This document shows positions 1 to 64,000 of a stretch of DNA of 64,000 bases, one piece after another. Under the pieces are notes generated by a model that was not told where the DNA came from, did not search any database, and saw only the letters and a program-made list of their open reading frames with translations. Each line of letters opens with the position of its first letter. The first letter of the stretch is position 1. This DNA is from Saccharomonospora xinjiangensis XJ-54 (GTDB taxonomy: Bacteria; Actinomycetota; Actinomycetes; Mycobacteriales; Pseudonocardiaceae). The translations under genes and the position numbers were made by a program. The stretch is from contig NZ_JH636049.1 of the NCBI RefSeq assembly GCF_000258175.1, forward strand, positions 4,379,482 through 4,443,481. The letters run 5' to 3'.

Positions 1-2
1 CG

Positions 3-218
3 ACCACCGAACTCAGTCTGGTGTGGACCTTCTCCGACGTGATGAACGGCCTGATGGCGCTGCCCAACCTCATCGGGCTCGTCCTGTGTGCCGGGCTGAT
101 CGCCAGGGAGACCAAACAGTACCTCGCGGCCGATCCCGACCTGCTGAACCAGCCGCTCGAACCCACCCTGCACGGGACGGACGTCCTGCGTCGTGGCCGC
201 CGTGACACCGTGAACTGA
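3..218 (+). CDS. Alanine/glycine:cation symporter family protein, C-terminal end (partial)
   Basis: Only the last 71 residues are present; the gene runs in from the left edge. The segment reads as the final membrane helix of an AGCS-family sodium:amino-acid symporter: a VW-x-FSDVMNGLMALPNLIGL stretch followed by a hydrophobic run and then ARETKQYL. This matches the conserved family ending (W-x-F-AD-x-MNG-x-MA-x-PN-x-I, then KETKKY). A short polar tail follows. Family members import alanine or glycine with Na+ or H+ across the cytoplasmic membrane. Substrate cannot be judged from this piece. The gene is convergent with the subtilase gene and a strong hairpin lies between the two. Confidence 0.8.
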   Translation, partial: TTELSLVWTFSDVMNGLMALPNLIGLVLCAGLIARETKQYLAADPDLLNQPLEPTLHGTDVLRRGRRDTVN

Positions 219-235
219 GCGGGGCGGGTTCTGCG

Positions 236-270
236 GCCGTGCGGGAGGGGAATCCGCCCTCCCGCACGGC
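236..270. terminator. Bidirectional stem-loop terminator
   Basis: A perfect 14-bp stem (236-249 with 257-270) encloses a 7-nt loop. It lies between two convergent genes, 18 nt after the symporter stop and 13 nt after the subtilase stop. There is no U-tract, which is usual for actinobacterial hairpin terminators. Confidence 0.75.
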
Positions 271-282
271 GACGGCATCACA

Positions 283-1710
283 TCACCTCACGGCGGCCAG
301 CGCGTCCACGAGCCCGTGGCCGTAGAACGAGTTCTTCGCGGCAGGCCCGGTGCACGCGGCGGCGTCACCGCAGGGCACGCGCTCCGCCTTGGCACGCAGC
401 AGGGCCGACACGGCCTGCGGCGACATACCGGGACGTTCGCCCGCGATCAGCGCGGCCACCCCTGCCGCGTGTGGGGCGGCCATGGACGTACCGCACTTGG
501 TGCCGTACTGCCCGCCGAACACACTGGACAGAACGCAACCCGACGTCGCGCCAGGCGGAAGCTGAGCACGGTCGCCGCCAGGGGCGGTCACGTCAACCTC
601 GCCGGTACCGTAGTTGCTGTACGACGACTTGGTGCCCTCGTAGCCGACGGCCGAGACGGTCACGACGCCGTCGAGTCCCTTCGGCAGGATGGCGCAGGTG
701 GAGTCCACCGGGTGCTGCCGGTTGGGGTCGGTCTCCGGCGGGTTCGCCAGGTCGAAGCCGCTGTTGCCCGCCGCGGCGACGTTGAGCACACCCTTCTCCT
801 GCGAGTAGGCCACGGCGCGCCGCACGGCTTCGAAGGCCGCGGCGTCACCGGGGCGCCCAGGGCAGTAGAACATGCCGGGGTCGATGTAATAGCTGTTGTT
901 GGTCACCTCGAAGCCGTGCTCGGCGGCCCACATGAAACCGCAGACGGCGGCCTCGGGGAAGATGTAGCCGTCGTCGTTCACGACCTTCACCGATGCCATC
1001 CGCACGCCGGGGGCGACTCCGGTGAAACCGCGCTCGGTGTCCTTGCCCGCGATCGTGCCGGCCACGTGGGTTCCGTGGTCGGACGTCGTCGGGGCCCACG
1101 CGGCGGGATCGGTGTCGGGAGCGCCGGTGTTGCAGCCCGCGGAGGCCGCGGGGTCGAGCGCGTGAGCCAGTGCGGGGTGAGTGGGCTCGATACCGGAATC
1201 CAGCACACCCACCGTGACCGAGTGGCTGCCTTCGTCGATCGCGTTGGCCTGCGGTGCCTTGATCATGCGCATGTCCCACTGGTGCGTGGAGAGATCCGCC
1301 GTGGAGACCACCTCGACGGTCTCCTCGTTCTCCGCCTCCGCCCTGGCCTGCGCACGCATGGCCGCGGCTTCGGAGGTGGCGGGGTGGGCGACCTCGCGGG
1401 AACCGGAGTAGGCGCGGTGAACGCCCATCCTGTCGGCGAATCCGGCGTCACGAGAGCCAGCCACGGCGACGCCGATCTCCGGGTAGTAGGCGACCCGGCT
1501 GCCGCACTTCGCCGCCAGTTCGGCATCGACCTCGGCCTGTGGAGTTTGCGGCTGGTACAGCACCACGTAGTTGTACGGTGTGCTCGTCGTGTCGCACTCC
1601 GCCGTCGTGGCGGGGATGGCCTGCGCGGCGGTCGCCACGGGAGTGGCCAGCACACTGCCGAGGCCGACCGCCAGCGCGGTGGGCAGCAGCAGGGATCTGA
1701 AGCGGGACAT
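283..1710 (-). CDS. Secreted S8 family serine peptidase (subtilisin-like)
   Basis: The protein has 475 residues. A Sec signal peptide covers about residues 1-31 (MSRFR, a hydrophobic core, then a cleavage site near TAAQA). The catalytic triad is visible: Asp171 in VGVLDSGIEP, His212 in DHGTHVAGTIAG and Ser409 in CGTSMAAPHAAG, with the oxyanion Asn near AAAGNSG at about 316. Residues 40-150 form a poorly conserved propeptide-like region. It should be an exported endopeptidase; the substrate is unknown. The ATG has a strong GGAGGTTGC ribosome site directly upstream, and an 18-bp palindrome lies 19-36 nt before the start. It is probably monocistronic. Confidence 0.93.
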   Translation of the reverse strand: MSRFRSLLLPTALAVGLGSVLATPVATAAQAIPATTAECDTTSTPYNYVVLYQPQTPQAEVDAELAAKCGSRVAYYPEIGVAVAGSRDAGFADRMGVHRAYSGSREVAHPATSEAAAMRAQARAEAENEETVEVVSTADLSTHQWDMRMIKAPQANAIDEGSHSVTVGVLDSGIEPTHPALAHALDPAASAGCNTGAPDTDPAAWAPTTSDHGTHVAGTIAGKDTERGFTGVAPGVRMASVKVVNDDGYIFPEAAVCGFMWAAEHGFEVTNNSYYIDPGMFYCPGRPGDAAAFEAVRRAVAYSQEKGVLNVAAAGNSGFDLANPPETDPNRQHPVDSTCAILPKGLDGVVTVSAVGYEGTKSSYSNYGTGEVDVTAPGGDRAQLPPGATSGCVLSSVFGGQYGTKCGTSMAAPHAAGVAALIAGERPGMSPQAVSALLRAKAERVPCGDAAACTGPAAKNSFYGHGLVDALAAVR

Positions 1711-2303
1711 GCAACCTCCGGCTCGGTGTCGAACAGCGTTGTTCGAACTCTCATGAAGTCCGGTGGACTCTAGACAAAACCGGGCCGGTTGCCTGCCGTC
1801 GAAAGTCGTAGGCCGAACGGCCTATCGGCAGATCCGGGAGACGAACGCGGCCGCTGGCCCGACCGCTCCTGCCGAGGCAGCCGCCCCACAGCGGACGATC
1901 AGCAGAGGAGTACCGCTGGCGAGCATTCGCTTGCCGGCCAAAGGAAGTCCACTTCGGACAAAAATGGGCCGGAGTCGCTGTTGAGGGGAATCGGCCGCGA
2001 TGTGATCCCCGAGCGCTGAGACCTCCGTGGAGCGCAGTGCTCTGCGCAGGCTCGGGTGCCTGGGATGTGCCTGGCCATCGAGTGATATGCGCATCTCCTG
2101 CGCGGGCGGCAATCCAAGGTCCTTCGCCAGGCGCTGCCGCCGGGTAGCTCTGAGGCGTCCTCGTCGTGACGGGATCTCACGCGAGGTTGGAGACGGCCGT
2201 CACCGCGAGGGAGTCCCAGCCGATCGGCGAGGCGAGAAACCGGGCGAGACCCGTCGGGATCGTCGTCCCAGCTGTCAATCGGCGCCGCGGAAACGGGCCG
2301 TGG
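1711..2303. other. Intergenic region, 593 nt, possible decayed gene
   Basis: The first 40 nt hold the subtilase ribosome site and the 1729-1746 palindrome. No convincing intact gene is seen in the rest. On the minus strand around 2075-2160 a reading frame gives RRQRLAKDLGLPPAQEMRI, which loosely resembles the BTAD-type signature (RRxLAxELGxxPGPELR) of SARP/AfsR regulators. It could be a small remnant. Nothing else was recognised. Confidence 0.35.
1729..1746. promoter_or_regulatory. Palindromic operator candidate upstream of the subtilase
   Basis: Perfect inverted repeat TCGAACA-GCGT-TGTTCGA, with 7-bp arms and a 4-nt spacer, 19-36 nt before the start codon. It resembles an SOS box, but the TCGAAC/GTTCGA half-sites are 6 nt apart rather than the 4 nt used by actinobacterial LexA. 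A different regulator, or chance, is possible. Confidence 0.35.
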
Positions 2304-2936
2304 TCACTCCCGGCGGAATCGGGCCAGCCAAGCGGGCAGGTCCACGGTGTCACCGGAATCAACTCCGAGCCGTGTGGCCGCCTCCCCGCGGGCGACCGCG
2401 CGGTAGTGCGACCGGTCGAGGCTGTCCAGTTGCCATCCTCCGGTGAATGCCTCCCGGATCGCGGTGTCGCTGATCCTGGGACCGAAGCCCGGCTCGTCGG
2501 TGAGCGCGAGGGCGAGCACGTGCACCCACGCACCCGGACGGCAGACCCGGTGCAGTGCTCGCGCGTACCGTGCGGCGTCGGCCGGGGCGAACACGTGAAA
2601 CAGCGCACTGTCCACCACGGTGTCGAAATAGTCCGTGTGGATGGGTTCCAGCATGTCCGCCACCTGGAAGCGCGCAGACACGCCGTGCCGCTCGGCGTTG
2701 CGCCGAGCCAGATCGACGGCAGGCTCGGAGAAGTCGATCCCCAGCACGTCGTAGCCGAGGCGGGTGAGGTGGATGGTGTGTTCGCCTGTGCCGCATCCGG
2801 CGTCGAGCACGCGACCGCGGACGAACCCGGAGCGTTCAAGGTCGATGATCGTGGGCTGCGGCTCACCGATCACCCAGCCGCCGGACTCGGTCCGGTATGC
2901 GGTGTCGAACTGGTCCCTCGCCACTGACTCGTCCAT
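2304..2936 (-). CDS. Class I SAM-dependent methyltransferase
   Basis: The protein has 210 residues with a Rossmann-type methyltransferase core. Motif I is VLDAGCGTGEHTIHL at about residues 40-54, followed by an acidic strand end in VLGIDFSEPAVDLAR and motif II/III-like VVDSALFHVF. The size and ending fit small-molecule methyltransferases of the UbiE/thiopurine-like group (Methyltransf_25), so the substrate cannot be assigned. The ATG start is preceded by GGGACGGG. The gene stands alone. The upstream region carries a MerR-type dyad overlapping a TTGACC -35 element, which suggests inducible expression in response to a small molecule or metal. Confidence 0.8.
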   Translation of the reverse strand: MDESVARDQFDTAYRTESGGWVIGEPQPTIIDLERSGFVRGRVLDAGCGTGEHTIHLTRLGYDVLGIDFSEPAVDLARRNAERHGVSARFQVADMLEPIHTDYFDTVVDSALFHVFAPADAARYARALHRVCRPGAWVHVLALALTDEPGFGPRISDTAIREAFTGGWQLDSLDRSHYRAVARGEAATRLGVDSGDTVDLPAWLARFRRE

Positions 2937-3250
2937 GTGTTTCCCGTCCCTCGGTGAGCGCGCTGGCGTATCCAGCCTCTAATCTCCACCACGCTGGAGG
3001 TCAACCTTCTGGCGCACATCGCACCGGCCTCGACGGGACGGCTGGGGTTCTCTGGAGCCGGGCCGGGCTCCCGGTGCGAGCCTGCCTTCCTTCTGCGGGC
3101 CATCCCCGGACTGGGTTCGGGCAACACCGATCGTCGCCACCGCGACCTGACCGTCGCCGGCAAAGCGGCATCAGGGCGTCCGGGACGCCGGTCCCGGCTC
3201 GGCCCCGCGGGCAGGCGAGGCGGGTGCGCGGGCTGGGTTCGAGCGTGGGA
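2937..3250. other. Intergenic region, 314 nt
   Basis: This stretch contains the methyltransferase promoter with a MerR-like dyad at 2982-3004. The rest, up to the end of the ABC ATPase gene, holds no supported gene; open frames here have no recognisable protein character. Confidence 0.5.
2982..3004 (-). promoter_or_regulatory. MerR-family-type operator/promoter of the methyltransferase gene
   Basis: Read on the minus strand the sequence is TTGACCTCCAGCGTGGTGGA followed by GATTAG. A TTGACC -35 hexamer overlaps a dyad (CTCCA-N6-TGGAG) placed in the -35/-10 spacer. That layout, with TTGACCTC directly abutting the dyad, is typical of MerR-family regulated promoters in actinobacteria. No merR gene is in the window. 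Confidence 0.45.
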
Positions 3251-3958
3251 TCAGTCTGCGACGAGGACCCCACCGTCGAGGGTCAGCCTGCGGTCGGCGA
3301 CGTCGCGAACGGCCGGGTCGTGGGTGACGGCCACCACCGCCGCACCCTCGTCGGCAACGCGCCGCAGCAGCGCGAGCACGGCGTCAGTGGAGGCGGCATC
3401 CAGGTGTGCCGTCGGCTCGTCCACCAGCAGCACCGAGGGGCGTGGGGCCACGGCACGCGCCAGTGCGACGCGCTGCTGCTGGCCGAAGGACAGCTCGGCG
3501 GGGTAGCGGTCGGCCAGTTCGGCCACGCCCACCGCCGTGAGCACGTCCGCCACTGTCTCGTCGATGTCGTCCACCGGCTGTGGCAGGGGCTGGGGCCGCA
3601 GACGCAGCGGCAACGCGACGTTCTCGGCGCAGGTGAGTTCCTCCGCCAGCCCGAGTGCCTGCGGCAGCACCGCGCACACCCACCACGGGATTCCCCCGGC
3701 CGGTGCGCCGTGGAAGGTCACGGTGCCGTCGTCCGGCGTGTCGAACCCGGACAGCAGCGCCAGCAGTGTCGTCTTGCCCGAGCCAGAGCGGCCGGTGACG
3801 GTGACGATCTCGCCCGCCTCCGCGACCAGGTCCGCGCCCTTGAGGATCTCGACCTCGGACTCTGCCGTGCGGAAGCGGCGCCGCAACCCCACGGCGCGCA
3901 GCGCGGGCGCTCGCCGTGGCGAGGGCCGGACCTCCGGTTCCGTGCGTCCGAGTGTCAT
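3251..3958 (-). CDS. ABC transporter ATP-binding protein (MacB/LolD type)
   Basis: The protein has 235 residues and is a complete ABC ATPase. Walker A is GRSGSGKTTLL at about 56-66, the signature is LSFGQQQRVALARA (LSGGQ with Phe for the first Gly), Walker B is VLLVDEPTAHLD, and the switch His is in VTHD. Sequence style matches the LolD/MacB subgroup, which pairs with FtsX-type permeases. Its ATG overlaps the stop of the upstream ATPase gene by 4 nt (ATGA), so the two are translationally coupled. With the 867-residue permease these form a three-gene transporter operon. Cargo is unknown; lipid, peptide or antibiotic export are the usual roles. Confidence 0.9.
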   Translation of the reverse strand: MTLGRTEPEVRPSPRRAPALRAVGLRRRFRTAESEVEILKGADLVAEAGEIVTVTGRSGSGKTTLLALLSGFDTPDDGTVTFHGAPAGGIPWWVCAVLPQALGLAEELTCAENVALPLRLRPQPLPQPVDDIDETVADVLTAVGVAELADRYPAELSFGQQQRVALARAVAPRPSVLLVDEPTAHLDAASTDAVLALLRRVADEGAAVVAVTHDPAVRDVADRRLTLDGGVLVAD

Positions 3959-4680
3959 CGTGAATCCTCCTCTGTCCGGGGCTCTGTCCGCGGCTCTGTT
4001 CGCAGCTGTCCCCGGTGAAGCCGGATGACCCGGGTGCCGCGTTCGATCAGCCGTGCGTCATGGGAGGCCGCGACGACGGCCACCCCCTCGGATCGCAGGA
4101 CTTCGATCGCGTCGAGCACATGTCCCGCCGAGGTGTCGTCGAGCTGTGAGGTCGGCTCGTCGGCCAGCACCACCGGAGTGTCCCTCGCGAGAGCGCAGGC
4201 GAACGCCAGGCGTTGCTGCTGACCTCCCGATAGGGTCGCGATCCGCAGCCGTCCGGCGCCACCGAGCCCGAGCCGGTCCAGCAGCGCTTCCGGGTCGCAA
4301 CGCCGGTTCGCCGACTGCGCCGCGGCGTGCAGGTTGTCGGCGACGGACAGGTGAGGGATCAGGTTCTCGATCGGGGTCTGGAACACCAGGCTGATCGACT
4401 CCCGGCGCAGGCTCCTGCGCAGGCGTGGTGAGGCGCCGACCGGCGTTCCCCGGAACGACACCCGCCCGCGCGTCGGTGTCTGGAACAGGGAGAGCACCCG
4501 CAGCAGCGTGGACTTCCCAGAACCCGACGGTCCGGCGAGGACGGTCAATCCCGAGGAGGGGATCGTCAGGTTGATGTCCCGCAGCCCCGTCACGGCCTCC
4601 TGCCCTGCCTTGTCCCGCCCTGCGGGGAGTGGGTAGTCCACGCCGACGGCGTCGAGTTCGTAGATCGAGGTGTCAGTCAC
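3955..4680 (-). CDS. ABC transporter ATP-binding protein (MacB/LolD type)
   Basis: The protein has 241 residues. It carries Walker A GPSGSGKSTLL at about 52-62, a Q-loop VFQTPIENLIPHL, the signature LSGGQQQRLAFA, Walker B PVVLADEPTSQLD and the switch ASHD. It is the second ATPase of the same operon. The two ATPases differ enough to form a heterodimer, or each could pair with one half of the large permease. The C-terminus ends in a charged RTEP repeat (three near-copies) encoded by a 9-nt DNA repeat, probably slippage-derived. The start overlaps the permease stop by 8 nt. Confidence 0.9.
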   Translation of the reverse strand: MTDTSIYELDAVGVDYPLPAGRDKAGQEAVTGLRDINLTIPSSGLTVLAGPSGSGKSTLLRVLSLFQTPTRGRVSFRGTPVGASPRLRRSLRRESISLVFQTPIENLIPHLSVADNLHAAAQSANRRCDPEALLDRLGLGGAGRLRIATLSGGQQQRLAFACALARDTPVVLADEPTSQLDDTSAGHVLDAIEVLRSEGVAVVAASHDARLIERGTRVIRLHRGQLRTEPRTEPRTEEDSR

Positions 4681-7276
4681 GCAGCAACTCCGCGATGTGG
4701 GCGGTGCGCACCGAACGCACCGCGATCCAGCAGGCGACGGCGACCACGGCAGTGCCGCACCCCGCCACCGTCGCGACGAGCGGCGTCAGCGCGGGCAGCT
4801 CCGACGACGGCGGCAGCCAGCGGGCCGGGTCGAAGCGGGGCACCGACACGGCGGCCACGGTGAGGCCGCAGACGAGCCCGACGGACACCGCTGTCAACGC
4901 CACCGCGCCGAGTTCGGTGAGGTGGCTCGCCCACAGGGAGCGTGGCCGCAGGCCCATCCGCATGGCGAGCGCGCCGGACAGCGTGTTCTGCCGCCGCCGC
5001 ACCTCCACGGCGATCAGGAGCGAGAGCGCGGCGGCCACGCCGAGGATCACTCCGAGGAGCGTGACGAAGGAGAACGTCCACTCGACCACGTAGAACGGCA
5101 GCGCGTCGAGGGCGGTGTCGCGGTCAACCGCGTTCATGTGGACGACGGCTGCCTCCCTCAAGGCGGCGCCGACCTGCTCGACCGGCAGCGTGGACAGCAC
5201 GGCCCACTGTGGCACCTGATCAATCCGCTCGGGGTCGAGCGCGGTGCGCGACACGAGGTAACCGCGTTTGGCCCCGAGCATCGGTGCCACGTCGATCGCT
5301 CCGGCCGCCCGCACCTCTCCCAGCGAGGTGGTGGCGGTCTCGGCCGCGGCGCCGACGCGGATCGCCGCGACGGTGCCGTCCGATGTGGTGCCGAGGCGAT
5401 CGAGCAGCCGGTCCAGTTCCTCTCTCGGCAGGTGCTCGACGTAGGCGGCTTCGGCGAACGTCTCGGGGTCGATCACCAGAACCGTGCCAGCCTCGCCCGC
5501 GTCGAATGTCCCGACCACCGTGCTCGTCGAGCGCACCTGCTCCGGCAGCGCGGTCTCGCCCCTGCCGACCGCGTTCTCGACGTCGGTCCGGGATTGCGCG
5601 CCGACGAAGATGCCCGACTTCGTGGCCAGCGCTGTCTGCTGACCCGCCGCGATGGACGAGCCGACGGCCAGCGTGCCGACGGCGAGAACGGCGACGACGA
5701 GGACTCCGGTCGCCGGAGCGCGGCCGTGAGCGAGTCTGCGCACCGCCCATTGCACGGCGGGGCGGGACCACCAGCGCAGACGATGCGAGGAGACGAGAGC
5801 CCACCAGGCCAGCCGTGCGGTCACGATGCCGACGGTGAGCACCACGGCGACCGGGTAGATCAACGCGAGCGGGTGGGTCTCGGGAACCGGGTCGCTTGCC
5901 GCGATATCGCCGTAGCGGGGCAGGCGCGACCAGCCCAGCAGGGCGACCCCTGCCGTGAGCAGTTCCCACGGCAGGAAGGCGAGCAACCGCTTGCGCCTGC
6001 GGGGCGCGGTGAGCCCGAGAGCGAACTCCCGATGCGTGCGCACGGCCACCACGGCCACCAGCACCACGAGTGAGACCAGCAGCACCCCGGCGGCCGCAGC
6101 GGCACCCGCGAGTTCGGTGCCCGCACCGAATCGGCCCGGTGGCGCGTACAGGGGGAGAGTCAGCCTCGCGAGGAGCGCACCGGCCACCCCGCCTGCCGTC
6201 ACGGCGAGACCGAGTTCGGCCGCGGCCAGCAGGCCCACCGCGAGAGAACCGTGGCCTCGGGCGGAGTGCAGCCGCACCTGGGCCCTCCTGCGGTGATACC
6301 ACTGGAGCCCGACCGTGGCGGTGCCGGCGAGGCCGACGCCGACGGACAGCGCGGCCAGCGGCAGGATGGACCAGGCCACCGTCCCCTGCGCCTGCTGGGC
6401 GAGTTCGGTCGAGCGGGCGAAGGGGACGGACAGCAGCGCGTCGCCGAGACCCGTGTCCGACAGGTCCTGGCGGACGTCCGCGAGAAGCGCCTGCGCACGG
6501 CGGAGGTTGTCCTCGGCCTCGGCCAGCGTCGCGGGCGGCGGCGTGGGGAACGTGATCGTGAGGCGTTCGAGGCCCGCGTGGTCGCGGGTGGCCTCGTCGA
6601 AGGAGGCACGGTCGGTGGCGAACAGCACCGAGCCGGTCGCGATGTGGTCCACCAGCCGGTTCTGCACGGCGAGGTCCTGCACCGAGCACCACCAGCGTGG
6701 CGCGGGGTTGTACAGGTCGGTGTAGACGCCGGTGACCTGGAAACGGCCGGTTCCGGCTCCGGTGGCGCGGTCGCCGGGTTCCAGTCCCGCGTAGCCGGTC
6801 AGGTTGCGGCCCGCCCAGAATCCGGGGGTGGCGCTTCCCTGTTCGAGCGCGAGGTGGCCGGTGCCGCCGTCGCGGTAGGCGAGGCGGACGGTGAAGGTCT
6901 CGCCGCTCTTACCGTCGCCGAACCCGACGTCAGGAACGAGCTTGCTGAACAGGCTGACCGTGGGCGTACCGAAACCGTGGGCGGCGGCGTGCCGCTCCAC
7001 GGTTTCGGTGATCGGCCGCACCTGGGCGGGATCGACACCGGGCTTGCTGATCACCGGCCCGTACGAGTCGGGGCACACCGTCGCGGCCTGGTAGTCGAGT
7101 GTGGAGCCACCCGAGGCCGAGGCGTGCAGCACCGCCCCCATGGCGAGGAAGCAGGACAGCAGCGTGGTGATCACGGCCGCCGCCAGCGTGAGCGGACTGG
7201 ACAGTGCCGCTCGCGGCGCCGTGGTCCACGGCAGCCGGGGCAGCGGGCGCGACGGTGATCTTCGCCATGCGGACAT
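4673..7276 (-). CDS. FtsX-like ABC transporter permease, duplicated architecture
   Basis: The protein has 867 residues. An N-terminal transmembrane helix (about 27-50) is followed by a large extracytoplasmic domain to about residue 290. A bundle of membrane helices then spans about 290-560 (FtsX core, with WYHRRRAQVRLHSARGHG as the cytoplasmic linker), followed by a second extracytoplasmic block and three final helices (about 720-850) with the family motif ALAMRMGLRPRSLWASH. This is the two-FtsX-domain form common in actinobacteria. It is first in the operon and overlaps the next gene. With the two ATPases it should form a MacB-like mechanotransmission or export complex. Cargo is unknown. Confidence 0.87.
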   Translation of the reverse strand: MSAWRRSPSRPLPRLPWTTAPRAALSSPLTLAAAVITTLLSCFLAMGAVLHASASGGSTLDYQAATVCPDSYGPVISKPGVDPAQVRPITETVERHAAAHGFGTPTVSLFSKLVPDVGFGDGKSGETFTVRLAYRDGGTGHLALEQGSATPGFWAGRNLTGYAGLEPGDRATGAGTGRFQVTGVYTDLYNPAPRWWCSVQDLAVQNRLVDHIATGSVLFATDRASFDEATRDHAGLERLTITFPTPPPATLAEAEDNLRRAQALLADVRQDLSDTGLGDALLSVPFARSTELAQQAQGTVAWSILPLAALSVGVGLAGTATVGLQWYHRRRAQVRLHSARGHGSLAVGLLAAAELGLAVTAGGVAGALLARLTLPLYAPPGRFGAGTELAGAAAAAGVLLVSLVVLVAVVAVRTHREFALGLTAPRRRKRLLAFLPWELLTAGVALLGWSRLPRYGDIAASDPVPETHPLALIYPVAVVLTVGIVTARLAWWALVSSHRLRWWSRPAVQWAVRRLAHGRAPATGVLVVAVLAVGTLAVGSSIAAGQQTALATKSGIFVGAQSRTDVENAVGRGETALPEQVRSTSTVVGTFDAGEAGTVLVIDPETFAEAAYVEHLPREELDRLLDRLGTTSDGTVAAIRVGAAAETATTSLGEVRAAGAIDVAPMLGAKRGYLVSRTALDPERIDQVPQWAVLSTLPVEQVGAALREAAVVHMNAVDRDTALDALPFYVVEWTFSFVTLLGVILGVAAALSLLIAVEVRRRQNTLSGALAMRMGLRPRSLWASHLTELGAVALTAVSVGLVCGLTVAAVSVPRFDPARWLPPSSELPALTPLVATVAGCGTAVVAVACWIAVRSVRTAHIAELLRD

Positions 7277-7334
7277 GCCGTATGTTAACCGCCATGTCGA
7301 TCACCGTCGAACGCTGCCGGCGACGCCCGCCGCG

Positions 7335-7390
7335 CGTGTCCGCACTTCCCGCACGCGTGCCTGCGCTTCCCGCACGCGCGTGCCCGGACT
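7335..7390. repeat. 21-nt tandem repeat array, copy A
   Basis: Three degenerate units begin CGTG(T/C)C and include CGTGTCCGCACTTCCCGCA (7335-7353), CGTGCCTGCGCTTCCCGCA (7356-7374) and a decayed third from 7379. The same unit, also in three copies, occurs downstream of the LuxR gene at 53916-53976. Here it ends at the kamA stop codon. Confidence 0.75.
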
Positions 7391-8769
7391 CAGCTGTTCT
7401 CCCTCCACCACTGCTGCCCTGACTCCGGCAGCGTGGACACCGGGTCGTAGTAGGGGTAGCGGCGGCGCAGCGCCTCGGGGTCGTCGAGTTCGATGCCGGT
7501 GCGGTAGTTCTTCGTCCAGTACGAGACACCGCGTTCGCGGTCGTACTCCGCGATCTGGTGCACCCACCGCTTGCCCACGTACGGCACGTCGCAGATGATC
7601 CGCGGCGTCGCGTAGCCGGGCAGGTAACCCATGATGGCGTGCTGAAGCTCCTGTGCCTCCCAGACCGCGAGCCGCCAGTGCTCGGAGTTGGGGATCATGT
7701 CGCACAGGTAGAAGTAGTACGGCAGGATGTTCGCCTCGCCCTGCAACGCGAAGCACAGGTCGAGCAGATCGGCCGGTGTGTCGTTGACGCCCCGCATCAA
7801 CACGCCCTGGTTGCGCACGTCGCGCACCCCCACCTCCAGGGCCGCACGGGCAGCCTCCGCGACGAGCGGGGTCACCGACTGCGCGTGGTTGACGTGGGTG
7901 TGGATCGCGAGGTTCACCCCGCGACGGCGCGCGGTGCCAGCCACGCGGGCGAGGCCCTCCACGACCTTGGGCTGAAGCCAGTGCTGCGGCAGCCCGGCGA
8001 GTGCCTTGGTGGCCAGCCTGATGTCGCGAACGGTCTCGATGTCGAGCAGTCGCATGAGGAACGCCTCCAGTTGGTGCCATGGCACGTTGGCCACGTCACC
8101 GCCGGAGACCACCACGTCACGCACACCCGGCGTGCGCTTCAAGTAGTCGATCATCGCGTCCTGCCGGTCCACCGGCTTGAGCGAGAGCTTGTGTTTGTCG
8201 ATCTGGGGCGTCGAGTTGCCGACGAGGTCCATGCGCGTGCAGTGTCCGCAGTACTGGGGGCACGTGGACAGCAACTCGGCGAGCACCTTGGTGGGGTAGC
8301 GGTGGGTCAGCCCCTCGACGACCCACATCTCCGCCTCGTGCAGTGAGTCGCGCTCGGCGTGTGGATGGCTCGGCCAGTCCGGGTGGCGATCACTGCGCAC
8401 GGGCATCATGTAGCGCCGGATCGGGTCGGTGTAGAAGGCGTCGGTGATCTTGCCGGGGTCGGTGCCCGCGTGGGGTGCCATGGTGTTGAGCATCTGCGGC
8501 GGCAACAACATCGACATCGTCGCCATCTCTTGCTGGTCGGCGACGAGGTCGTCGTAGAACCGGTCCTGAAGCAGGTCGCCCATGACGGCGCGGAGCTGCT
8601 TGACGTTGCGTACGCAGTGGACGCGCTGCCACTGCGCATCGCGCCACTCGGCCTCCGTCACGTCGCGCCAGCCCGGGAAGCGCCGCCAGTCGGGTTCGAC
8701 CAACTCGACGCGCCGATACGTGTAGGGCTGTTCCGCGAGTTCGGTAGCAGGTTCCTGGGTGGCAGTCAC
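7390..8769 (-). CDS. kamA: KamA-family radical SAM aminomutase (lysine 2,3-aminomutase-like)
   Basis: The protein has 459 residues. The radical-SAM cluster motif CxxxCxxC is at Cys170, Cys174 and Cys177 (CPQYCGHCTRMDLVGN). A barrel follows with SGGDVANVPWHQLEAFLMRL and HTHVNHAQSVTPL, both typical of lysine 2,3-aminomutase and its relatives, which use PLP and SAM to move an amino group from C2 to C3. The N-terminal 90 residues are longer than in clostridial KamA. Some actinobacterial relatives act on other amino acids, and no acetyltransferase (ablB) for osmolyte synthesis is adjacent, so the exact substrate is open. It is divergent from the amidohydrolase gene. Confidence 0.85.
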   Translation of the reverse strand: MTATQEPATELAEQPYTYRRVELVEPDWRRFPGWRDVTEAEWRDAQWQRVHCVRNVKQLRAVMGDLLQDRFYDDLVADQQEMATMSMLLPPQMLNTMAPHAGTDPGKITDAFYTDPIRRYMMPVRSDRHPDWPSHPHAERDSLHEAEMWVVEGLTHRYPTKVLAELLSTCPQYCGHCTRMDLVGNSTPQIDKHKLSLKPVDRQDAMIDYLKRTPGVRDVVVSGGDVANVPWHQLEAFLMRLLDIETVRDIRLATKALAGLPQHWLQPKVVEGLARVAGTARRRGVNLAIHTHVNHAQSVTPLVAEAARAALEVGVRDVRNQGVLMRGVNDTPADLLDLCFALQGEANILPYYFYLCDMIPNSEHWRLAVWEAQELQHAIMGYLPGYATPRIICDVPYVGKRWVHQIAEYDRERGVSYWTKNYRTGIELDDPEALRRRYPYYDPVSTLPESGQQWWRENS

Positions 8770-8867
8770 TTCTGCTCCTCAATCTCGACTACTCGTGGAA
8801 AATATCCTGTCATATCGGCCCGTGAACGCAAAACTTCTCGCGGCGACGAGGGTGGCAGACTCAGGGT

Positions 8868-10523
8868 GTGAGTAGCAGCAACACGACGCTTCTGGTGGGC
8901 GGCCGAATCCACACGCCGATCTCGCCCGACGCCACCGCCATGGCCGTCACGGACGGCACCGTCGTCTGGGTCGGTCAGGACGCGCCGGGAAGGGCGCTGC
9001 ATCCCGGCGCCGAGGTCGTCGATCTCGGCGGGGCGTTCGTGGCGCCCGCGTTCGTCGATGCCCACGTGCACGCCACCAACACGGGACTGCACCTCACCGG
9101 GCTCGACCTCACCACCGTCGCCGACGCGGGCGGCCTGCTCGCGGCGGTGCGGGACGCGGCGAAGCCCGGCGAGGTGTTGCTCGCCCACGGCTGGGACGAG
9201 ACGTCCTGGGCCACCACGAGACTTCCCAGCAGGGCCGAACTGGACGAGGCCGCAGGCGGCGTGGCCGTCTATCTCAGCCGCGTCGATGTGCATTCGGCAC
9301 TCGTCTCCAGCGCGCTGCTCGACCTCGCCCCCGGCATCACCGAGACCGAGGGGTACTCGCCGGACGGTCCGCTGACCCGTGCGGCCCACCACGCGGCCCG
9401 CACGGCCGCGTACGGCGCGATCACGCCCGACCAGCGTGAGCGAGCCCAACGCGCGTTCCTCGGTGCCGCCGCCGCGAACGGCATCGTCAGCGTCCACGAG
9501 TGCGCGGGCCCCGACATCTGCGGTGAGAACGACCTGCGCGCACTGCTGCGCCTCGCGGGGGAACCCGGTCTCGTCGAGGTGGTGCCGTACTGGGGTGCGC
9601 TCGCCGACGACGCCGCACTGCGGCTGGCGGCTGAGCTGGGGCTGCGCGGACTCGGCGGTGACCTGTTCGTGGACGGCGCGCTCGGCTCCCACACCGCGGC
9701 ACTGACCGCGCCGTACGCCGATCGGCCCTGCACCTCGGGTGCGCGCTACCACGACGCGCGCGCGATCTCCGACCACCTCGTCGCCTGCACGGAGGCCGGG
9801 CTCCAGGCCGGATTCCACGTCATCGGCGACGCCGCCGTCGCGGAGGTGGTCGAGGCGTTCGCGCTGGCCGAGGACGTCGTGGGGCAGCGGGCGCTGGCCA
9901 GGGCGGGACACCGGCTCGAACACGTCGAGATGATCACGCGAGACCAGGCCGCCGCCCTCGCCCGCTGGAATGTCACCGCCTCCATGCAGCCCGCGTTCGA
10001 CGCGCTCTGGGGCGGCGCCGACGGCATGTACGCGACGCGGCTCGGCGCTGCAAGGGCGGCGACGCTCAACCCCTTCGCCGCGCTCGCGGCCGAGGGCGTG
10101 TCACTGGCGTTCGGCTCCGACGCGCCCGTGACGCCGCTCGACCCGTGGGGCGGCGTGCGCGCCGCCGTGCACCACCGCACACCCGGCTCCGGCATCTCCG
10201 CCCGCGCGGCGTTCAACGCGCACACCAGGGGCGGGCACAGGGCCGCCGGGGTCAACGACGGCGTCACCGGAAGCCTCGTGCCCGGCGCGCCCGCCCACTA
10301 CGCGGTGTGGGAGGCCGACGATCTCGTTGTCGCCACTCCCGACACCCGCGTGCAGCGGTGGTCCACCGACCCCCGCTCCCGGGTCCCCGGTCTGCCGCCG
10401 CTCGACCCCGGCTCGCCGCTGCCCCGATGCGTGCGCACGGTGCGGGCCGGCACCGTGATCCACGACAGCACCGGCGCCGACGGCGGCCCCGGTGCGCGGT
10501 CGGCCGTCGCCTCGGGGACCTAG
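8868..10523 (+). CDS. Amidohydrolase family protein (YtcJ-like)
   Basis: The protein has 551 residues. The metal-binding HxH is in AFVDAHVHATNTG near residue 64, and the late catalytic Asp is in LAFGSDAPVTPLDPWGGV. The C-terminal part (HHRTPGSGISARAAFNAHT, then GAPAHYAVWEADDL) is typical of the large YtcJ/amidohydrolase-3 branch. These are cytosolic metal-dependent hydrolases of amide or imide bonds, usually with unknown natural substrates. The GTG start follows a GAGGGTGG-type site and fits the conserved N-terminal VGGRIHTP strand. The lnt gene starts 10 nt later, so the genes probably share a transcript. Confidence 0.85.
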   Translation: MSSSNTTLLVGGRIHTPISPDATAMAVTDGTVVWVGQDAPGRALHPGAEVVDLGGAFVAPAFVDAHVHATNTGLHLTGLDLTTVADAGGLLAAVRDAAKPGEVLLAHGWDETSWATTRLPSRAELDEAAGGVAVYLSRVDVHSALVSSALLDLAPGITETEGYSPDGPLTRAAHHAARTAAYGAITPDQRERAQRAFLGAAAANGIVSVHECAGPDICGENDLRALLRLAGEPGLVEVVPYWGALADDAALRLAAELGLRGLGGDLFVDGALGSHTAALTAPYADRPCTSGARYHDARAISDHLVACTEAGLQAGFHVIGDAAVAEVVEAFALAEDVVGQRALARAGHRLEHVEMITRDQAAALARWNVTASMQPAFDALWGGADGMYATRLGAARAATLNPFAALAAEGVSLAFGSDAPVTPLDPWGGVRAAVHHRTPGSGISARAAFNAHTRGGHRAAGVNDGVTGSLVPGAPAHYAVWEADDLVVATPDTRVQRWSTDPRSRVPGLPPLDPGSPLPRCVRTVRAGTVIHDSTGADGGPGARSAVASGT

Positions 10524-10532
10524 GGTGATGGC

Positions 10533-12176
10533 GTGACCGCCACGGCCTCATCGCCGGACGCGACTGCTGTGACCGCTCCGCGTCCGAGCCCGCTCCGGCG
10601 AGGTGGGCCCCTCGCCGCCCGCATCGCGCTCGCCGCGGGCTCGGGTCTGCTGTTCGCCGCCGCGTTCGCCCCCCGCCCGCTGTGGTGGGTGGCGCCGCTG
10701 GCGATCGCCGGGCTCGGGATCGCACTCCACGGCCGCCGCGCGTGGGGAGCCGCGGGCTACGGCCTCGTGTTCGGCATCGCTTTCAACCTCGTCCATCTCG
10801 TGTGGATCCAGGACTTCCTCGGCCACGAGTTCGGGCCGGCGCCGTGGCTCGCGCTGACCGGTGTCCTCTCCGGATTCCTGGCACTGGTGTGTGCCGCGAT
10901 GCCGCTCGTGTCGCGGCTTCCCGGCGCGCCGGTGTGGCAGGCGCTGGTGTTCCTGTCGCAGGAGTCGGCGCGGATGCGCTGGCCGTTCAACGGGTTCCCG
11001 TGGGGCAGGGTCGGGTTCAGCCAGCCCGAGGGCGCCTACCTGTCGCTGGCCTCGCTCGGTGGTGCGCCGCTCGTCGGGTTCGCCGTGCTCGTCACCGGGT
11101 TCGGGCTGGCGCAGCTTGCGGTGCGGCTCAGGCAGGGCGGTGTCCGGTTCACGCGCGCCGTGGTCGCGCCCGCGCTGGCCGTGGTGCTCCCGCTGGTCGC
11201 GGGACTGGCCACGTGGCCGACCGTCGGCACGGCGGCCGAGTCGGGCACCCGCACCGTCGCCGTCGTGCAGGGCAACGCCCCCGACGTCGGCATCGGCCTG
11301 CTCGGTCAGCGCGACACCATCCGCGCCAACCACTTCGCCGAGAGCGAGCGACTGCTCGAACGCATCCGCTCGGGCGAGGTGCCCCGTCCCGACGTCGTCG
11401 TCTGGCCGGAGACGGCCACCGACGTCCGCGGTGGCGATGCCCGGCTGGACGAGCTGGCCGACGAGTTCGGGGTACCGCTGCTCGTCGGTGCCCTGTACCA
11501 GCGGCCGGGAAGCGACCTCACCGCCAACGCGACGCTCGTGTGGGAGCCGGGCGAGGGGATCACCGGGCACTACGTCAAGCGGGAACTCGTCCCGTTCGCC
11601 GAGTACGTGCCGATGCGCGAGATCGCCCGCTGGTTCACGCCGTTCGTCGATGACACCAGGGACATGCTGTGGGGAACCGAGGGTGCCGCGCTTGACGTCG
11701 CGGGCGCCCAGCTCGGGACGGTCATCTGCTACGAGGTCGCCTACGACTACGTCGCCCGTGACAACGTCGCCGCAGGGGCCGAGCTGCTGGTGACGCCGAC
11801 GAACAACGCCTGGTTCGGGCCGGGCGAGATGAGTTACCAGCAGCTCGCGATGTCGCGGGTCCGCGCTGTCGAACACGGCAGGGCCGTGGTGGTGGCCGCG
11901 ACGAGCGGCATCAGCGCGATCGTGGCGCCCGACGGCAGCGTCACCCGCTCTACCAGCCTTTACACCGCCACGTCAATGGTCGCCGAGGTGCCCCTGCGAC
12001 AGGAGACTACGCTGTCGGATCGACTCGGTGCGTGGACCGAGTACGCGCTGGTCGGGGCCGCGCTCGCCGCCATGGTCGCCGGGTTCGTGCTCCGGTCGCA
12101 CTCGAAGAGGACCACACCGCGCGCAGATGCGACAGAAGGGGAGCAGCATGGCGGAGGGGACACAGCACACGGATGA
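10533..12176 (+). CDS. lnt: Apolipoprotein N-acyltransferase
   Basis: The protein has 547 residues. About six membrane helices fill residues 25-230, then a nitrilase-fold domain covers about 240-480. The catalytic triad is visible: Glu in VVWPETATD, Lys in [14 protein letters not shown] and Cys in [12 protein letters not shown]. Lnt adds the third acyl chain to the N-terminal cysteine of lipoproteins on the outer face of the cytoplasmic membrane. The gene overlaps ppm1 by 29 nt. In Mycobacterium tuberculosis these two activities are fused in one protein (Ppm1), so the overlap here is the split counterpart. The GTG start is 10 nt after the amidohydrolase stop. Confidence 0.93.
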
Positions 12177-12921
12177 GACCGACCCGGTGCTGGTGATCAT
12201 CCCGACCTACAACGAACGGGAGAACCTACCGCCGCTTGTGCGCAGGCTGCACACGGTGTTGCCGAAGGTCCACGTGCTCGTGGTGGACGACGGAAGCCCT
12301 GACGGCACCGGCGAGGTCGCCGACAAACTCGCGGGCGACGACGACAGGGTGAACGTGCTGCACCGGATCGAGAAAGCGGGGCTCGGCGCCGCGTACATCG
12401 CCGGGTTCCGCTGGGCGCTGGAGCGCGGCTACGCCACCGTCGTCGAGATGGACGCCGACGGCTCACACGCGCCGGAGGACCTGCCGAGGGTGCTCGACGC
12501 CCTCACCGACGCCGACCTCGTGATCGGCTCCCGGTACGTGCCGGGTGGGGCGCTCGTGAACTGGCCGCCACACCGGCAGCTGCTGTCGAGGGTGGCCAAT
12601 CTGTACTCGCGGATCGCGCTCGGCGTACCCGTCGCGGACATCACCGCCGGGTTCCGGGCCTACCGCCGCCGCGTGCTGGAACGGCTTCCGCTGGGGCGGA
12701 TCGCGTCACAGGGCTACTGCTTCCAGATCGACCTGACGTGGCGCACGGCGCAGGAGGGCTTCCGCATCCTGGAAGTCCCCATCACGTTCACCGAGCGCGA
12801 GGTGGGGCAGTCGAAGATGAGCGGCGCGATCATCGGCGAGGCGATCCTCAAGGTGGCGCAGTGGGGGCTGCGGCGAAGGGCAGACCAGCTGCGGTCCCTC
12901 TACGGGCGCGTGCGCCGCTGA
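12148..12921 (+). CDS. ppm1: Polyprenol monophosphomannose synthase
   Basis: The protein has 257 residues and is a GT2-fold glycosyltransferase. It begins with [17 protein letters not shown], followed by the nucleotide-binding [12 protein letters not shown], the metal-binding [14 protein letters not shown] and the acceptor-loop [19 protein letters not shown]. No C-terminal membrane domain is present, as in the bacterial catalytic form. It transfers mannose from GDP-mannose to polyprenol phosphate, feeding lipoarabinomannan and protein mannosylation. The ATG at 12148 is chosen because GAAGGGGAG sits 5 nt upstream and the protein then starts just before the conserved first strand; longer frames read into lnt. 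Confidence 0.93.
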
Positions 12922-12969
12922 GAAGCCGTCGTGACAGCGCCGTTGACCCGGCGACAGGGCTGAACACGA

Positions 12970-13002
12970 CGAGGGCCACCCCGGTGGAAGGGGTGGCCCT
13001 CG
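12970..13002. terminator. Bidirectional stem-loop terminator between ppm1 and rbpA
   Basis: Perfect 13-bp stem (12970-12982 with 12990-13002) and a 7-nt loop between two convergent genes, 48 nt after the ppm1 stop and 31 nt after the rbpA stop. Confidence 0.85.
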
Positions 13003-13032
13003 CCTGCGGCGGTGCGATCGAGTGCGTGGACG

Positions 13033-13377
13033 CTACGCCGTGCGTCCCCTGCGGTTCTTGAGCTCGGTGAGCCGCTCGTTGAGCAGCTCCTCCAGCTCCG
13101 GGATCGACCGCCGCTCCAGCAGCATGTCCCAATGGGTCCTCGGCGGCTTCGCCTCCTTGGGTTCGGGCGTTCCGCCGTCGATGATCTCCGACTCGCTGCC
13201 GTGCAGTCTGCACTCCCACACGGCTGGGATCTCCGCATCGTCGGAGAACGGCACCTCGAACTCGTGACCCTTGGGGCACTTGAAGCGCACGGTACGTCGG
13301 GGGGCTAGGTCGTGATTGCGGTCGGTCTCGTAACTGACCGCACCCAACCGGCTTCCACGAAGAACACGGTCGGCCAT
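13033..13377 (-). CDS. rbpA: RNA polymerase-binding protein RbpA
   Basis: The protein has 114 residues and matches RbpA along its full length. It has an N-terminal tail with MADRVLRGSRLGAVSYE, a core domain with the cysteine pair region FKCPKGHEF and WECRLHG, a basic linker (KPPRTHWDMLLERRS) and the sigma-interaction domain IPELEELLNERL. RbpA binds the primary sigma factor and beta' and stabilises the open complex; it is specific to actinobacteria. Upstream lies a SigR-like promoter, in line with the known SigR control of rbpA in Streptomyces. Confidence 0.97.
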   Translation of the reverse strand: MADRVLRGSRLGAVSYETDRNHDLAPRRTVRFKCPKGHEFEVPFSDDAEIPAVWECRLHGSESEIIDGGTPEPKEAKPPRTHWDMLLERRSIPELEELLNERLTELKNRRGRTA

Positions 13378-13432
13378 GATGGGTCCTTTCGGTCGGCTCC
13401 CGGAGGAGAGCCAGGGCGATGCTCACCCTGTG

Positions 13433-13460
13433 CAACGACGAACGCTGTCGGTTGAATTCC
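13433..13460 (-). promoter_or_regulatory. SigR/SigH-like promoter of rbpA
   Basis: On the minus strand a -35 GGAAT (complement of 13456-13460) and a -10 GTT(G) (complement of 13433-13436) are separated by 19 nt. This fits the disulfide-stress sigma factor consensus GGAAT-N18/19-GTT. The -10 lies about 57 nt before the rbpA start codon. Confidence 0.65.
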
Positions 13461-13605
13461 CAACAACACCGTCGTCACGCACGATGAACGACATCACCCG
13501 CGTCAGAAACTGCTCTTTCTAGGGAGTCGTTGCACGCGCCACTGTGACGCGACAACGGCAAACCCGTTACCGATATCCCCCGTCCGGGTGAGGCGATTCA
13601 GCTTG

Positions 13606-14301
13606 TCAGGCCAACTGGAGTTGCCCAGGGCCGGACGCGTCCGGCCCCACCTCGCCGAGACGGAAGTGCCGACGACAAAGTACCTGGTAACGCACCGTAG
13701 CCGTTCCCGTCGATGAGCGTGTCGTGGCGGAGTTCACCTCACCGGTGGACGCGGGTGTGGCAGTGCCCGGTGCGGTGTCGGCCACGAAGACCGTGTCGCC
13801 GGTGCGCAGCACGACACCGTCGCGCACCCGCGCGTTGAACCGGCCCGGCCGTCCGCACCAGCACAGAACCTCGACCTGAACCGGCTGCAACTCGTCGGCC
13901 AGCTCGAAGAGGCGCCGGGCTCCGGGGAACAGTTCGCTGCGGAAGTCCGTCGCGATCCCGAAGCAGTACACGTCGATGCAGGCCTCGTCGGCGAGTTCGG
14001 TCAACTGCTCCACCTGGAGCGGCGAGAGGAACTGCGCCTCGTCAACGATCAGGTAATCGACGTGCCTGCCGCGTTCCCAGGCCAGCCGCACCACAGCGCG
14101 CACGTCGGTGCCCGCCTCGACCTCGATGGCTTGCCGCGTGATGCCGATGCGGCTGCTGATCTGCGCCGTACCGGAGCGGTCGTGCCTGACGAGCAGGAGC
14201 CCTTGCCTGCCCTGCCTCGCGAGGTTGTGGTCGATCTGCAGTGCCAATGTCGATTTGCCGCAGTCCATCGGCCCGTAGCAGAACTTGACCCTCCCCGTCA
14301 C
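13606..14301 (-). CDS. tdk: Thymidine kinase (type II family)
   Basis: The protein has 231 residues from the GTG at 14301. The P-loop is YGPMDCGKSTLALQ (about 9-22), Walker B is YLIVDEAQFL, and the zinc site combines CWCG with CRRH near the C-terminus. Thymidine kinase salvages thymidine to dTMP. The lid region between the two cysteine pairs carries a low-complexity Thr/Ser/Ala insertion (about 30 residues). The start is chosen because AAGGGA is 7 nt upstream and the protein then begins MTGRVKFCYG, as in relatives; a longer frame begins at 14406. Kinetically relevant residues were not checked. Confidence 0.82.
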   Translation of the reverse strand: MTGRVKFCYGPMDCGKSTLALQIDHNLARQGRQGLLLVRHDRSGTAQISSRIGITRQAIEVEAGTDVRAVVRLAWERGRHVDYLIVDEAQFLSPLQVEQLTELADEACIDVYCFGIATDFRSELFPGARRLFELADELQPVQVEVLCWCGRPGRFNARVRDGVVLRTGDTVFVADTAPGTATPASTGEVNSATTRSSTGTATVRYQVLCRRHFRLGEVGPDASGPGQLQLA

Positions 14302-14437
14302 CGGCATGTCCCTTCGCCACGCCGCTGCGGGGACGGGGGAGAGCGCGTCGGTCGGATCGGTGTCGTCGTCATGCGGTGCGGTCACGACGAAGCACCCTAT
14401 CCTCACCCGGTGTGGCGCTCGCGCGACACCGGCCCGG

Positions 14438-15862
14438 TCACAGCACGGAAGGCTCGGGGTTGCCCGCCTCGGCGATCGCGCGCCGCACGGGGATCAGTGC
14501 CACCAGGATGAACCCGACGACGAAGAACACGAGCAGCGCGATGATCGCGTACCGGAACGACCCTGTCGCCTGGCCCACGCCCGCGAACAGCAGGGGCCCC
14601 AGCCACGACGTGCCGCGCTCGCCGATCTCGTACAGCGAGTAGTACTGCGCTTCCTTGCCCGCTGGAATCATCTGGCTGAACAGGGAGCGGGACAGGGCGT
14701 TGGTGCCGCCGAGCACAAGGCCAATGCCCGCGGCGACCGCGTAGAACTGGAACTGCTGGCCCGCCTCGATGAAGTAGGCGGAGGCGACGACCACCATCCA
14801 CACCAGAAGGCTCGCGAGGATCGTCTTCTTCGCACCCCAGCGTCGCGCGGCGATTCCGTGCAGCGTGCCGCCCACGTACGCGACGAACTGGATCACGAGA
14901 ATGGTGGCGATCAGTACCTCGTTGCCGAACTTCAGCTCCTCGGAGCCGTACTGTGCCGACACGGAGACCACTGTGGAGATTCCGTCGGTGAACACTAGGT
15001 ACGCGCCGAGGAACGCCAGCGTCAGCGGGAACGCCTTCGCGGCCCGCAGCGTGTCGCGCAGCTCGACGAACCCGGCCTTCACCACCGAGACCCCGTGCTC
15101 CGGCCCGTGCGGTGGTTGCCGCTCGGTGAGCCTGCGGAGGGGGATGAGCGTAAACAGCGCCCACCACAGGCCCGAGGTGAGGAAGCAGATCCGGACGGCG
15201 AGCGACTCGCTGACTCCGAGTGCGTCGCGGCTGAGGTAGAAGGCGAGCTGTGCCGCGAGGGCGACCCCGCCGCCGAGGTAGCCGAAGGCCCAGCCGCGCG
15301 ACGACACGGCGTCGCGCTCGTCGGGTGTCGCGATGTCCGGCAGGAAGGAGTAGTAGGTGACGATCGAGGCGCCGTAGCCGATGTTGCCCAGCATGTACAG
15401 CGCGACGCCGAGCTCCCAGCGGTCGCCGGAGACGAAGAACAGCAGCGCCGACGCGACGGAGCCGAGGAGGGCGAAGAAGCCGAGCATGCGCTTCTTGTTC
15501 TGGCTGCGGTCGGCGATCGCGCCCGTGATCGGCAGGATCAGCACCTGGATGACAGTGGAGGCCGCGAGGAGATATCCCCACAGCGACCCTGCGGGGAAGG
15601 TCAGGCCCAGCAGGCTGATGTCGCAGTTGACGAGGTTGTTCGCCACCCCGTGCTCATCGACGCACGGGGTGGGTCCGTTGCGTTCCGGATGCGACTTGGC
15701 GTCCAGCGCCGCGACCGAACTCATGTAGAGCGCGCCGAACACTGTGATCACCGACGTGAAGAACGTCGAGTTCGCCCAGTCGTAGAAGTACCAGCCCCAC
15801 TGTTCCCGCCGACGTTGCCGCACGTCGGCCGCAGGTGAAGGACCACTGCCCACGGTGCTCAT
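14438..15862 (-). CDS. MFS transporter, UMF1/Atg22-like
   Basis: The protein has 474 residues with about 12 membrane helices. The N-terminus (REQWGWYFYDWANSTFFTSVITVF) is diagnostic of the UMF1 family, which includes fungal vacuolar amino-acid effluxer Atg22 and many uncharacterised bacterial exporters. GAIADRSQNKKRMLGFF is the MFS loop 2-3 motif. The ATG at 15862 has GAGGAG 7 nt upstream and directly precedes the conserved start; the upstream in-frame extension is low complexity. The gene is separated from the tdk gene by 136 nt and probably has its own promoter. Confidence 0.88.
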   Translation of the reverse strand: MSTVGSGPSPAADVRQRRREQWGWYFYDWANSTFFTSVITVFGALYMSSVAALDAKSHPERNGPTPCVDEHGVANNLVNCDISLLGLTFPAGSLWGYLLAASTVIQVLILPITGAIADRSQNKKRMLGFFALLGSVASALLFFVSGDRWELGVALYMLGNIGYGASIVTYYSFLPDIATPDERDAVSSRGWAFGYLGGGVALAAQLAFYLSRDALGVSESLAVRICFLTSGLWWALFTLIPLRRLTERQPPHGPEHGVSVVKAGFVELRDTLRAAKAFPLTLAFLGAYLVFTDGISTVVSVSAQYGSEELKFGNEVLIATILVIQFVAYVGGTLHGIAARRWGAKKTILASLLVWMVVVASAYFIEAGQQFQFYAVAAGIGLVLGGTNALSRSLFSQMIPAGKEAQYYSLYEIGERGTSWLGPLLFAGVGQATGSFRYAIIALLVFFVVGFILVALIPVRRAIAEAGNPEPSVL

Positions 15863-15961
15863 CCGGGCTCCTCGCTCGGTGATCGTTCCAGGTGAGCGGA
15901 GACTACTCGGCCACACTGAGGGACTCGGCGGCGACCGGCGGGCGGCAACGCGGCCGTCACC

Positions 15962-16018
15962 GCCACACCACCGCACGGCCACCGTGGCGTGACCGAGGCC
16001 GTGGTGTGGTGGTGTGGC
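15962..16018 (-). terminator. Imperfect hairpin downstream of the ArsO-like gene
   Basis: An inverted repeat pairs 15962-15980 with 15997-16018 through arms GCCACACCACC...CGGCC and GGCCG...GGTGGTGTGGC, with a small bulge. It lies about 75 nt past the stop of the ArsO-like gene on the minus strand, a plausible operon end. Confidence 0.5.
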
Positions 16019-16020
16019 TG

Positions 16021-16056
16021 GGTGAGGCCGTGGTGAGGCCGTGGTGAGGCCACGGT
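16021..16056. repeat. 12-nt tandem repeat (GGTGAGGCCGTG)
   Basis: Three units (16021-16032, 16033-16044 and 16045-16056); the first two are identical and the third is diverged at its end. It lies just upstream of the hairpin at the end of the arsenic operon. Confidence 0.6.
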
Positions 16057-16091
16057 CGGCTCCGCCTCGTGACTTCACCCCCGCGCCGGGG

Positions 16092-17156
16092 TCAGGCGAG
16101 GATTCGCCCCGCCCCACGCACGTGCGCGGCCAACGGGCTCATGACGTACTCGGCGTCGCGGTGCACGCCGCGCAGGGTGTTGGAGGCGAACGAGCGCTGG
16201 AATTCCAGTCCCACGTACACCAGGCCCAGGTGCGTGGTGGAGAGACCACCGGCATGCAGGGGGACGCCGTCGGCCACCGCCCCGATTCCTTCGAGGTAGG
16301 GCAGGTTGGGTCGGTAGCCGGTGGCCAGCAACACGGTGTCCACCGGCTCGCGGCTTCCCTCGGCCCAGACGACCGAGTCGCCGTCGAGGGCGGTGAACAT
16401 CGGTCGGCGGTCCAGTCTGCCGGTGTCGAGGGCGGGGCGATACTCGCCGGCGTCCAGGACCAGAGTGCTGGACGCCATGCGGGCGAGCCACTCCGGCGGC
16501 AGGTCGTCGAAGCCGGTGGTGCGCAGCCAGTAATGCAGGTCCTTCCCGCCCTGCCGCTGAGGGACGAAGCCGATGGGCTGCCGGGTGGCGAGGGTGACCT
16601 TGGCGACGTCGGCCAGTTCGTAGCCCACCTGAACCGCGGAGTTGCCACCGCCCACCACGACGATGCGCTGACCGGTGAACGGCTCGGGGTTGCGATAGTC
16701 GGCGACGTGCAGCACTCGCCCGGTGAAGTCGTCCTGCCCGGTGAGGAGCGGCCGGTGCGGGTTGCCGAAGGAGCCGCTTGCGGCGACGACACCCGCTGCG
16801 GGCAGCGGTTCCCCGCCCTCGGTGTGGACGAGGAAGACCCCGCTGCTGTCGGTGCTGACTGCCGTGACCCTGGTCCGGGTGCGGATCTCCACGTCCATGC
16901 TCGCCGCGCGATCACGAAGATGGGCGACGACCTCGTCGCGTGCCGGATAGCGCTCCGGGTCGCCGGAGAACGGAATCCCAGGAGCGCCGCTGTATTCGGC
17001 GGGGGAGAACAGGGTGAGACTGTCGTAGTAATGCGGCCACGATCCCGTCGGCTCAGGCCCGGCCTCCAGGACCACCGGGGTCAGACCGTGCTGCAGGGCG
17101 GCGCGGGCCGCGGCGAGCCCGGACTGCCCGCCACCGATGATGACGACGTCGTGCAT
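16092..17156 (-). CDS. ArsO-like NAD(P)H-dependent flavin monooxygenase
   Basis: The protein has 354 residues. The FAD-binding fold is GGGQSGLAAARAA at about 8-20, followed by the hallmark SWPHYYDSLTLFSPAEYS, and the second nucleotide site is VVVGGGNSAVQVG at about 172-184. This combination matches the ArsO family of flavoproteins found in arsenic operons. Their reaction is not firmly established; oxidation of organoarsenicals or thiols is proposed. The ATG has AAGGAG upstream. It is third in the operon, 41 nt after the MFS gene, ends near a hairpin, and is probably expressed from the ArsR-type promoter at 19.8 kb. Confidence 0.8.
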   Translation of the reverse strand: MHDVVIIGGGQSGLAAARAALQHGLTPVVLEAGPEPTGSWPHYYDSLTLFSPAEYSGAPGIPFSGDPERYPARDEVVAHLRDRAASMDVEIRTRTRVTAVSTDSSGVFLVHTEGGEPLPAAGVVAASGSFGNPHRPLLTGQDDFTGRVLHVADYRNPEPFTGQRIVVVGGGNSAVQVGYELADVAKVTLATRQPIGFVPQRQGGKDLHYWLRTTGFDDLPPEWLARMASSTLVLDAGEYRPALDTGRLDRRPMFTALDGDSVVWAEGSREPVDTVLLATGYRPNLPYLEGIGAVADGVPLHAGGLSTTHLGLVYVGLEFQRSFASNTLRGVHRDAEYVMSPLAAHVRGAGRILA

Positions 17157-17197
17157 CAATACTCCTTGAGCGTTGTTGTTGTGAATGAAGACAGTGA

Positions 17198-18445
17198 TCA
17201 GGGGGACGGGTGCGGCGGCGGTGCGGGAACCGACGCCCAGGACAGCAGCGCTGCGATCGCGGTCAGCGCTCCCAGCAGGAGAAAGGCGGTGGCGTATCCG
17301 CCGAGCAGTCCGGCGAGGACAGCCCCGGCGAACGGCGCGAGCGCCATCGTGACCGTCAGCGGAGCCGACAGCAGCCCCGTCAACCGTCCGTAGTGAGTCG
17401 CTCCCCACCGATCCGTCACGGCCGTGGCCTGCACCAGTGTGAAGACCCCGCGCGCCATCCCGGCCAGAATCGAGGCCGCGATGAGCGCCGCCACGGTGGT
17501 AAGCAATCCCAACAGCGCGGTGGTGACGGCCATGGCGGCCAGGACCACCGTGGTCCGAACTCGCACACTGGTGTGCCGGACGAGGGCGGAGTAGCCGAGG
17601 CGGCCTGCGACCTGCCCCGCGCCGCCGAGTCCGAGCGCGACGGCCGCGGTGCCGGTGCCGATGCCGCGTTCGGCCAGTAGCGGCACCAGGTTGACGACGA
17701 CGGCGAACGTCGCGAACGCCGCCACACTCAGCGACAGCACCAGCAGGACGAACTCGCGACTGCGCGCCACGCGGGCGGGATCAGCGCTGCGGGTTCCTCG
17801 CGAAGTCGGGCGCGGCGCCGGTGGCCATGGCAACCGCAGCCCGAGCCAGTGTCCTGGGATGGTGACCACCGCCAGAATCCCGGCGAGCACCAGGTAGGCG
17901 CCACGCCAGTCGAGCCAGGCCGACAGTGCGGCCGCGAGGGGCGCGAACACGGTGCTGGCCAGGCCCGCCACCAGCGTGAGCATCGTCAGTGCCTGGACCC
18001 GGCGCGGGCCGTACCAGCGGGTCAGCGCAGCGAACGCCGGTGGGTAGAGCACCGCTCCCATGGCTATCCCCGCGAGCGTCCAGGCTCCGGCGAACCACGC
18101 CGGATTCGGCGCGAGGGCGATGGCGACGACCGCGGCCACAGCCAGAACCGAACCCGTCGTCATCGTGCTGTGGGGGCCGTGTCGGTCCAGCCATCGCCCG
18201 ACCGCGATCCCGGCGAGTGCGGCGACAAGCTGGCTGGCCGAGAACGCCGCGGTCAACCAGGACGGCGGCCAGCCGGTCGCGGCGGCGATGTCTCCGGACA
18301 GCACAGGGAACGCGTAGTACAACACTCCCCAGCTGGTGATTTCCGTGGCACACAGCACCACCAGGACCCGCCGCAACCGCTTCCGCGCCGGTGGTGTGGG
18401 CTCCGCCTCGTCGGCGAGTGCCCGTGTCCTGCTCTCGCCGGTCAA
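17198..18445 (-). CDS. MFS transporter of the arsenic-type operon
   Basis: The protein has 415 residues with 12 predicted membrane helices. The loop 2-3 motif is GRWLDRHGPHSTM, and helix 1 begins CATEITSWGVLYYAFPVL. It starts at a TTG that overlaps the stop of the upstream FAD gene (TTGA), so translation is coupled. Its place between two flavoproteins and opposite an ArsR-ArsN1 gene suggests efflux of an arsenical, such as a trivalent organoarsenical or arsinothricin product. No substrate-specific residues can be identified, so this is inference from context. Confidence 0.82.
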   Translation of the reverse strand: MTGESRTRALADEAEPTPPARKRLRRVLVVLCATEITSWGVLYYAFPVLSGDIAAATGWPPSWLTAAFSASQLVAALAGIAVGRWLDRHGPHSTMTTGSVLAVAAVVAIALAPNPAWFAGAWTLAGIAMGAVLYPPAFAALTRWYGPRRVQALTMLTLVAGLASTVFAPLAAALSAWLDWRGAYLVLAGILAVVTIPGHWLGLRLPWPPAPRPTSRGTRSADPARVARSREFVLLVLSLSVAAFATFAVVVNLVPLLAERGIGTGTAAVALGLGGAGQVAGRLGYSALVRHTSVRVRTTVVLAAMAVTTALLGLLTTVAALIAASILAGMARGVFTLVQATAVTDRWGATHYGRLTGLLSAPLTVTMALAPFAGAVLAGLLGGYATAFLLLGALTAIAALLSWASVPAPPPHPSP

Positions 18446-19788
18446 CGTCCGGTCGGCGCTGACAGCGACACGGTCACCGGCTCGGCTGGTGCGCCGCAGC
18501 AGCCACCGTCATCGCTCGCGGCGTTGGTGTCCGCGATATCGGCCAATCCGCCTCCGCTGCAGACCCCGGTCTCGGGCAGCACCAGTTCGACCCGTTCTGC
18601 GGCCTGCCGGTCTCCCGCCAATGCGGCCACGATCGAGCGCACCTGTTCGTAGCCGGTCAGGGCGAGGAACGTCGGTGCCCGCCCGTAGCTCTTCATTCCG
18701 GCAAGGAACACATCGGGTTCGGGATGGGCCAGTTCCTTCACCCCGTGCGGGTAGACGGTGCCGCACGAGTGCAGGTTCGGATCGATCAGCGGGGCGAGCG
18801 CCACGGGCGCCTGCAAGGCCGCGTCCAGCCCCAGCCTCAGCTCCGACAACCACGACAGATCGGGGCGCAAGCCGGTCAGCGCCACGATCTCGTCGATCGC
18901 CTTTACCGCCTGCCCTGCCGAGGACCGCAGCCGCACCGTGCCGTGCTCGTCGCGCTCGACGGTTTCGGTGCGGAACCCGCGCACGACCTGGATGCGCCCG
19001 CTCTCGACCGCAGCCTTCGCCCTCAGGCCCAGCGCGCCGCGCGCCGGGAGCTGGTCGGCCTCGCCACCGCCGAATACCTGGCCTTCGGCCTCGCGGCGCA
19101 GCAACCACGTGATGCGCGTCGCCGGTTCCCGCTCGGCGAGCTCGGCGAGACCGACCAGGGCTGTCAGCGCCGAATGCCCGCTTCCCGCGACCACCACGTG
19201 CCTGCCCGCATAACGGGCGGCCACGGCGTCGTCGCCGAGGTCGGGAATCCGGTAGGAGATCCGGTCGGCGGCGGCTTCCTCACCGAGGGCGGGCAGACCG
19301 TCCCCGCCGAGCGGACTCGGCGAACCCCAGGTGCCCGAGGCGTCGATCAGCGCCCGCGCGAGCACGCGGTCCTGTTCGCCGTCGGCCGTGCGGATCTGGA
19401 CGGTCAGCGGTTCGGAGTCGCGGCCCGCGTCCACAACGCGGTCGCGTCCGCGCCGGGCGACGCCGGTGACCTCGGCGCCGAACCTGACCCGCTCGCCCAG
19501 CGCGTCCGCCAGCGGCGCCAGGTAGTCCCGCACCCACTCCCGCCCTGTCGGATAGCTCTGTGCGTCCGGGTGCCGCCAGCCGCGTGCCTCCAGGAGCCGG
19601 AGCGCGGCCGGAGCGACCAACTCGGCCCACCGCGAGAACAGCCGCACATGTCCCCACTGCCCCACGGCGGCCCCGGCGTGGGGGCCACGTTCCAGCACCA
19701 GAACGGGCAGTCCTCGCTCGGACACCTCCGCCGCAGCGGCCAGTCCCACCGGCCCCGCTCCCACGACCACCACAGGGAACTCGGTCAT
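18442..19788 (-). CDS. FAD/NAD(P)-binding oxidoreductase of the arsenic-type operon
   Basis: The protein has 448 residues. An FAD site GAGPVGLAAAAE is at about 10-21, an NAD(P) site VVAGSGHSALTAL lies near the middle, and ALTGLRPDLSWLSE closes the core. The last about 35 residues carry GVCSG and GGCCGAP, a cysteine-rich tail unusual for this fold and compatible with arsenite binding. The ATG at 19788 has AAGGGG upstream; in-frame codons further up run back through the divergent promoter. It is the first gene of the operon, transcribed away from arsR-arsN1 from the shared promoter with three ArsR-type operators. Confidence 0.82.
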   Translation of the reverse strand: MTEFPVVVVGAGPVGLAAAAEVSERGLPVLVLERGPHAGAAVGQWGHVRLFSRWAELVAPAALRLLEARGWRHPDAQSYPTGREWVRDYLAPLADALGERVRFGAEVTGVARRGRDRVVDAGRDSEPLTVQIRTADGEQDRVLARALIDASGTWGSPSPLGGDGLPALGEEAAADRISYRIPDLGDDAVAARYAGRHVVVAGSGHSALTALVGLAELAEREPATRITWLLRREAEGQVFGGGEADQLPARGALGLRAKAAVESGRIQVVRGFRTETVERDEHGTVRLRSSAGQAVKAIDEIVALTGLRPDLSWLSELRLGLDAALQAPVALAPLIDPNLHSCGTVYPHGVKELAHPEPDVFLAGMKSYGRAPTFLALTGYEQVRSIVAALAGDRQAAERVELVLPETGVCSGGGLADIADTNAASDDGGCCGAPAEPVTVSLSAPTGR

Positions 19789-19804
19789 CGCGCAACCCCT
19801 TCGT

Positions 19805-19879
19805 ATCGATGTGCTTCGATGAATGCGTCGCGACTCTATCGATTGAACTCGATGGACACAAGTATCGATTCCTCTCGAT
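19805..19879. promoter_or_regulatory. Three ArsR-type operators in a divergent promoter
   Basis: Three copies of the 16-bp palindrome ATCGA-N6-TCGAT occur at 19805-19820, 19838-19853 and 19864-19879. All ten arm bases are identical in every copy, and the base after the first arm is always T. The spacing and length match ArsR/SmtB operators (compare ATCAA-N6-TTGAT). They fill the 102-nt gap between the FAD gene and arsR-arsN1, so one repressor should control both directions. Confidence 0.8.
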
Positions 19880-19890
19880 AGAATCGCCGC

Positions 19891-20730
19891 ATGTCGATCG
19901 ACGCTCGCCACGTCCCGCTGTTGCCCTCGGAGCAGGCCGCCACCTACGCGGACTGGTTCGCCTGCCTCGCCGAACCGGTGCGGGTCCGGCTGCTGCATGC
20001 CGTGGCCACACGCCGGCACGGCCTCACCGTGGGGGCGCTCACCGAGATCCTCGGCACCAGCCAGTCCACCACCTCCCACCACGTGCGCAAACTCGCCGAC
20101 ATCGGCTTCGTCCACATCGACAAGCGCGGCACCTCCAGCATCGTCACGATCAACGAAGCGTGCTGCTCCGGGCTGCCCCACGCCGCCGACGCCGTCATGG
20201 GCCTGCTCGCCCCGCGCCCGTGCTGCCCCGAGAACCTGCCTGCCGACGTCGCCGTCCGCGCGCTGCGGCCCGAGGACTGGCCTGCGGTCCGGCGCATCTA
20301 CCGCGAAGGCATCGACAGTGGCCTCGCCACCTTCGAGACCGTCGTGCCCAGCCGCGCGACCCTCGACGCCGCCTGGCTGCCCGACCACCGCTGGGTTGCC
20401 GAGATCGACGGGACCGTCGTCGGCTGGACCGCGGCGAGCCCGGCCTCGGCGCGGGACTGCTACTCCGGTGTCGCCGACACCGCCGTCTACGTCGCCGAGA
20501 GCCACCGGGGCAGGGGTGTCGGCAAGGCCCTGCTTCACCGCCAGGTCACCGAGGCCGACGCCGGAGGTCTGTGGACGTTGCAGGCCTCCGTCTTCACCGG
20601 CAATCGCGTGAGCATCGCCCTGCATCACGCTGCCGGTTACCGCACTGTCGGTGTCCGCGAACGCATCGCCCAGCTCGACGGTGTCTGGCACGACACGATC
20701 CTTCTCGAACGCCGCTCACCGGTCGGCTGA
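19891..20730 (+). CDS. ArsR repressor fused to ArsN1-type N-acetyltransferase
   Basis: The protein has 279 residues in two domains. Residues 15-90 form an ArsR winged helix (LTVGALTEILGTSQSTTSHH recognition region). Vicinal cysteines at 91-92 and 111-112 follow and are likely the As(III)/organoarsenical sensor. Residues 119-279 are a GNAT domain of the phosphinothricin-acetyltransferase/ArsN1 type, with acetyl-CoA loop HRGRGVGKALLHRQ and SIALHHAAGYRTVGVRERI. ArsN1 acetylates the arsenical antibiotic arsinothricin and related compounds. The fusion couples sensing to detoxification. It lies divergent to the flavoprotein/MFS operon and should autoregulate through the operators 12-86 nt upstream. 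Confidence 0.88.
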   Translation: MSIDARHVPLLPSEQAATYADWFACLAEPVRVRLLHAVATRRHGLTVGALTEILGTSQSTTSHHVRKLADIGFVHIDKRGTSSIVTINEACCSGLPHAADAVMGLLAPRPCCPENLPADVAVRALRPEDWPAVRRIYREGIDSGLATFETVVPSRATLDAAWLPDHRWVAEIDGTVVGWTAASPASARDCYSGVADTAVYVAESHRGRGVGKALLHRQVTEADAGGLWTLQASVFTGNRVSIALHHAAGYRTVGVRERIAQLDGVWHDTILLERRSPVG

Positions 20731-20870
20731 CAGCGTCGCGGCGGATGACCGTTCGTCCCGCGATTTCGACCGCTCGTCGATCACACACCCCCGGATCCGG
20801 ACCCGAGTCGATCTTGCGCGTCTTGATCTTGGGGAGCGTGAGGCTGCCCGAGAGATGAGCGGGAGGGACT

Positions 20871-23800
20871 GTGAGAGGTCAACGACTCAGACCTGGGATC
20901 GTGACCGCCGCCGTGGTGGGGCTGGCCGTGACCGCGGTGCAGCCCGTCGGGTTCGCGGCGGAGGCCGGCGCGGGCGACGTCGATGTGACCCGGTTCGCCA
21001 GAGCTGGAGGGCCGGTCGTCACGCTGGTGACGGGCGACCGCGTGGTTCTGGACGACCGGGGCGGCGCCGACGTGCTGCTCGCCGATGGCCGCGAGAAGGT
21101 CGGCTACACCCAGTACTTCGAAGGCGATGACGTCTACGTCATTCCCGGTGACGCCGCGCCGCTGATCGCGGACGGCACGCTGGACCGGCGGCTGTTCAAC
21201 GTGACCCGGCTGGCCGAGGTCGGCTACCACGACGGCGCCCGCAAGGACGTGCCGTTGCTGGTGTCCTATGAGGACGCTTCCGCTGAGGTGCGCTCGCGCA
21301 CCCTCGCCGATGGCGCGGCGAAGCGGGTTCGCTCGCTGGCCGCGATCGACGGTGCGGCGCTGCGGGCGGCCAAGACCGAGGCGACCCGGTTCTGGGACAG
21401 CGTGCGCCCGATGCTGGCATCCGGCGGTGACATCGAGCACCTGTGGCTCGACGCGCCGGTGCGGGCGACGCTGGCCGAGAGCGTGCCCCAGATCGGCGCG
21501 CCGGAGGTGTGGCAGGACGGGCACACCGGCGAGGGCGTGCGTGTGGCGGTGCTGGACACGGGTGTCGATACCGCGCACCCCGACCTCGCGGGCGCCGTGG
21601 TGGAGACCGAGGACTTCACCGGTTCCGGTTCCGTCGCGGACGGCCATGGGCACGGCACGCACGTCGCCGGAACCATCGCGGGTGACGGCACGGCGAGCGA
21701 CGGCGCAGGCCGCGGCGTCGCGCCCGATGCCGACCTCGTTGTCGGCAAGGTGCTCGACGACAACGGCTCCGGCCACGAGTCCTGGGTGCTCGCCGGGATG
21801 GAATGGTCGGCCTCCAGGGCGCGGATCGTCAACATGAGCCTGGGCAACGGGATCTCCGACGACGGCACGAGCCCGCTGGCGCAGGCGGTGAACCGGCTCA
21901 CCGAGGAGACCGGCACCCTGTTCGTGATCGCCGCGGGCAACAGCGGCCCAGGAGAGTCCTCCGTGGAGGCACCGGGATCGGCGGACGCGGCGTTGACGGT
22001 GGGCGCCGTCACCAAGGACGACGACCTGGCCGGGTTCTCCAGCCGCGGTCCTCGCCTCGGTGACCACGGCATCAAGCCCGACCTCACCGCACCGGGGCAG
22101 GACATCGTCGCCGCGCGGGCGCAGGGCACGGCCATGGGCGAGCCCGTCGATGACGCCTACACGACCTCGTCCGGCACGTCGATGGCCGCGCCGCACGTCG
22201 CAGGGGCCGCCGCGCTGCTCGCACAGCGGCACACCGACTGGAAGGCCGACCGGTTGAAGACGGCACTGACGAGCAGTGCCGCGCCCAATCCCGAACTCAC
22301 CGTCTTCGAACAAGGCTCGGGGCGGGTTGACGTCGCCCGCGCTGCCCGGCAGCCGGTGCTCGCGTCGCCCGCGAACCTCGGGTTCGGGATCGTGGAGTGG
22401 CCGCGCACCGACGACGAGCCGATCAGCCGCACCGTCACCTACACCAACATCTCGGACAAGGAGGTCACGCTCGACCTCACCGGCGAGCTGACCGGGTCGG
22501 ACGGCCCCGCACCGTCGGGAATGCTCACCGTGGAGCCCGCGACGCTGACGATCCCCGCGAACGGGACGGCCGAGGCGGTCGTCACCATGGACACCCGCAA
22601 GGGCGGACCCGACGGCCGCTACAGCGGTGCCGTGACCGGCACGGCCGACGAGATCAGCGTTCGCACCCCGCTCGCCGTCGAGCAGGAGATCGAGAGCTAC
22701 CGGCTCGACCTCACCGTGCTCGACCGCAACGGTGAGAGCGCGAAGGACACCCACGCCTTCTTCGTCTCCCACAGCAAGCCGTGGTCGGAGGGCTTCCTCG
22801 ACGAGGACGGCACGGTATCACTGCGACTGCCGAAGGACACCTACTACCTCGGGGTTCAGAGCGGCTACCTCCCGGGCTCGGAGACAGATCACACGACGTT
22901 CGTCGAACCGTCCTTCGTCATGGACCGCGACCGGACCCTCGTGCTCGACGCACGGAAGTCCGAACCGGTCGATGTGACGGTGGACGAGCCGGACGCCGAG
23001 ATCGGTCGCGTGGAGCTGAGCTACCTCATGAAGACGACGGCGTATCCACGCGCGGGCATGATCATCGGGGGATACGGCCTGCGCAACACCTACGTCATGC
23101 CGTCGGAGACCAGCCACGAGACGTTCGAGTTCACCGTCGAGACCGAGCATGCGCGCGCCGACGGTCAGGGCGGCTTCTCGGGCAGCCCCTACGCCTACCA
23201 CCTCCGCCAGTCGGAGCGGGGCAGGGTGCCGTCGGAGCTGGCGTACCGCGTGCACGACGACGACCTCGCCGAGGTGCGCAGCGTGCACACCGACGCGGGA
23301 TTCGGCACACACGGCGAGCGGGAGTTGATCGCGGCCCCGCTGCCGTTCTCGCTCACCGAGTACTACACACCGGGCGTGTCGTGGACACCGCAACTGTGGC
23401 TGAGGGACGCCGCGAGTGGCAGAAGCGTCTACCAGCAGCGGACCGTGACGTTCGAGCGCGGGCAGAACGACAGTCTCGTGTGGAACGTGCCGATGTACGG
23501 GCCTGCCTTCCCCTCGGGGGAGGGAACCAGCGACTGGGCGGGTCGGGACGGCGACAGGATGTGGTTCTACCTGCCACTGCATTCCGAACAGTTCCCCATG
23601 GCCGCCGGGATCTCCGACCTTGACTACGGAGGGATGCGGCTGCATCGCGACGGTGAGTTGATCGGCGAGAGCGACTACCTCGGCTTCAACGCCTTCCTGG
23701 TGCCGCCGGAGCCGGGTGAGTACACCGCGCAGGTCGTGGCGGAGCGGCCGAGTCTGACCCCGCTGTCGCGGCGGGTCGAGGCCGAGTGGACCTTCCGGTC

Positions 23801-24146
23801 GGAGCACACGGAGGGCGACGGCGTGCTGCCGCTGCTCGCGGTGCGGTTCGCTCCGGAACTGGGAGACGACCACGTGGCGAAGGCAGGCGAGAGGGTTCGG
23901 GTGCCGGTGTCGGTGCAGCGCAACGGGAGCGGGCGCGCGCCCGCACTGAACGCGCTGACGGTGGAGGTGTCCTTCGACGAGGGCCAGACCTGGAAGCCGG
24001 CTCCGGTGCGGCACGCGAACGGCGGGAAGGCGATCATGGTGACCGCGCCGCGTGGCGCCGACGACGTGTCGCTGCGGGCCGTCGCGGTCGATGATCAGGG
24101 CAACCGGGTCGAACAGACCATCATCGGCGCCTACCGGATCGACTGA
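20871..24146 (+). CDS. Large secreted S8 family serine peptidase
   Basis: The protein has 1091 residues with a signal peptide at about 1-30. The catalytic triad is Asp229 (VAVLDTGVD), His261 (HGHGTHVAGT) and Ser437 (SSGTSMAAPHVAG), with the oxyanion Asn in IAAGNSGPG near 357. Residues 36-205 are a propeptide-like region; after 480 come beta-rich domains (Fn3-like around 490-600) typical of actinobacterial multi-domain subtilases. The GTG start at 20871 is preceded by GGGAGGGACT. The cleavage targets are unknown. It is monocistronic, with a strong hairpin 6 nt after the stop. Confidence 0.92.
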   Translation: MRGQRLRPGIVTAAVVGLAVTAVQPVGFAAEAGAGDVDVTRFARAGGPVVTLVTGDRVVLDDRGGADVLLADGREKVGYTQYFEGDDVYVIPGDAAPLIADGTLDRRLFNVTRLAEVGYHDGARKDVPLLVSYEDASAEVRSRTLADGAAKRVRSLAAIDGAALRAAKTEATRFWDSVRPMLASGGDIEHLWLDAPVRATLAESVPQIGAPEVWQDGHTGEGVRVAVLDTGVDTAHPDLAGAVVETEDFTGSGSVADGHGHGTHVAGTIAGDGTASDGAGRGVAPDADLVVGKVLDDNGSGHESWVLAGMEWSASRARIVNMSLGNGISDDGTSPLAQAVNRLTEETGTLFVIAAGNSGPGESSVEAPGSADAALTVGAVTKDDDLAGFSSRGPRLGDHGIKPDLTAPGQDIVAARAQGTAMGEPVDDAYTTSSGTSMAAPHVAGAAALLAQRHTDWKADRLKTALTSSAAPNPELTVFEQGSGRVDVARAARQPVLASPANLGFGIVEWPRTDDEPISRTVTYTNISDKEVTLDLTGELTGSDGPAPSGMLTVEPATLTIPANGTAEAVVTMDTRKGGPDGRYSGAVTGTADEISVRTPLAVEQEIESYRLDLTVLDRNGESAKDTHAFFVSHSKPWSEGFLDEDGTVSLRLPKDTYYLGVQSGYLPGSETDHTTFVEPSFVMDRDRTLVLDARKSEPVDVTVDEPDAEIGRVELSYLMKTTAYPRAGMIIGGYGLRNTYVMPSETSHETFEFTVETEHARADGQGGFSGSPYAYHLRQSERGRVPSELAYRVHDDDLAEVRSVHTDAGFGTHGERELIAAPLPFSLTEYYTPGVSWTPQLWLRDAASGRSVYQQRTVTFERGQNDSLVWNVPMYGPAFPSGEGTSDWAGRDGDRMWFYLPLHSEQFPMAAGISDLDYGGMRLHRDGELIGESDYLGFNAFLVPPEPGEYTAQVVAERPSLTPLSRRVEAEWTFRSEHTEGDGVLPLLAVRFAPELGDDHVAKAGERVRVPVSVQRNGSGRAPALNALTVEVSFDEGQTWKPAPVRHANGGKAIMVTAPRGADDVSLRAVAVDDQGNRVEQTIIGAYRID

Positions 24147-24151
24147 GTGCG

Positions 24152-24186
24152 TGCCGGGTGCGCAGGGGATTCCCGCGCACCCGGCA
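24152..24186 (+). terminator. Stem-loop terminator after the large subtilase
   Basis: Perfect 12-bp stem (24152-24163 with 24175-24186) and an 11-nt loop, starting 6 nt past the stop codon. The next gene is convergent. Confidence 0.75.
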
Positions 24187-24246
24187 GTGCCGCCGCGCAC
24201 TCGACAGTGCCGCAGGGGAGCCGCCTGTGCCGTCGCCGGGCGGACG

Positions 24247-24843
24247 TCACCGGACTCGTAGCACGCTCACGGCGAAGTCCGACTCGTCGGTGAACGGGTC
24301 GAGCCCCCACGTGGAGAACCGGTGTTCGAGCCGGAGCCCGGCGGCGGCGATGTCGTCGTCGAAGCGGTCGTAGGGGTAGATGTCCTCGCGGCGGTAGCCG
24401 ATCACGATGCGACCGCCGTGCCGCACACACGCGCCCAGCCGTCCCAGCACCGTGCGTTCGGAGCCGGGAGCGAGGAAGACCATCACGTTGCCGGGCACGA
24501 CGGCGAGATCGAACGGTTCCTCACCGAGCGAGGCGAGATCGATGGTGGCGAGGTCGCCGACAACCCAGCGCGGCCCTGGCTGATCGGTGGCCGCGGCCTC
24601 GATCAGCGCCGGATCGACGTCAACGCCGACAACGGTGTGCCCGCGACGGTGCAGCGCGCCGCCGACCCTGCCGGGGCCGCACCCCGCGTCGAGGATGCGT
24701 GAGCCGGGCGGGACCATGGCGTCCACCAGCCGCGCTTCCCCTTCCAGGTCGGCGCCTTCGCGGGCCATCGTCCGGAACCGCTCGATGTACCACTCGGAGT
24801 GGCCTGGCTTGGTTTCGGTGAACCACCTCGGTCGATCCGTCAT
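24247..24843 (-). CDS. Class I SAM-dependent methyltransferase
   Basis: The protein has 198 residues. Motif I is RILDAGCGPGRVGGALHRRG, followed by VVGVDVDPALIEAA (acidic residue binding the SAM ribose) and FDLAVVPGNVMVFL. The full length agrees with a common small actinobacterial methyltransferase of the Methyltransf_25 type, ending ESDFAVSVLRVR. The start at 24843 (MTDRPRWF) has an AGGATGAG site upstream; eight further in-frame codons are less likely. No pathway context is visible: it is convergent with the subtilase and divergent from the cysteine dioxygenase-like gene. Confidence 0.82.
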   Translation of the reverse strand: MTDRPRWFTETKPGHSEWYIERFRTMAREGADLEGEARLVDAMVPPGSRILDAGCGPGRVGGALHRRGHTVVGVDVDPALIEAAATDQPGPRWVVGDLATIDLASLGEEPFDLAVVPGNVMVFLAPGSERTVLGRLGACVRHGGRIVIGYRREDIYPYDRFDDDIAAAGLRLEHRFSTWGLDPFTDESDFAVSVLRVR

Positions 24844-25022
24844 GCTCTCATCCTGCCTGAGCATCATCGCCGGACCGGACCCCGCTGCGTGTCGCCGCGG
24901 CGTTCGACGGCCTCTCCGGCTACCAACGGATCTTTCGCGACCGCTCCCGATTGGTCATGCTCTGGGGACCACACCCTCTCGTCGCCGGCGATCCCGGTGG
25001 CGCCACGGAAGGGAGAGGATTC

Positions 25023-25583
25023 ATGACGACGCGGACGAGCGAGCCTCTGACTACCGAATTCGCGGCTCTCGTGGCCTCGGTGCGCAAGGCCGTCCACAGC
25101 GAGGTTGACCCGTCGGTGTCCGCGCGCAGGGTCGGGGACCTGCTGACCGACCGGTTGGCGGAGGGGCTGCCGTTGCCCGCTCACCTGCGCGGGCACAATC
25201 CGGACCACTACACCCAGCACCTCGTTCACGCTGAGCCGGACGGCGCCTTCTCGATCGTCGCGCTCGTGTGGCTTCCGGGGCAGGCCACGCCGATCCACGA
25301 TCACGTCTCGTGGTGCGTCACCGGCGTCGTCGAGGGGCAGGAGACCGAGGAGGTCTACGAGATCAGGCAGGCTGAGACGGGCCCGTGCCTCGTGCGCACC
25401 GGTACGGTGATCAACGTGGTCGGCGCCGTGTCGGCGCTCGACCCGCCTGGCGACATCCACCGGGTTCGCAACAGCTGCACCGAACTGGCCGTGTCGCTGC
25501 ACATCTACGGCGCCGACATCCGCAGGCTCGGCAGCAGCATCCGGCGCACCTACGACCTGCCGGTGCTGGACCCGGCCCGCTGA
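25023..25583 (+). CDS. Cysteine dioxygenase family protein
   Basis: The protein has 186 residues with a cupin fold. The metal-binding HxH is in TPIHDHVSWCVTGVVEG, and the third His is in DIHRVRNS. These match the CDO type I family, which oxidises cysteine to cysteine sulfinate using iron and O2. Some actinobacterial members act on 3-mercaptopropionate, so the thiol substrate is not certain. The ATG at 25023 has GGGAGAGGA 5 nt upstream; an earlier in-frame start at 24951 would add a low-complexity tail. Confidence 0.8.
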   Translation: MTTRTSEPLTTEFAALVASVRKAVHSEVDPSVSARRVGDLLTDRLAEGLPLPAHLRGHNPDHYTQHLVHAEPDGAFSIVALVWLPGQATPIHDHVSWCVTGVVEGQETEEVYEIRQAETGPCLVRTGTVINVVGAVSALDPPGDIHRVRNSCTELAVSLHIYGADIRRLGSSIRRTYDLPVLDPAR

Positions 25584-25595
25584 ACGCTCCGGTCG

Positions 25596-25631
25596 CGCCG
25601 CCGTCCCGGGGCCGAACCCGGGACGGCGGCG
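25596..25631. terminator. Bidirectional stem-loop terminator
   Basis: Perfect 15-bp stem (25596-25610 with 25617-25631) and a 6-nt loop between the cysteine dioxygenase gene and the convergent E2 gene. Confidence 0.85.
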
Positions 25632-25639
25632 TGTGTTGC

Positions 25640-26938
25640 TCACACCACGATGCGTAGCGGGTTCTCCAGCAGATCCCTCAGCCGTCGCAGGAACGTCGCG
25701 CCGGTGGCACCGTCCACGGCCCTGTGGTCGGCCGACAGGGTCACCCGCAGGATCGAGCGTGTGACGACCTCGCCGCCGACGAGACGGAGTTCCTCCGAGG
25801 CAGCACCGACGGCGAGGATGGCGGCTTCCGGCGGGTTGATCACCGCCGCGAACTGCTCGATGCCGAACATGCCGAGGTTGGAGATGGTGAACGTGCCGCC
25901 GGTCAGCTCGTCGGCACGGAGCCTGCCATCCCTGGCGCGGCCCGCCTTCTCCCTCGTCTCCTCGGCGATCTCGGACACGCTCTTGCGGTCGGCGTCGCGG
26001 ACGACAGGGACCACCAGCCCGTCCGGTACCGCCACCGCGACGCCGAGGTGCACGCCGCGGTGCCGCAGCACCCGGTCACCCGCGAACGACACGTTGACCG
26101 AGGGGTCGGCACGCAGGGCGACCGCGACCGCCCTCACAACGAGGTCGTTGAGGCTGATCTTCGGGCCGCCCGACGCTGCGAGGGTGTCGTTGAGGGTCGC
26201 ACGGAACGCCAGTAGGTCCGTGACATCGACGGCGGCGGTGAGGTAGAAGTGCGGAGCCTGCTGCTTGCTCTCGGTCAGCCGCCTGGCCGCCACCCGCTGG
26301 ATCGTGGTGAGCGGGATCTCCTCGTAGTCCGCTGTGGACGGAGCGCTCGTCGCGGCACCGGGAACCGGGTCCGCGACGGCGGGTTCGGCGACTGGCGCGG
26401 GCGCGGTGGTCGCGGTGGTGGTCGCGCTGGTGGCTGCGGTGATGGCGGCCTCGACGTCCTTGCGGATGATCCGGCCACCGGGACCGCTGCCCTCGACGGC
26501 CGTCAGCTCGATCCCGTGCTCGCGAGCGATCTTGCGGGCGAGCGGCGACGCCTTGGGCCGCCTCCGCGCTACCTCCGCGCCGCACCGGTCTCCGTTCGCC
26601 GGTGCCGGGGTGGTCGATGCCTCCTGGGGCGAGAGGGATTCCGGCTCGGGTCCGGGCGTGCGTTCCGGCTTCGGCCCGGGTTCCGGCCCTGCGGTCGCGC
26701 CGGTGCCGTCACCGATGATCGCGATGGGGGTTCCGATGGGAGTGCGGTCGCCCTCGGCGACGAGGAGGCGTTCGAGCACGCCGTCGTCGTAGGCCTCCAA
26801 CTCCATGAGGGCCTTGTCCGTCTCGATCTCGGCGACGACGTCACCGCGACGGACCTCGTCGCCCACCCGCTTGCGCCAGGTGACGATGACGCCCTCCTCC
26901 ATCGTGTCGGAGAGCCGGGGCATGGTGATCTCAGGCAT
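25640..26938 (-). CDS. 2-oxoacid dehydrogenase E2, dihydrolipoamide acyltransferase
   Basis: The protein has 432 residues. A single lipoyl domain with the lipoyl-lysine in EIETDKALMELEAY is followed by a Pro/Glu-rich linker, an E1/E3-binding domain (ASPLARKIAREHGIEL), a second Ala/Thr-rich linker and the catalytic domain. The active site is RVTLSADHRAVDGATGATF (DHRxxDG). It forms the core of the complex and transfers the acyl group to CoA. It is the last gene of a four-gene operon, 16 nt after E1 beta. Whether the complex works on pyruvate, acetoin or branched-chain 2-oxoacids cannot be settled from sequence alone. Confidence 0.9.
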   Translation of the reverse strand: MPEITMPRLSDTMEEGVIVTWRKRVGDEVRRGDVVAEIETDKALMELEAYDDGVLERLLVAEGDRTPIGTPIAIIGDGTGATAGPEPGPKPERTPGPEPESLSPQEASTTPAPANGDRCGAEVARRRPKASPLARKIAREHGIELTAVEGSGPGGRIIRKDVEAAITAATSATTTATTAPAPVAEPAVADPVPGAATSAPSTADYEEIPLTTIQRVAARRLTESKQQAPHFYLTAAVDVTDLLAFRATLNDTLAASGGPKISLNDLVVRAVAVALRADPSVNVSFAGDRVLRHRGVHLGVAVAVPDGLVVPVVRDADRKSVSEIAEETREKAGRARDGRLRADELTGGTFTISNLGMFGIEQFAAVINPPEAAILAVGAASEELRLVGGEVVTRSILRVTLSADHRAVDGATGATFLRRLRDLLENPLRIVV

Positions 26939-26954
26939 GTGTCGTCCGATCTGG

Positions 26955-27947
26955 TCAGCGCCGGCCGACCGCGGCCAGCGTCTCCCGCACGGCCGTGTGC
27001 AGAGACTCCGCCGACGGGAGTGCCGCCGTTTCGAGGGGTTTGGCGTAGGGGAGGGGAACCTCGGCCGCAGCGACGCGCCGCACCGGGGCGTCGAGGTGGT
27101 CGAAGGCGCCGTCCGAGACGGACGCGGCGATCTCCGCGCCGATGCCGTAGGTGAGCCAGTCGTCCTCGGCCACGACGACGCATCCGGTCTTGCGGGCCGA
27201 GGCCACCAGGGTGTCGCGGTCGAGGGGGCGCAGGCTGCGCAGGTCGATGACCTCGGCGGAGATACCGGACTCGGCGTGCAGACGGTCGGCGACCTCCGTG
27301 GCGATCACGGCCATCCGCGAGTATCCGATGATCGTGACGTCCGACCCCTCGCGCGTCACCGCGGCCTTGCCGATCTCGGCGGGGCCGAGGTCGTCGGGCA
27401 CCTCGCCCTTGGTGTTGTAGAGCGCGAGGTTCTCCAGGAACAGCACGGGGTCGTCGTCTCGCACCGCCGCGAGCAACAGCGCCCGCGCGTCGGCAGGGGT
27501 ACTGGGAGCGACCACCTTCAGCCCCGGCACGAAGGCGTAGTACAGCTCGATGTTCTGCGAGTGCGTCGCGCCGAGCTGCTGGCCGCCTCCACCCGGAGTG
27601 CGGATGACCATCGGCACGCTGGTCTGACCGCCGAACATGCCGTAGATCTTCGCCGCGTGGTTGACGATCTGGTCGAGGGCCAGCAGCGAGAAGTTGATCG
27701 TCATGAGTTCGACGATCGGGCGCAGCCCGAGCATCGCGGCGCCGACGGCGGCGCCGACGAAGCCCTCCTCGGCGATCGGGGTGTCCCGCACCCGTTTCTC
27801 GCCGAACTCCTCCAGCAGCCCTGCCGTGATCTTGTACGAGCCTCCGAAGACGCCGATTTCCTCCCCGATGAGCAGGACGTCGTCGTCGCGGCGCAACTCC
27901 TCGCGCAGCGTCTCACGCAGCGCTTCCCGGTAACTGATGACGGGCAC
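26955..27947 (-). CDS. 2-oxoacid dehydrogenase E1 beta subunit
   Basis: The protein has 330 residues. Conserved segments are VLLIGEEIGVFGGSYKITAGL, DTPIAEEGFVGAAVGAAM, GGGGQQLGATHSQNIE and the C-terminal transketolase-like VIDLRSLRPLD. It forms the heterotetrameric E1 with the alpha subunit and holds part of the thiamine-diphosphate site. The GTG start at 27947 (preceded by AAGGA, 6-nt spacing) gives the family N-terminus MPVISYREALRE. Only 17 nt separate it from the alpha gene. Confidence 0.9.
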   Translation of the reverse strand: MPVISYREALRETLREELRRDDDVLLIGEEIGVFGGSYKITAGLLEEFGEKRVRDTPIAEEGFVGAAVGAAMLGLRPIVELMTINFSLLALDQIVNHAAKIYGMFGGQTSVPMVIRTPGGGGQQLGATHSQNIELYYAFVPGLKVVAPSTPADARALLLAAVRDDDPVLFLENLALYNTKGEVPDDLGPAEIGKAAVTREGSDVTIIGYSRMAVIATEVADRLHAESGISAEVIDLRSLRPLDRDTLVASARKTGCVVVAEDDWLTYGIGAEIAASVSDGAFDHLDAPVRRVAAAEVPLPYAKPLETAALPSAESLHTAVRETLAAVGRR

Positions 27948-27964
27948 AGTGAGTCCTTCGTGGT

Positions 27965-29008
27965 CTAGAAGAGCGGGTCGGCGGGCAGCCTGTGGGAGTC
28001 GCCCCGCACGGGCGTGGCGTAGGTGTGGTCGAACAGGCTCGACGGGTCGGGGTGCGGGCTGGACTCGGCGAAGGCCACCGCCGCGTCCACCTCCTCGTCC
28101 GCCGACCGCTCCAGGGCGTCCGCGCCGTCGTCGTCGATGATCCCGGCGGCGACGAGGTCGGCACGGAACCGAGTGAGGGGATCGGCCGCGCGGGCCGCGG
28201 CGGCCTCGGCCTCGCTGCGATACCGGGCCGGATCGACGACGGAGTGCCCCTTCATCCGGTGGCTGACCGTCTCCAGCAGTGCCGGGGTTCCCTCGGAACG
28301 GGCCTGCTCGATCAGCCGCCGGGCCGTGTCTCTCACGGCGAGCAGGTCCGTGCCGTCCACCCGTTCTCCGGGCATGCGGTAGGCCGCAGCTCGCCGGAAG
28401 AGTTCGGGTTCCGCCGACGACCGCTCGACGGTGGTGCCCATTCCGAGGTTGTTGTTGATGACGACGAAGACGACCGGAAGCCGCCACAGCGCCGCGATGT
28501 TCAGCGACTCGTGGAAGGCGCCGATGTTGGTGGTCCCGTCGCCCATCTGACACACGACGACGTCGTCGTCTCCCCGATAGTCCACCGCGAGCGCCGCGCC
28601 GACGGCCAGCGGCAGCTGCCCACCGACGATGCCGTAGCCGCCGAGGAGGCGGCTGGACGTGTCGAAGAGGTGCATCGAGCCGCCCCAGCCCTTGGAGGTG
28701 CCGGTGCTGCGGCCGTACAGTTCGGCCATCACGCGGCCGGGCTCGATACCCTTGGCGAGCGCGTAGCCGTGTTCCCGGTAGTTGGTGAACAGGTAGTCGG
28801 TCGGTCGCATCGCGGCGAGCAACCCGACGACCGTGGCCTCTTCGCCGAGGTTGAGGTGGCAGTAGCCGCCGATCTTCGCCTGGGTGTAGCCCTGTGCGGC
28901 GCGCTCCTCGAAGCGTCGGACGAGCACCATGTCGTGGTAGTACCGGCGCAGCGTCTCCGGGTCCTCGTCGAGGAGGGTGGGCATCGGCCGTTCGATCGTG
29001 TCGGTCAT
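27965..29008 (-). CDS. 2-oxoacid dehydrogenase E1 alpha subunit (pyruvate/acetoin type)
   Basis: The protein has 347 residues. The thiamine-diphosphate motif begins QMGDGTTNIGAFHES and ends VVFVVINNNLGMGT. KGWGGSMHLFD and GYGIVGGQLPLAVGAA are characteristic of pyruvate and acetoin dehydrogenase E1 alpha rather than the branched-chain enzyme, and SHRMKGHSVVDPARYR is the usual activation-loop region. It decarboxylates the 2-oxoacid. The ATG overlaps the upstream lpdA stop (ATGA). Confidence 0.9.
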   Translation of the reverse strand: MTDTIERPMPTLLDEDPETLRRYYHDMVLVRRFEERAAQGYTQAKIGGYCHLNLGEEATVVGLLAAMRPTDYLFTNYREHGYALAKGIEPGRVMAELYGRSTGTSKGWGGSMHLFDTSSRLLGGYGIVGGQLPLAVGAALAVDYRGDDDVVVCQMGDGTTNIGAFHESLNIAALWRLPVVFVVINNNLGMGTTVERSSAEPELFRRAAAYRMPGERVDGTDLLAVRDTARRLIEQARSEGTPALLETVSHRMKGHSVVDPARYRSEAEAAAARAADPLTRFRADLVAAGIIDDDGADALERSADEEVDAAVAFAESSPHPDPSSLFDHTYATPVRGDSHRLPADPLF

Positions 29009-30531
29009 CGTGAGCTCCTCACGCGGGTCGGTGGCACGTGCACCGGCAGGCCCTGTGCGGCGAGCGCGGCCTCCATGCCGATCTCGCCAAGCGTCGGGTG
29101 CGCGTGGATGGTGTCGGCGAGTTCGTCGAGGGTCGCCTCCAGACTCATGGCGAGCGCACCCTCGGTGATGAGGTCGCTGGCCGACGGTCCGATGACGTGC
29201 ACCCCGAGCACCTCGCCGTGGCGCCGGTCGGCGACGATCTTGCAGAACCCCTCGGTGTCTCCTGTGGACCTCGCCCGCCCCAGCGCGGCGAAGGGGATCT
29301 TCGCGGTGACGACGTCGTGGCCGTCGGCGCGGGCGGCCTCCTCGGTGCGCCCGACGCTCGCGATCTCCGGGTGGCAGAAGGTGGCGGCAGGCACGACGTC
29401 ATCGTCGAGGACGGCGTCATGGCCTGCCGCCACGTCGGCCGCGACGAGCCCCTGGTGCGAGGCGACGTGCGCGAGCAGTGCTTTGCCGGTGACGTCGCCG
29501 ATCGCGAACACGTTCTCGACGTTCGTGCGCATCCGCTCATCGACGACGACGAAGCCACGCTCGTCGGTGGCCACTCCGGCGGCGGCGAGATCGAGGTGGG
29601 CGGTGTTGGGCCTGCGGCCGACGCCGATGAGAACCACGTCGGCGTCGAGCTCCCGCTCGTGTGGACCGCCGACGGCGACCCGCAGCGGTGCCTCCGCCCC
29701 CGCCTCGGTGATCGCGGTGACCGTGGAGGAGGTGAGCACGGTGATCCCGCGAGCGGTGAACGACCGCTGAAGCGCGGCGCTGACATCGGCGTCCTCGGCG
29801 GGAACGAGCCGCTCCCGCAGCTCGACGATGGAGACCTCACTGCCGAACGCGGCGAACAGACTGGCCCATTCCACGCCGACGGCGCTGCCGCCGACGATCA
29901 CGATCCGCCCCGGAATCTCGGTGAGCCCGAGCGCGCCGTCCGAGGTGACCACTCCGGGCAGGTCGGCGCCGGGAATCGGCAGCGGCGCGGGGGTCGATCC
30001 CGTCGCGATGACGACGGCGCGCGCCGTCGCGCCGTCCACCTGCTCGCCCGGTTCGGCCGCGTAGCGCGGCCCGTTGGGTGCGACCGGTGAGGGCCCGGTC
30101 GCGTGAATGTCCACTGTGGTGGGACCGGTGAACCGCGCGTGTCCCTCGACGACGGTGACGCCGTTGGCCCTCAGCAACCCGGCGACCCCGTCGGCAAGCG
30201 TGCGCACGACGTCGTCGCGGCGGCGCAGCACCGAGGCGTAGTCGATCCCGGCCGTCTCGGCCACGACGCCATACTGTTCGGCTTCCTGCACGGTCCGGAA
30301 CACCTCGGCCGACCGCAGCATGGCCTTGGTGGGGATGCAGCCCCAGTTCAGGCAGACCCCTCCGGGACGTTCCTTCTCCACAACGCCCACCGAGAGCCCG
30401 CGCTGGGCGGCGCGGATCGCGGCCACGTAGCCGCCAGGTCCGCCGCCGATCACGAGCAGATCGAATTCCCGCACGTCCTCGTGCTCCTTCGCGTCGCTGA
30501 CGGTGACCGCACCCGGGTCGTCGGCGGTCAC
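29005..30531 (-). CDS. lpdA: Dihydrolipoyl dehydrogenase (E3)
   Basis: The protein has 508 residues. It has an FAD site VIGGGPGGYVAAIRAA, the redox disulfide Cys60/Cys65 in GGVCLNWGCIPTKAM, an NAD site IVIVGGSAVGVEWAS and an FAD/dimer motif VFAIGDVTGKALLAH, with the C-terminal His-Glu in IHAHPTLGE. It reoxidises dihydrolipoamide. As the first gene of the operon, with E1 and E2 following in phase, it is a dedicated E3. The N-terminus is 20 residues longer than usual, so an internal start is possible; the GTG at 30531 is taken provisionally. Confidence 0.9.
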   Translation of the reverse strand: MTADDPGAVTVSDAKEHEDVREFDLLVIGGGPGGYVAAIRAAQRGLSVGVVEKERPGGVCLNWGCIPTKAMLRSAEVFRTVQEAEQYGVVAETAGIDYASVLRRRDDVVRTLADGVAGLLRANGVTVVEGHARFTGPTTVDIHATGPSPVAPNGPRYAAEPGEQVDGATARAVVIATGSTPAPLPIPGADLPGVVTSDGALGLTEIPGRIVIVGGSAVGVEWASLFAAFGSEVSIVELRERLVPAEDADVSAALQRSFTARGITVLTSSTVTAITEAGAEAPLRVAVGGPHERELDADVVLIGVGRRPNTAHLDLAAAGVATDERGFVVVDERMRTNVENVFAIGDVTGKALLAHVASHQGLVAADVAAGHDAVLDDDVVPAATFCHPEIASVGRTEEAARADGHDVVTAKIPFAALGRARSTGDTEGFCKIVADRRHGEVLGVHVIGPSASDLITEGALAMSLEATLDELADTIHAHPTLGEIGMEAALAAQGLPVHVPPTRVRSSR

Positions 30532-30637
30532 CGGATGGCACGAGTCTCGTGTGCGTGACGGTCGGTCACCATGCCCGAACGCCCAGCTTTCCCGGCGCCG
30601 AATTGGGCGCGGTGCCCAGTCCTCGCGCCCCCAGCCG

Positions 30638-31846
30638 TCAGAGTGGCTCGTCCGGCAGCTCCAGCGCGGTGAGGGCCAACGACAGCTCGACGTAGGCCCG
30701 CCTGCCGTGCAGGGGCCTCCCGACGAGAGACGACACCCGCTGCAACCGGTTCAGCACGGTGTTGCGGTGGCAGTGCAGGCGGGCCGCGGCGTGGGCCGCG
30801 GAACGGTCCTCCTCCAGCCACACGGCGAGTGTGCGCAGCAGCACGTCGCGCTCCCTGGCCGGTCGTCGGAGCACACCGCCGAGGCTGCGGGCGACCAGCA
30901 GGTCCGCGAGGTCGGGTGAGCGGGTCAGCAGACTCTCGGGCAGGCGATCCTCCAGTGAGACGAGCCCCGGCCGGCCGGGAGCAGCCGTGCCGAGGGCGAG
31001 GAGCGCGAGGGTGTGGGCCGTGCTCACCTCGGCGATCTCCGCCACGGTCGGCGAGACCGCCGCCCTACCGCGCGCGAGAGGCCGCAAACGGGCGAGCACC
31101 TCGGCTTCGGAGCGGTGTTCCAGCGCCACGAGCCCGACGAGAGTGTCCACCCGGCTCAGCCACACGGACCTGATGCCGACCGCGGCCAGCGCCGTCCTCG
31201 CGCCCGCGAGCGCCGCGATGCCGTCGGAGTTGATGTCGGCGACCACCGCGAGGTAGGGGCTCGCGGCGGGAAGCTCCAGCTCCCTGGCCGCACGGGTGGC
31301 GAACGCGATGTCATGGGCCCGCGCGCCGAGCAGGTCCTCCAGCAGCGCGGTGCGGCGTTGCTCGTCGCGGCGAACCCGATCGAGTTCGCTGTCGCGGTAC
31401 GCGGTGGACAGCGCCGACGACAGGTGGTCGATCACCGTCCACGTGGCCGTGCCCGCCTCCAGAACGGCGTCGGGGGGCACCTCGGTGCGGTCGGCCTGCT
31501 CCAGCATCGCCTCCCACACGATGCGTCCGCCGAGCCGGAACGTCCGCAGCATCACCTCCAGCGGAACGCCCTGGGCGAGGCGATGCCTGGCGATGGTCGC
31601 GGCGACGTCGTCGTCCGACGAGGGCCCGACGTGGCCGCCGAGCACCTCCAGCACACGGGTGAGGTAGTCACGGCAGCCCTCCCGCAGGTCATCGTGCGGG
31701 ACGGGGCTGTAGTCGGTCCACGCCGGGTTGTCCGTGAAGATCGCCGCCAGCAGCCTGCCGATGAGGGGCTCGACCTCGCGCAGTAGCGCCCCGGCCAGCG
31801 CGCGGGTGACCGGTGAGGTGTTGTAGCGGGGACCTTGTGCTCGCAC
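30638..31846 (-). CDS. PucR/CdaR-family transcriptional regulator
   Basis: The protein has 402 residues. The C-terminal PucR-type helix-turn-helix is clear (AHAAARLHCHRNTVLNRLQRV, about 355-376). A GGDEF-like middle domain covers about 150-290, and the N-terminal region is the common RsbRD-like helical segment. Such proteins usually activate genes for catabolism. The GTG at 31846 is taken because the upstream in-frame sequence is low complexity. It lies just upstream of the 2-oxoacid dehydrogenase operon on the same strand (106-nt gap), which makes it a candidate regulator of that operon. Confidence 0.82.
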   Translation of the reverse strand: MRAQGPRYNTSPVTRALAGALLREVEPLIGRLLAAIFTDNPAWTDYSPVPHDDLREGCRDYLTRVLEVLGGHVGPSSDDDVAATIARHRLAQGVPLEVMLRTFRLGGRIVWEAMLEQADRTEVPPDAVLEAGTATWTVIDHLSSALSTAYRDSELDRVRRDEQRRTALLEDLLGARAHDIAFATRAARELELPAASPYLAVVADINSDGIAALAGARTALAAVGIRSVWLSRVDTLVGLVALEHRSEAEVLARLRPLARGRAAVSPTVAEIAEVSTAHTLALLALGTAAPGRPGLVSLEDRLPESLLTRSPDLADLLVARSLGGVLRRPARERDVLLRTLAVWLEEDRSAAHAAARLHCHRNTVLNRLQRVSSLVGRPLHGRRAYVELSLALTALELPDEPL

Positions 31847-31902
31847 GCTCGCGACGTTACCTCTGCTCGACGCAGGGCGAGGGCCGCGCGGCGGCGCGAG
31901 GG

Positions 31903-32433
31903 TCAGGTCCCGGGCACGGACGACGGTGAGCCGATGGCGCGCGACCGCGCGGGGCCGCTCACCCACCGCACCAACGCCGTGAACAGCAGGGCTGCCGTGA
32001 TCGCACCACCGGCGAGGCGGACCCAGTGCCCCGCGACGAACTCGCGCGCCGTGGCGCGCAGCAGTTCAGAGGAGTGGGTTCCGACGGGATCGACGAACAT
32101 GATCTCGTTGCGCGGCCAGAACCACACGGCGGAGAACAGCAGCTCGCAGCACAGGTACACCACCGCGGCACCAGCGACGTAGGCCCGGATTCCCTTTCGC
32201 CGCAACGTGGCGCCCACCGCGGCCAGGCTGGCCACGATGATCGCGAGTCCCAGCGGGGGGAAGAAGTCCGAAGGGCTGCCCGCCACCAGGAACTCTCTCG
32301 CCTCGACCAGCGAGGAGGGCGGATCGCGGAAGATGTTCGGGTACAGCATGACGGTTTCGCCGAGCACCGCTCCGAACGAGACGGTGGTGGCCGCGGTCAG
32401 GCTGATCAGCAGGCCGGTCACGAATGTTCTCAC
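31903..32433 (-). CDS. Four-helix membrane protein, DUF1772-like
   Basis: The protein has 176 residues with four predicted membrane helices (about 5-27, 58-78, 84-106 and 137-158). The arrangement with EFVAGHWVRLAGG before the last helix resembles the DUF1772/anthrone-oxygenase-like group of small membrane proteins, but the match is tentative. No catalytic residues can be named. It is divergent from the EI24 gene and lies 56 nt upstream of the PucR start on the same strand. Confidence 0.6.
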   Translation of the reverse strand: MRTFVTGLLISLTAATTVSFGAVLGETVMLYPNIFRDPPSSLVEAREFLVAGSPSDFFPPLGLAIIVASLAAVGATLRRKGIRAYVAGAAVVYLCCELLFSAVWFWPRNEIMFVDPVGTHSSELLRATAREFVAGHWVRLAGGAITAALLFTALVRWVSGPARSRAIGSPSSVPGT

Positions 32434-32606
32434 GAGGGACGACGGTAGGCGCGGAATCGCGGGTGCGCGTCCGCGTGGAGACGGTTACCACTGTCGCTTC
32501 CGGACGTACGGTCACGTGCGCCCGCGTTGCCGGACGACGACGTCGGAATGCGAGGCCGCGCCGGGTCGCCGACCGAAGTGATCACTTCCACTGGTAGGAA
32601 TGACCG

Positions 32607-33362
32607 GTGCGTGATTTCTTGAAGGGTGTCCGGTTTTTCGGGCAGGGACTGGGCATTCTGCTCCGGTCGCCGAAGTTGTTGCTGATCGGGGCGCTGCCGG
32701 TGGTGCTGACCACGGCGTTGCTGTCGGGCGGGGTGATCGCGCTCGCCTTCTGGATCGACGACCTGGCGACACTGATCACGCCGTTCGCCGACGACTGGGC
32801 GCGAGTGTGGCAGATGATTGTCCGGATCGCGGCCGGGGTCGCGGTGTTCGGCGCGGCGATGGTGATCGGCATGGTCAGTTTCTCGGCTCTGACACTGGCA
32901 CTGGGTGGTCCTTTCTACGAGCACATCGCCGAGAAGGTCGAGGACGACCTCGGCGGCGCCCCGAGTGAGGCCGAGCTGCCGTGGTGGCGGCTGCTGTGGA
33001 TGGGGCTGCGCGACGGCGTCCTTCTCATGCTGCGGTCGCTCATGTTCACGATCCCGCTGTTCGTCGCGGGATTCGTGCCTGTGCTGGGACAGACGGTGGT
33101 CCCCGTGCTCGTTGCTCTGGTGGCGGCGTGGTTCCTCGCGCTCGAACTGGTGGCGGTGTCGTTCTACCGGCGGGGTATGGATCTCAGGCAACGGCGGCTC
33201 GCGTTGCGGAAGCGCCGGGGCCTCGCGCTCGGCCTCGGACTGCCCGCCTCCCTACTGTGCCTGATCCCGCTTCTGGCGATCATCGTGTTCCCGATCGCTT
33301 TCGTCGGAGGTGTGCTCGTCGCCCGTGACGTCCTGCGCACCGACCCGGCTCCCGTCGGCTGA
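32607..33362 (+). CDS. EI24 domain-containing membrane protein
   Basis: The protein has 251 residues with about five membrane helices. The beginning (RDFLKGVRFFGQGLGILLRSPKLL) and the central GGPFYEHIAEKVEDDLGG are typical of the EI24/CysZ-like family. E. coli CysZ takes up sulfate; the actinobacterial members are uncharacterised. The GTG start sits at the edge of the conserved N-terminus. The gene stands alone and ends 16 nt from the convergent ankyrin gene. Confidence 0.82.
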   Translation: MRDFLKGVRFFGQGLGILLRSPKLLLIGALPVVLTTALLSGGVIALAFWIDDLATLITPFADDWARVWQMIVRIAAGVAVFGAAMVIGMVSFSALTLALGGPFYEHIAEKVEDDLGGAPSEAELPWWRLLWMGLRDGVLLMLRSLMFTIPLFVAGFVPVLGQTVVPVLVALVAAWFLALELVAVSFYRRGMDLRQRRLALRKRRGLALGLGLPASLLCLIPLLAIIVFPIAFVGGVLVARDVLRTDPAPVG

Positions 33363-33378
33363 GGGAGAAGCGGGGGAG

Positions 33379-34425
33379 TCAGGGATGCGGCTCGACTCCC
33401 CGCATCGGCCCGCGCGACAACCACATCTCGTCGATGTGAACTCCGGTGTGGTGGGTGAGCAGGGCGAAGGCCCTCGCCTCGTAGGCGCTGCGGTGTGCGC
33501 CGTCACCGAACCGGTAGAGCCACTCCTCGGGTCTGTCGTTCGGGGCGAGCCCGACCGGATCGGTGCGGTAGAGCTCGCTGCCGTCCTCCCAGCACCGCAC
33601 GGAGCAGATCCTCTTGGCCTCGTTGACGAACACGGTGGCCAGCCGGGTGCCCTCGGACAGTCGTCGGCACGCTGTCTCCGTGGCGGCGGCCTGCCCGAGC
33701 AGGCACACGCCGCCGTCGCGGGCGCCGAGGTAGACGGGGAAGGAGCCGGGCGGTGCGGTGCCGGTTTCGCCGGTGGCGTCCGCGTGCTCTTCGATGTCGG
33801 TGATATCGATGATGCCGTCGAAGTCGGTGGTTTCGCCGGGATCGCCGAGCACGTCGTGGTAGGGGCTGCGCACCCGCCGGGACAGGGCGGGGTCGGCGCC
33901 GAGACGGCGCACGGCCTCGTCCTCGGTCAGCCCCGACACGAGCGTGACGTCCTGGAGGAAGACCATCCAGTCCCACACCCACCGGTAGGAGCCGATCAGC
34001 GCATCCGCACGCTCCCGTGATCGCCGTTCCTCCTCGGCGATCACGGGAGCGCCCGGCAGGTCGCGAACCAGGTCGGCCAGCGGGCCGTCAAGGGCTTGGC
34101 GGCCCGCTGAACGGCCGGACACCACCGGGGACCATGGGTCGGCCCCCGCGCGCAGCAGAACCGTGACGGCCGTGCGATGGCCGTACCGCACGGCGATCCA
34201 CAGTGGAGTGACGCCTTCGGCGTCGGTGGCATCGACCTCGGCTCCGCAGGCGATCAGGCTTTCCAGCGTGCCGGCAGGCGCGTCGGCGAACACCGCTTCG
34301 TGCAACGGAGTGGCGGCCCCCGGGTTCAGGACGGCGTTGGGGTCGGCGCCCTCGGCCAGGAGCGTCCGCACCGTGGCGGGATCGTGCCAGCCGCTCGCCG
34401 CTGCCCGCTGCCACCGTTCCGGCAT
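33379..34425 (-). CDS. Ankyrin repeat domain-containing protein
   Basis: The protein has 348 residues. Two to three ankyrin repeats lie at about 15-105 (TPLHEAVFADAPAGTLESLI then TPLWIAVRYGHRTAVTVLLR). The remaining about 240 residues have no recognised domain and are mostly acidic and helical, followed by a beta-rich part. No signal peptide is present, so it is cytosolic. The ATG at 34425 has GAGGAG upstream; the preceding in-frame extension is low complexity. Ankyrin repeats mediate protein binding; the partner is unknown. Confidence 0.78.
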   Translation of the reverse strand: MPERWQRAAASGWHDPATVRTLLAEGADPNAVLNPGAATPLHEAVFADAPAGTLESLIACGAEVDATDAEGVTPLWIAVRYGHRTAVTVLLRAGADPWSPVVSGRSAGRQALDGPLADLVRDLPGAPVIAEEERRSRERADALIGSYRWVWDWMVFLQDVTLVSGLTEDEAVRRLGADPALSRRVRSPYHDVLGDPGETTDFDGIIDITDIEEHADATGETGTAPPGSFPVYLGARDGGVCLLGQAAATETACRRLSEGTRLATVFVNEAKRICSVRCWEDGSELYRTDPVGLAPNDRPEEWLYRFGDGAHRSAYEARAFALLTHHTGVHIDEMWLSRGPMRGVEPHP

Positions 34426-34555
34426 CGCTCCTCGCTCTCGGTCACCTTCTCTTCTCACCCTGTTCGGGCGGAGGGTAGCCCGGGCCACCGACGGTTTCGG
34501 GCTCCCCTCCGCGCGGACACCGTCACGAGATCGGCTGTGCCGTGGCGCGACCTGC

Positions 34556-35743
34556 TCAGCGCGACCCCGAAGGTGCCTTCCCCAGCGCGAGAACGGCCAC
34601 CGCGATGACGGCGAGCGCGCCGCCGGTGTAGAGGGCGGTGGAGACCCCCGCCACATCGACGATGCGCCCTCCCGCGAAGGCGCCGAGCGCGATGACGGCG
34701 TTGAACCCGCCCACGAACAGCGAGGACGCCGCCTCACGGGCGTCGGGGACCGAGGCCAGCACCCACGTCTGCGTGCCGACCGACACCCCGCCGTAGGCGA
34801 CGCCCCAGACCACCAGCACCACGCCTGCCGTCAGCGTGGAGGTGCCGACGAGGGCGAGCAGTGGCAGAGTCACGGCCAGCCCGATGCTGATCACCACGAG
34901 GGTGGTGCGGGGTGAGCGGGCGGCCCCTGCCCCCGCCGCGAAGTTGCCGAGTACACCAGCCACGCCGTACACGAGCAGCAGCGTGCCGATCAGCCCCGGA
35001 CCGACTCCGGCGATCTCCTCCAACGCGGGGCGGACGTAGGTGTAGGCGGCGAAGTGGGCAGTGACGATCAACGCCATCACGATGAGCCCCGTCCGCAGCA
35101 CCGGGTTGCCGAGCAGGGAGAGGACACCGCCGAGCCCGACCGGCTGCTCGGCGGGAAGCGGCGGCAGCACGAGGAGCAGCGTCACCGCGAGTGCGAGCGC
35201 GAGCCCGGCGAAGACGAGGAACGCCGCTCGCCAGCCCGCGAGTTCCCCCAGGTAGGTGCCTGCGGGGACGCCGAGTACCGACGCCACCGCGATACCGCTG
35301 AACACCAGTGACGTCGCCGTGCCCACCGATCTGGCCGGAACGAGCCGGACCGAGATGCCCGCCGCGATCGCCCACACCCCGCCCATCCCGAGACCGACGA
35401 GCACCCTGGCCAGCACCATGACGGCGAAGTTCGGTGCCACGGCGGCGAGCGCGTTTCCCGCGGCCAGCACCGTCATGAGCGCCGCCAGGGCGGCCCTCCG
35501 GTCGAACCGGCCGAGCACCGCCGTCAGCAGCGGCGCCGACACCGCCGCGACGAGGCCTGTGATCGTCAGGGTGAGCCCGGCGGTTCCCTCGCTCACCCGC
35601 AGCGCCGCACCGATCGGGGTCAGCAGACCGACGGGCAGCATTTCGGAGGTGACGACCGTGAACGTCGCGAACGCGACCGTGACGACGCCGAGCCAGCCCG
35701 CCGTGGCGGACGACCGGCGCGAGGTTTCCTCAATCCGGACCAT
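34556..35743 (-). CDS. MFS transporter, DHA1 family (AraJ/chloramphenicol-efflux type)
   Basis: The protein has 395 residues with 12 membrane helices. The first helix ends TSEMLPVGLLTPIG, the loop 2-3 motif is LGRFDRRAALAAL, and motif C is GVWAIAAGISVRLVPARS. These are typical of the AraJ/sugar-efflux and drug-efflux subgroup. The ATG at 35743 precedes the conserved N-terminus; the frame extends upstream into the divergent promoter and LysR gene without family similarity. It is divergent from a LysR regulator, which is the likely controller. Confidence 0.87.
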   Translation of the reverse strand: MVRIEETSRRSSATAGWLGVVTVAFATFTVVTSEMLPVGLLTPIGAALRVSEGTAGLTLTITGLVAAVSAPLLTAVLGRFDRRAALAALMTVLAAGNALAAVAPNFAVMVLARVLVGLGMGGVWAIAAGISVRLVPARSVGTATSLVFSGIAVASVLGVPAGTYLGELAGWRAAFLVFAGLALALAVTLLLVLPPLPAEQPVGLGGVLSLLGNPVLRTGLIVMALIVTAHFAAYTYVRPALEEIAGVGPGLIGTLLLVYGVAGVLGNFAAGAGAARSPRTTLVVISIGLAVTLPLLALVGTSTLTAGVVLVVWGVAYGGVSVGTQTWVLASVPDAREAASSLFVGGFNAVIALGAFAGGRIVDVAGVSTALYTGGALAVIAVAVLALGKAPSGSR

Positions 35744-35840
35744 GTCCTCAAGCGAACCGCCGGGGCCGCGAGGGAACAACGGCCGTTTCCTGATGCTTGT
35801 ATGAGCCGGACTGATCGATGCCGGGGCCGGGTGACCGCTT

Positions 35841-36728
35841 GTGACGAATCTGGATTTCCGTGAGCTGGAGTGCTTCCTTGTGCTCGCGGAGGAGCTGCAC
35901 TTCGGCAGGACGGGCAGCCGTCTGTACGTGTCGCAGGGGCGGGTGAGCCAGCTGCTGCGGTCTCTGGAGACGCGGATCGGCGCCACACTGGTGGAGCGGA
36001 CGAGCCGCCGGGTACGGCTGACCCCGCTGGGAGAGCGGTTCGTCGAGCGCCTGCGCCCCGCGTACAGCGCCGTGCGCGACAGCGTCGAGGAGGCACGTTC
36101 GGCGGCGCGGGGAATCGAGGGCAGGCTCCGGATCGGTTTCCAGGGCACGGCGGACGACCGGATCACCGAGGTGATCGACCTGTTCCAGCGACGCCATCCC
36201 GGCTGTGTCACCGAGATCGTGGAGATCCCGCTGTCCGACCCGTTCGGCCCCGTGTACCGGGCGGAGGTGGACGTGGCGGTGGTGCTGTTGCCGGTCGAGG
36301 AGCCCGATCTGGTCGTCGGGACGGTCTTCGCCGAACACGGGCAGACGCTCGCCGTCTCCAGCCGCGACCCGCTCGCCCGGCGTTCGCACGTGAGCGCCGA
36401 GGAACTGGCCGGGGTCGCGCTGATCGGCGTGTGCGGGCCCGCTCCGGGCTACTGGCGCCGCGCGCAGGCGCCCGAGACGACACCGCGCGGGGTGCGGATT
36501 CCCCGGGGGCCCGAGGTGCGGACCCTCCAGGAGGGGCTCACGCTGACGGCCGCGGGTCGCGGGGGAATGCTGTTGTGCGAGCCGACCGCGGCCTCCTACA
36601 CGCGCGGCAGCGTCGCGTTCGTCCCCGTGACCGGCCTGCCCGATTCGATGCTCGGGCTCGTCTGGCACCGCGAGCACGAGACCGCGAGAATCCGGGCGTT
36701 CGCGCAGGCTTTCGGCGAACTGTCCTGA
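35841..36728 (+). CDS. LysR-family transcriptional regulator
   Basis: The protein has 295 residues. The N-terminal winged helix (LDFRELECFLVLAEELHFGR through SQLLRSLETRIGATLVERT) is followed by a substrate-binding domain of about 200 residues. Start GTG at 35841. LysR proteins usually control a divergent target and bind a T-N11-A box in the 97-nt gap to the MFS gene. Confidence 0.9.
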   Translation: MTNLDFRELECFLVLAEELHFGRTGSRLYVSQGRVSQLLRSLETRIGATLVERTSRRVRLTPLGERFVERLRPAYSAVRDSVEEARSAARGIEGRLRIGFQGTADDRITEVIDLFQRRHPGCVTEIVEIPLSDPFGPVYRAEVDVAVVLLPVEEPDLVVGTVFAEHGQTLAVSSRDPLARRSHVSAEELAGVALIGVCGPAPGYWRRAQAPETTPRGVRIPRGPEVRTLQEGLTLTAAGRGGMLLCEPTAASYTRGSVAFVPVTGLPDSMLGLVWHREHETARIRAFAQAFGELS

Positions 36729-36734
36729 CAGCGT

Positions 36735-36794
36735 GGTCCCGGTGTGCGAGCCACGGTCCCGGCGTGAGTTTCCTGGTCCCCGAACAAGCGCGCG
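36735..36794. repeat. 20-nt tandem repeat (GGTCCC units)
   Basis: GGTCCC recurs exactly every 20 nt (36735, 36755, 36775) with related following sequence (GGTGTGCGAGCCAC, GGCGTGAGTTTCCT, CGAACAAGCGCGCG). The three units decay progressively. It lies directly after the LysR stop. Confidence 0.55.
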
Positions 36795-36955
36795 CAAGAT
36801 AGTTAATAGATGTACTAATTTTCCGGCCCGGTTCGAGGGTGGAGTGGGCGAGAGGTGTAATCACCTCGGCGGAATGAGGGTTCCGCAGGGGCGAGTGGTC
36901 GGAGTGGCACATGTTCGGAGTCTGCGGTTGTGTCGTGTGCCACACTCCCGGAAGT

Positions 36956-36973
36956 TAGTAAATACGTTTACTA
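36956..36973. promoter_or_regulatory. Operator candidate upstream of hmgA
   Basis: Perfect dyad TAGTAAA-TACG-TTTACTA (7-bp arms, 4-nt spacer), 68 nt before hmgA. A weaker relative, TTAATAGATGTACTAA, lies at 36803-36818. The form fits a MarR- or IclR-type repressor site; no such regulator is adjacent. Confidence 0.55.
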
Positions 36974-37040
36974 TGCCCATGGGTGGTGCGGCCGGGTACC
37001 CGTACCGGCCCGCACGGCGAGACTTCCAAGGAGGCAAGTC

Positions 37041-38240
37041 ATGGCGTACTACCGGAGCCTGGGTGACGTCCCGGCGAAGCGGCACACGCAACACCGCGAT
37101 GGCAGCGGCAACCTCTACTACGAGGAGCTGATGGGCGAGGAGGGGTTCTCCTCCGACTCGTCGCTGCTGTATCACCGGAACCTGCCCTCGGCCATCGTGG
37201 ACTCGCGGGTGTGGGAGCTGCCGGACCAGTCCACGACGCCGAACCATCCGTTGCAGCCCCGGCACCTCAAGCTCCACGACCTGTTCCCCGGCGAGAGCTG
37301 GAAGGACACCGACGTCGTGACCGGCCGCAGGCTGGTGCTCGGCAACGCCGACGTCCGGCTGTCGTACGTGGTGGCAGGCGCCGTCTCGCCGCTGTACCGC
37401 AACGCCACCGGCGACGAGGTCGTCTACGTCGAGTCCGGTGACGCGGTGGTGGAGACCGTCTTCGGCTCGCTCAAGGCGACCGAGGGCGACTACGTCGTGA
37501 TCCCGATGGCCACCACGCATCGCTGGCTTCCGCAGGGCGACAAGCCGTTGCGCGCGTACGCGATCGAGGCGAACAGCCACATCACGCCGCCCAAGCGGTA
37601 CCTGTCGCGTTACGGGCAGCTGCTTGAGCACGCCCCGTACTGCGAACGCGACCTGCACGGCCCCTCGGAGATCCTCACCGCGGAGGGCACGGACGTCGAG
37701 GTGTTCGTCAAGCACCGGACCTCGCGCGGGGTCGTCGGCACGGTGATGGTGTATCCGGAGCACCCGTTCGACGTGGTGGGCTGGGACGGCTGCCTCTACC
37801 CGTACACGTTCAGCATCCACGACTTCGAGCCCATCACCGGGCGGGTTCACCAGCCGCCGCCCGTGCACCAGGTTTTCGAGGGGCACAACTTCGTGGTGTG
37901 CAACTTCGTGCCGCGCAAGGTGGACTACCACCCGCAGGCGATCCCCGTTCCGTACTACCACTCCAATGTGGACTCCGACGAGATCATGTTCTACTGCGGC
38001 GGCGACTACGAGGCGAGGAAGGGTTCGGGCATCGGCCAGGGATCGATCTCGGTGCATCCCGGCGGGCACGCGCACGGGCCGCAGCCCGGTGCGTACGAGC
38101 GCAGCATCGGGGTGGAGTTCTTCGACGAACTCGCCGTCATGGTGGACACCTTCCGGCCGCTGGAGCTGGGTGAGGGTGGTCTGGCGTGCGAAGACCGGAA
38201 CTACGCCTGGACCTGGGCTGGCCGGGGGCCGAAGCAGTGA
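37041..38240 (+). CDS. hmgA: Homogentisate 1,2-dioxygenase
   Basis: The protein has 399 residues and is similar to homogentisate dioxygenase along its length. Conserved segments are HRDGSGNLYYEEL, YVVIPMATTHRW and EHPFDVVGWDGCLYPY, with the iron-binding His and Glu region around PPPVHQVFEGHNFVVCNFVPR. It opens the ring of homogentisate to maleylacetoacetate in tyrosine and phenylalanine breakdown. The ATG at 37041 follows AAGGAGGCAAGTC. It is the first gene of a five-gene operon in which every later gene overlaps its neighbour by 4 nt. Confidence 0.93.
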   Translation: MAYYRSLGDVPAKRHTQHRDGSGNLYYEELMGEEGFSSDSSLLYHRNLPSAIVDSRVWELPDQSTTPNHPLQPRHLKLHDLFPGESWKDTDVVTGRRLVLGNADVRLSYVVAGAVSPLYRNATGDEVVYVESGDAVVETVFGSLKATEGDYVVIPMATTHRWLPQGDKPLRAYAIEANSHITPPKRYLSRYGQLLEHAPYCERDLHGPSEILTAEGTDVEVFVKHRTSRGVVGTVMVYPEHPFDVVGWDGCLYPYTFSIHDFEPITGRVHQPPPVHQVFEGHNFVVCNFVPRKVDYHPQAIPVPYYHSNVDSDEIMFYCGGDYEARKGSGIGQGSISVHPGGHAHGPQPGAYERSIGVEFFDELAVMVDTFRPLELGEGGLACEDRNYAWTWAGRGPKQ

Positions 38241-39108
38241 GTCCGGCCGCTGTTCCGCCGTTCGCCGTTGGTTTGTGTGACGACGCCGCGATCTTCCCGC
38301 CGGGGCTGGCGCCCCTCGCGGAGGCGGTGCCTGCCCACGTGCGGCACGTCAGCGCGCCGTACGCGGAGCTGGTCGGCCCGCTCGTCGTCTCGGCCTCGGC
38401 GCTGACCGAGCTGGCCGGGCTCGTGCCCTTTCCTGGCGGGCACCGGCTCGACCTCGCCGTGACGGCGCCCGACGGTCCTTCCACCGTGCGTGGCGTGCTG
38501 GACACCGCCGCGCGGTTGCCGGTGCGGCTACGCGCCCTCGAAGTGGCTGTCCCCTCGGGGATGGGCGCCGCCTCCCTGATCGAGGCACTCGACGCCGTGG
38601 GTATCGACGACGTGGTGGACGTGTTCGTCGAGGTGCCCCGCGACGAGCGAAGGCCGGAGATCATCGCGGCGTTGCCCTCGACCCGGTACAAGGCGAAGTT
38701 CCGCACCGGAGGGGTGCGCGCCGAGCTGTATCCGGACGAGACCGAGCTGGCCGAGGCTGTCGCCGCCGTGGTGGCGGCTGGGATCCCGTTCAAGGCGACG
38801 GCCGGGCTGCACCACGCGATCCGCAACACCGATCCGGACACCGGTTTCGAGCAACACGGCTTCCTCAACCTGCTGCTGGCCACCGACGCGGCGCTGCGCG
38901 GAGCGGACTCCGCCGAGCTGGCCGGCGTCCTCGCCGACCGCGACGGCGCGGCGATCGCCGCGCGGGTGGCCGCGCTGCCCGCTGAGGCGGTCTCCTCGGC
39001 CAGGGCCGCGTTCCGGTCCTTCGGTACGTGCAGCGTCAGTGACCCGCTCACTGAGATGATCGCGCTGGGCCTGCTGCCCTCCTCGCTGACCGAGAACGAG
39101 AGGATCGC

Positions 39109-39112
<4 letters not shown>
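38237..39112 (+). CDS. Conserved protein of unknown function in the homogentisate operon
   Basis: The protein has 291 residues and was not recognised as a named family. It starts at a GTG overlapping the hmgA stop (GTGA) and ends overlapping fahA (ATGA). It is rich in short beta/alpha units, with GLCDDAAIFPPG near the N-terminus and FVEVPRD, RYKAKFRTGG, AAGIPFKATAGLHHAIR and EQHGFLNLLLAT in the second half. These look like the strands and loops of an alpha/beta barrel with conserved Lys and His. The place is that of maleylacetoacetate isomerase, which is otherwise missing here. A catalytic role is inference; an accessory role is equally open. Confidence 0.75.
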
Positions 39113-40289
<1,177 letters not shown>

Positions 40290-40293
<4 letters not shown>

Positions 40294-41060
40294 ACGGCAA
40301 GGTGGTCGAGACCGCGGCCGAGGCGGTCGCCGACATCCCCAGTGGTGCGTCGCTGGCCGTCGGCGGGTTCGGACTGTGCGGCATTCCGGACACCCTGATC
40401 GCGGCTCTCGCCGAGAGCGAGGCGAGGGAGCTGGAGGTGTTCTCCAACAACTGCGGTATCGACGGCCAGGGCCTCGGCGTGCTGCTGGAGGCGGGTCGCA
40501 TCCGCAGGGTCACCGCGTCCTACGTCGGGGAGAACAAGGAGTTCGCCCGCCAGTACCTCGCCGGTGAGCTTGAAGTGGAGCTGACACCGCAGGGCACGCT
40601 CGCCGAGCGGCTGCGCGCGGGCGGTGCCGGTATCCCGGCGTTCTACACGCCCGCCGGGGTCGGCACTCCCGTCGGCGACGGCGGGCTGCCGTGGCGTTAC
40701 GACGCCGACGGCGGTGTCGCGGTGGCGTCGCCTCCGAAGGAGGTGCGGGAGTTCGGTGGCAAGCGCTACCTGCTGGAGGAGGCCATCGTCGCCGACTTCG
40801 CCCTCGTGCACGCCGAGGTGGGCGACACGCAGGGCAACCTGGTGTTCAACAAGACCGCGATGAACTTCAACCCGCTCGCCGCGATGGCGGGGCGGATCAC
40901 CATCGTCGAGGTCGAGCGTCTGGTCGAGCCGGGTGAGCTGGACCCGGCGCAGGTGCACCTGCCCGGTGTGTTCGTGCAGCGCATCGTCCACACCGGACCG
41001 CAGGACAAGCGGATCGAGAAGCGCACCGTGCGCAAGGCCGAGGAGGTCTCGGGGGCATGA
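40290..41060 (+). CDS. scoA: 3-oxoacid CoA-transferase subunit A
   Basis: The protein has 256 residues. It carries the N-terminal [13 protein letters not shown] and the [15 protein letters not shown] motif of the alpha subunit, then [17 protein letters not shown] and [21 protein letters not shown]. With subunit B it moves CoA from succinyl-CoA to acetoacetate, using the acetoacetate released by FahA. It has ATGA overlaps on both sides. The fahA linkage favours succinyl-CoA:acetoacetate over oxoadipate transferase. Confidence 0.9.
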
Positions 41061-41731
41061 CCGACACGACAGCGACGACGGCGACGACCGTGACCGGCTG
41101 GTCCCGCGAGGAGATGGCGGCGAGGGCGGCGAGGGAACTGCGCCCCGGCGAGTACGTCAACCTCGGCATCGGGCTGCCCACGCTGATCCCGAACTATCTG
41201 CCTGAGGGCGTCGATGTGGTGCTGCACAGCGAGAACGGCATCCTGGGCACGGGACCGTACCCGCTGGAGGAGGACCTCGACCCCGACCTGATCAACGCGG
41301 GGAAGGAGACCGTCACGGTGAACCCCGGCGCGGCCTACTTCGACTCCGCGCTGTCGTTCGGCATGATCCGGGGTGGGCACATCGACACGGCGGTGCTGGG
41401 CGGTATGCAGGTGTCCGTCACCGGCGACCTGGCCAACTGGATGGTTCCCGGCAAGATGGTCAAGGGCATGGGCGGGGCGATGGACCTCGTGCACGGCGCC
41501 CGCAGGGTGATCGTGCTGATGGAACACACCGCCAAGGACGGCAGCCCGAAGATCCTCGAGAAGTGCACGCTGCCGCTGACCGGTGAGCGGGTCGTGCAGC
41601 GAATCATCACCAACCTCGGCGTCCTCGACGTCGCGGACGGTCCCGAAGGTGGGCTCGCACTGGTCGAACTCGCCCCCGGTGTGACGGCCGAACACCTGGT
41701 CGCCTCGACAGGGGCCCCTGTCACCGTCTGA
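41057..41731 (+). CDS. scoB: 3-oxoacid CoA-transferase subunit B
   Basis: The protein has 224 residues. The catalytic glutamate motif [12 protein letters not shown] is present, along with [17 protein letters not shown] near the N-terminus and [20 protein letters not shown] later. It pairs with subunit A. It is the last gene of the operon, and a strong hairpin follows 13 nt after the stop. Confidence 0.92.
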
Positions 41732-41744
41732 CGCACCTGTCACG

Positions 41745-41785
41745 AAAGGCCCACCCCAGCGTGATCATCGCCGGGGTGGGCCTTT
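41745..41785 (+). terminator. Stem-loop terminator of the homogentisate operon
   Basis: Perfect 13-bp stem (41745-41757 with 41773-41785, AAAGGCCCACCCC and its complement) with a 15-nt loop that itself can pair GCG with CGC. It begins 13 nt after scoB. Confidence 0.9.
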
Positions 41786-41843
41786 GTCCGTGCGTTATGC
41801 GGGTGGCACGCGGGTGGTGGACGGGGTGGGAGAACGAGATGGC

Positions 41844-42033
41844 GGCCGCTACCGGAAGGCTCTCGTCCGGCGGCCCCGCTACCGGGAGCTCCCGCCTGTG
41901 ACGGCGCTACCCGAGGGCTTCCTCCTGACGCGGTCGTCCCCCGAGGACTCCCGGCGGGCCGCTACCGGAAGGCTCTCGCCCGGGCATTACCCGGGGCGCT
42001 CCCGCTCTGTGACGGCGACACCGAGGTCCGCCG
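41844..42033. repeat. Imperfect direct duplication
   Basis: GCCGCTACCGGAAGGCTCTCG is found at 41845-41865 and again at 41958-41978, followed in both copies by related ACCGGG...GCTCCCGC(C/T)...GTGACGGCG and ACC(C)GAGG segments. The repeat offset is 113 nt. Confidence 0.65.
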
Positions 42034-42044
42034 TCACAGAGCGG
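42002..42044 (-). terminator. Stem-loop terminator of the P450 gene
   Basis: Perfect 16-bp stem (42002-42017 with 42029-42044) and an 11-nt loop, 16 nt past the P450 stop on the minus strand. Confidence 0.88.
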
Positions 42045-42059
42045 TCAGGGTAGCGGTCG

Positions 42060-44420
42060 TCACAGCGCGAGCGTCAGCCGATCGCCGCAGGCACGGGAGC
42101 AGCAGGTCATCATCTTGTTGTTGACGGCCCGCTCCGCCTTGGTCAGCACCTTGTCCCGGTGATCGATCTCGCCCTCGGTGACGCCGACCTCGCAACTGCC
42201 GCACAACCCCTCCTCGCAGTCGCTCGGCACGTCGATGTTGGCTGCCCGCAGCGCGGCGAGAACGGTCTGGTCAGGCGCGACCGTGACGGTGATACCGGAG
42301 TCAGCGAGGCGGAGATCGAAGGCGTGCTCCTTCTCCGGGTCCAGCTCACCGAGGTCGCTGGAGAAATGCTCGACGTGCAGCGAGTCCTCCGGCCAGTGGC
42401 TCGTGGCCTCGGCCAGCGCGTCGAGCAGGCGCTGCGGGCCGCACGAGTAGATCTGCGTGTCGTCGCGGGGTTCGGCGAGCAACGACTCCACGTCGAGCCT
42501 GGTGCCCTCGTCGGAGACGTGGAGCACGAGCGCGTCGCCGTGGTCCCGTGTCACCCGGTCGAGCAACGCCATCGCGGCACGGGTGGAGCCGCAGTAATGC
42601 AGTTCGTAGTCCTTGCCCTGCCTGCGGGCGTGGTCGGCCATCGCGAGGATCGGGGTGATGCCGATGCCTCCCGCGATGAAGAGGTAACGCCGTGCGTCGG
42701 GGTCGAGTTTGAAGTGGTTGCGCGGCCCTCGCACCCGCAGAGTGTCGCCGACGGCGAGCCGCTCGTGGACGTAGCGGGAACCGCCCCTGCTCTCGCGGTC
42801 CTTCTGCACCGCGATCTGGTAGCACGACCGGTCGTCCGGGTCACCGCACAGCGAGTACTGCCGGGACAGCTCACCGAGTTCGATGTCCACATGCGACCCC
42901 GGTGACCACTTCGGCAGCGGCCGGTCCCGCACATCGGCGAGTGTGATCCGCACAACCTCGTCGGCCGCGCGCGCGACCTCACGCACCACCATCGTGCGCG
43001 AGATGGACCGCCGCGACGGCTGGCCGATCGTGATCTTGACCTGCCGGTCGAGGATCTCCGGGCGTTCCCGCTCCGGGTTCTTCGCCGGGTCCCACCGCAC
43101 CCACAGGTGCTCGGGGCCGCGGAACGACGTGTTGGGCAGGTAGGTGAACGTCTGGCCGGGCGCCAGTTCAAGGTGGGGCAGCCGGGTGGTCAGCTCCTCC
43201 AGGAAGATCTGAATCTCCATCCTGGCGAGGTTCTTGCCCATGCACTGGTGTGCGCCGTAGCCGAAGCTGAGGTGGTCGCTGGCGTTCTCGCGCCGGAGGT
43301 CGAGTTCGTCGGGGTTGTCGAAGAACCGCTCGTCGTGGTTGGCCGAGGTGTTGACGATCAGGAGTTTCGCGCCCTCGGGGAGCTCGACGTCACCGATCTT
43401 CGTCGCCTTCGTGGTGATCCGCCGCCACGCCACGATCGAGCCGGAGAAGCGCAGGCATTCCTCGACCGCGTTCGCGATCAGGCTCGGATCGGCGCACAGC
43501 TCCTCCCAGAGCGACCGGTTCTCCAGCAGGAGCTTGATCGCGTTGGCCGAGGCGAGCGCGGTGGTCTCGTGAGCGGCGACGATGCCGGCCATCATCATCG
43601 AGTGCAGGTAGGAGTCCGTGATGACGTCGGGCATCTCGGGTTGCAGCCGGATTCCGTACTGCATCCAGCCTGGCCCGGAGGGGTCCTCCCGCATCTTGTC
43701 GAGCACGGTGCCCGCGTACTGCCAGAACTTGCCGACGTTCTCGGCGACCGCGACCTGCTCCTCCGGCGCGGGACGTCCCCAGGTGTTCAGGGTGTGCGCG
43801 ACGGAGTAGCGGCGCAGGGTCTCCATGTCCTCCTCGGGGACACCGAGGAAGTGCAGCGCCACCGTCAGCGGGATCTCGTAGAGCATCTCATCGACGAGAT
43901 CGGCCTTGCCCTTGTCGATGAAACGGTCCACGTGCTCACGGACCAGCCTGCGCACCATCGGCTCGTGGTGAGCCAGCTGCGGCGGGGTGAACGGCTCCAT
44001 CAGCGCACGTCTGCGGGGCATGTGCGCTGGCTCGTCCTCGTTGACGAGCGTGCGGCTCATCCCGTAGTCGTACTTCGCGAGCACCGCGTTCGCCTCGTCG
44101 CCGAACGGCGTGATCTTCTCGAGGACGTTGGCCGGCGAGAACGTGATGTTGTCGCGGAAGATCGCCTTCACGTCCTCGTAGCGCGTCACCACCCAGTAGC
44201 CGAGCTGGGGGTTGTAGAACACCGGTTCCTCGTCGCGCGACCAGCGCAGTGAGCCTGGAGGGTCCTCTTGGTAGGGCCCGGTGAACGGATCGAAGGCCGC
44301 CGCGCGTGCCGACACGGGGCATCCCGTGGGACTGAGGCGGGCGTGATCGACAGGGCACCCTCCGCTGCCCTCCCCGTTGCTGGTGGCAGTGGTGGTGGCC
44401 GAGGCCGACTCCGCGCCCAT
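42060..44420 (-). CDS. Self-sufficient cytochrome P450 fused to an FMN/2Fe-2S reductase (CYP116B-like)
   Basis: The protein has 786 residues. A P450 domain covers about 35-445: the I-helix threonine motif AGIVAAHETT at about 278-287, the ExxR Glu321-Arg324 and the heme ligand Cys393 in FGYGAHQCMGKN. A linker leads to a phthalate-dioxygenase-reductase-like module: RQYSLCGD (about 520-527, flavin), IAGGIGITPIL (about 582-592, nicotinamide) and a plant-type [2Fe-2S] ferredoxin domain with Cys735, Cys740, Cys743 and Cys773. This is the class VII layout of P450RhF, which needs no partner. NADH or NADPH drives hydroxylation or dealkylation of an unknown substrate. The ATG has GGAGGGAG upstream. Confidence 0.93.
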   Translation of the reverse strand: MGAESASATTTATSNGEGSGGCPVDHARLSPTGCPVSARAAAFDPFTGPYQEDPPGSLRWSRDEEPVFYNPQLGYWVVTRYEDVKAIFRDNITFSPANVLEKITPFGDEANAVLAKYDYGMSRTLVNEDEPAHMPRRRALMEPFTPPQLAHHEPMVRRLVREHVDRFIDKGKADLVDEMLYEIPLTVALHFLGVPEEDMETLRRYSVAHTLNTWGRPAPEEQVAVAENVGKFWQYAGTVLDKMREDPSGPGWMQYGIRLQPEMPDVITDSYLHSMMMAGIVAAHETTALASANAIKLLLENRSLWEELCADPSLIANAVEECLRFSGSIVAWRRITTKATKIGDVELPEGAKLLIVNTSANHDERFFDNPDELDLRRENASDHLSFGYGAHQCMGKNLARMEIQIFLEELTTRLPHLELAPGQTFTYLPNTSFRGPEHLWVRWDPAKNPERERPEILDRQVKITIGQPSRRSISRTMVVREVARAADEVVRITLADVRDRPLPKWSPGSHVDIELGELSRQYSLCGDPDDRSCYQIAVQKDRESRGGSRYVHERLAVGDTLRVRGPRNHFKLDPDARRYLFIAGGIGITPILAMADHARRQGKDYELHYCGSTRAAMALLDRVTRDHGDALVLHVSDEGTRLDVESLLAEPRDDTQIYSCGPQRLLDALAEATSHWPEDSLHVEHFSSDLGELDPEKEHAFDLRLADSGITVTVAPDQTVLAALRAANIDVPSDCEEGLCGSCEVGVTEGEIDHRDKVLTKAERAVNNKMMTCCSRACGDRLTLAL

Positions 44421-44828
44421 GACGCTCCCTCCATACAGCTTTGTACAGGGCTTTCACTTTTATCGCACAAAGATGTGCGATTTAAGATAATGACCAGAGC
44501 CTAGGGGTGCCTTTCTCGGTGGTCAAGGTGCCGATTCGGCCTGGACGAGAGCGCATCCGACCGAGGGGACTGCCGTGCGTGCGATGCGGCAGGAGAACAG
44601 GATTTCGCAGGCGCCCGCTGGGTCCGGACGACCGGAGGTGAACAGGCGCCGGTGCAGCGCGGCCGTGCCGGTCGTCGTGCTGCTGCCCCGGCCTGGCGGA
44701 CTCGTGGCGGTACCGGGATTCTCGGCGGCGATCGGACGAGGCCGCGTCACCGCGCGGGTGGCCGTCCTGGCGCCCGCGCCCGCGCACCCTCCCGGGGGCT
44801 GCTGGGTCCGTCCAGGCAGGCGAAGCCG
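44421..44828. other. Intergenic region with P450 promoter
   Basis: The first 60 nt carry the P450 ribosome site and operator-like dyads. The remaining about 350 nt up to the CBS gene contain no open frame with protein character on either strand. Confidence 0.55.
44462..44481. promoter_or_regulatory. Operator candidate of the P450 gene
   Basis: Perfect dyad ATCGCACA-AAGA-TGTGCGAT (8-bp arms, 4-nt spacer), 42-61 nt before the P450 start. A shorter dyad TACA-GCTT-TGTA (44434-44445 region) lies closer to the start. Both suggest repression by an unlinked TetR-, GntR- or MarR-type regulator. Confidence 0.65.
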
Positions 44829-45398
44829 TTACTCGATGCGCGCGTCCGCGATGCCGGGGACCGTGCGCACAAGGCTGATCACCACTCGCTGTTCGGCGGT
44901 GTCGTCGAACTCGCCGCGGATCACGGCGACCCTGCCTGCTAGCTCGACCGACCAGCGGCCGTGCTGTCCGCTGTAGGCGTCCAGCACCGACTGCACGTGT
45001 GCCGCGACGACGTCGTCGGGCCGCACGAGCGGTTTCAGCACGTCCCTGCGGCTCACGATGCCGACGAGTTCCCCGTTCTCCACCACGGGAAGGCTGCGCA
45101 GGCGGTCGCCCAGCATGAGTCTCGCGATGTCCATGACGTCGTCGTTCGTGGACACCACCGCGACGGGACTGGTCATCACGTCCGCGACCCTCGGTGCGGT
45201 GGCGGTGCCCGTGGTGTTGGCCTGTTCCGCCGCGCGGAGGGCGTCGGACTCGGTGATCATGCCGACCACCTGCTGCTCCTCGTCAACGACGGGAAGTCCG
45301 GCGAAGCCGCCCTCGGTCAGCCGCACGACCGCGTCCATCAACAGGGAACCGGGAGTCGTGGTGACAACCGGCCTCGACATGATGTCGGACGCTCGCAT
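44829..45398 (-). CDS. CBS-pair and BON domain protein
   Basis: The protein has 189 residues. Two CBS domains cover about 5-60 (ASDIMSRPVVTTTPGSLLMD) and 75-130 (VADVMTSPVAVVSTNDDVMD), and a BON domain fills about 135-189 (ELAGRVAVIRGEFDDTAEQR). CBS pairs bind adenine nucleotides. The combination is common in actinobacterial dormancy or stress proteins; its target is unknown. The ATG at 45398 is preceded by AGGAG. Confidence 0.85.
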   Translation of the reverse strand: MRASDIMSRPVVTTTPGSLLMDAVVRLTEGGFAGLPVVDEEQQVVGMITESDALRAAEQANTTGTATAPRVADVMTSPVAVVSTNDDVMDIARLMLGDRLRSLPVVENGELVGIVSRRDVLKPLVRPDDVVAAHVQSVLDAYSGQHGRWSVELAGRVAVIRGEFDDTAEQRVVISLVRTVPGIADARIE

Positions 45399-45465
45399 GC
45401 CGCTTCTCCTCACTGGCGGGGCTGCGACCAGACTTCCCGGCTCGGCGGCCCGGTTTCAGGGCCTA

Positions 45466-45489
45466 AGGTCCCGCGACAGGTCCCGCGAC
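45466..45489. repeat. 12-nt direct repeat (AGGTCCCGCGAC)
   Basis: Two perfect tandem copies (45466-45477 and 45478-45489) upstream of the CBS-BON gene, between it and the TRIC gene. Confidence 0.5.
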
Positions 45490-45537
45490 CTCGCGACAGA
45501 GCCGGATTCCCACCGTGTCTCATGCGCGCTGCGTCCC

Positions 45538-46230
45538 TCAGCCGTCATGGGCGCCGCCGGTGTCCAGGCCGGTGTCCTCACCGCCGGAACTCCGCCGTCG
45601 AGAACGCCGGGATCGCGTCGTTCGCGGGCGGGGCACGCGGAGGCCGTAGCGGACTCCGAGCATGCGGATGGCGAAGGCCACCGCGGCGGGCACGAGCGCG
45701 CCGACGAGCCCGGGTGCTCCGATGCCTGCCGCTGCCACCGCGAGTACGGCGCCGATGAGGGCGGGGACGGCGTAGAAGTCGCTCGTCAGCACCGTCGGTA
45801 CCCGCTGCACCACGACGTCGCGCAGGGTTCCGCCGCCGACGGCGGTGATCACACCGAGCAGCACGGCCTGCACGGAGCCGAGTCCGGCGTCGAGCGCCTT
45901 GCTCGCTCCGGTGACGCAGAACACGCTCAACCCGATGGCGTCGAAAACGGTGATGAGCCGGACGTAGCGCTCCAGTTCCACGCTCAGCAGGAACGCCACC
46001 AGCGCCCCGCCCGCGGCCACGGCGAGGTATCGCACGTCACCGAAGGTCGTGGGCGGCACGTTGATCAGAATGTCCCTGAGTATCCCGCCGCCGAGAGCCG
46101 TCATCATGCCGAGAACCAGCACACCCACCAGGTCGAGGCGGGCGGCTCTCGTGGCGGTGAGCGCGCCGTTGAGCCCGAACGCGAACGTGCCGAGCAGGTC
46201 GAGGGCGAGGATCACAGGGGAGTGGAGCAC
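45538..46230 (-). CDS. Trimeric intracellular cation channel (TRIC) family protein
   Basis: The protein has 230 residues with seven predicted helices and two repeated glycine-rich halves. The paired motifs GGGILRDILINVPPTTF and GGGTLRDVVVQRVPTVL are the TRIC (UPF0126/YadS) signature. Bacterial TRIC proteins form K+-permeable trimeric channels in the cytoplasmic membrane. The C-terminal 35 residues are a basic Arg/Ser tail not part of the fold. The GTG start at 46230 directly precedes the first helix. Confidence 0.9.
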   Translation of the reverse strand: MLHSPVILALDLLGTFAFGLNGALTATRAARLDLVGVLVLGMMTALGGGILRDILINVPPTTFGDVRYLAVAAGGALVAFLLSVELERYVRLITVFDAIGLSVFCVTGASKALDAGLGSVQAVLLGVITAVGGGTLRDVVVQRVPTVLTSDFYAVPALIGAVLAVAAAGIGAPGLVGALVPAAVAFAIRMLGVRYGLRVPRPRTTRSRRSRRRSSGGEDTGLDTGGAHDG

Positions 46231-46382
46231 CCCGCCAGTTTGAGGCTCGGCGTCGGTGCCTCACCTCGCGGGTGCCGCCGGGGATGATCCCGTCCTTCGG
46301 GACTTCAGCCCCTTACCCGGACGGCGCGCCCGCCCGACCCTGGGCACAGGTGCGGACAACCGGGCGAAGGATGGTGCGGGCC

Positions 46383-47201
46383 ATGACCGGGATCGTGTTC
46401 CATGTCAGCGGGCATCCCGACGACGTGTTGCTGTTCAGGGGAAGTCACCTGTGGAACGACCTCACCTGGACGGACATGAAGACGGTCGTGGTGGTGACCA
46501 CCGCAGGCGACGCGGGTTTCGAGAACGGCTGGTGGCAGGCCCGTGAAGCCGGTCTCGTGGAAGCCTGCCGGGTGGCCGGTGGCGGCGCGGCGAAACCGGA
46601 GGTGATCACGGTCAAGGGGCACACGGCGACGCACGCGGTGACGCGGTACCTCTCCCCGACCTGGCGGTGCTACTTCCTGCGCCTTCCTGACGGGAACCTG
46701 GACGGCAACGGCTTTCCCACGACGAAGAACCAGAGCCTGCCGAAGCTTCGTGACGGCAAGATCAGCGGCATCGACAGCGTGGCCTCGGGCGGGGCGTCCC
46801 TCGCGTCCCAGCACTACTCGTCCTGGATCGAGGTCGTGGACACACTGCACGGCATCCTCACGGCCGAGCGTCAGGGCAGCGACACCGTGCACCCCTGGGT
46901 GAACGCATCGGACTACGACCGGAAACGCGATTCCGGCAGCCATCCCGACCACTACGCCACCGGCGACGCGCTCCAGACTTTCGTGCACGCCGACGGCTAC
47001 TACCGGGCGTGGTGGTTGTCCTACCGCACCGACGGGCGTCCCCCCAACCTCTCGGGTGCCGAGTACGACCACAAGCGCAAGCTCTACTACTCCTACGTGG
47101 AGAAGGTGAAGCAGCTCTACGGCGGCGACCCGCCGTGCGACTTCGACGGCGAGTGGGCCAGGTGGGGCAAGCGGTGCTACTGGAACGAGGAGAAGTCCTG
47201 A
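46383..47201 (+). CDS. PIG-L (LmbE) family deacetylase-like protein
   Basis: The protein has 272 residues. The metal-binding motif is SGHPDDVLLF at about 9-18 (family AHPDDE) and a second His lies in GSHPDHYATGDA. The core agrees with PIG-L enzymes, which remove N-acetyl from sugars (MshB, Mca). The Glu after HPDD is Val here, which may alter the metal site. A C-terminal extension ends in an aromatic, cysteine-containing segment (PCDFDGEWARWGKRCYWNE). The substrate is unknown. The ATG at 46383 is chosen because it starts at the first strand. Confidence 0.78.
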   Translation: MTGIVFHVSGHPDDVLLFRGSHLWNDLTWTDMKTVVVVTTAGDAGFENGWWQAREAGLVEACRVAGGGAAKPEVITVKGHTATHAVTRYLSPTWRCYFLRLPDGNLDGNGFPTTKNQSLPKLRDGKISGIDSVASGGASLASQHYSSWIEVVDTLHGILTAERQGSDTVHPWVNASDYDRKRDSGSHPDHYATGDALQTFVHADGYYRAWWLSYRTDGRPPNLSGAEYDHKRKLYYSYVEKVKQLYGGDPPCDFDGEWARWGKRCYWNEEKS

Positions 47202-47202
47202 C

Positions 47203-48120
47203 TCACCGGCCCTCACCGGAGGCGTCCGGTGAGGGAGTACCTTCGCCTTCTCCGCTCGACTGCCGCGCCGTGAGGGGCTCCGGCTCCTCGCCCGCCCGCG
47301 CTGTCCCGCGCCGCCGGATCAGGCGTACCACCAGCACCAGCAGCGCCGCCAGCGTCACGCCGAGTAGCACGGCGCCGTCGGTGACAGCGGCGGCCAGATC
47401 GCGCAACCACACCTGCATCGAGAACTGGGTATCGACGCCGGTGAGCCCGCCCAGGTTCGCCGTGCCGTCGGTGAGGAGGAAGAGCAGGCCGACCCCGATG
47501 AACAGCAGGCCGGACACCAGGCTGGTGGAGTGGGTGCGCAGGGGGCCGATCCGCAGTTCGCGTCCGCGCAGCCACCGCTGACCGCCGAGGTCGAAGCGAT
47601 CCCACGCCAGCGCCAGGACGAACAGTGGCGCCGCCATCCCCAGCGCGTACAGCGCCAGCAGCGCGCCGCCGTAGACGGGGTCACCACCGGCGGCCGAGAC
47701 CGTCAGCACGCTCCCGAGCAGCGGTCCCGAGCAGAAACCGGCCAGCGCGTAGACGGTGCCGAGTGCGAACACCGACGCGCTCGACGAGATCCGGATACGT
47801 GAGGTGGCGCGCTGGGCCGCAGCCGAGCCGAACCCGAGCCCGAGGATCATCGCGACGCCGAGCAGGAGCAGGACGGAGCCCCCTACCAGGGTGGCGATGC
47901 CCCGATAGCGCGTGAGCAGTGCGCCGATCGCGCCGACGCCCGCGCCGAGCGGGACGAGCACGACGAGAAGCCCGGCGTAGAACACCGTGGTCCGCCGGGC
48001 CAGCGTGCCTGCGCTGTCGAAGGCGTAGGCGAAGAAGGACGGAAGAAGCAGGGCTGAGCACGGGCTGACGAGGCTCAGGACACCGCCGAGGAAAGCGCCG
48101 AGTAGTCCGATTTCGATCAT
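47203..48120 (-). CDS. ccdA: CcdA-type cytochrome c biogenesis/disulfide transfer protein
   Basis: The protein has 305 residues with about six to seven membrane helices. The reactive cysteines sit in SPCSALLLPS (Cys21) and GFCSGPLLGS (Cys130), the two-Cys arrangement of CcdA/DsbD. It transfers electrons across the membrane to thiol proteins. Its start overlaps the stop of the thioredoxin-like gene (ATGA), so the two probably function together. The last 50 residues are a charged tail. Confidence 0.87.
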   Translation of the reverse strand: MIEIGLLGAFLGGVLSLVSPCSALLLPSFFAYAFDSAGTLARRTTVFYAGLLVVLVPLGAGVGAIGALLTRYRGIATLVGGSVLLLLGVAMILGLGFGSAAAQRATSRIRISSSASVFALGTVYALAGFCSGPLLGSVLTVSAAGGDPVYGGALLALYALGMAAPLFVLALAWDRFDLGGQRWLRGRELRIGPLRTHSTSLVSGLLFIGVGLLFLLTDGTANLGGLTGVDTQFSMQVWLRDLAAAVTDGAVLLGVTLAALLVLVVRLIRRRGTARAGEEPEPLTARQSSGEGEGTPSPDASGEGR

Positions 48121-48848
48121 GATCCGGCGGCTGCCTCCTCGATCACGGACACGAAAGTGTCGAGTGGCTGCGCGCCGAGAACGGGTTTGCCGTTGATGAT
48201 GAATGTCGGTGTGCTCGACACCCCGATCGTGGTCCCTTCTTGCATGTCAGCCTCGATGTCGGCGTCGTAGCGGGTCGAGTCCAGCGCCGAGGAGAACCGG
48301 TCGAGGTCGGCGACTCCGGCCTGCTGCGCGAAATCCCGGAGTTTCCCGGGGGTGAGGTCGGGGTGACCGCGGTCGGGCGAGGCCGCGTAGACAGCCTCGG
48401 TGAACTCCCAGAAGCGTCCCTGCTCCGCGGCGGCCCTGCCCGCTCGCGCGGCGGCGAGCGACTGCTCTCCGAAGATGGGCAGATCACGCCACTCCATGCG
48501 GAGCACACCGCGATCGACGTAGCGCTCGATGAGTTCGGGGGCGATGTCGGTGCTGAACTTCGCGCAGAAGGGGCAGCGGTAGTCCTCGTACATGACCATC
48601 GTCACCGGTGCGCCGGGCTCGCCGAGAGCCATGGGGTCGCCCGGCTCCCTCCTCGGGAGGTCGGCGAGCGGGTCGGCACCGGTCGATTCCCGCTGAGCCT
48701 GCTGCTCCTGCTGGCCCGCCGCCGTCGCGGGGTCGTCGCCCGACCTGCCGGTGGCGAGGTGGACGATCAGGCCCACCGCGACGATGATCAGGACGGCGAT
48801 GAGGATCCCGTCCCGCTTGGACGTGTCCCGCCGTGATGGTGCGGACAT
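48117..48848 (-). CDS. Membrane-anchored DsbA-like thioredoxin protein
   Basis: The protein has 243 residues. A single N-terminal helix (about 14-32) anchors it, then a DsbA/Thioredoxin_4 fold begins at about 80. The active site is CPFC (Cys92 and Cys95), and the cis-proline segment is GVSSTPTFIING. It likely catalyses disulfide exchange on exported proteins and is recharged or reduced by CcdA. It is co-transcribed with ccdA (4-nt overlap) from a promoter that carries the 17-bp operator at 48877. Confidence 0.87.
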   Translation of the reverse strand: MSAPSRRDTSKRDGILIAVLIIVAVGLIVHLATGRSGDDPATAAGQQEQQAQRESTGADPLADLPRREPGDPMALGEPGAPVTMVMYEDYRCPFCAKFSTDIAPELIERYVDRGVLRMEWRDLPIFGEQSLAAARAGRAAAEQGRFWEFTEAVYAASPDRGHPDLTPGKLRDFAQQAGVADLDRFSSALDSTRYDADIEADMQEGTTIGVSSTPTFIINGKPVLGAQPLDTFVSVIEEAAAGS

Positions 48849-48876
48849 CGGCTCTCCACTCCGCTCGGATCTGAAC

Positions 48877-48893
48877 TACTATCCGGGATAGTA
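48877..48893. promoter_or_regulatory. BlaI-type operator in a divergent promoter
   Basis: Perfect 17-bp palindrome TACTATCC-G-GGATAGTA, centred in the 70-nt gap between the DsbA-like gene and the divergent CPVC membrane gene. A related copy, TACTAACAGAGATAGTA, lies upstream of the lipoprotein-blaI-M56 operon (52054-52070). The TACTAT arm can also serve as a -10 hexamer, as expected for repression. Confidence 0.7.
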
Positions 48894-48918
48894 AATCAGA
48901 GGGATCGAGTGGAGGCGC

Positions 48919-49383
48919 ATGGTGACCACGGCACCGACCGAACGGCGATCGGCGAGGAGGGTGGCGCGGGCCGTCCTCATGGGTGGGCTGACCCTCGTCG
49001 TGGTGGCCGTGCCGACCGACATCATCGACACCCCGTTCTTCTCGCGGGAGATCCCGGTGCGCTGGTGGGAGTATCCGGTCGTGGCAGCCACCGTGGCGCT
49101 GACGATCACGTGGTTCGCGCTCCAGGGGCCCGCGCCGGACTCCCGTATGTCCCGGCGCCCGCTGGGTGGCGTCCTTCTCACCGTCTTCGCGGTGGGATGC
49201 CCGGTGTGCAACAAACTCGTCCTCGTCGCGCTCGGCACGTCCGGGGCGCTCGGGCTCTGGGCGCCGTTGCAGCCGTTCCTCGCCCTCATCTCACTGGGCC
49301 TGCTCACCGCGGCCGTCGTGCAGCGCCGCAGGCAGAGCACCTGCGCGATTCCGGCAACTCAACCCGCCGCGACAAGGCAGTAG
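48919..49383 (+). CDS. Small membrane protein with a CPVC motif
   Basis: The protein has 154 residues with about four predicted helices. VGCPVCNKLVLVALGTSGA (Cys94, Cys97) sits at the entry to a helix, a redox-type CxxC within the membrane. The family has no established function, but it is found near thiol-redox genes. It faces away from the DsbA-like gene and shares its operator, which argues for a linked redox role. Ribosome site GGAGG is 6 nt before the ATG. Its 3' end overlaps the convergent M56 gene by 25 nt. Confidence 0.72.
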   Translation: MVTTAPTERRSARRVARAVLMGGLTLVVVAVPTDIIDTPFFSREIPVRWWEYPVVAATVALTITWFALQGPAPDSRMSRRPLGGVLLTVFAVGCPVCNKLVLVALGTSGALGLWAPLQPFLALISLGLLTAAVVQRRRQSTCAIPATQPAATRQ

Positions 49384-50300
49384 AGGGTGACCAGTGCCGC
49401 GACGGCCGCGACGGCCAGCAGTGCAGGCACCGTGGTGACCACCGTGGCCAGCGCGTAACCCGCCCGCACCGGCATTCTCCGTGTCGCGAGGTGGCTGTTC
49501 TCCAACCACAGCAACCGGGCATCGACCGCGTCCCGCGACATCGCCAGCGCCGTGTTCGGCGCCTGTCCCGCCGTGACCGACAGCAGGGCGGACCGCACCG
49601 GCCCCGGCCCGTGACGGCGCGCGGCGTCGGCGTCGGCGGCCAGCTCCACCAGCACACGCACGGCGTCGGGCGCGAGCCGGAAGAGCGGGATGAACGGCAA
49701 CGCGACGGCGGCGATGTCGGCGAGCAGGACGAGGAGATGATGCCGTCCCCGCAGATGTGCCTGCTCGTGAGCCAGCACGGCATCCCGCTCCGGAGCCGAG
49801 AGCCGGGCGACACCGCGCGTGGCCACGATGGTCGCGTCGCGTCCCCCGACGCTGTAGGCGACGGGGACGGGCGTCTCGATCCACAACACCCGGCCGTCGG
49901 CGTGGCCGACCGCCCGCAGCAGCGTGACATGCTCCCGCCGGTCGCGGCGGTGCCGCCGCAGTGTGACGAGCGCGACGGCGATCACCCTCACCGTCATTCC
50001 GAGCAGCACGGCGGCACCACCGAGCCGCGCGATGTCGGCCCACACCACCTCACCCCGCGAGAGGACGGCGTTCACGCAGGTGTTCGCCATCCCGATGAGT
50101 CCGTCGAGGCCGGAGCCGGCGGGGAAGGCCAGCAGCAGCCCGGCTGCCGGGACGAGCAGCGACACCGCGAGCACCGAACTCGCCCACCCGGCGAGCGCGA
50201 GACCGGGCCGGACCCTCGGCGTGACGGCGAGGCGGAGATACGCGGGCGCGGCGACACCGATCACGATGGCCGCGGCCAGGAGGCCGAGCGCGAGTGTCAC
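49359..50300 (-). CDS. M56 family (BlaR1-like) membrane metallopeptidase
   Basis: The protein has 313 residues. Membrane helices flank a gluzincin site HEQAH (His178, Glu179, His182), followed by an LVELAADADAARRHG downstream motif that supplies the third ligand (E-x-x-A-D). It lacks the penicillin-binding sensor domain of BlaR1, so the signal must be sensed in another way, possibly through the partner lipoprotein. It probably cleaves or activates proteolysis of the BlaI-like repressor. The GTG start overlaps the BlaI stop (GTGA). Confidence 0.85.
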   Translation of the reverse strand: MTLALGLLAAAIVIGVAAPAYLRLAVTPRVRPGLALAGWASSVLAVSLLVPAAGLLLAFPAGSGLDGLIGMANTCVNAVLSRGEVVWADIARLGGAAVLLGMTVRVIAVALVTLRRHRRDRREHVTLLRAVGHADGRVLWIETPVPVAYSVGGRDATIVATRGVARLSAPERDAVLAHEQAHLRGRHHLLVLLADIAAVALPFIPLFRLAPDAVRVLVELAADADAARRHGPGPVRSALLSVTAGQAPNTALAMSRDAVDARLLWLENSHLATRRMPVRAGYALATVVTTVPALLAVAAVAALVTLYCLVAAG

Positions 50301-50656
50301 GACGGTTTCCCCTTCCGTAGCGCGCGCCGGAGGATGGCGGACTCCTCGGGCGTCGCGGTCTCGGCGAAGTGGAGCAGCACCTGTTTCGCCTCCCCGCTGG
50401 AGTAGAGGACCTCCCTCAGCAGCCGGGCACCGGCCTCCTCGCGCGAGGAGGCCGCGGTGTACTCGTACGCGCGGCCGGTCTTGTTCCGCTGCGCATAGCC
50501 CTTGCCGTGGAGGTTGTCCAGCACGGTCATCACCGTCGTGTAGGCCAGCGGCCGGTCGGTGGTCAGCCGTTCGAGCACCTCACGCACCCGCAGTGGTTCG
50601 TCCGCCGACCACAGCACGTCCATCACCTTGGCTTCGAGTTCCCCGAGACCGCGCAT
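50297..50656 (-). CDS. BlaI/MecI/CopY-family repressor
   Basis: The protein has 119 residues. It has a winged helix LGELEAKVMDVLWSADEPLR through LAYTTVMTVLDNLHGKGYAQR and a C-terminal dimer helix region. These repressors bind TACTA/TAGTA-type dyads and leave DNA after cleavage by the partner M56 peptidase. The gene is 45 nt downstream of the beta-propeller lipoprotein gene and overlaps the M56 gene, so the three form one operon whose promoter carries the 52054-52070 site: probable autoregulation. Confidence 0.92.
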   Translation of the reverse strand: MRGLGELEAKVMDVLWSADEPLRVREVLERLTTDRPLAYTTVMTVLDNLHGKGYAQRNKTGRAYEYTAASSREEAGARLLREVLYSSGEAKQVLLHFAETATPEESAILRRALRKGKPS

Positions 50657-50701
50657 CGCCTTCTTCCACCCCTTCCGCCGTGCCGATGATAGGTGCCGTC
50701 G

Positions 50702-52033
50702 TCAGCGCTGCTCGTGCGCGACGTAGCCGGGTCCGCTGCCCTCGGTGCGCTCGGTCACGCGCGCCTGGCGTTCCTGCGGCTGCGGTAGCGGTGCCACGAG
50801 CACGCCGTTCTCGGCCGCCACCGGAACGGCCCACTCGCCATCGGCCACGGTCTTGCCCGTGCGGACGTCAACGGCCACCGACCGTCCCGCGCGGGTGCCG
50901 TATGCCGTGCCGGCATGTGCGAGCGTGAGGTCGAGTGAGCTGTCGTCGCGCCACAACCGCTTTCCGGTGCCGAGATCGAATGCCAGGGTCGTGCGGAACC
51001 GGTCGAGTCCGGAGACGACGACCGTCCCCTTGCCCGCGTCCACGATCGTCCGCGGCTCCGGCTGATCGCCGAGGGTGGCGATCACGGCACCGGTGCGCAG
51101 GTCGTGCAGCACGGTCTCCGCACCGCTGTCGTCGTCGCCTTCTCCGCCGCCGTCCCGGCCGCCGTCCTCTGGGGTCCAGCGCAGCGCGACGACGTCACCG
51201 GTGGAGGCGGAGGCCGCGTCGAGCAACTCCACCCGGTACTTCCCGCCGGAGTGCCCGGAGCGGGACGGCGGTGACACGGTGGCGGAACTCCACCTCACCT
51301 CGGCCGTGGTGGTGTCGATCGCCGTGAGGACACCGTCCTCGCTGAACAAGCCCGTGCCGTGGTGTTCGTAGACCGCAACGGCGTCGCCGGACGGTGGTGT
51401 GACCGGGGCGCCGGAGCTTGCTGCGAGCATGACGCGCTCGCCCTGCTGTCCTCCGACGATCGACGGCGTGTTCTTGCCGAAGATCAGCCCTGGGCCCACC
51501 ATCGGCCCTGGAACCGGCGTGGGCCCCCACAGCCTGCTGCCGTCCCGCACGTCGAAGGCGTTGGCCGAGGTCCGTGTCGCCACCTTGCCCTCGCGGTTGT
51601 CGGCGTCGCTCGCGAGCACCACGGCCGCGGGGGTGTCGGCGACCCGCGTCAGGCCGTAGCCGACGCACGAGGGATTGGTCCGCACCGCCCACCGGGTGGT
51701 TCCGTCGGCGGCCACTCCGGTGATGGACAGGTCGGCTTCGTCGTCGGCGGGGAAGACGAGGCCGACGAACATGCCGCCACCGGCCCTCGGCACGTCGTCG
51801 AACGGGCCCATCCAGAGCGGGGGTGCGTCGCCGGGACCGGAGGCGGCGAGATCACCGGGCGGGGGAGTCGCCGCGCGTGATGTGGTACTGACGTCCGGGA
51901 TCGGCAGACCCTGCCCCGGTTCGTGGCCACGGTCGCCGGCATCACCTGCGTCGCCGGGGGCGCCGCCGCATGCCGCCAGCACCGCCGACGCCGTCACTAC
52001 CAGGACCACCGGTCTGAGCCAGCGGTGTCGCAT
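50702..52033 (-). CDS. PQQ-like beta-propeller lipoprotein
   Basis: The protein has 443 residues. The signal peptide ends in the lipobox VLAACGG (Cys about 22), so it is a lipoprotein on the outer membrane face. The rest has repeated VxAxDxxTGxxxW-type blades (ADGTTRWAV, DGSRLWGP, TTAEVRWSS, GTGKRLWRD) of a PQQ-like propeller. The Asp/Gly-rich insertion (GGRDGGGEGDDDSG) is a surface loop. No quinone site can be named. It is first in an operon with the BlaI-like repressor and the M56 peptidase, so a sensing or envelope-monitoring role is suggested. Confidence 0.82.
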   Translation of the reverse strand: MRHRWLRPVVLVVTASAVLAACGGAPGDAGDAGDRGHEPGQGLPIPDVSTTSRAATPPPGDLAASGPGDAPPLWMGPFDDVPRAGGGMFVGLVFPADDEADLSITGVAADGTTRWAVRTNPSCVGYGLTRVADTPAAVVLASDADNREGKVATRTSANAFDVRDGSRLWGPTPVPGPMVGPGLIFGKNTPSIVGGQQGERVMLAASSGAPVTPPSGDAVAVYEHHGTGLFSEDGVLTAIDTTTAEVRWSSATVSPPSRSGHSGGKYRVELLDAASASTGDVVALRWTPEDGGRDGGGEGDDDSGAETVLHDLRTGAVIATLGDQPEPRTIVDAGKGTVVVSGLDRFRTTLAFDLGTGKRLWRDDSSLDLTLAHAGTAYGTRAGRSVAVDVRTGKTVADGEWAVPVAAENGVLVAPLPQPQERQARVTERTEGSGPGYVAHEQR

Positions 52034-52053
52034 CGCGCCTCCCACAGAAGTTG

Positions 52054-52070
52054 TACTAACAGAGATAGTA
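52054..52070 (-). promoter_or_regulatory. BlaI-type operator of the lipoprotein-blaI-M56 operon
   Basis: TACTAACAGAGATAGTA: outer arms TACTA and TAGTA with the same 17-bp layout as the site at 48877. On the minus strand the arm TACTAT is placed as a -10 hexamer, 21 nt before the ribosome site and start region. Confidence 0.6.
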
Positions 52071-52236
52071 GACACTCCTGTGGTGGCCGGGAGTGCCCGG
52101 TGACCGACGCCGTTGTCCGCCACTGGTCCCCGCTCGGCTGGCTCCCGCCCTGCGCTATCGGGATGCGGGCCAGTGCTCCGCCCTTCAGAGTGGGGGTGAA
52201 GGCCCGCACGGGAGGCCGGTCACGGCCGAGCGTGTC

Positions 52237-52906
52237 TTAGACCGGCCTGTTCTGTTGCGAGACGAGGCGCGCCGCCATGGCCTCCGCCGCCACCGCGAGT
52301 GTCTGCACGCTCGGCGCGACGAACGACGTGCCGCTGTCGAAGGCACCGAGGATTCCGACGCGCTCGTCGCGCGCTTCGAGCCCGCCGTCCTCGCCGACGG
52401 TGGCCGACTTCGACTCGACGAGTGACGCGACGAGTGCCTCCGACTGCTGCGGTGCCGCGTGCGCCGTGGGGTTGACCGCGTTGACGACGACGTCGGCGGC
52501 GAACTCCTCAGGGCCGTGCACGCGGAACTTGCCGTCGGAGGGCTCGAACTTCATCGCCCCGGTAACCAGTCGCAGCCTGCCCGAGTCGAAGAGGCGCAGC
52601 AAGATCTCCGCGTTCACCGGCACCATCGGTGAGGCGAGACTGTTGATGGTGCGCAGCGCCTCGTCGCGCAGCCAGGCGCGCTCGCTCGCCGGTAGCCGTC
52701 GCCATGCGAGGGAGCCGAGCAGGTGGGCTCCCACGGCGAACAACCGCCGCCCGAGATATCGAGAGTCCACTTCGGACAAATGGCGGCGGAGGCGGACGAC
52801 GGGGTCCTCCTCCACCGCGAATTCGGCGGCGAGGGCAGGGAGGTCCGGCCGTGCTCGGCGAGTTCCGCCTCCATCGCCGCCACGAGGTCGCTGAGGGTGC
52901 GCCGCA
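52237..52906 (-). pseudogene. FAD/NAD(P)-binding protein remnant, truncated and frameshifted
   Basis: The C-terminal half reads clearly (EEDPVVRLRRHLSEVDSRYL, ASPMVPVNAEILLRLFDSGR, VVNAVNPTAHAAP and FVAPSVQTLAVAAEAMAARL), like the C-terminal part of FAD/NAD(P)-binding (NAD_binding_9-type) proteins of about 600 residues. Near 52850 the frame shifts: the preceding LSDLVAAMEAELAEHG lies in another frame. The N-terminal half, including the nucleotide-binding site, is absent; opposite-strand LuxR coding sequence takes its place. It is most likely inactive. Confidence 0.72.
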
Positions 52907-53907
52907 TCGTGCCGTTCGATGCCGCGATCTGGCAGGCGACCGACCCCGACACTGGGTTGGCCACCGCCCCGATGCGCGCGGAGAACCTCGGCGAGGACGG
53001 GTGCGCCGTGTACTGGAACAACGAGTTCCTCGCCGAGACGGTCACCACGTTCCGTGAACTGGCCAACGCGGACGTGCCGGTCGCCGGGTTGTGGGAGACC
53101 ACGGGGGGCGAGCCGCAGCGCAGCGCCGTCCACCGCACCTTTCTCCGCCCCCGTGGGCTGGACGACGAACTGCGCGCGGTCCTGCGTGCCGATGGGCAGT
53201 GGTGGGGGCAGGTCAGTCTCTACAGGGCCGAGGGCAGGCGGCCGTTCACCCGTGCCGACCTGTCCGTCGTCGCGGGGCTGACGACCGCGCTGGGCGCGCG
53301 GCTGAGGTCGTTCGCCCTGCCACCGGCCGCGATGGCCGAGGACCGCGGCCCCGGTCTCTTGCTCTTCGACGCAGCGGGAACCCTGCTATCCATCAACGAC
53401 GAAGGCCGCGCGTTCCTTGCCGAGTTGCCGCCGGGGCCGTCCTCGGCGACAGCGTTCGGCGTGGCGGTGCCAGCCTGGGTTCACAACACGGCCGCGCGCG
53501 CCGTGAACGGAGACACCACGCGGGTGCGTGCTCGTGACCGGCATGGCCGGTGGCTGGTCGTACACGCCTCCGCGTTGCGTGGCGCGGGGACGGGGCCGAG
53601 CCAGTGCGTCGTGGTCGTGGAACCCGCGAAGGCCGGTGACGTGGCGTGCCTGATCGCCGCGGCGTACGGGCTGACCGATCGGGAACTGGAGGTCACCCAG
53701 TTGCTCGCGCGGGGACTGTCCACCGCGCAACTGGCGCGCCGCCTCGTCCTCTCGCAGCACACCGTCCGCGACCACGTGAAGTCGGTCTTCGCCAAGACCG
53801 GGGTGTCGAGCAGGGGCGAGTTGGTCGCCCTGCTCTACACCGAGCACTACCGCCCACTGAACCCCGGGACCCGAGTCAGGGTGTGGGACGCCGACGCACG
53901 CAACTGA
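52897..53907 (+). CDS. LuxR-family transcriptional regulator, N-terminally truncated
   Basis: The protein has about 336 residues from the GTG at 52897. The C-terminal helix-turn-helix is intact (LTDRELEVTQLLARGLSTAQ through SQHTVRDHVKSVFAKTGVSS, about 260-310). The preceding part is a GAF/PAS-like sensor module of actinobacterial LuxR proteins beginning RRIVPFDAAIWQATDPDTG. Relatives have about 40-50 residues before this point, which are missing: the sequence upstream belongs to the opposite-strand FAD remnant. A longer frame starts at 52723 but its first 50 codons look like antisense of that gene. Function may be lost or altered. Confidence 0.65.
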   Translation: MRRIVPFDAAIWQATDPDTGLATAPMRAENLGEDGCAVYWNNEFLAETVTTFRELANADVPVAGLWETTGGEPQRSAVHRTFLRPRGLDDELRAVLRADGQWWGQVSLYRAEGRRPFTRADLSVVAGLTTALGARLRSFALPPAAMAEDRGPGLLLFDAAGTLLSINDEGRAFLAELPPGPSSATAFGVAVPAWVHNTAARAVNGDTTRVRARDRHGRWLVVHASALRGAGTGPSQCVVVVEPAKAGDVACLIAAAYGLTDRELEVTQLLARGLSTAQLARRLVLSQHTVRDHVKSVFAKTGVSSRGELVALLYTEHYRPLNPGTRVRVWDADARN

Positions 53908-53915
53908 CCGCCCGC

Positions 53916-53976
53916 CGTGTCCGCACTTCCCGCACGCGTGTCCGCACCTTATGCACGCGTGTCCGCACTTCCCGCA
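53916..53976. repeat. 21-nt tandem repeat array, copy B
   Basis: Three units with exact 21-nt spacing: CGTGTCCGCACTTCCCGCA (53916-53934), CGTGTCCGCACCTTATGCA (53937-53955) and CGTGTCCGCACTTCCCGCA (53958-53976), each followed by CG. The first and third are identical to the best unit of the array at 7335. Confidence 0.85.
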
Positions 53977-54017
53977 CGTGCGTCGGCAGCCCTCACCCCC
54001 GGCTGGGGCCGACGGCG

Positions 54018-54125
54018 TCAGATCCCGTAGTACTCGGCCAGCGCGTGGAAGGCGGCTTTGGGTTCCCACGCCAGGTCGGGGTAGGTGCTGCCACGACCGT
54101 TCGGGAGGACCTTGACAATGCCGCG
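54018..54125 (-). pseudogene. C-terminal remnant of a larger protein (possibly glycoside hydrolase-like)
   Basis: About 34 codons read IVKVLPNGRGSTYPDLAWEP followed by KAAFHALAEYYGI and a stop. The WEPKAAFHALAxYYG ending resembles the end of some secreted glycoside hydrolases. Upstream codons in this frame are low complexity, so only the tail survives. The assignment is weak. Confidence 0.4.
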
Positions 54126-54324
54126 TTGCGCCCGCTGGAACCCGCACTGGACGCGGCGCAGCGGCGGGGCCGCTGAGCCGCATCGAGCCCGCGTCCAGGC
54201 TCGGGGTTCCGCTGCGCCCTGCTGCCGAAAGGCGAGCCCCCCGCACTGGTCCTGAGGCCGCATCCGTTGCCGAGACCCCGCCGCGCGCTCGGCTGCGCCG
54301 CCGACTGGCTCCAGTCGCTTGGCG

Positions 54325-54425
54325 TGCCTCATACTGGCGGCCGAGGGGAGTACTTCCACGAGCCGACCCGGTCAGTACGGACATCACCGTGATGTCCTCG
54401 GGCGGCTGCCGACTCGGTGAAGGAG
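54325..54425 (+). ncRNA. yybP-ykoY-like manganese riboswitch leader of terC
   Basis: The conserved loop GGGGAGTA lies at 54345-54352, with CCGAG (54341-54345) able to pair with CTCGG (54413-54417) as P1. GTCAGTACGG (54371-54380) and an 8-bp hairpin GGACATCA-CCG-TGATGTCC (54379-54397) lie in between. This matches the layout of yybP-ykoY leaders, which sense Mn2+ and often precede TerC/Alx-type exporters. It ends 10 nt before the ribosome site. Confidence 0.65.
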
Positions 54426-54435
54426 ACCTCGAACC

Positions 54436-55464
54436 ATGGTGTTCGAGGAGGCTCGTGTGCTTGACCCCGTCGCTGTTCCCGCCGCGGCACCGGAGTCGGT
54501 CGGATCGCCCCTGCTGTGGGCGGTCAGCATTGCCGCACTGGTGTTCCTGCTGGTCATCGACTTCGCCGTCACCCGCCGTCCGCACGAGGTGAAACTCGGG
54601 GAGGCGGTGGGCTGGTCGGTGTTCTACATCGTCCTGCCCGTGCTGTTCGGTTTCTGGTTGTGGGCGGCCTACGGTGGCACGCAGTCGCTGGAGTTCTTCA
54701 CCGGCTACGTGGTGGAGAAGTCGCTGTCCGTGGACAACCTCTTCGTGTTCATGCTGTTGCTGACCGCGTTCGCGGTGCCGGAGGCGCTTCACCAGCGCGC
54801 GCTGCTGTACGGGATCGTCGGGGCGCTCGTGTTGCGCGGTGTGTTCATCGCGATGGGTGCGGCCCTCCTCCAGGCGGGCACGTGGGCGTTCCTGCTGTTC
54901 GGGGCCATCCTGCTCGCCACGGGAGGCAAGATCCTCCGGGACGCGGTGAAGGGACGGCAGGAGCAGGAACGTGACGTGTCCGAGATGCGCTCGGTGCGGC
55001 TACTGCGCAGCCTGATGCCGGTGACCGACGAGTACCGGGGCGGCAAGCTCAGCGTCGTGGAGGGCGGGCGCCGGATGCTCACACCGCTCGCCGTGGTGGT
55101 CGTGGCGCTGTTCGCCACCGACGTCGTGTTCGCGGTGGACTCCGTTCCGGCCGTCTACGGCATCACCGAGGACCCGTACCTGGTCTTCACGACCAACGCG
55201 TTCGCCCTGCTGGGGCTGCGCGCGTTGTACTTCGTGCTGCGCACGACGCTGAGCAAACTCGCGCACCTCGACTATGGTCTCGCTCTCATCCTGGTGCTGA
55301 TCGGCCTCAAACTGGTGCTGCACTGGGCGCACGGCATCTGGCCTGCCGTTCCGGAGGTGCCGACCCTGGTGTCGCTGCTGGCGATCGTGGTGATCCTCGG
55401 GACCGTCACACTGACCAGCCTGCACGCCCGCCGCGCGGCGCTGAGGCGGTCGTCCGGCGACTGA
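54436..55464 (+). CDS. terC: TerC/Alx-family membrane protein, probable Mn2+ exporter
   Basis: The protein has 342 residues with about nine membrane helices. The TerC signature is present: EFFTGYVVEKSLSVDNLFVF in helix 3 and DVVFAVDSVPAVYGITEDPYLVFTTN later, with the acidic residues that bind metal. E. coli Alx exports Mn2+ under control of a yybP-ykoY riboswitch. A similar leader precedes this gene, so Mn2+ export is the best guess. ATG with AAGGAG 8 nt upstream. Confidence 0.87.
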   Translation: MVFEEARVLDPVAVPAAAPESVGSPLLWAVSIAALVFLLVIDFAVTRRPHEVKLGEAVGWSVFYIVLPVLFGFWLWAAYGGTQSLEFFTGYVVEKSLSVDNLFVFMLLLTAFAVPEALHQRALLYGIVGALVLRGVFIAMGAALLQAGTWAFLLFGAILLATGGKILRDAVKGRQEQERDVSEMRSVRLLRSLMPVTDEYRGGKLSVVEGGRRMLTPLAVVVVALFATDVVFAVDSVPAVYGITEDPYLVFTTNAFALLGLRALYFVLRTTLSKLAHLDYGLALILVLIGLKLVLHWAHGIWPAVPEVPTLVSLLAIVVILGTVTLTSLHARRAALRRSSGD

Positions 55465-55475
55465 CCACGATCGCC

Positions 55476-55512
55476 GCAGCTCACCGAGTGCCCTGCGGAC
55501 TCGGTGAGCTGC
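55476..55512. terminator. Bidirectional stem-loop terminator
   Basis: Perfect 14-bp stem (55476-55489 with 55499-55512) and a 9-nt loop, between terC and the convergent MFS gene. The MFS stop codon (55481) lies inside the left arm. Confidence 0.8.
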
Positions 55513-56710
55513 GCTGCCGTCCGCGAAGCTCACGGGCACCCGCGGCCATCGCGGCGGCACCGGCGAGTCCCGCGGCGGCGGCGGCGAGCGCGGCGATGGA
55601 GAAGGTGAGTACCGCGGAGATCGCTCCGAAGGCGAACGGCGCGATGGTCGCTCCCGTGTAGACACCGACCTGGACGGTGTGCCCCGCGTTCTCCGCCCTG
55701 CCGGGAACCAGCCGCAGCGTCGTGGACAGCAGAAGTCCCGTCCAGCCCCATCCGGCCGAGAACGCCAGCACCGCGCCGAGGACGAACGTCGCCGGGGTCT
55801 CGATCGCGATCAGGGCGAGCCCGGCGGACCCGGTGAACATCATCCCGGTGATCACCGCCGGGTTGCGGTGTGGCGTCCTGTCGGCGAGTGCCCCCGTGAC
55901 GAGCCGGACGGCGATGGCGAGAATCGCGCTGAGGGACAACAGGTTGCCCGCGACCGCGATGCTCGTCCCGGACTGTGTTCCGAGCTGGACGAAGTACGAG
56001 GCCACCGCGTTGTTGCCGATCGCGGACAGGGCAGCGGCCAGTGACCAGAGGACGAGCACGCGGCCCACGTTCGGTGGGCGGGCACCGTCGCCTTCGACGT
56101 CCCGGTGGACGGGCAGGGGCGACGGCGGGATACGGGTGAACCCGACGAACACCACGGGCACCAGGGCGATGGCGCCGGCGACGGCCATCGCCGTCCGCCA
56201 TCCGTACGGCTGGAGCACCAGTGCGACGAGCAGGCCGGGGACGAGTGTCGCCGCCCCCAGCGCGGCGCCGAGGAGACCGGCGGCCAGGGACCGGCGGTGT
56301 GGCGGAGTCCGCGCCGCGATGAGGCGGCCTGCCGCCGGTTGGACCAGACCATTGGTGAACCCGCCGGCCACGAGCGCCGACACCAGCACCGCGAGATTGC
56401 TCGTTCTCGACACCGTGAACAACACGGCCGACGCGGCTACGGTCGAGGCACCGAGAACCCACGGAACGGGAAGGCGCGCGGCGAGGCGCTTGGTGAAGGG
56501 GGAGCCCAGCGCGGTGGCGGCGTAGAAGGCGCTCATCGCCAGACCGAGAGTGCTGGGTGAGGCGCGGAGGTCGTGCTCCATCGCCCCGGCGAGCGCTCCG
56601 ACGGTGAAGCCAGGCATGACCGTCACCGTCGCGATCAGTGCCACCGTGACGGTCCCCGGCCAATGTCCTCCGGTTCGCCGTTCGGCGAGGGAGGTTCGTG
56701 TCGATGTCAT
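55481..56710 (-). CDS. MFS transporter
   Basis: The protein has 409 residues with 12 predicted helices. Loop 2-3 is FTKRLAARLPVPWVLG, and the second-half MFS motif is ALADRTPHRNPAVITGMMF. This is the type of the AraJ/YfcJ-like DHA1 exporters. The start at 56710 is uncertain; the ribosome site is weak. It lies 19 nt after the MBL hydrolase stop on the same strand, across a 17-bp hairpin, so it may be read through from the MBL promoter with attenuation. Confidence 0.82.
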   Translation of the reverse strand: MTSTRTSLAERRTGGHWPGTVTVALIATVTVMPGFTVGALAGAMEHDLRASPSTLGLAMSAFYAATALGSPFTKRLAARLPVPWVLGASTVAASAVLFTVSRTSNLAVLVSALVAGGFTNGLVQPAAGRLIAARTPPHRRSLAAGLLGAALGAATLVPGLLVALVLQPYGWRTAMAVAGAIALVPVVFVGFTRIPPSPLPVHRDVEGDGARPPNVGRVLVLWSLAAALSAIGNNAVASYFVQLGTQSGTSIAVAGNLLSLSAILAIAVRLVTGALADRTPHRNPAVITGMMFTGSAGLALIAIETPATFVLGAVLAFSAGWGWTGLLLSTTLRLVPGRAENAGHTVQVGVYTGATIAPFAFGAISAVLTFSIAALAAAAAGLAGAAAMAAGARELRGRQRSSPSPQGTR

Positions 56711-56722
56711 GGTGATCGCCGT

Positions 56723-56772
56723 CGGTGTGTCAGGCGACGGGCTGCCATGCCGGTTCGTCGCCTGACACACCG
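56723..56772 (-). terminator. Strong hairpin between the MBL and MFS genes
   Basis: A perfect 17-bp stem (56723-56739 with 56756-56772) and a 16-nt loop. The MBL stop codon (56730-56732) is inside the left arm and the MFS start is 12 nt beyond. It could be a terminator or attenuator reducing MFS expression. Confidence 0.65.
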
Positions 56773-57623
56773 CCAGGCTTGACCTGCCCGAACACGACGT
56801 CGGCGAAGTGGATGCCGAACCCGATCGTGCCGGGCTCCGACAGTTCGGCCACCAGGCGGCGGCGGAATCCCGTGGCGAGTGCCGGGTCGTGGTCCGAGAT
56901 GGCCGACCACTCAGGGTGGCCGATCTGGATGGGTGTGTGCAGGGCGTCCCCGAAGGCGATCAGCCGCTGCCCGCCCCCGCTGATGATGTATGCCGTGTGC
57001 CCCGCGGTGTGTCCTGGCGTGATCCTGACGCGGACGTCCGGGAAGATCTCCTCACCGTCGGACACCGTCCGCACCCGCGTTTCGAGGATGCCAAGCATCT
57101 CCCTGCTGGTGCCGTGCTCCACCACGAGGTGGCGGTGGGTCCATTCCGGCTCGGCGACGAGGTAGTCGGCTCCGGTGAAGACGGGCCGGGTGCCGCCCGG
57201 CGCGGGATGCCATGCCCAGCCGAGGTGGTCGATGTGCAGGTGGGTGATGGCCACCGCCTCGATGTCGCCGGGTGTCCGGCCGAGAACGGCCAGATTGTCC
57301 AGCAGCGCGCCACCGTGGATGGCGCCATGTGGGTTGCGGTCGTCGGCCGGCAACGACTGGGGGCCGAAGCCCGCGTCGATCAGCAGTGCGCGGTCTCCTC
57401 GCTCGACGAGCAACCCACCGATGCTGGCCACCAGGTTGCCGGATTCGTCGAGGTACTCGGGGGCCTCGTCCCACACATGCTGAGGGATGCCGGGGAAGAA
57501 CCGCGGGGTCAACCGCACCGCGCCGTCCGGCACGTACGTCACCGTCGTGTCACCCAGCCGCAGCGAACGCATGCTCGCGGGTCTGCGCAGCCGCTCGGTC
57601 AGGTCGCGCACGGCGTTGTTCAT
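56730..57623 (-). CDS. MBL-fold metallo-hydrolase
   Basis: The protein has 297 residues. The metal-binding THLHIDHLGW (HxHxDH) at about 120-129 is followed by a second His in ITPGHTAGHTAYI and an Asp in IAFGDALHTP, the usual beta-lactamase-fold metal set. The family includes lactonases, AHL acylhydrolases and many unknowns; the AiiA-like arrangement is suggestive but not decisive. The ATG at 57623 is preceded by AAGGGG. It is divergent from a MarR gene, which probably regulates it. Confidence 0.85.
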   Translation of the reverse strand: MNNAVRDLTERLRRPASMRSLRLGDTTVTYVPDGAVRLTPRFFPGIPQHVWDEAPEYLDESGNLVASIGGLLVERGDRALLIDAGFGPQSLPADDRNPHGAIHGGALLDNLAVLGRTPGDIEAVAITHLHIDHLGWAWHPAPGGTRPVFTGADYLVAEPEWTHRHLVVEHGTSREMLGILETRVRTVSDGEEIFPDVRVRITPGHTAGHTAYIISGGGQRLIAFGDALHTPIQIGHPEWSAISDHDPALATGFRRRLVAELSEPGTIGFGIHFADVVFGQVKPGGVSGDEPAWQPVA

Positions 57624-57696
57624 GGTGGTCGTCCCCTTCGTTCGTGACACCGGATCACCGCCTGTGATCGGGCGGCGGCAGCAGTCTATTGATTAG

Positions 57697-57735
57697 AGCT
57701 TCAAAGATTCAAGTCATAACTTTGCAAGCTTTGTT
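57697..57735. promoter_or_regulatory. AT-rich divergent promoter with CAAAG/CTTTG motifs
   Basis: TTCAAAGATTCAAG and CTTTGCAAGCTTTG occur in opposite orientation around a short centre, in an AT-rich stretch of about 60 nt. The arms are imperfect but MarR-site sized. Confidence 0.4.
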
Positions 57736-57746
57736 AGACTGCCGCC

Positions 57747-58175
57747 ATGACGAGACCGGAACCACCGGCCATTGCGGAGCGCGAACTGTGCGGGTTGGTG
57801 AACGGGCTTGCTCGCCAGATCGCCGACCACGTTCGCAAACGCGCGGCCACACTCGGTCTCACGGCGGCGCAGGCGACGGCACTGCGGGAGATGACCGGCC
57901 CGATGACCTTGAGCGAGCTGGCCGAACGCACCAACTGCGAGCCGTCCAACACCACGTTCGTCGTGGACAAGCTGGAAGGTGCGGGCATCGTGCGACGCAG
58001 CCCGCACCCCACCGACCGGCGTGCGAAGCAGCTCGTTCTCACGCCGGAGGGCGTCGAGCTCAGGGAACGGCTCATCGCGCTGCTGACCGAGGAGTCACCG
58101 CTCGGGGCGTTGAGCCGCCAGCAGCAGGAACTTCTGCATGAGTTGCTCGACACGGCCGTGGCGCGGCGCCGATGA
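57747..58175 (+). CDS. MarR-family transcriptional regulator
   Basis: The protein has 142 residues with the MarR fold: LTAAQATALREM, the recognition region CEPSNTTFVVDKLEGAGIVR and the wing RSPHPTDRRAKQLVLTPEG. It is divergent from the MBL hydrolase across a 123-nt AT-rich gap containing repeated CAAAG/CTTTG motifs (57700-57733), likely its binding sites. It probably represses the MBL/MFS pair. Confidence 0.9.
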   Translation: MTRPEPPAIAERELCGLVNGLARQIADHVRKRAATLGLTAAQATALREMTGPMTLSELAERTNCEPSNTTFVVDKLEGAGIVRRSPHPTDRRAKQLVLTPEGVELRERLIALLTEESPLGALSRQQQELLHELLDTAVARRR

Positions 58176-58268
58176 CACTTCTCGTCCTCCGGCGAGAACG
58201 GCGAGCCACGACCCGGTAATCGGCGCACGTCCGCGCGCGGGGGAGAGACACCTGCGCGCGGCAGGCCG

Positions 58269-58304
58269 CCCATGGCAGTTCAATCCATAGTGGACTGCCA
58301 TGGG
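58269..58304. repeat. Inverted repeat upstream of the M23 terminator
   Basis: CCCATGGCAGT (58269-58279) pairs perfectly with ACTGCCATGGG (58294-58304) around a 14-nt loop. It lies between the MarR gene and the M23 terminator and may be a terminator for the MarR gene. Confidence 0.5.
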
Positions 58305-58320
58305 GTGTTCGCAAAGCGAA

Positions 58321-58355
58321 GGGCCGCCGCGCGTCACAGGAACGCGCGACGGCCC
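58321..58355 (-). terminator. Stem-loop terminator of the M23 peptidase gene
   Basis: A 14-bp stem with one mismatch (58321-58334 with 58342-58355) and a 7-nt loop, 28 nt past the stop codon on the minus strand. Confidence 0.75.
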
Positions 58356-58382
58356 GGGATCAGGCCCCGACGACGATGGTGA

Positions 58383-59252
58383 TCAGGGGCAGTTGGTGGT
58401 GCGCCGCAGGTTGGTCTTGCCCCAGTAGATGGGGCTGCCGTCACGGAACTTCACCTTCTGTGCCACACCGTTGAGCTTCTGCTCGAAGTGCAGGTGCGGT
58501 CCGGTGGAACCACCCGTGTTGCCGACCCGGCCGATCATCGTCTTCTCCGTCACCCGCTGGCCGACGGCGACGTCCTGCGAGCTCAGGTGCGCGTAGAGCG
58601 TCTGCCAGCCGCTGCCGTGGTCGATGACGATGTAGCGCCCGTAGGACGTGCTCCCCGTGTTGGCCACCTTCGACACGGTTCCCGGCGCCGAGGAGTAGAC
58701 CTTCCAGCCGAGGTCGTCGGGGTAGTGGTTGAAGTCAACGGAGTTCTGCGGGTTGTGGTTGGTGCGTGTGCCTGCCTCCCATGTCTCACCGCAGGGGAAC
58801 GGCAGCCAGAACTGGCCCGACGTGCCCGGGTTGAACTGGTGTGAGGCGTTGTTGTTCTTCAGCGTCGTGTTGAGGTTGCCCTTCGCGCCGGGAGCGAAGT
58901 CCTGGTACGCGCCACCGTAGTTGGAGTTGTAGTACACCCTCACCTTGACGCTGCTGCGGTTCCACACCGAGGCGGCGTTGTTCTTGATGCACTGTCCCTG
59001 GCCGTTGCCGGGGCCCTTGAAGTCGTAGCAACTGGGCTGCGTGGTGCCGTAGTCGGCGACCGAACTGGTGAAGTCCGAAACGGACCCCGCGTTGTCGCTG
59101 TTGTAGTAGTAGCAGAACTCGCCGCCTTCGCAGACACCGTCACGGGCCGCGGCGCCGGCCGGTGCCGCGGACGCCATGGTCAGGCCCGCGGCGGCGAGCG
59201 CCACCGTGGCCGCACCGACGGCGGCTCTCTTCCATCTCGCCAGTCTCGACAT
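58383..59252 (-). CDS. Secreted I36 inhibitor-like domain fused to M23 (LytM) peptidase
   Basis: The protein has 289 residues. A signal peptide covers about 1-36. Residues 38-125 hold two beta-gamma-crystallin-like halves (GEFCYYYNSDNAG and VRVYYNSNYGGAYQDF) of peptidase-inhibitor I36 type. Residues 150-285 form an M23 domain with His166 and Asp173 and the HLHF motif at 253-256. It should cleave cell-wall peptide bridges; the N-terminal domain may inhibit the peptidase or direct it to a target. ATG at 59252 with GGGAG upstream. It is 50 nt downstream of the next envelope gene on the same strand. Confidence 0.83.
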   Translation of the reverse strand: MSRLARWKRAAVGAATVALAAAGLTMASAAPAGAAARDGVCEGGEFCYYYNSDNAGSVSDFTSSVADYGTTQPSCYDFKGPGNGQGQCIKNNAASVWNRSSVKVRVYYNSNYGGAYQDFAPGAKGNLNTTLKNNNASHQFNPGTSGQFWLPFPCGETWEAGTRTNHNPQNSVDFNHYPDDLGWKVYSSAPGTVSKVANTGSTSYGRYIVIDHGSGWQTLYAHLSSQDVAVGQRVTEKTMIGRVGNTGGSTGPHLHFEQKLNGVAQKVKFRDGSPIYWGKTNLRRTTNCP

Positions 59253-59302
59253 TCCTACTCCCATCTCGTGGAGGGTCGTGCGTGCGACGAGCACGCGCAC
59301 GT

Positions 59303-60139
59303 TCACCGGGCCCGCAGGTACTGCTCCCAGGTCACCTTGGACACCTGCGGTCCGTCGTCGGGGCCGTTGTCGGCCAGCCCGTTGCGGCCGAGGTAGTACA
59401 TGCCGACCTGCTTCTGCGCCGGGGTAGACAGGTCGGTGTCGTTCACCGCGATCGCGTGGATGTGCCACGGCCAATTGCCCTGGCTGGGGCTGCGCAGCCA
59501 GGCCGCGAAACCCACCCGGCGCAGCGCGGTGACGGCGGCGGTCCGCTGGGCCGACGTCAGTGCTTCCGCGTCGAGGTCAACGGCACCCCCGCCGTCGTGG
59601 GTGCCCGCGGAGGTGGGGTCATTGCCCGGCGAGTACGAACCCTGCTCCACCACGAACGACAGCCGGGACAGCGTCGCGGCCTCGTTGAGCATGGCCACCG
59701 TGCGGGTGTTGAAAGGAAACCCCTGATGAGTCGTCCGGGAGCCCGGCGTGATGAGGCGGGTCAGCGAGAACCGCCCCTGCGCGAGCGTGGACAGCGACGA
59801 CTTGCCCGGAAGGCCGTTGGCAGCGAGTCCGCTGTAGCCGAGGGATTCCTGCCACCGCGCGTACGCCGACCGCGTCGCCGTGCCGAAGTGCCCGTCCACG
59901 TACTGGCGCGCGAGCAGTCCCCGGGCGGCGAGCGCCTCTTCCACCAGTTGCACGCTCGGCCCCGCCCCCGGCGTGAGGCCGGTGCCGGTCTTCACAGGGT
60001 CCAGTTGCGCGGCGAGGACCACCATTTCCATGTCGGCCGTCGCGGCGCTCGCGGCGGCGACGTGGGGGACGAGCACGGCCGCCGCCGCGGCCCCGGGGAC
60101 CACTGCGAGGAACCGGCGGCGATCGAGGTGTTTCGACAT
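59303..60139 (-). CDS. Tat-exported peptidoglycan-binding protein, M15-like C-terminus
   Basis: The protein has 278 residues. A twin-arginine signal (DRRRFLAVVPGAAAAAVL) leads to a PG_binding_1 domain (YVDGHFGTATRSAYARWQES to LPGKSSL) at about 85-125. The C-terminal half carries HDGGGAVDLDAEAL and WPWHIHAI, a His/Asp/His set resembling VanY/M15 peptidases. It may trim peptidoglycan. The ATG at 60139 with GGTGAGG upstream is chosen because it places the Tat motif first. Confidence 0.78.
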   Translation of the reverse strand: MSKHLDRRRFLAVVPGAAAAAVLVPHVAAASAATADMEMVVLAAQLDPVKTGTGLTPGAGPSVQLVEEALAARGLLARQYVDGHFGTATRSAYARWQESLGYSGLAANGLPGKSSLSTLAQGRFSLTRLITPGSRTTHQGFPFNTRTVAMLNEAATLSRLSFVVEQGSYSPGNDPTSAGTHDGGGAVDLDAEALTSAQRTAAVTALRRVGFAAWLRSPSQGNWPWHIHAIAVNDTDLSTPAQKQVGMYYLGRNGLADNGPDDGPQVSKVTWEQYLRAR

Positions 60140-60240
60140 GGCCTCACCGTGGGACATGTGCGTACATTTCTCGTACAAACCGGCTCCTACCTCGGGTTTT
60201 CGCTCGTTGGCGGGGTCATGAAGTTGACAGGAACCACCGT

Positions 60241-61413
60241 TCACGGCCGTACCGGAAGCCGGTCGAGGTGGGCCGAGGTGCACTGCCGGGGCGCGTTCAC
60301 CGGGTTGCACCGGGCTGGGGTGCCGCCGGGAATGCGGGCCACGTAGTCGCTCTGGTGCCTCGCGGCGAGGCCCACGGCGGGGAAGTCGGTGCTGATGATC
60401 TGCGCGCCGCTGGACAGTGCGGCCTCCAGGCGCGAGGTATCGCCTGACCGGGCCTCGTGGAAGGGCACGTCGGCGCGCGTGCGCACGAGGTAGCCCTCCC
60501 GCACCAGCGCGCGGATCTCCTCCTCGCCCGAACCGGTGGGGTCGTTGCGCTGAACGTAGGCGGCGTCGGGGTCACCGGGGCTCGCGTTGGTGAAGAGAAC
60601 CCTGCCTTCGAGGTTCGGCCTGCCCTTGAGGTAGTTGTCCCGTGCGGGTCCACGGCTGTTGTCCATCAGGAACAGCACCGTGCCGCGCGACTCCCGCAGC
60701 GTCGGCCAGCCTCGGGAGAGCACCGACTCCTCCAGGGTGCGGCCGGGAACGCGGAGGTCGTCGGGTGTGATCATGTCGTCCTCGCCGAACACCGACCGGA
60801 TCTCGGCGTCAACGGTGTCGAGGTTCGCCTCGTCCCACGGCGGGCTCGTGGGCCCGCCGAGCGCTTCCTTGGCGGGATCGGTCTGCTTGAACTCCAACAT
60901 GATCACGATCGGGACGTGGCCAGGGTTGGCGTCCGAGAAGTCGCGGACCTGCCGAAGGCAGTCCACCAAGGTGGCGCACGACGTACCGTAGTCGTGGTCG
61001 GCCCAGTGCAGCACCTTGGTGCCGGGACGCCGCATCCGAGGGTCGTCGATCGGTCCGAGCCCGGCGTCCCTGCGCACCAGCGGCTCGGTGTAGAGGCCGC
61101 CATCGGGATCGGGGAAGACATCGAGTTCGATGCTGCGGACGGCCTGCTCGCGAAGCTGGTCCGACAGCGACGCGTGGGAGTAGGCGAGGTTCCACCAGTT
61201 GCGGTCGGTGAGCTGCTGAACCGCTTTCTCCTCGTCGGTGAGTTCGCGGTGGTAGCTGTTGTGGGTGCCGACGGCTTGGATCTGGTTCAGCCGGACGACC
61301 TCGCCGGTCGGCGGGTTCTGGCCCGCGTCGCTGGACGCCGGCGTGAGAAGCAGACCGGTGGCGGCGGCGACCGCCGCCACGGCGAGAGGGGCGCGGAATC
61401 GGTGTGGAGGCAT
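60241..61413 (-). CDS. Secreted PI-PLC-like phosphodiesterase (calcium-dependent PLC C1 type)
   Basis: The protein has 390 residues with a signal peptide at about 1-30. The catalytic His51 is in AVGTHNSYHREL, followed by IELDVFPDPDGGLY and HWADHDYGTSC. This is the C1-type phosphatidylinositol-specific phospholipase C family, which lacks the classic X/Y layout. The natural substrate is unknown. The ATG at 61413 has ACAGGAGCGG upstream. It is divergent from the Crp-type gene. Confidence 0.85.
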   Translation of the reverse strand: MPPHRFRAPLAVAAVAAATGLLLTPASSDAGQNPPTGEVVRLNQIQAVGTHNSYHRELTDEEKAVQQLTDRNWWNLAYSHASLSDQLREQAVRSIELDVFPDPDGGLYTEPLVRRDAGLGPIDDPRMRRPGTKVLHWADHDYGTSCATLVDCLRQVRDFSDANPGHVPIVIMLEFKQTDPAKEALGGPTSPPWDEANLDTVDAEIRSVFGEDDMITPDDLRVPGRTLEESVLSRGWPTLRESRGTVLFLMDNSRGPARDNYLKGRPNLEGRVLFTNASPGDPDAAYVQRNDPTGSGEEEIRALVREGYLVRTRADVPFHEARSGDTSRLEAALSSGAQIISTDFPAVGLAARHQSDYVARIPGGTPARCNPVNAPRQCTSAHLDRLPVRP

Positions 61414-61602
61414 GGCCGCTCCTGTCACGACAAGATCATCTTTCGGGGGTGAATGGTGCGCGGCGTCGGTGAACGCCCAACAGCGGTGTCGTGGCCGCGG
61501 ATCGACGGCTCGGCGACACGCGGGGTGATCACCTCACTGACCGTGGCAGGGCGGCGACCCTTCGAGTGATCTTGTGTCACGGCCGCCCGCGGCACGGGTG
61601 CG

Positions 61603-62307
61603 GTGAGTACAGAGAAGGGCGTGAGCGAAAACCACCACGCACGTCCATTCCGTGGATTCCGATCTCTCATCCCCGGCCTCGCCTGGTCACGACTCGTCCA
61701 GCACGGCGTCCGCACCCCGCACCGCGCGCAGGAACGGCTGCTCAATCAAGGCGATGCGGGCGGTTGGGTCTTGCTGTGCGTGCAGGGCAGGCTCAAGGTC
61801 GTCTACGCCGAACCCGATGGGAGGGAACTCCTGCTCGCCGTGCGCGGCCCCGGCGATCTCATCGGCGAATTCTCCGGGTCCGACGGCCATCCGAGGTCCG
61901 CCACCGTCGCGGCGATCGAGCCGGGCAGCACCTCGAAACTTCCCGCGCGGCAGTTCGCCGATCTCGTGCGGCGGCTCGGCCTCGAACAGCACCTGAACAG
62001 CTACATCCTCGGCAAGGTGCGGGAAAGCGCTGCCCATGCCTGGCAGCTCGCCCACCTCACCACGGCGGCGCGACTGGCGGACCTGATCGCGACCCTCGTC
62101 GAGGCGGCCGGTCCGGACCACCCGAGCCCGGCCACCATCGCGATGTCGCAGGAAGAACTCGCCTCGGCGCTGGGCCTCGTGCGTTCGGCTGTCACGCCGG
62201 TGCTCGCGAGGTGGAAGGCGTCGGGACTGGTGCGCATCGCCAGGGGCCGGTTGGAGGTTCTCGACATCGCGGCGCTTGTGTCCAGTTCTGGACAGAACCG
62301 CCCGTGA
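61603..62307 (+). CDS. Crp/Fnr-family transcriptional regulator
   Basis: The protein has 234 residues. A cyclic-nucleotide-binding fold lies at about 30-135 (GWVLLCVQGRLKVVYAEPDG, GPGDLIGEFS, SATVAAIEPG), and a winged helix at about 165-220 (MSQEELASALGLVRSAVTPV). The first 25 residues are not part of the fold, and a second GTG start at 61621 is possible. It is divergent from the PI-PLC-like gene and precedes the cyclase-like gene by 54 nt, so it may control either. Confidence 0.85.
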   Translation: MSTEKGVSENHHARPFRGFRSLIPGLAWSRLVQHGVRTPHRAQERLLNQGDAGGWVLLCVQGRLKVVYAEPDGRELLLAVRGPGDLIGEFSGSDGHPRSATVAAIEPGSTSKLPARQFADLVRRLGLEQHLNSYILGKVRESAAHAWQLAHLTTAARLADLIATLVEAAGPDHPSPATIAMSQEELASALGLVRSAVTPVLARWKASGLVRIARGRLEVLDIAALVSSSGQNRP

Positions 62308-62361
62308 GAGCGCGGCAACCTGATCACTCGTCAGGCCCGTGCACTCGAAGAAGGGACCAGG

Positions 62362-63390
62362 ATGGACCAGGAACTGCCGCACGACCGTGGCTTCGGTGAC
62401 CTCATCGGAATCCTCGCGGTGGACGTCTGGCGTTTCAGCGCCCACAACGACGCCCAGCAGAAGACGATCCTCGATCTGCTGCCCGCGGTGCTGCGGGACT
62501 CGGCGACGAAGGCGGGCCTTCGCCAGTTGTGGGACGGGCACGTCTTCCGGGCTTTCCGGGGAGACGGCTATCTCTTCGGTGTGCGACCCGATCTGCTGGG
62601 CGCGGTCGTGGACAGGTATTTCGACTCTCTCCAGAACGAGTTGCGCCGCAGGGCTGCCGAGCTGCGCGCGAGCGGGGTGCAACTCCGGTTGCGCGCGAGC
62701 CTGCACCTGGGGCCGGTGGAGTCGTTCGACGCGCTCGTCACCGACTCGCCACACGGCAAGACCATGATCGAGGCGGGCCGGATGGTGGACTCCGCGCCGG
62801 TCCGGGCACTGCTGGACCACTCCGACGCCGAGGTCACCTTCGTGGCGTCCGTGGTGTCCGGCGCGGTGATGGAACACGTCGTGGAGGCAGGCAAGTGCCT
62901 TCGCAAACCGAGTGAGTTCGTGCGGGCGTCGTTGAAGGTGGACGCGAAGGAATACGAGGGAACGGGCTACCTGCGTGTGCCGACGCCGTCGGGCGAGCTG
63001 CTCACCTCCGGCCTGCTGGCGGTTCAACAGCGGGCGGAGTCCGCTGAGCCCGCCGAGCCGAGGGGGTCCGCTCGGAGGACCGGGGGCGAGGCCAGCACGT
63101 CCAACACCTTCGACGGCATCGCCGACACCGCCAATCAGGTCCGTGACGTGCGGGGCGGGTTCGGCAACGGCGCCGTGCGCGGTGTCAGCGGCAGCGTGGT
63201 GGTGACGGGGAACAACAATGTCGCGGGTAACAGGGATGCCATCAATGTCGCGGCGGAACGGGACGCCCACGTGGACCGCTCCACGACAACGCAGGAGTTC
63301 TCCGGGGCGTTCTTGACCCAGGGCGACGGCAACTTCGGGCCGAACAGTGGGCGGCGCACCGCCGACGACACCCGGCCCACGGGACGGTGA
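62362..63390 (+). CDS. Class III cyclase-fold-like protein with C-terminal Gly/Asn signalling motif
   Basis: The protein has 342 residues. Residues 15-210 resemble a nucleotide-cyclase homology domain: IGILAVDVWRFSAHND (first metal Asp), FRGDGYLFGV near 66-73, and RLRASLHLGPVESFDAL near 110-124. Conservation of all catalytic residues is not certain. A linker follows, then NTFDGIADTANQVRDVRGGF (248-268), SVVVTGNNNVAGNRDAINV (278-296) and GDGNFGPN (321-328). These Gly/Asn motifs also occur in the next gene. The function was not recognised; a signalling effector is the best working idea. Confidence 0.7.
   Translation: MDQELPHDRGFGDLIGILAVDVWRFSAHNDAQQKTILDLLPAVLRDSATKAGLRQLWDGHVFRAFRGDGYLFGVRPDLLGAVVDRYFDSLQNELRRRAAELRASGVQLRLRASLHLGPVESFDALVTDSPHGKTMIEAGRMVDSAPVRALLDHSDAEVTFVASVVSGAVMEHVVEAGKCLRKPSEFVRASLKVDAKEYEGTGYLRVPTPSGELLTSGLLAVQQRAESAEPAEPRGSARRTGGEASTSNTFDGIADTANQVRDVRGGFGNGAVRGVSGSVVVTGNNNVAGNRDAINVAAERDAHVDRSTTTQEFSGAFLTQGDGNFGPNSGRRTADDTRPTGR
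63193..63249 (+). other. Gly/Asn motif encoded at the 3' end of the cyclase-like gene
   Basis: This encodes SVVVTGNNNVAGNRDAINV. Aligned with SVSVTGDGNQAAGRDVINR in the next gene it gives SVxVTGxxNxAGxRDxIN, with the motif placed at the effector's C-terminal end. Confidence 0.6.
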
Positions 63391-64000
63391 ATGGTCGTGG
63401 AACGCCAATTCGAGGATCTCGACGCCTTCGGCATCCTCGCCGACGCCGAGAACCACGCAGAGAATCACGCCGACACTCGCGCCTGGAACCTCGCCGATCC
63501 TCTCACCGTGCCCGCGCAGGACACCGCCACGCTCGGGCAGCATGACGATCCCGCTCAGCTCGCGTCTTCGGTGAGCGTCACCGGTGACGGCAACCAGGCT
63601 GCGGGCCGGGATGTCATCAACCGGACGCAGCACATCGAGTCGCTCTACCTGCTCCTGGGCTCGGGCGAGCCGGAGGAGACCGCGCGGGTACGGCAACGCG
63701 GTGGGCGGGGGCTTCAGGACCCGGAGGCGTTGAGGCGGCTCGCGCAGCAGTACGTGGCGCCGCCGGGACTTCTGGGAGACGAGCCCGGCACCGCGCTGCG
63801 CACGCTCGACGAGCGCAATGTCCTATTCCTGACGGCGGAGGAGCGCAGCGCAGGGCAGTTCGCGGCCGGGTTGCGGCTGGGCTACGAACTGCGCGAGAAG
63901 TACCCGGATCTCGCCGTGCGCGAGGAACTCCTCGATCCCGATTTCCGGTTGAGCGAGCATGAGCTGCTCGGCAAGCGGGGACAGGCCGCGCTCGTGCTGG
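63391..64000 (+). CDS. Start of a downstream partner protein (partial)
   Basis: The first 203 residues are present; the gene runs off the right edge. It begins at the ATG directly after the previous stop codon. An unstructured N-terminal region (about 1-58) leads to the motif SVSVTGDGNQAAGRDVINR (60-78), and a helical segment with LAQQYVAPPGLLGDE follows. At about 141-166 the segment ERNVLFLTAEERSAGQFAAG resembles a P-loop NTPase entry with the usual GxGKT changed (ERSAGQ), as in degenerate STAND-type proteins. No complete domain can be called. A receptor or scaffold for the cyclase-like protein is inferred from the shared motif. Confidence 0.6.
   Translation, partial: MVVERQFEDLDAFGILADAENHAENHADTRAWNLADPLTVPAQDTATLGQHDDPAQLASSVSVTGDGNQAAGRDVINRTQHIESLYLLLGSGEPEETARVRQRGGRGLQDPEALRRLAQQYVAPPGLLGDEPGTALRTLDERNVLFLTAEERSAGQFAAGLRLGYELREKYPDLAVREELLDPDFRLSEHELLGKRGQAALVL

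Follow-up and report, generated by a model that had tools for sequence, protein, structure and literature searches.

A proposed three-gene actinobacterial CRP, cyclase and STAND relay coupled by hypervariable matched motifs

We describe an actinobacterial gene trio, proposed to act as a relay that is coupled by hypervariable matched motifs. It consists of a CRP regulator gene, a gene for a probable nucleotide cyclase (gene A), and a gene for an apparent STAND-type sensor (gene B). The trio is compact and lies on the plus strand at the end of the window, which is the whole stretch of 64,000 nucleotides that was analysed (Saccharomonospora xinjiangensis XJ-54, NZ_JH636049.1). We observed the gene order, pair-specific motifs that diversify together, conserved catalytic-type and ligand-pocket residues, and relatives in which a TIR protein replaces the cyclase. 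The original prediction read A and B as an effector and its receptor. That reading is supported by the STAND family downstream, the conservation of the motif, and PDB matches to cyclases only, with the qualifications given below. The observation stands and is larger than was first stated. It now includes the upstream CRP gene, the TIR-effector version of the B sensor, and the change of the motif from locus to locus, all of which were absent from the prediction.

The features of the locus are listed in Table 1. The gene coordinates confirmed that A and B abut, as had been read from the sequence. A ends in TGA, B begins at ATG 63391, and there is no gap between them. The two genes overlap by 4 bases in 31 of 54 loci (window included; starts were picked mechanically). 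Gene B continues past the window end, up to 4445070 on contig G000:C2 of the 4.8-Mb, two-contig assembly, and its full length is 732 aa. The neighbors with Pfam matches are the PI-PLC-like gene, the CRP gene, and, downstream, genes for proline and aldehyde dehydrogenases, a PucR-type HTH protein, DUF6226, and SHMT. When nine flanking proteins were compared with 17 loci of other species, a single weak match resulted, which suggests that the trio is the unit. The PI-PLC-C1 gene also adjoins the trio in L004. It was not found at the 17 loci of other species.

Table 1. Coordinates of the trio, its motifs, and adjoining features in the window
Feature	Position	Strand	Remarks
PI-PLC-C1 family gene adjoining the trio	60241-61428	-	Pfam 9e-123
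Conserved element TTCGAGTGATCTTG, probable operator/promoter of the operon	61561..61574	+	Conserved in clade
CRP-type regulator gene	61603..62307	+	Pfam PF00027 1.5e-14, PF13545 3.7e-12
Gene A, probable divergent class III nucleotide cyclase with C-terminal motif tail (P0002)	62362..63390	+	342 aa
Cyclase-like domain of A, residues ~12-212, with D21, D68, R140, K196	62395..62997	+	
RHIM/BASS3-like segment of A, residues 248-267	63103..63162	+	Post-hoc pattern
Paired motif in A, SVVVTGNNNVAGNRDAINV, residues 278-296	63193..63249	+	
Gene B, STAND-family sensor (putative), first 203 of 732 aa (P0001)	63391..64000	+	
Paired motif in B, SVSVTGDGNQAAGRDVINR, residues 60-78	63568..63624	+	
Degenerate P-loop region of B, residues 142-159, NVLFLTAEERSAGQFAAG	63814..63867	+	

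Homologs of A were collected from several samples. A protein search gave at least 59 proteins, A itself counted. A match was present in 18 of 61 related genomes, and GTDB contigs gave 17 loci. Among 394 genomes of the class, at least 75 matched at E ≤ 1e-15, a minimum because few candidates were scored per genome; 30 loci were fetched from this set. Removal of duplicates left 68 distinct A loci. The cyclase was present in 5 of 296 genomes of a phylum-wide sample at E ≤ 1e-15, and all five were in the class of the window. Phage records searched with A gave no match. Nine large Streptomyces/Embleya plasmid records (H1 to H9) partly match the cyclase of a relative (L018), over 61 to 69% of its length and at 31 to 35% identity.

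Partners of A were recognized with an HMM of the B core that ignored the head. A B-family gene followed A in 54 of the 68 loci and was not recognized beside A at 14. Six of these 14 are marginal cyclase matches, and L060 and L071 are contig-end or fragment cases by eye. In L042, A is frameshifted and the B gene was not recognized, yet tblastn shows B there. No B-family gene was found next to the cyclase at L011, L013, L057, L067, or L068. L067 and L068 contain the CRP and cyclase genes, followed by a membrane-protein-like gene instead of B, and the cyclase tail is short. The cyclase homologs of L011 and L013 end in a tail of RHIM-like type (TAIQVGHLHGGLH in L011), and no CRP or B gene was detected beside them. 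One further locus, L044, was left out of motif matching for a wrong start, which gave a set of 53 pairs.

Judged by its profile matches and conserved residues, gene A probably encodes an active but divergent class III nucleotide cyclase. A profile of 22 A homologs was compared with the PDB. At E ≤ 1 it retrieved only four sequences, all cyclases (three named Ma1120 and one named "Cyclase"), with a best E of 8.4e-4. Residues D21, G67-D68, R111, G117, and R140 are invariant in all 54 cyclases with a B partner, and K196 is present in 53 of the 54. We take D21 and D68 to be the two metal aspartates, R140 the transition-state arginine, and K196 the phosphate lysine of class III enzymes. Position 136 is presumably the column of the class III transition-state Asn. 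It is V in 29, I in 15, N in 9, and T in 1 of the 54, and I in the window protein. Since the usual Asn is absent in most members, we regard A as a divergent member of the class III fold and do not claim canonical status for it. The cyclase fold of the original prediction thus agrees with the PDB search and the catalytic-type residues and finds no counterpart in Pfam, where cyclase families matched neither A nor any of 22 diverse homologs. A PADLOC search of A also gave no match, PycC included.

Gene B appears to encode a sensor of a STAND-type family, and nucleotide binding was apparently lost in the branch of the window. Pfam gave no significant match to the window protein. Among 17 aligned B proteins, 7 match Pfam nSTAND3 at E ≤ 0.1, and the curated cut-off of this model was passed by 3 of 8 scanned (L017, L018, and L022), in the P-loop part of the model only. 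Weak HEAT matches lie toward the C-terminus of B, with HEAT_2 in 3 of 17 proteins. The comparison of a B profile with the PDB gave no convincing match (best E of 0.043, unrelated). A strict P-loop pattern is present in 26 of 37 B proteins outside the window clade, although one of these (L025) is spurious and lies in the motif region. It is present in 0 of 17 within the clade, window included. NVLFLTAEERSAGQFAAG of the window protein sits where relatives carry G.PG(S/T)GRRTTA. The STAND module of this clade is therefore probably inactive, and nucleotide-driven switching there is doubtful. The original prediction looked for a STAND/NLR protein downstream. The family, which has P-loop members, partly fits this, and the window clade, which has no P-loop, fits it less well. 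Inactivated STAND modules (iSTAND) have been described (PMC8195603).

The paired motif was examined first in the window. SVVVTGNNNVAGNRDAINV in A and SVSVTGDGNQAAGRDVINR in B are the segments that align best when the two proteins are compared locally (BLASTP E = 0.003, single comparison). The ungapped match has 11 of 21 identical residues and a score of 53. When the B head was shuffled at constant composition, 4 of 5000 shuffles scored at least as high. Taken alone, the window pair gives moderate, not overwhelming, evidence, and its match is probably not due to chance. The motifs lie where the prediction had placed them, toward the C-terminal end of A (278 to 296) and the N-terminal end of B (60 to 78). 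"Near the C-terminus" is right for A, though 46 residues come after the motif. No second copy of the A tail was found elsewhere in the genome. One match to the tail at E = 0.05 was discarded; its frame looks spurious and is antisense to a 128-aa ORF. Residues 255 to 317 of A gave a weak, composition-like NCBIfam match to FapE (E = 0.0089; 15.2 bits versus a cut-off of 250).

Across relatives, the sequences make a strong case for pair-specific motif matching. The ungapped scores of the 53 A tails against their own B heads sum to 3430. Permuted partners gave 1672 ± 67, with a maximum of 1984, and the own-pair sum was reached by 0 of 20,000 permutations. The motif is thus conserved across homologous pairs, as the original prediction had proposed to check. 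The same was found for the 17 loci of the window clade alone (879 versus 634 ± 35; 0/20,000) and for the 36 loci outside it (2551 versus 1141 ± 67; 0/20,000). A control stretch of B, residues 200 to 330, scored a median of 24 and a maximum of 37 against the A tail, versus a median of 63 for the heads. All 200 composition shuffles were exceeded by 42 of the 53 pairs and not by the other 11. Compared with loci that share less than 60% A-core identity, the own head was best in 35 of 53 loci with gaps and in 39 without. Against all other loci it was best in 24 (gapped) and 27 (ungapped) of 53, because near relatives share motifs. Some head from a locus with less than 60% A-core identity scored at least as high as the own head in 14 of 53 loci, which our inspection attributes partly to acidic or proline linkers and shared motif types. 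An initial matched-pair test, before the B-family filter, put the own partner on top in 32 of 61 loci. That set included wrongly called neighbors (among them the frameshifted L042, and L011, L013, L067, L068, and L071, which have no recognized B).

The motif itself varies among loci. Examples of the pairs (A and B) are NFSGASGTFVGVNQNSTNHGKQNY and DFSSASGMFSGINQNSPNHGTQNY in L049, VTISGDGAQSAFGNTVGGD and VTITGDGAQSAFGNTVSRD in L070, GGIGRISGGVGNVFTDATGTIN and GGIGRISGGVDYVFTDARGPIN in L021, GQGIYQPLVFGDIVN and GQSVHRPLVFGDIRN in L045, and RGQVVQAGTVNGGV and QGQVVSADSINGGV in L058. Ancestral duplication followed by drift would give no preference for the own head, which argues that the A tail and the B head change together.

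A contains a second segment. An NTxxGxxxxxVxQxRDxxGG-type stretch had been noted at residues 248 to 268 and is present at 248 to 267 (NTFDGIADTANQVRDVRGGF). It was not found in the B protein of the window. In our view it resembles the RHIM-like BASS3 motif. A pattern for this segment, composed after the data had been inspected, matched 24 of 53 cyclase tails (shuffled mean, 3.7), 10 of 17 TIR tails (1.5), and 3 of 53 B heads (1.7). The RHIM-like type is the paired motif itself in L054, L055, L058, L062, L063, and L066. The segment may be a common assembly element of the effectors.

The B family also occurs with other effectors. A B search in 118 genomes gave 13 distinct loci, window counted, of which 8 have the cyclase. 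L093, L094, and L095 carry a TIR gene directly upstream of B, with Pfam TIR_2 above its cut-off in 3 of 3 scanned. L102 has a divergently oriented EAD1-TIR gene beside B, and FKVSGGN(V/L)NFG is common to both. Neither a cyclase nor a TIR gene was found beside B in L104. In the 394-genome set, about 28 more B loci had no cyclase match nearby. Twenty of these were fetched, chosen by eye and mostly from the top of the list. An HMM built here placed a TIR gene directly upstream of B in 14 of the 20. Five have neither TIR nor cyclase, and L125 has a weak cyclase-profile match (4.2e-6).

The TIR proteins and their B partners share motifs as well. The 17 same-strand TIR-B pairs (L093 to L095 and L106 to L119) have a motif sum of 1086 versus 702 ± 47 for permuted partners (0/20,000); the L118 pair has no motif match. 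The called genes overlap by 4 bases in 17 of 17 pairs. Matched motifs thus appear to connect one sensor family with alternative effectors. In a quick tree of the B proteins (69 rows, with L044 and L061 omitted), the distribution of cyclase and TIR partners requires 5 changes. A single change is forced when well-supported branches alone are used, so repeated effector swapping is suggested and not demonstrated. Motifs of the TIR-STAND pairs include GPVHTGxGDQY and GDINQxSPxHHGxGxQ. By eye, a TPR-like gene precedes the TIR gene in L093, L106, and L114. At 2632 to 3105 (oriented), L124 encodes a short protein beside a B-family sensor. The short protein contains a hydrophobic segment, ends in a GGDVIISGGDAHVGRDR motif, reminds us of BELL, and is a possible BELL-type effector.

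The CRP regulator of the window contains a cyclic-nucleotide-binding domain and a Crp HTH domain (Pfam). By an HMM, 62 of 68 loci have a CRP homolog upstream of the cyclase gene; the homolog is on the opposite strand in L024 and 883 bases off in L061. It is upstream in 53 of the 54 cyclase loci that have B. In these loci the pocket Glu is present in 53 of 53 and the pocket Arg in 51 of 53; we take both to be phosphate-pocket residues. No CRP gene was found at 20 B loci away from cyclases, where 3.5 kb of upstream sequence was covered, or a shorter stretch for L115 and L122. In these samples, therefore, the CRP goes with the cyclase and not with the sensor.

The upstream element TTCGAGTGATCTTG presumably resembles a CRP half-site. 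All 17 clade loci, the window among them, carry it with 10 to 14 of 14 bases matching, between -41 and -51 relative to the aligned CRP start. Outside the clade, the best matches are 7 to 11 of 14 at scattered positions. Its near-constant distance from the CRP gene suggests autoregulation. Translation of the CRP may in fact begin at GTG 61621, 18 bases later than the start of the longest ORF, and a -10-like TACAGA lies close to this GTG. The stretch 61561 to 61621 suggests a leaderless, possibly CRP-autoregulated promoter. A genome scan for TTCGAGTGATCTTG gave one exact copy (its own), one site with 1 mismatch, and 12 with 2 mismatches; a reversed control pattern gave 3 matches. The 1-mismatch site (G000:C2:2560349-2560362; L079) lies, by eye, between divergent epoxide-hydrolase-like and aromatic-prenyltransferase-like genes and is possibly due to chance. 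Five of the 10 inspected 2-mismatch sites fall inside a likely gene. The matches were insufficient to claim targets, and a wider CRP regulon was set aside.

The trio is probably one module, with an NLR-like STAND sensor, a motif-coupled cyclase, and a transcription output driven by the CRP. B would assemble on detecting its trigger. The N-terminal motif of assembled B would then meet the matching motif on the A tail, and this meeting would nucleate a cross-beta or similar homotypic stack, amyloid or not. Class III cyclases act as dimers. We propose that gathering A would therefore switch on cyclic-nucleotide synthesis. The gathered A would make the cyclic nucleotide, and the CRP encoded upstream would bind it as receptor and alter transcription, at least of its own operon. 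In the end, the module may serve in regulated cell death or in the response to phage or stress.

Several other readings of the motifs were weighed. The motifs may provide constitutive docking, by a small beta-solenoid or strand exchange, and hold sensor and cyclase in a stable complex with no prion-like templating. The sequence data fit any homotypic docking, short repeats rich in G, N, and D suit beta-solenoids too, and a window-clade B without a P-loop fits a static scaffold. The layout, the motif diversity, and the RHIM-like second segment instead parallel the amyloid signalosomes described in section 9 of PMC7889193, and we consider docking of this kind unlikely, with an appreciable chance of being right. 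Gene conversion or recent duplication could keep the two segments alike without functional matching, since adjacent homologous segments can convert and own pairs are most alike in 39 of 53 loci when compared with distant ones. The copies, however, differ at many residues (11 of 21 identical in the window), the B control stretch has no match, and unrelated motifs and TIR effectors show the pattern as well, which makes conversion very improbable. Hardly any weight is left for the idea that the A tail and the B head are low-complexity Gly/Asn linkers whose resemblance is compositional. It draws on the 4 of 5000 shuffles for the window pair and on the 11 of 53 pairs that fall within their own 200 shuffles. 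It is largely refuted by the 42 pairs that beat all of theirs and by the permutation, in which comparable heads taken from other loci match worse.

A further alternative concerns A and the CRP. A could be a catalytically dead, nucleotide-binding adaptor, and the CRP a separate protein that merely controls expression of A and B. The noncanonical Asn position and the lack of a Pfam cyclase match would fit this, as would the autoregulation suggested by TTCGAGTGATCTTG. Against it, both metal-type Asp residues and the Arg are invariant and the Lys is nearly so across deeply diverged members, and CRP presence tracks the cyclase rather than the sensor. We think a dead adaptor decidedly unlikely and prefer the module with a motif-gathered, active cyclase.

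A bolder form of this preferred module is offered tentatively, as one that may well turn out otherwise. It is a prion-like immune receptor that would signal to the genome and not to a killer. A cyclase templated by sensor assembly would flood the cell with cNMP, and the dedicated CRP would answer with transcription, that of its own operon included, so that a self-reinforcing switch results. The motif would serve as many orthogonal lock-and-key pairs, and the generic RHIM-like segment of the effectors could link different signalosomes within a cell. Discussion of bacterial NLR-like receptors has focused mostly on their triggering of cell death or NAD loss. If the module is real, it would link such a receptor with both a second messenger and its own transcription factor, a relay closer to animal innate immunity. 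The co-diversifying pairs would be a ready set of putatively orthogonal prion-like couplers, with specificity rules that can be read from sequence. Some actinobacterial cyclases and CRP proteins labelled "hypothetical" would also gain a proposed function from the module.

The trio resembles parts of several known systems. Pycsar effectors are of TIR or membrane types. In Pycsar (PMC11224242), the cyclase likewise adjoins a protein with a cyclic-nucleotide-binding domain, and the cNMP domain of the window CRP weakly matches the PADLOC PycTIR and PycC models. Unlike Pycsar, the trio has a DNA-binding CRP as its cNMP reader instead of a TIR or membrane effector, A has no PycC match, and there is an extra STAND gene. 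Cyclic-nucleotide cyclases have also been linked to MoxR-vWA systems by fusion or by EAD or Death-like domains (PMC7159879 and PMC8195603). The iSTAND/iSTAND2/VMAP ternary systems share with the trio inactive STAND modules, homotypically coupled effectors (through EADs), and linked cNMP cyclases. They differ in having MoxR-vWA cores and folded EAD or Death-like domains, whereas the trio has a short hypervariable motif as its linker; no MoxR-vWA pair, folded EAD, or Death-like domain was found at the window trio. The TIR-STAND pairs (L093 to L095 and L106 to L119) are alike in B family, gene layout, and motifs that match as a set. They differ in that TIR replaces the cyclase, and no CRP was detected near L106 to L119.

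The BASS NLR/effector pairs are alike in having a short motif at the effector C-terminus and at the N-terminus of an adjacent STAND/NLR-like protein. They are alike too in their occurrence in actinobacteria, their many motif families, and TIR among their effectors. Families BASS 1 to 10 are those of Dyrka et al. 2020, taken here from PMC7889193, PMC8086366, PMC12261475, PMC9815663, and PMC7885112. BASS motifs occur on NLRs with BELL and less often with CHAT or TIR effectors, and section 9 of PMC7889193 names these three and no cyclase. No recognized description of a CRP-cyclase-STAND operon with paired motifs came from the literature searched, in partial texts and with the primary BASS study outside that search, and we claim no priority. 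Unlike the BASS pairs, the trio has a nucleotide cyclase as effector, and its operon is completed by a CRP regulator. By this comparison, it would extend the idea of the amyloid-motif NLR signalosome to a cyclase effector and a CRP output.
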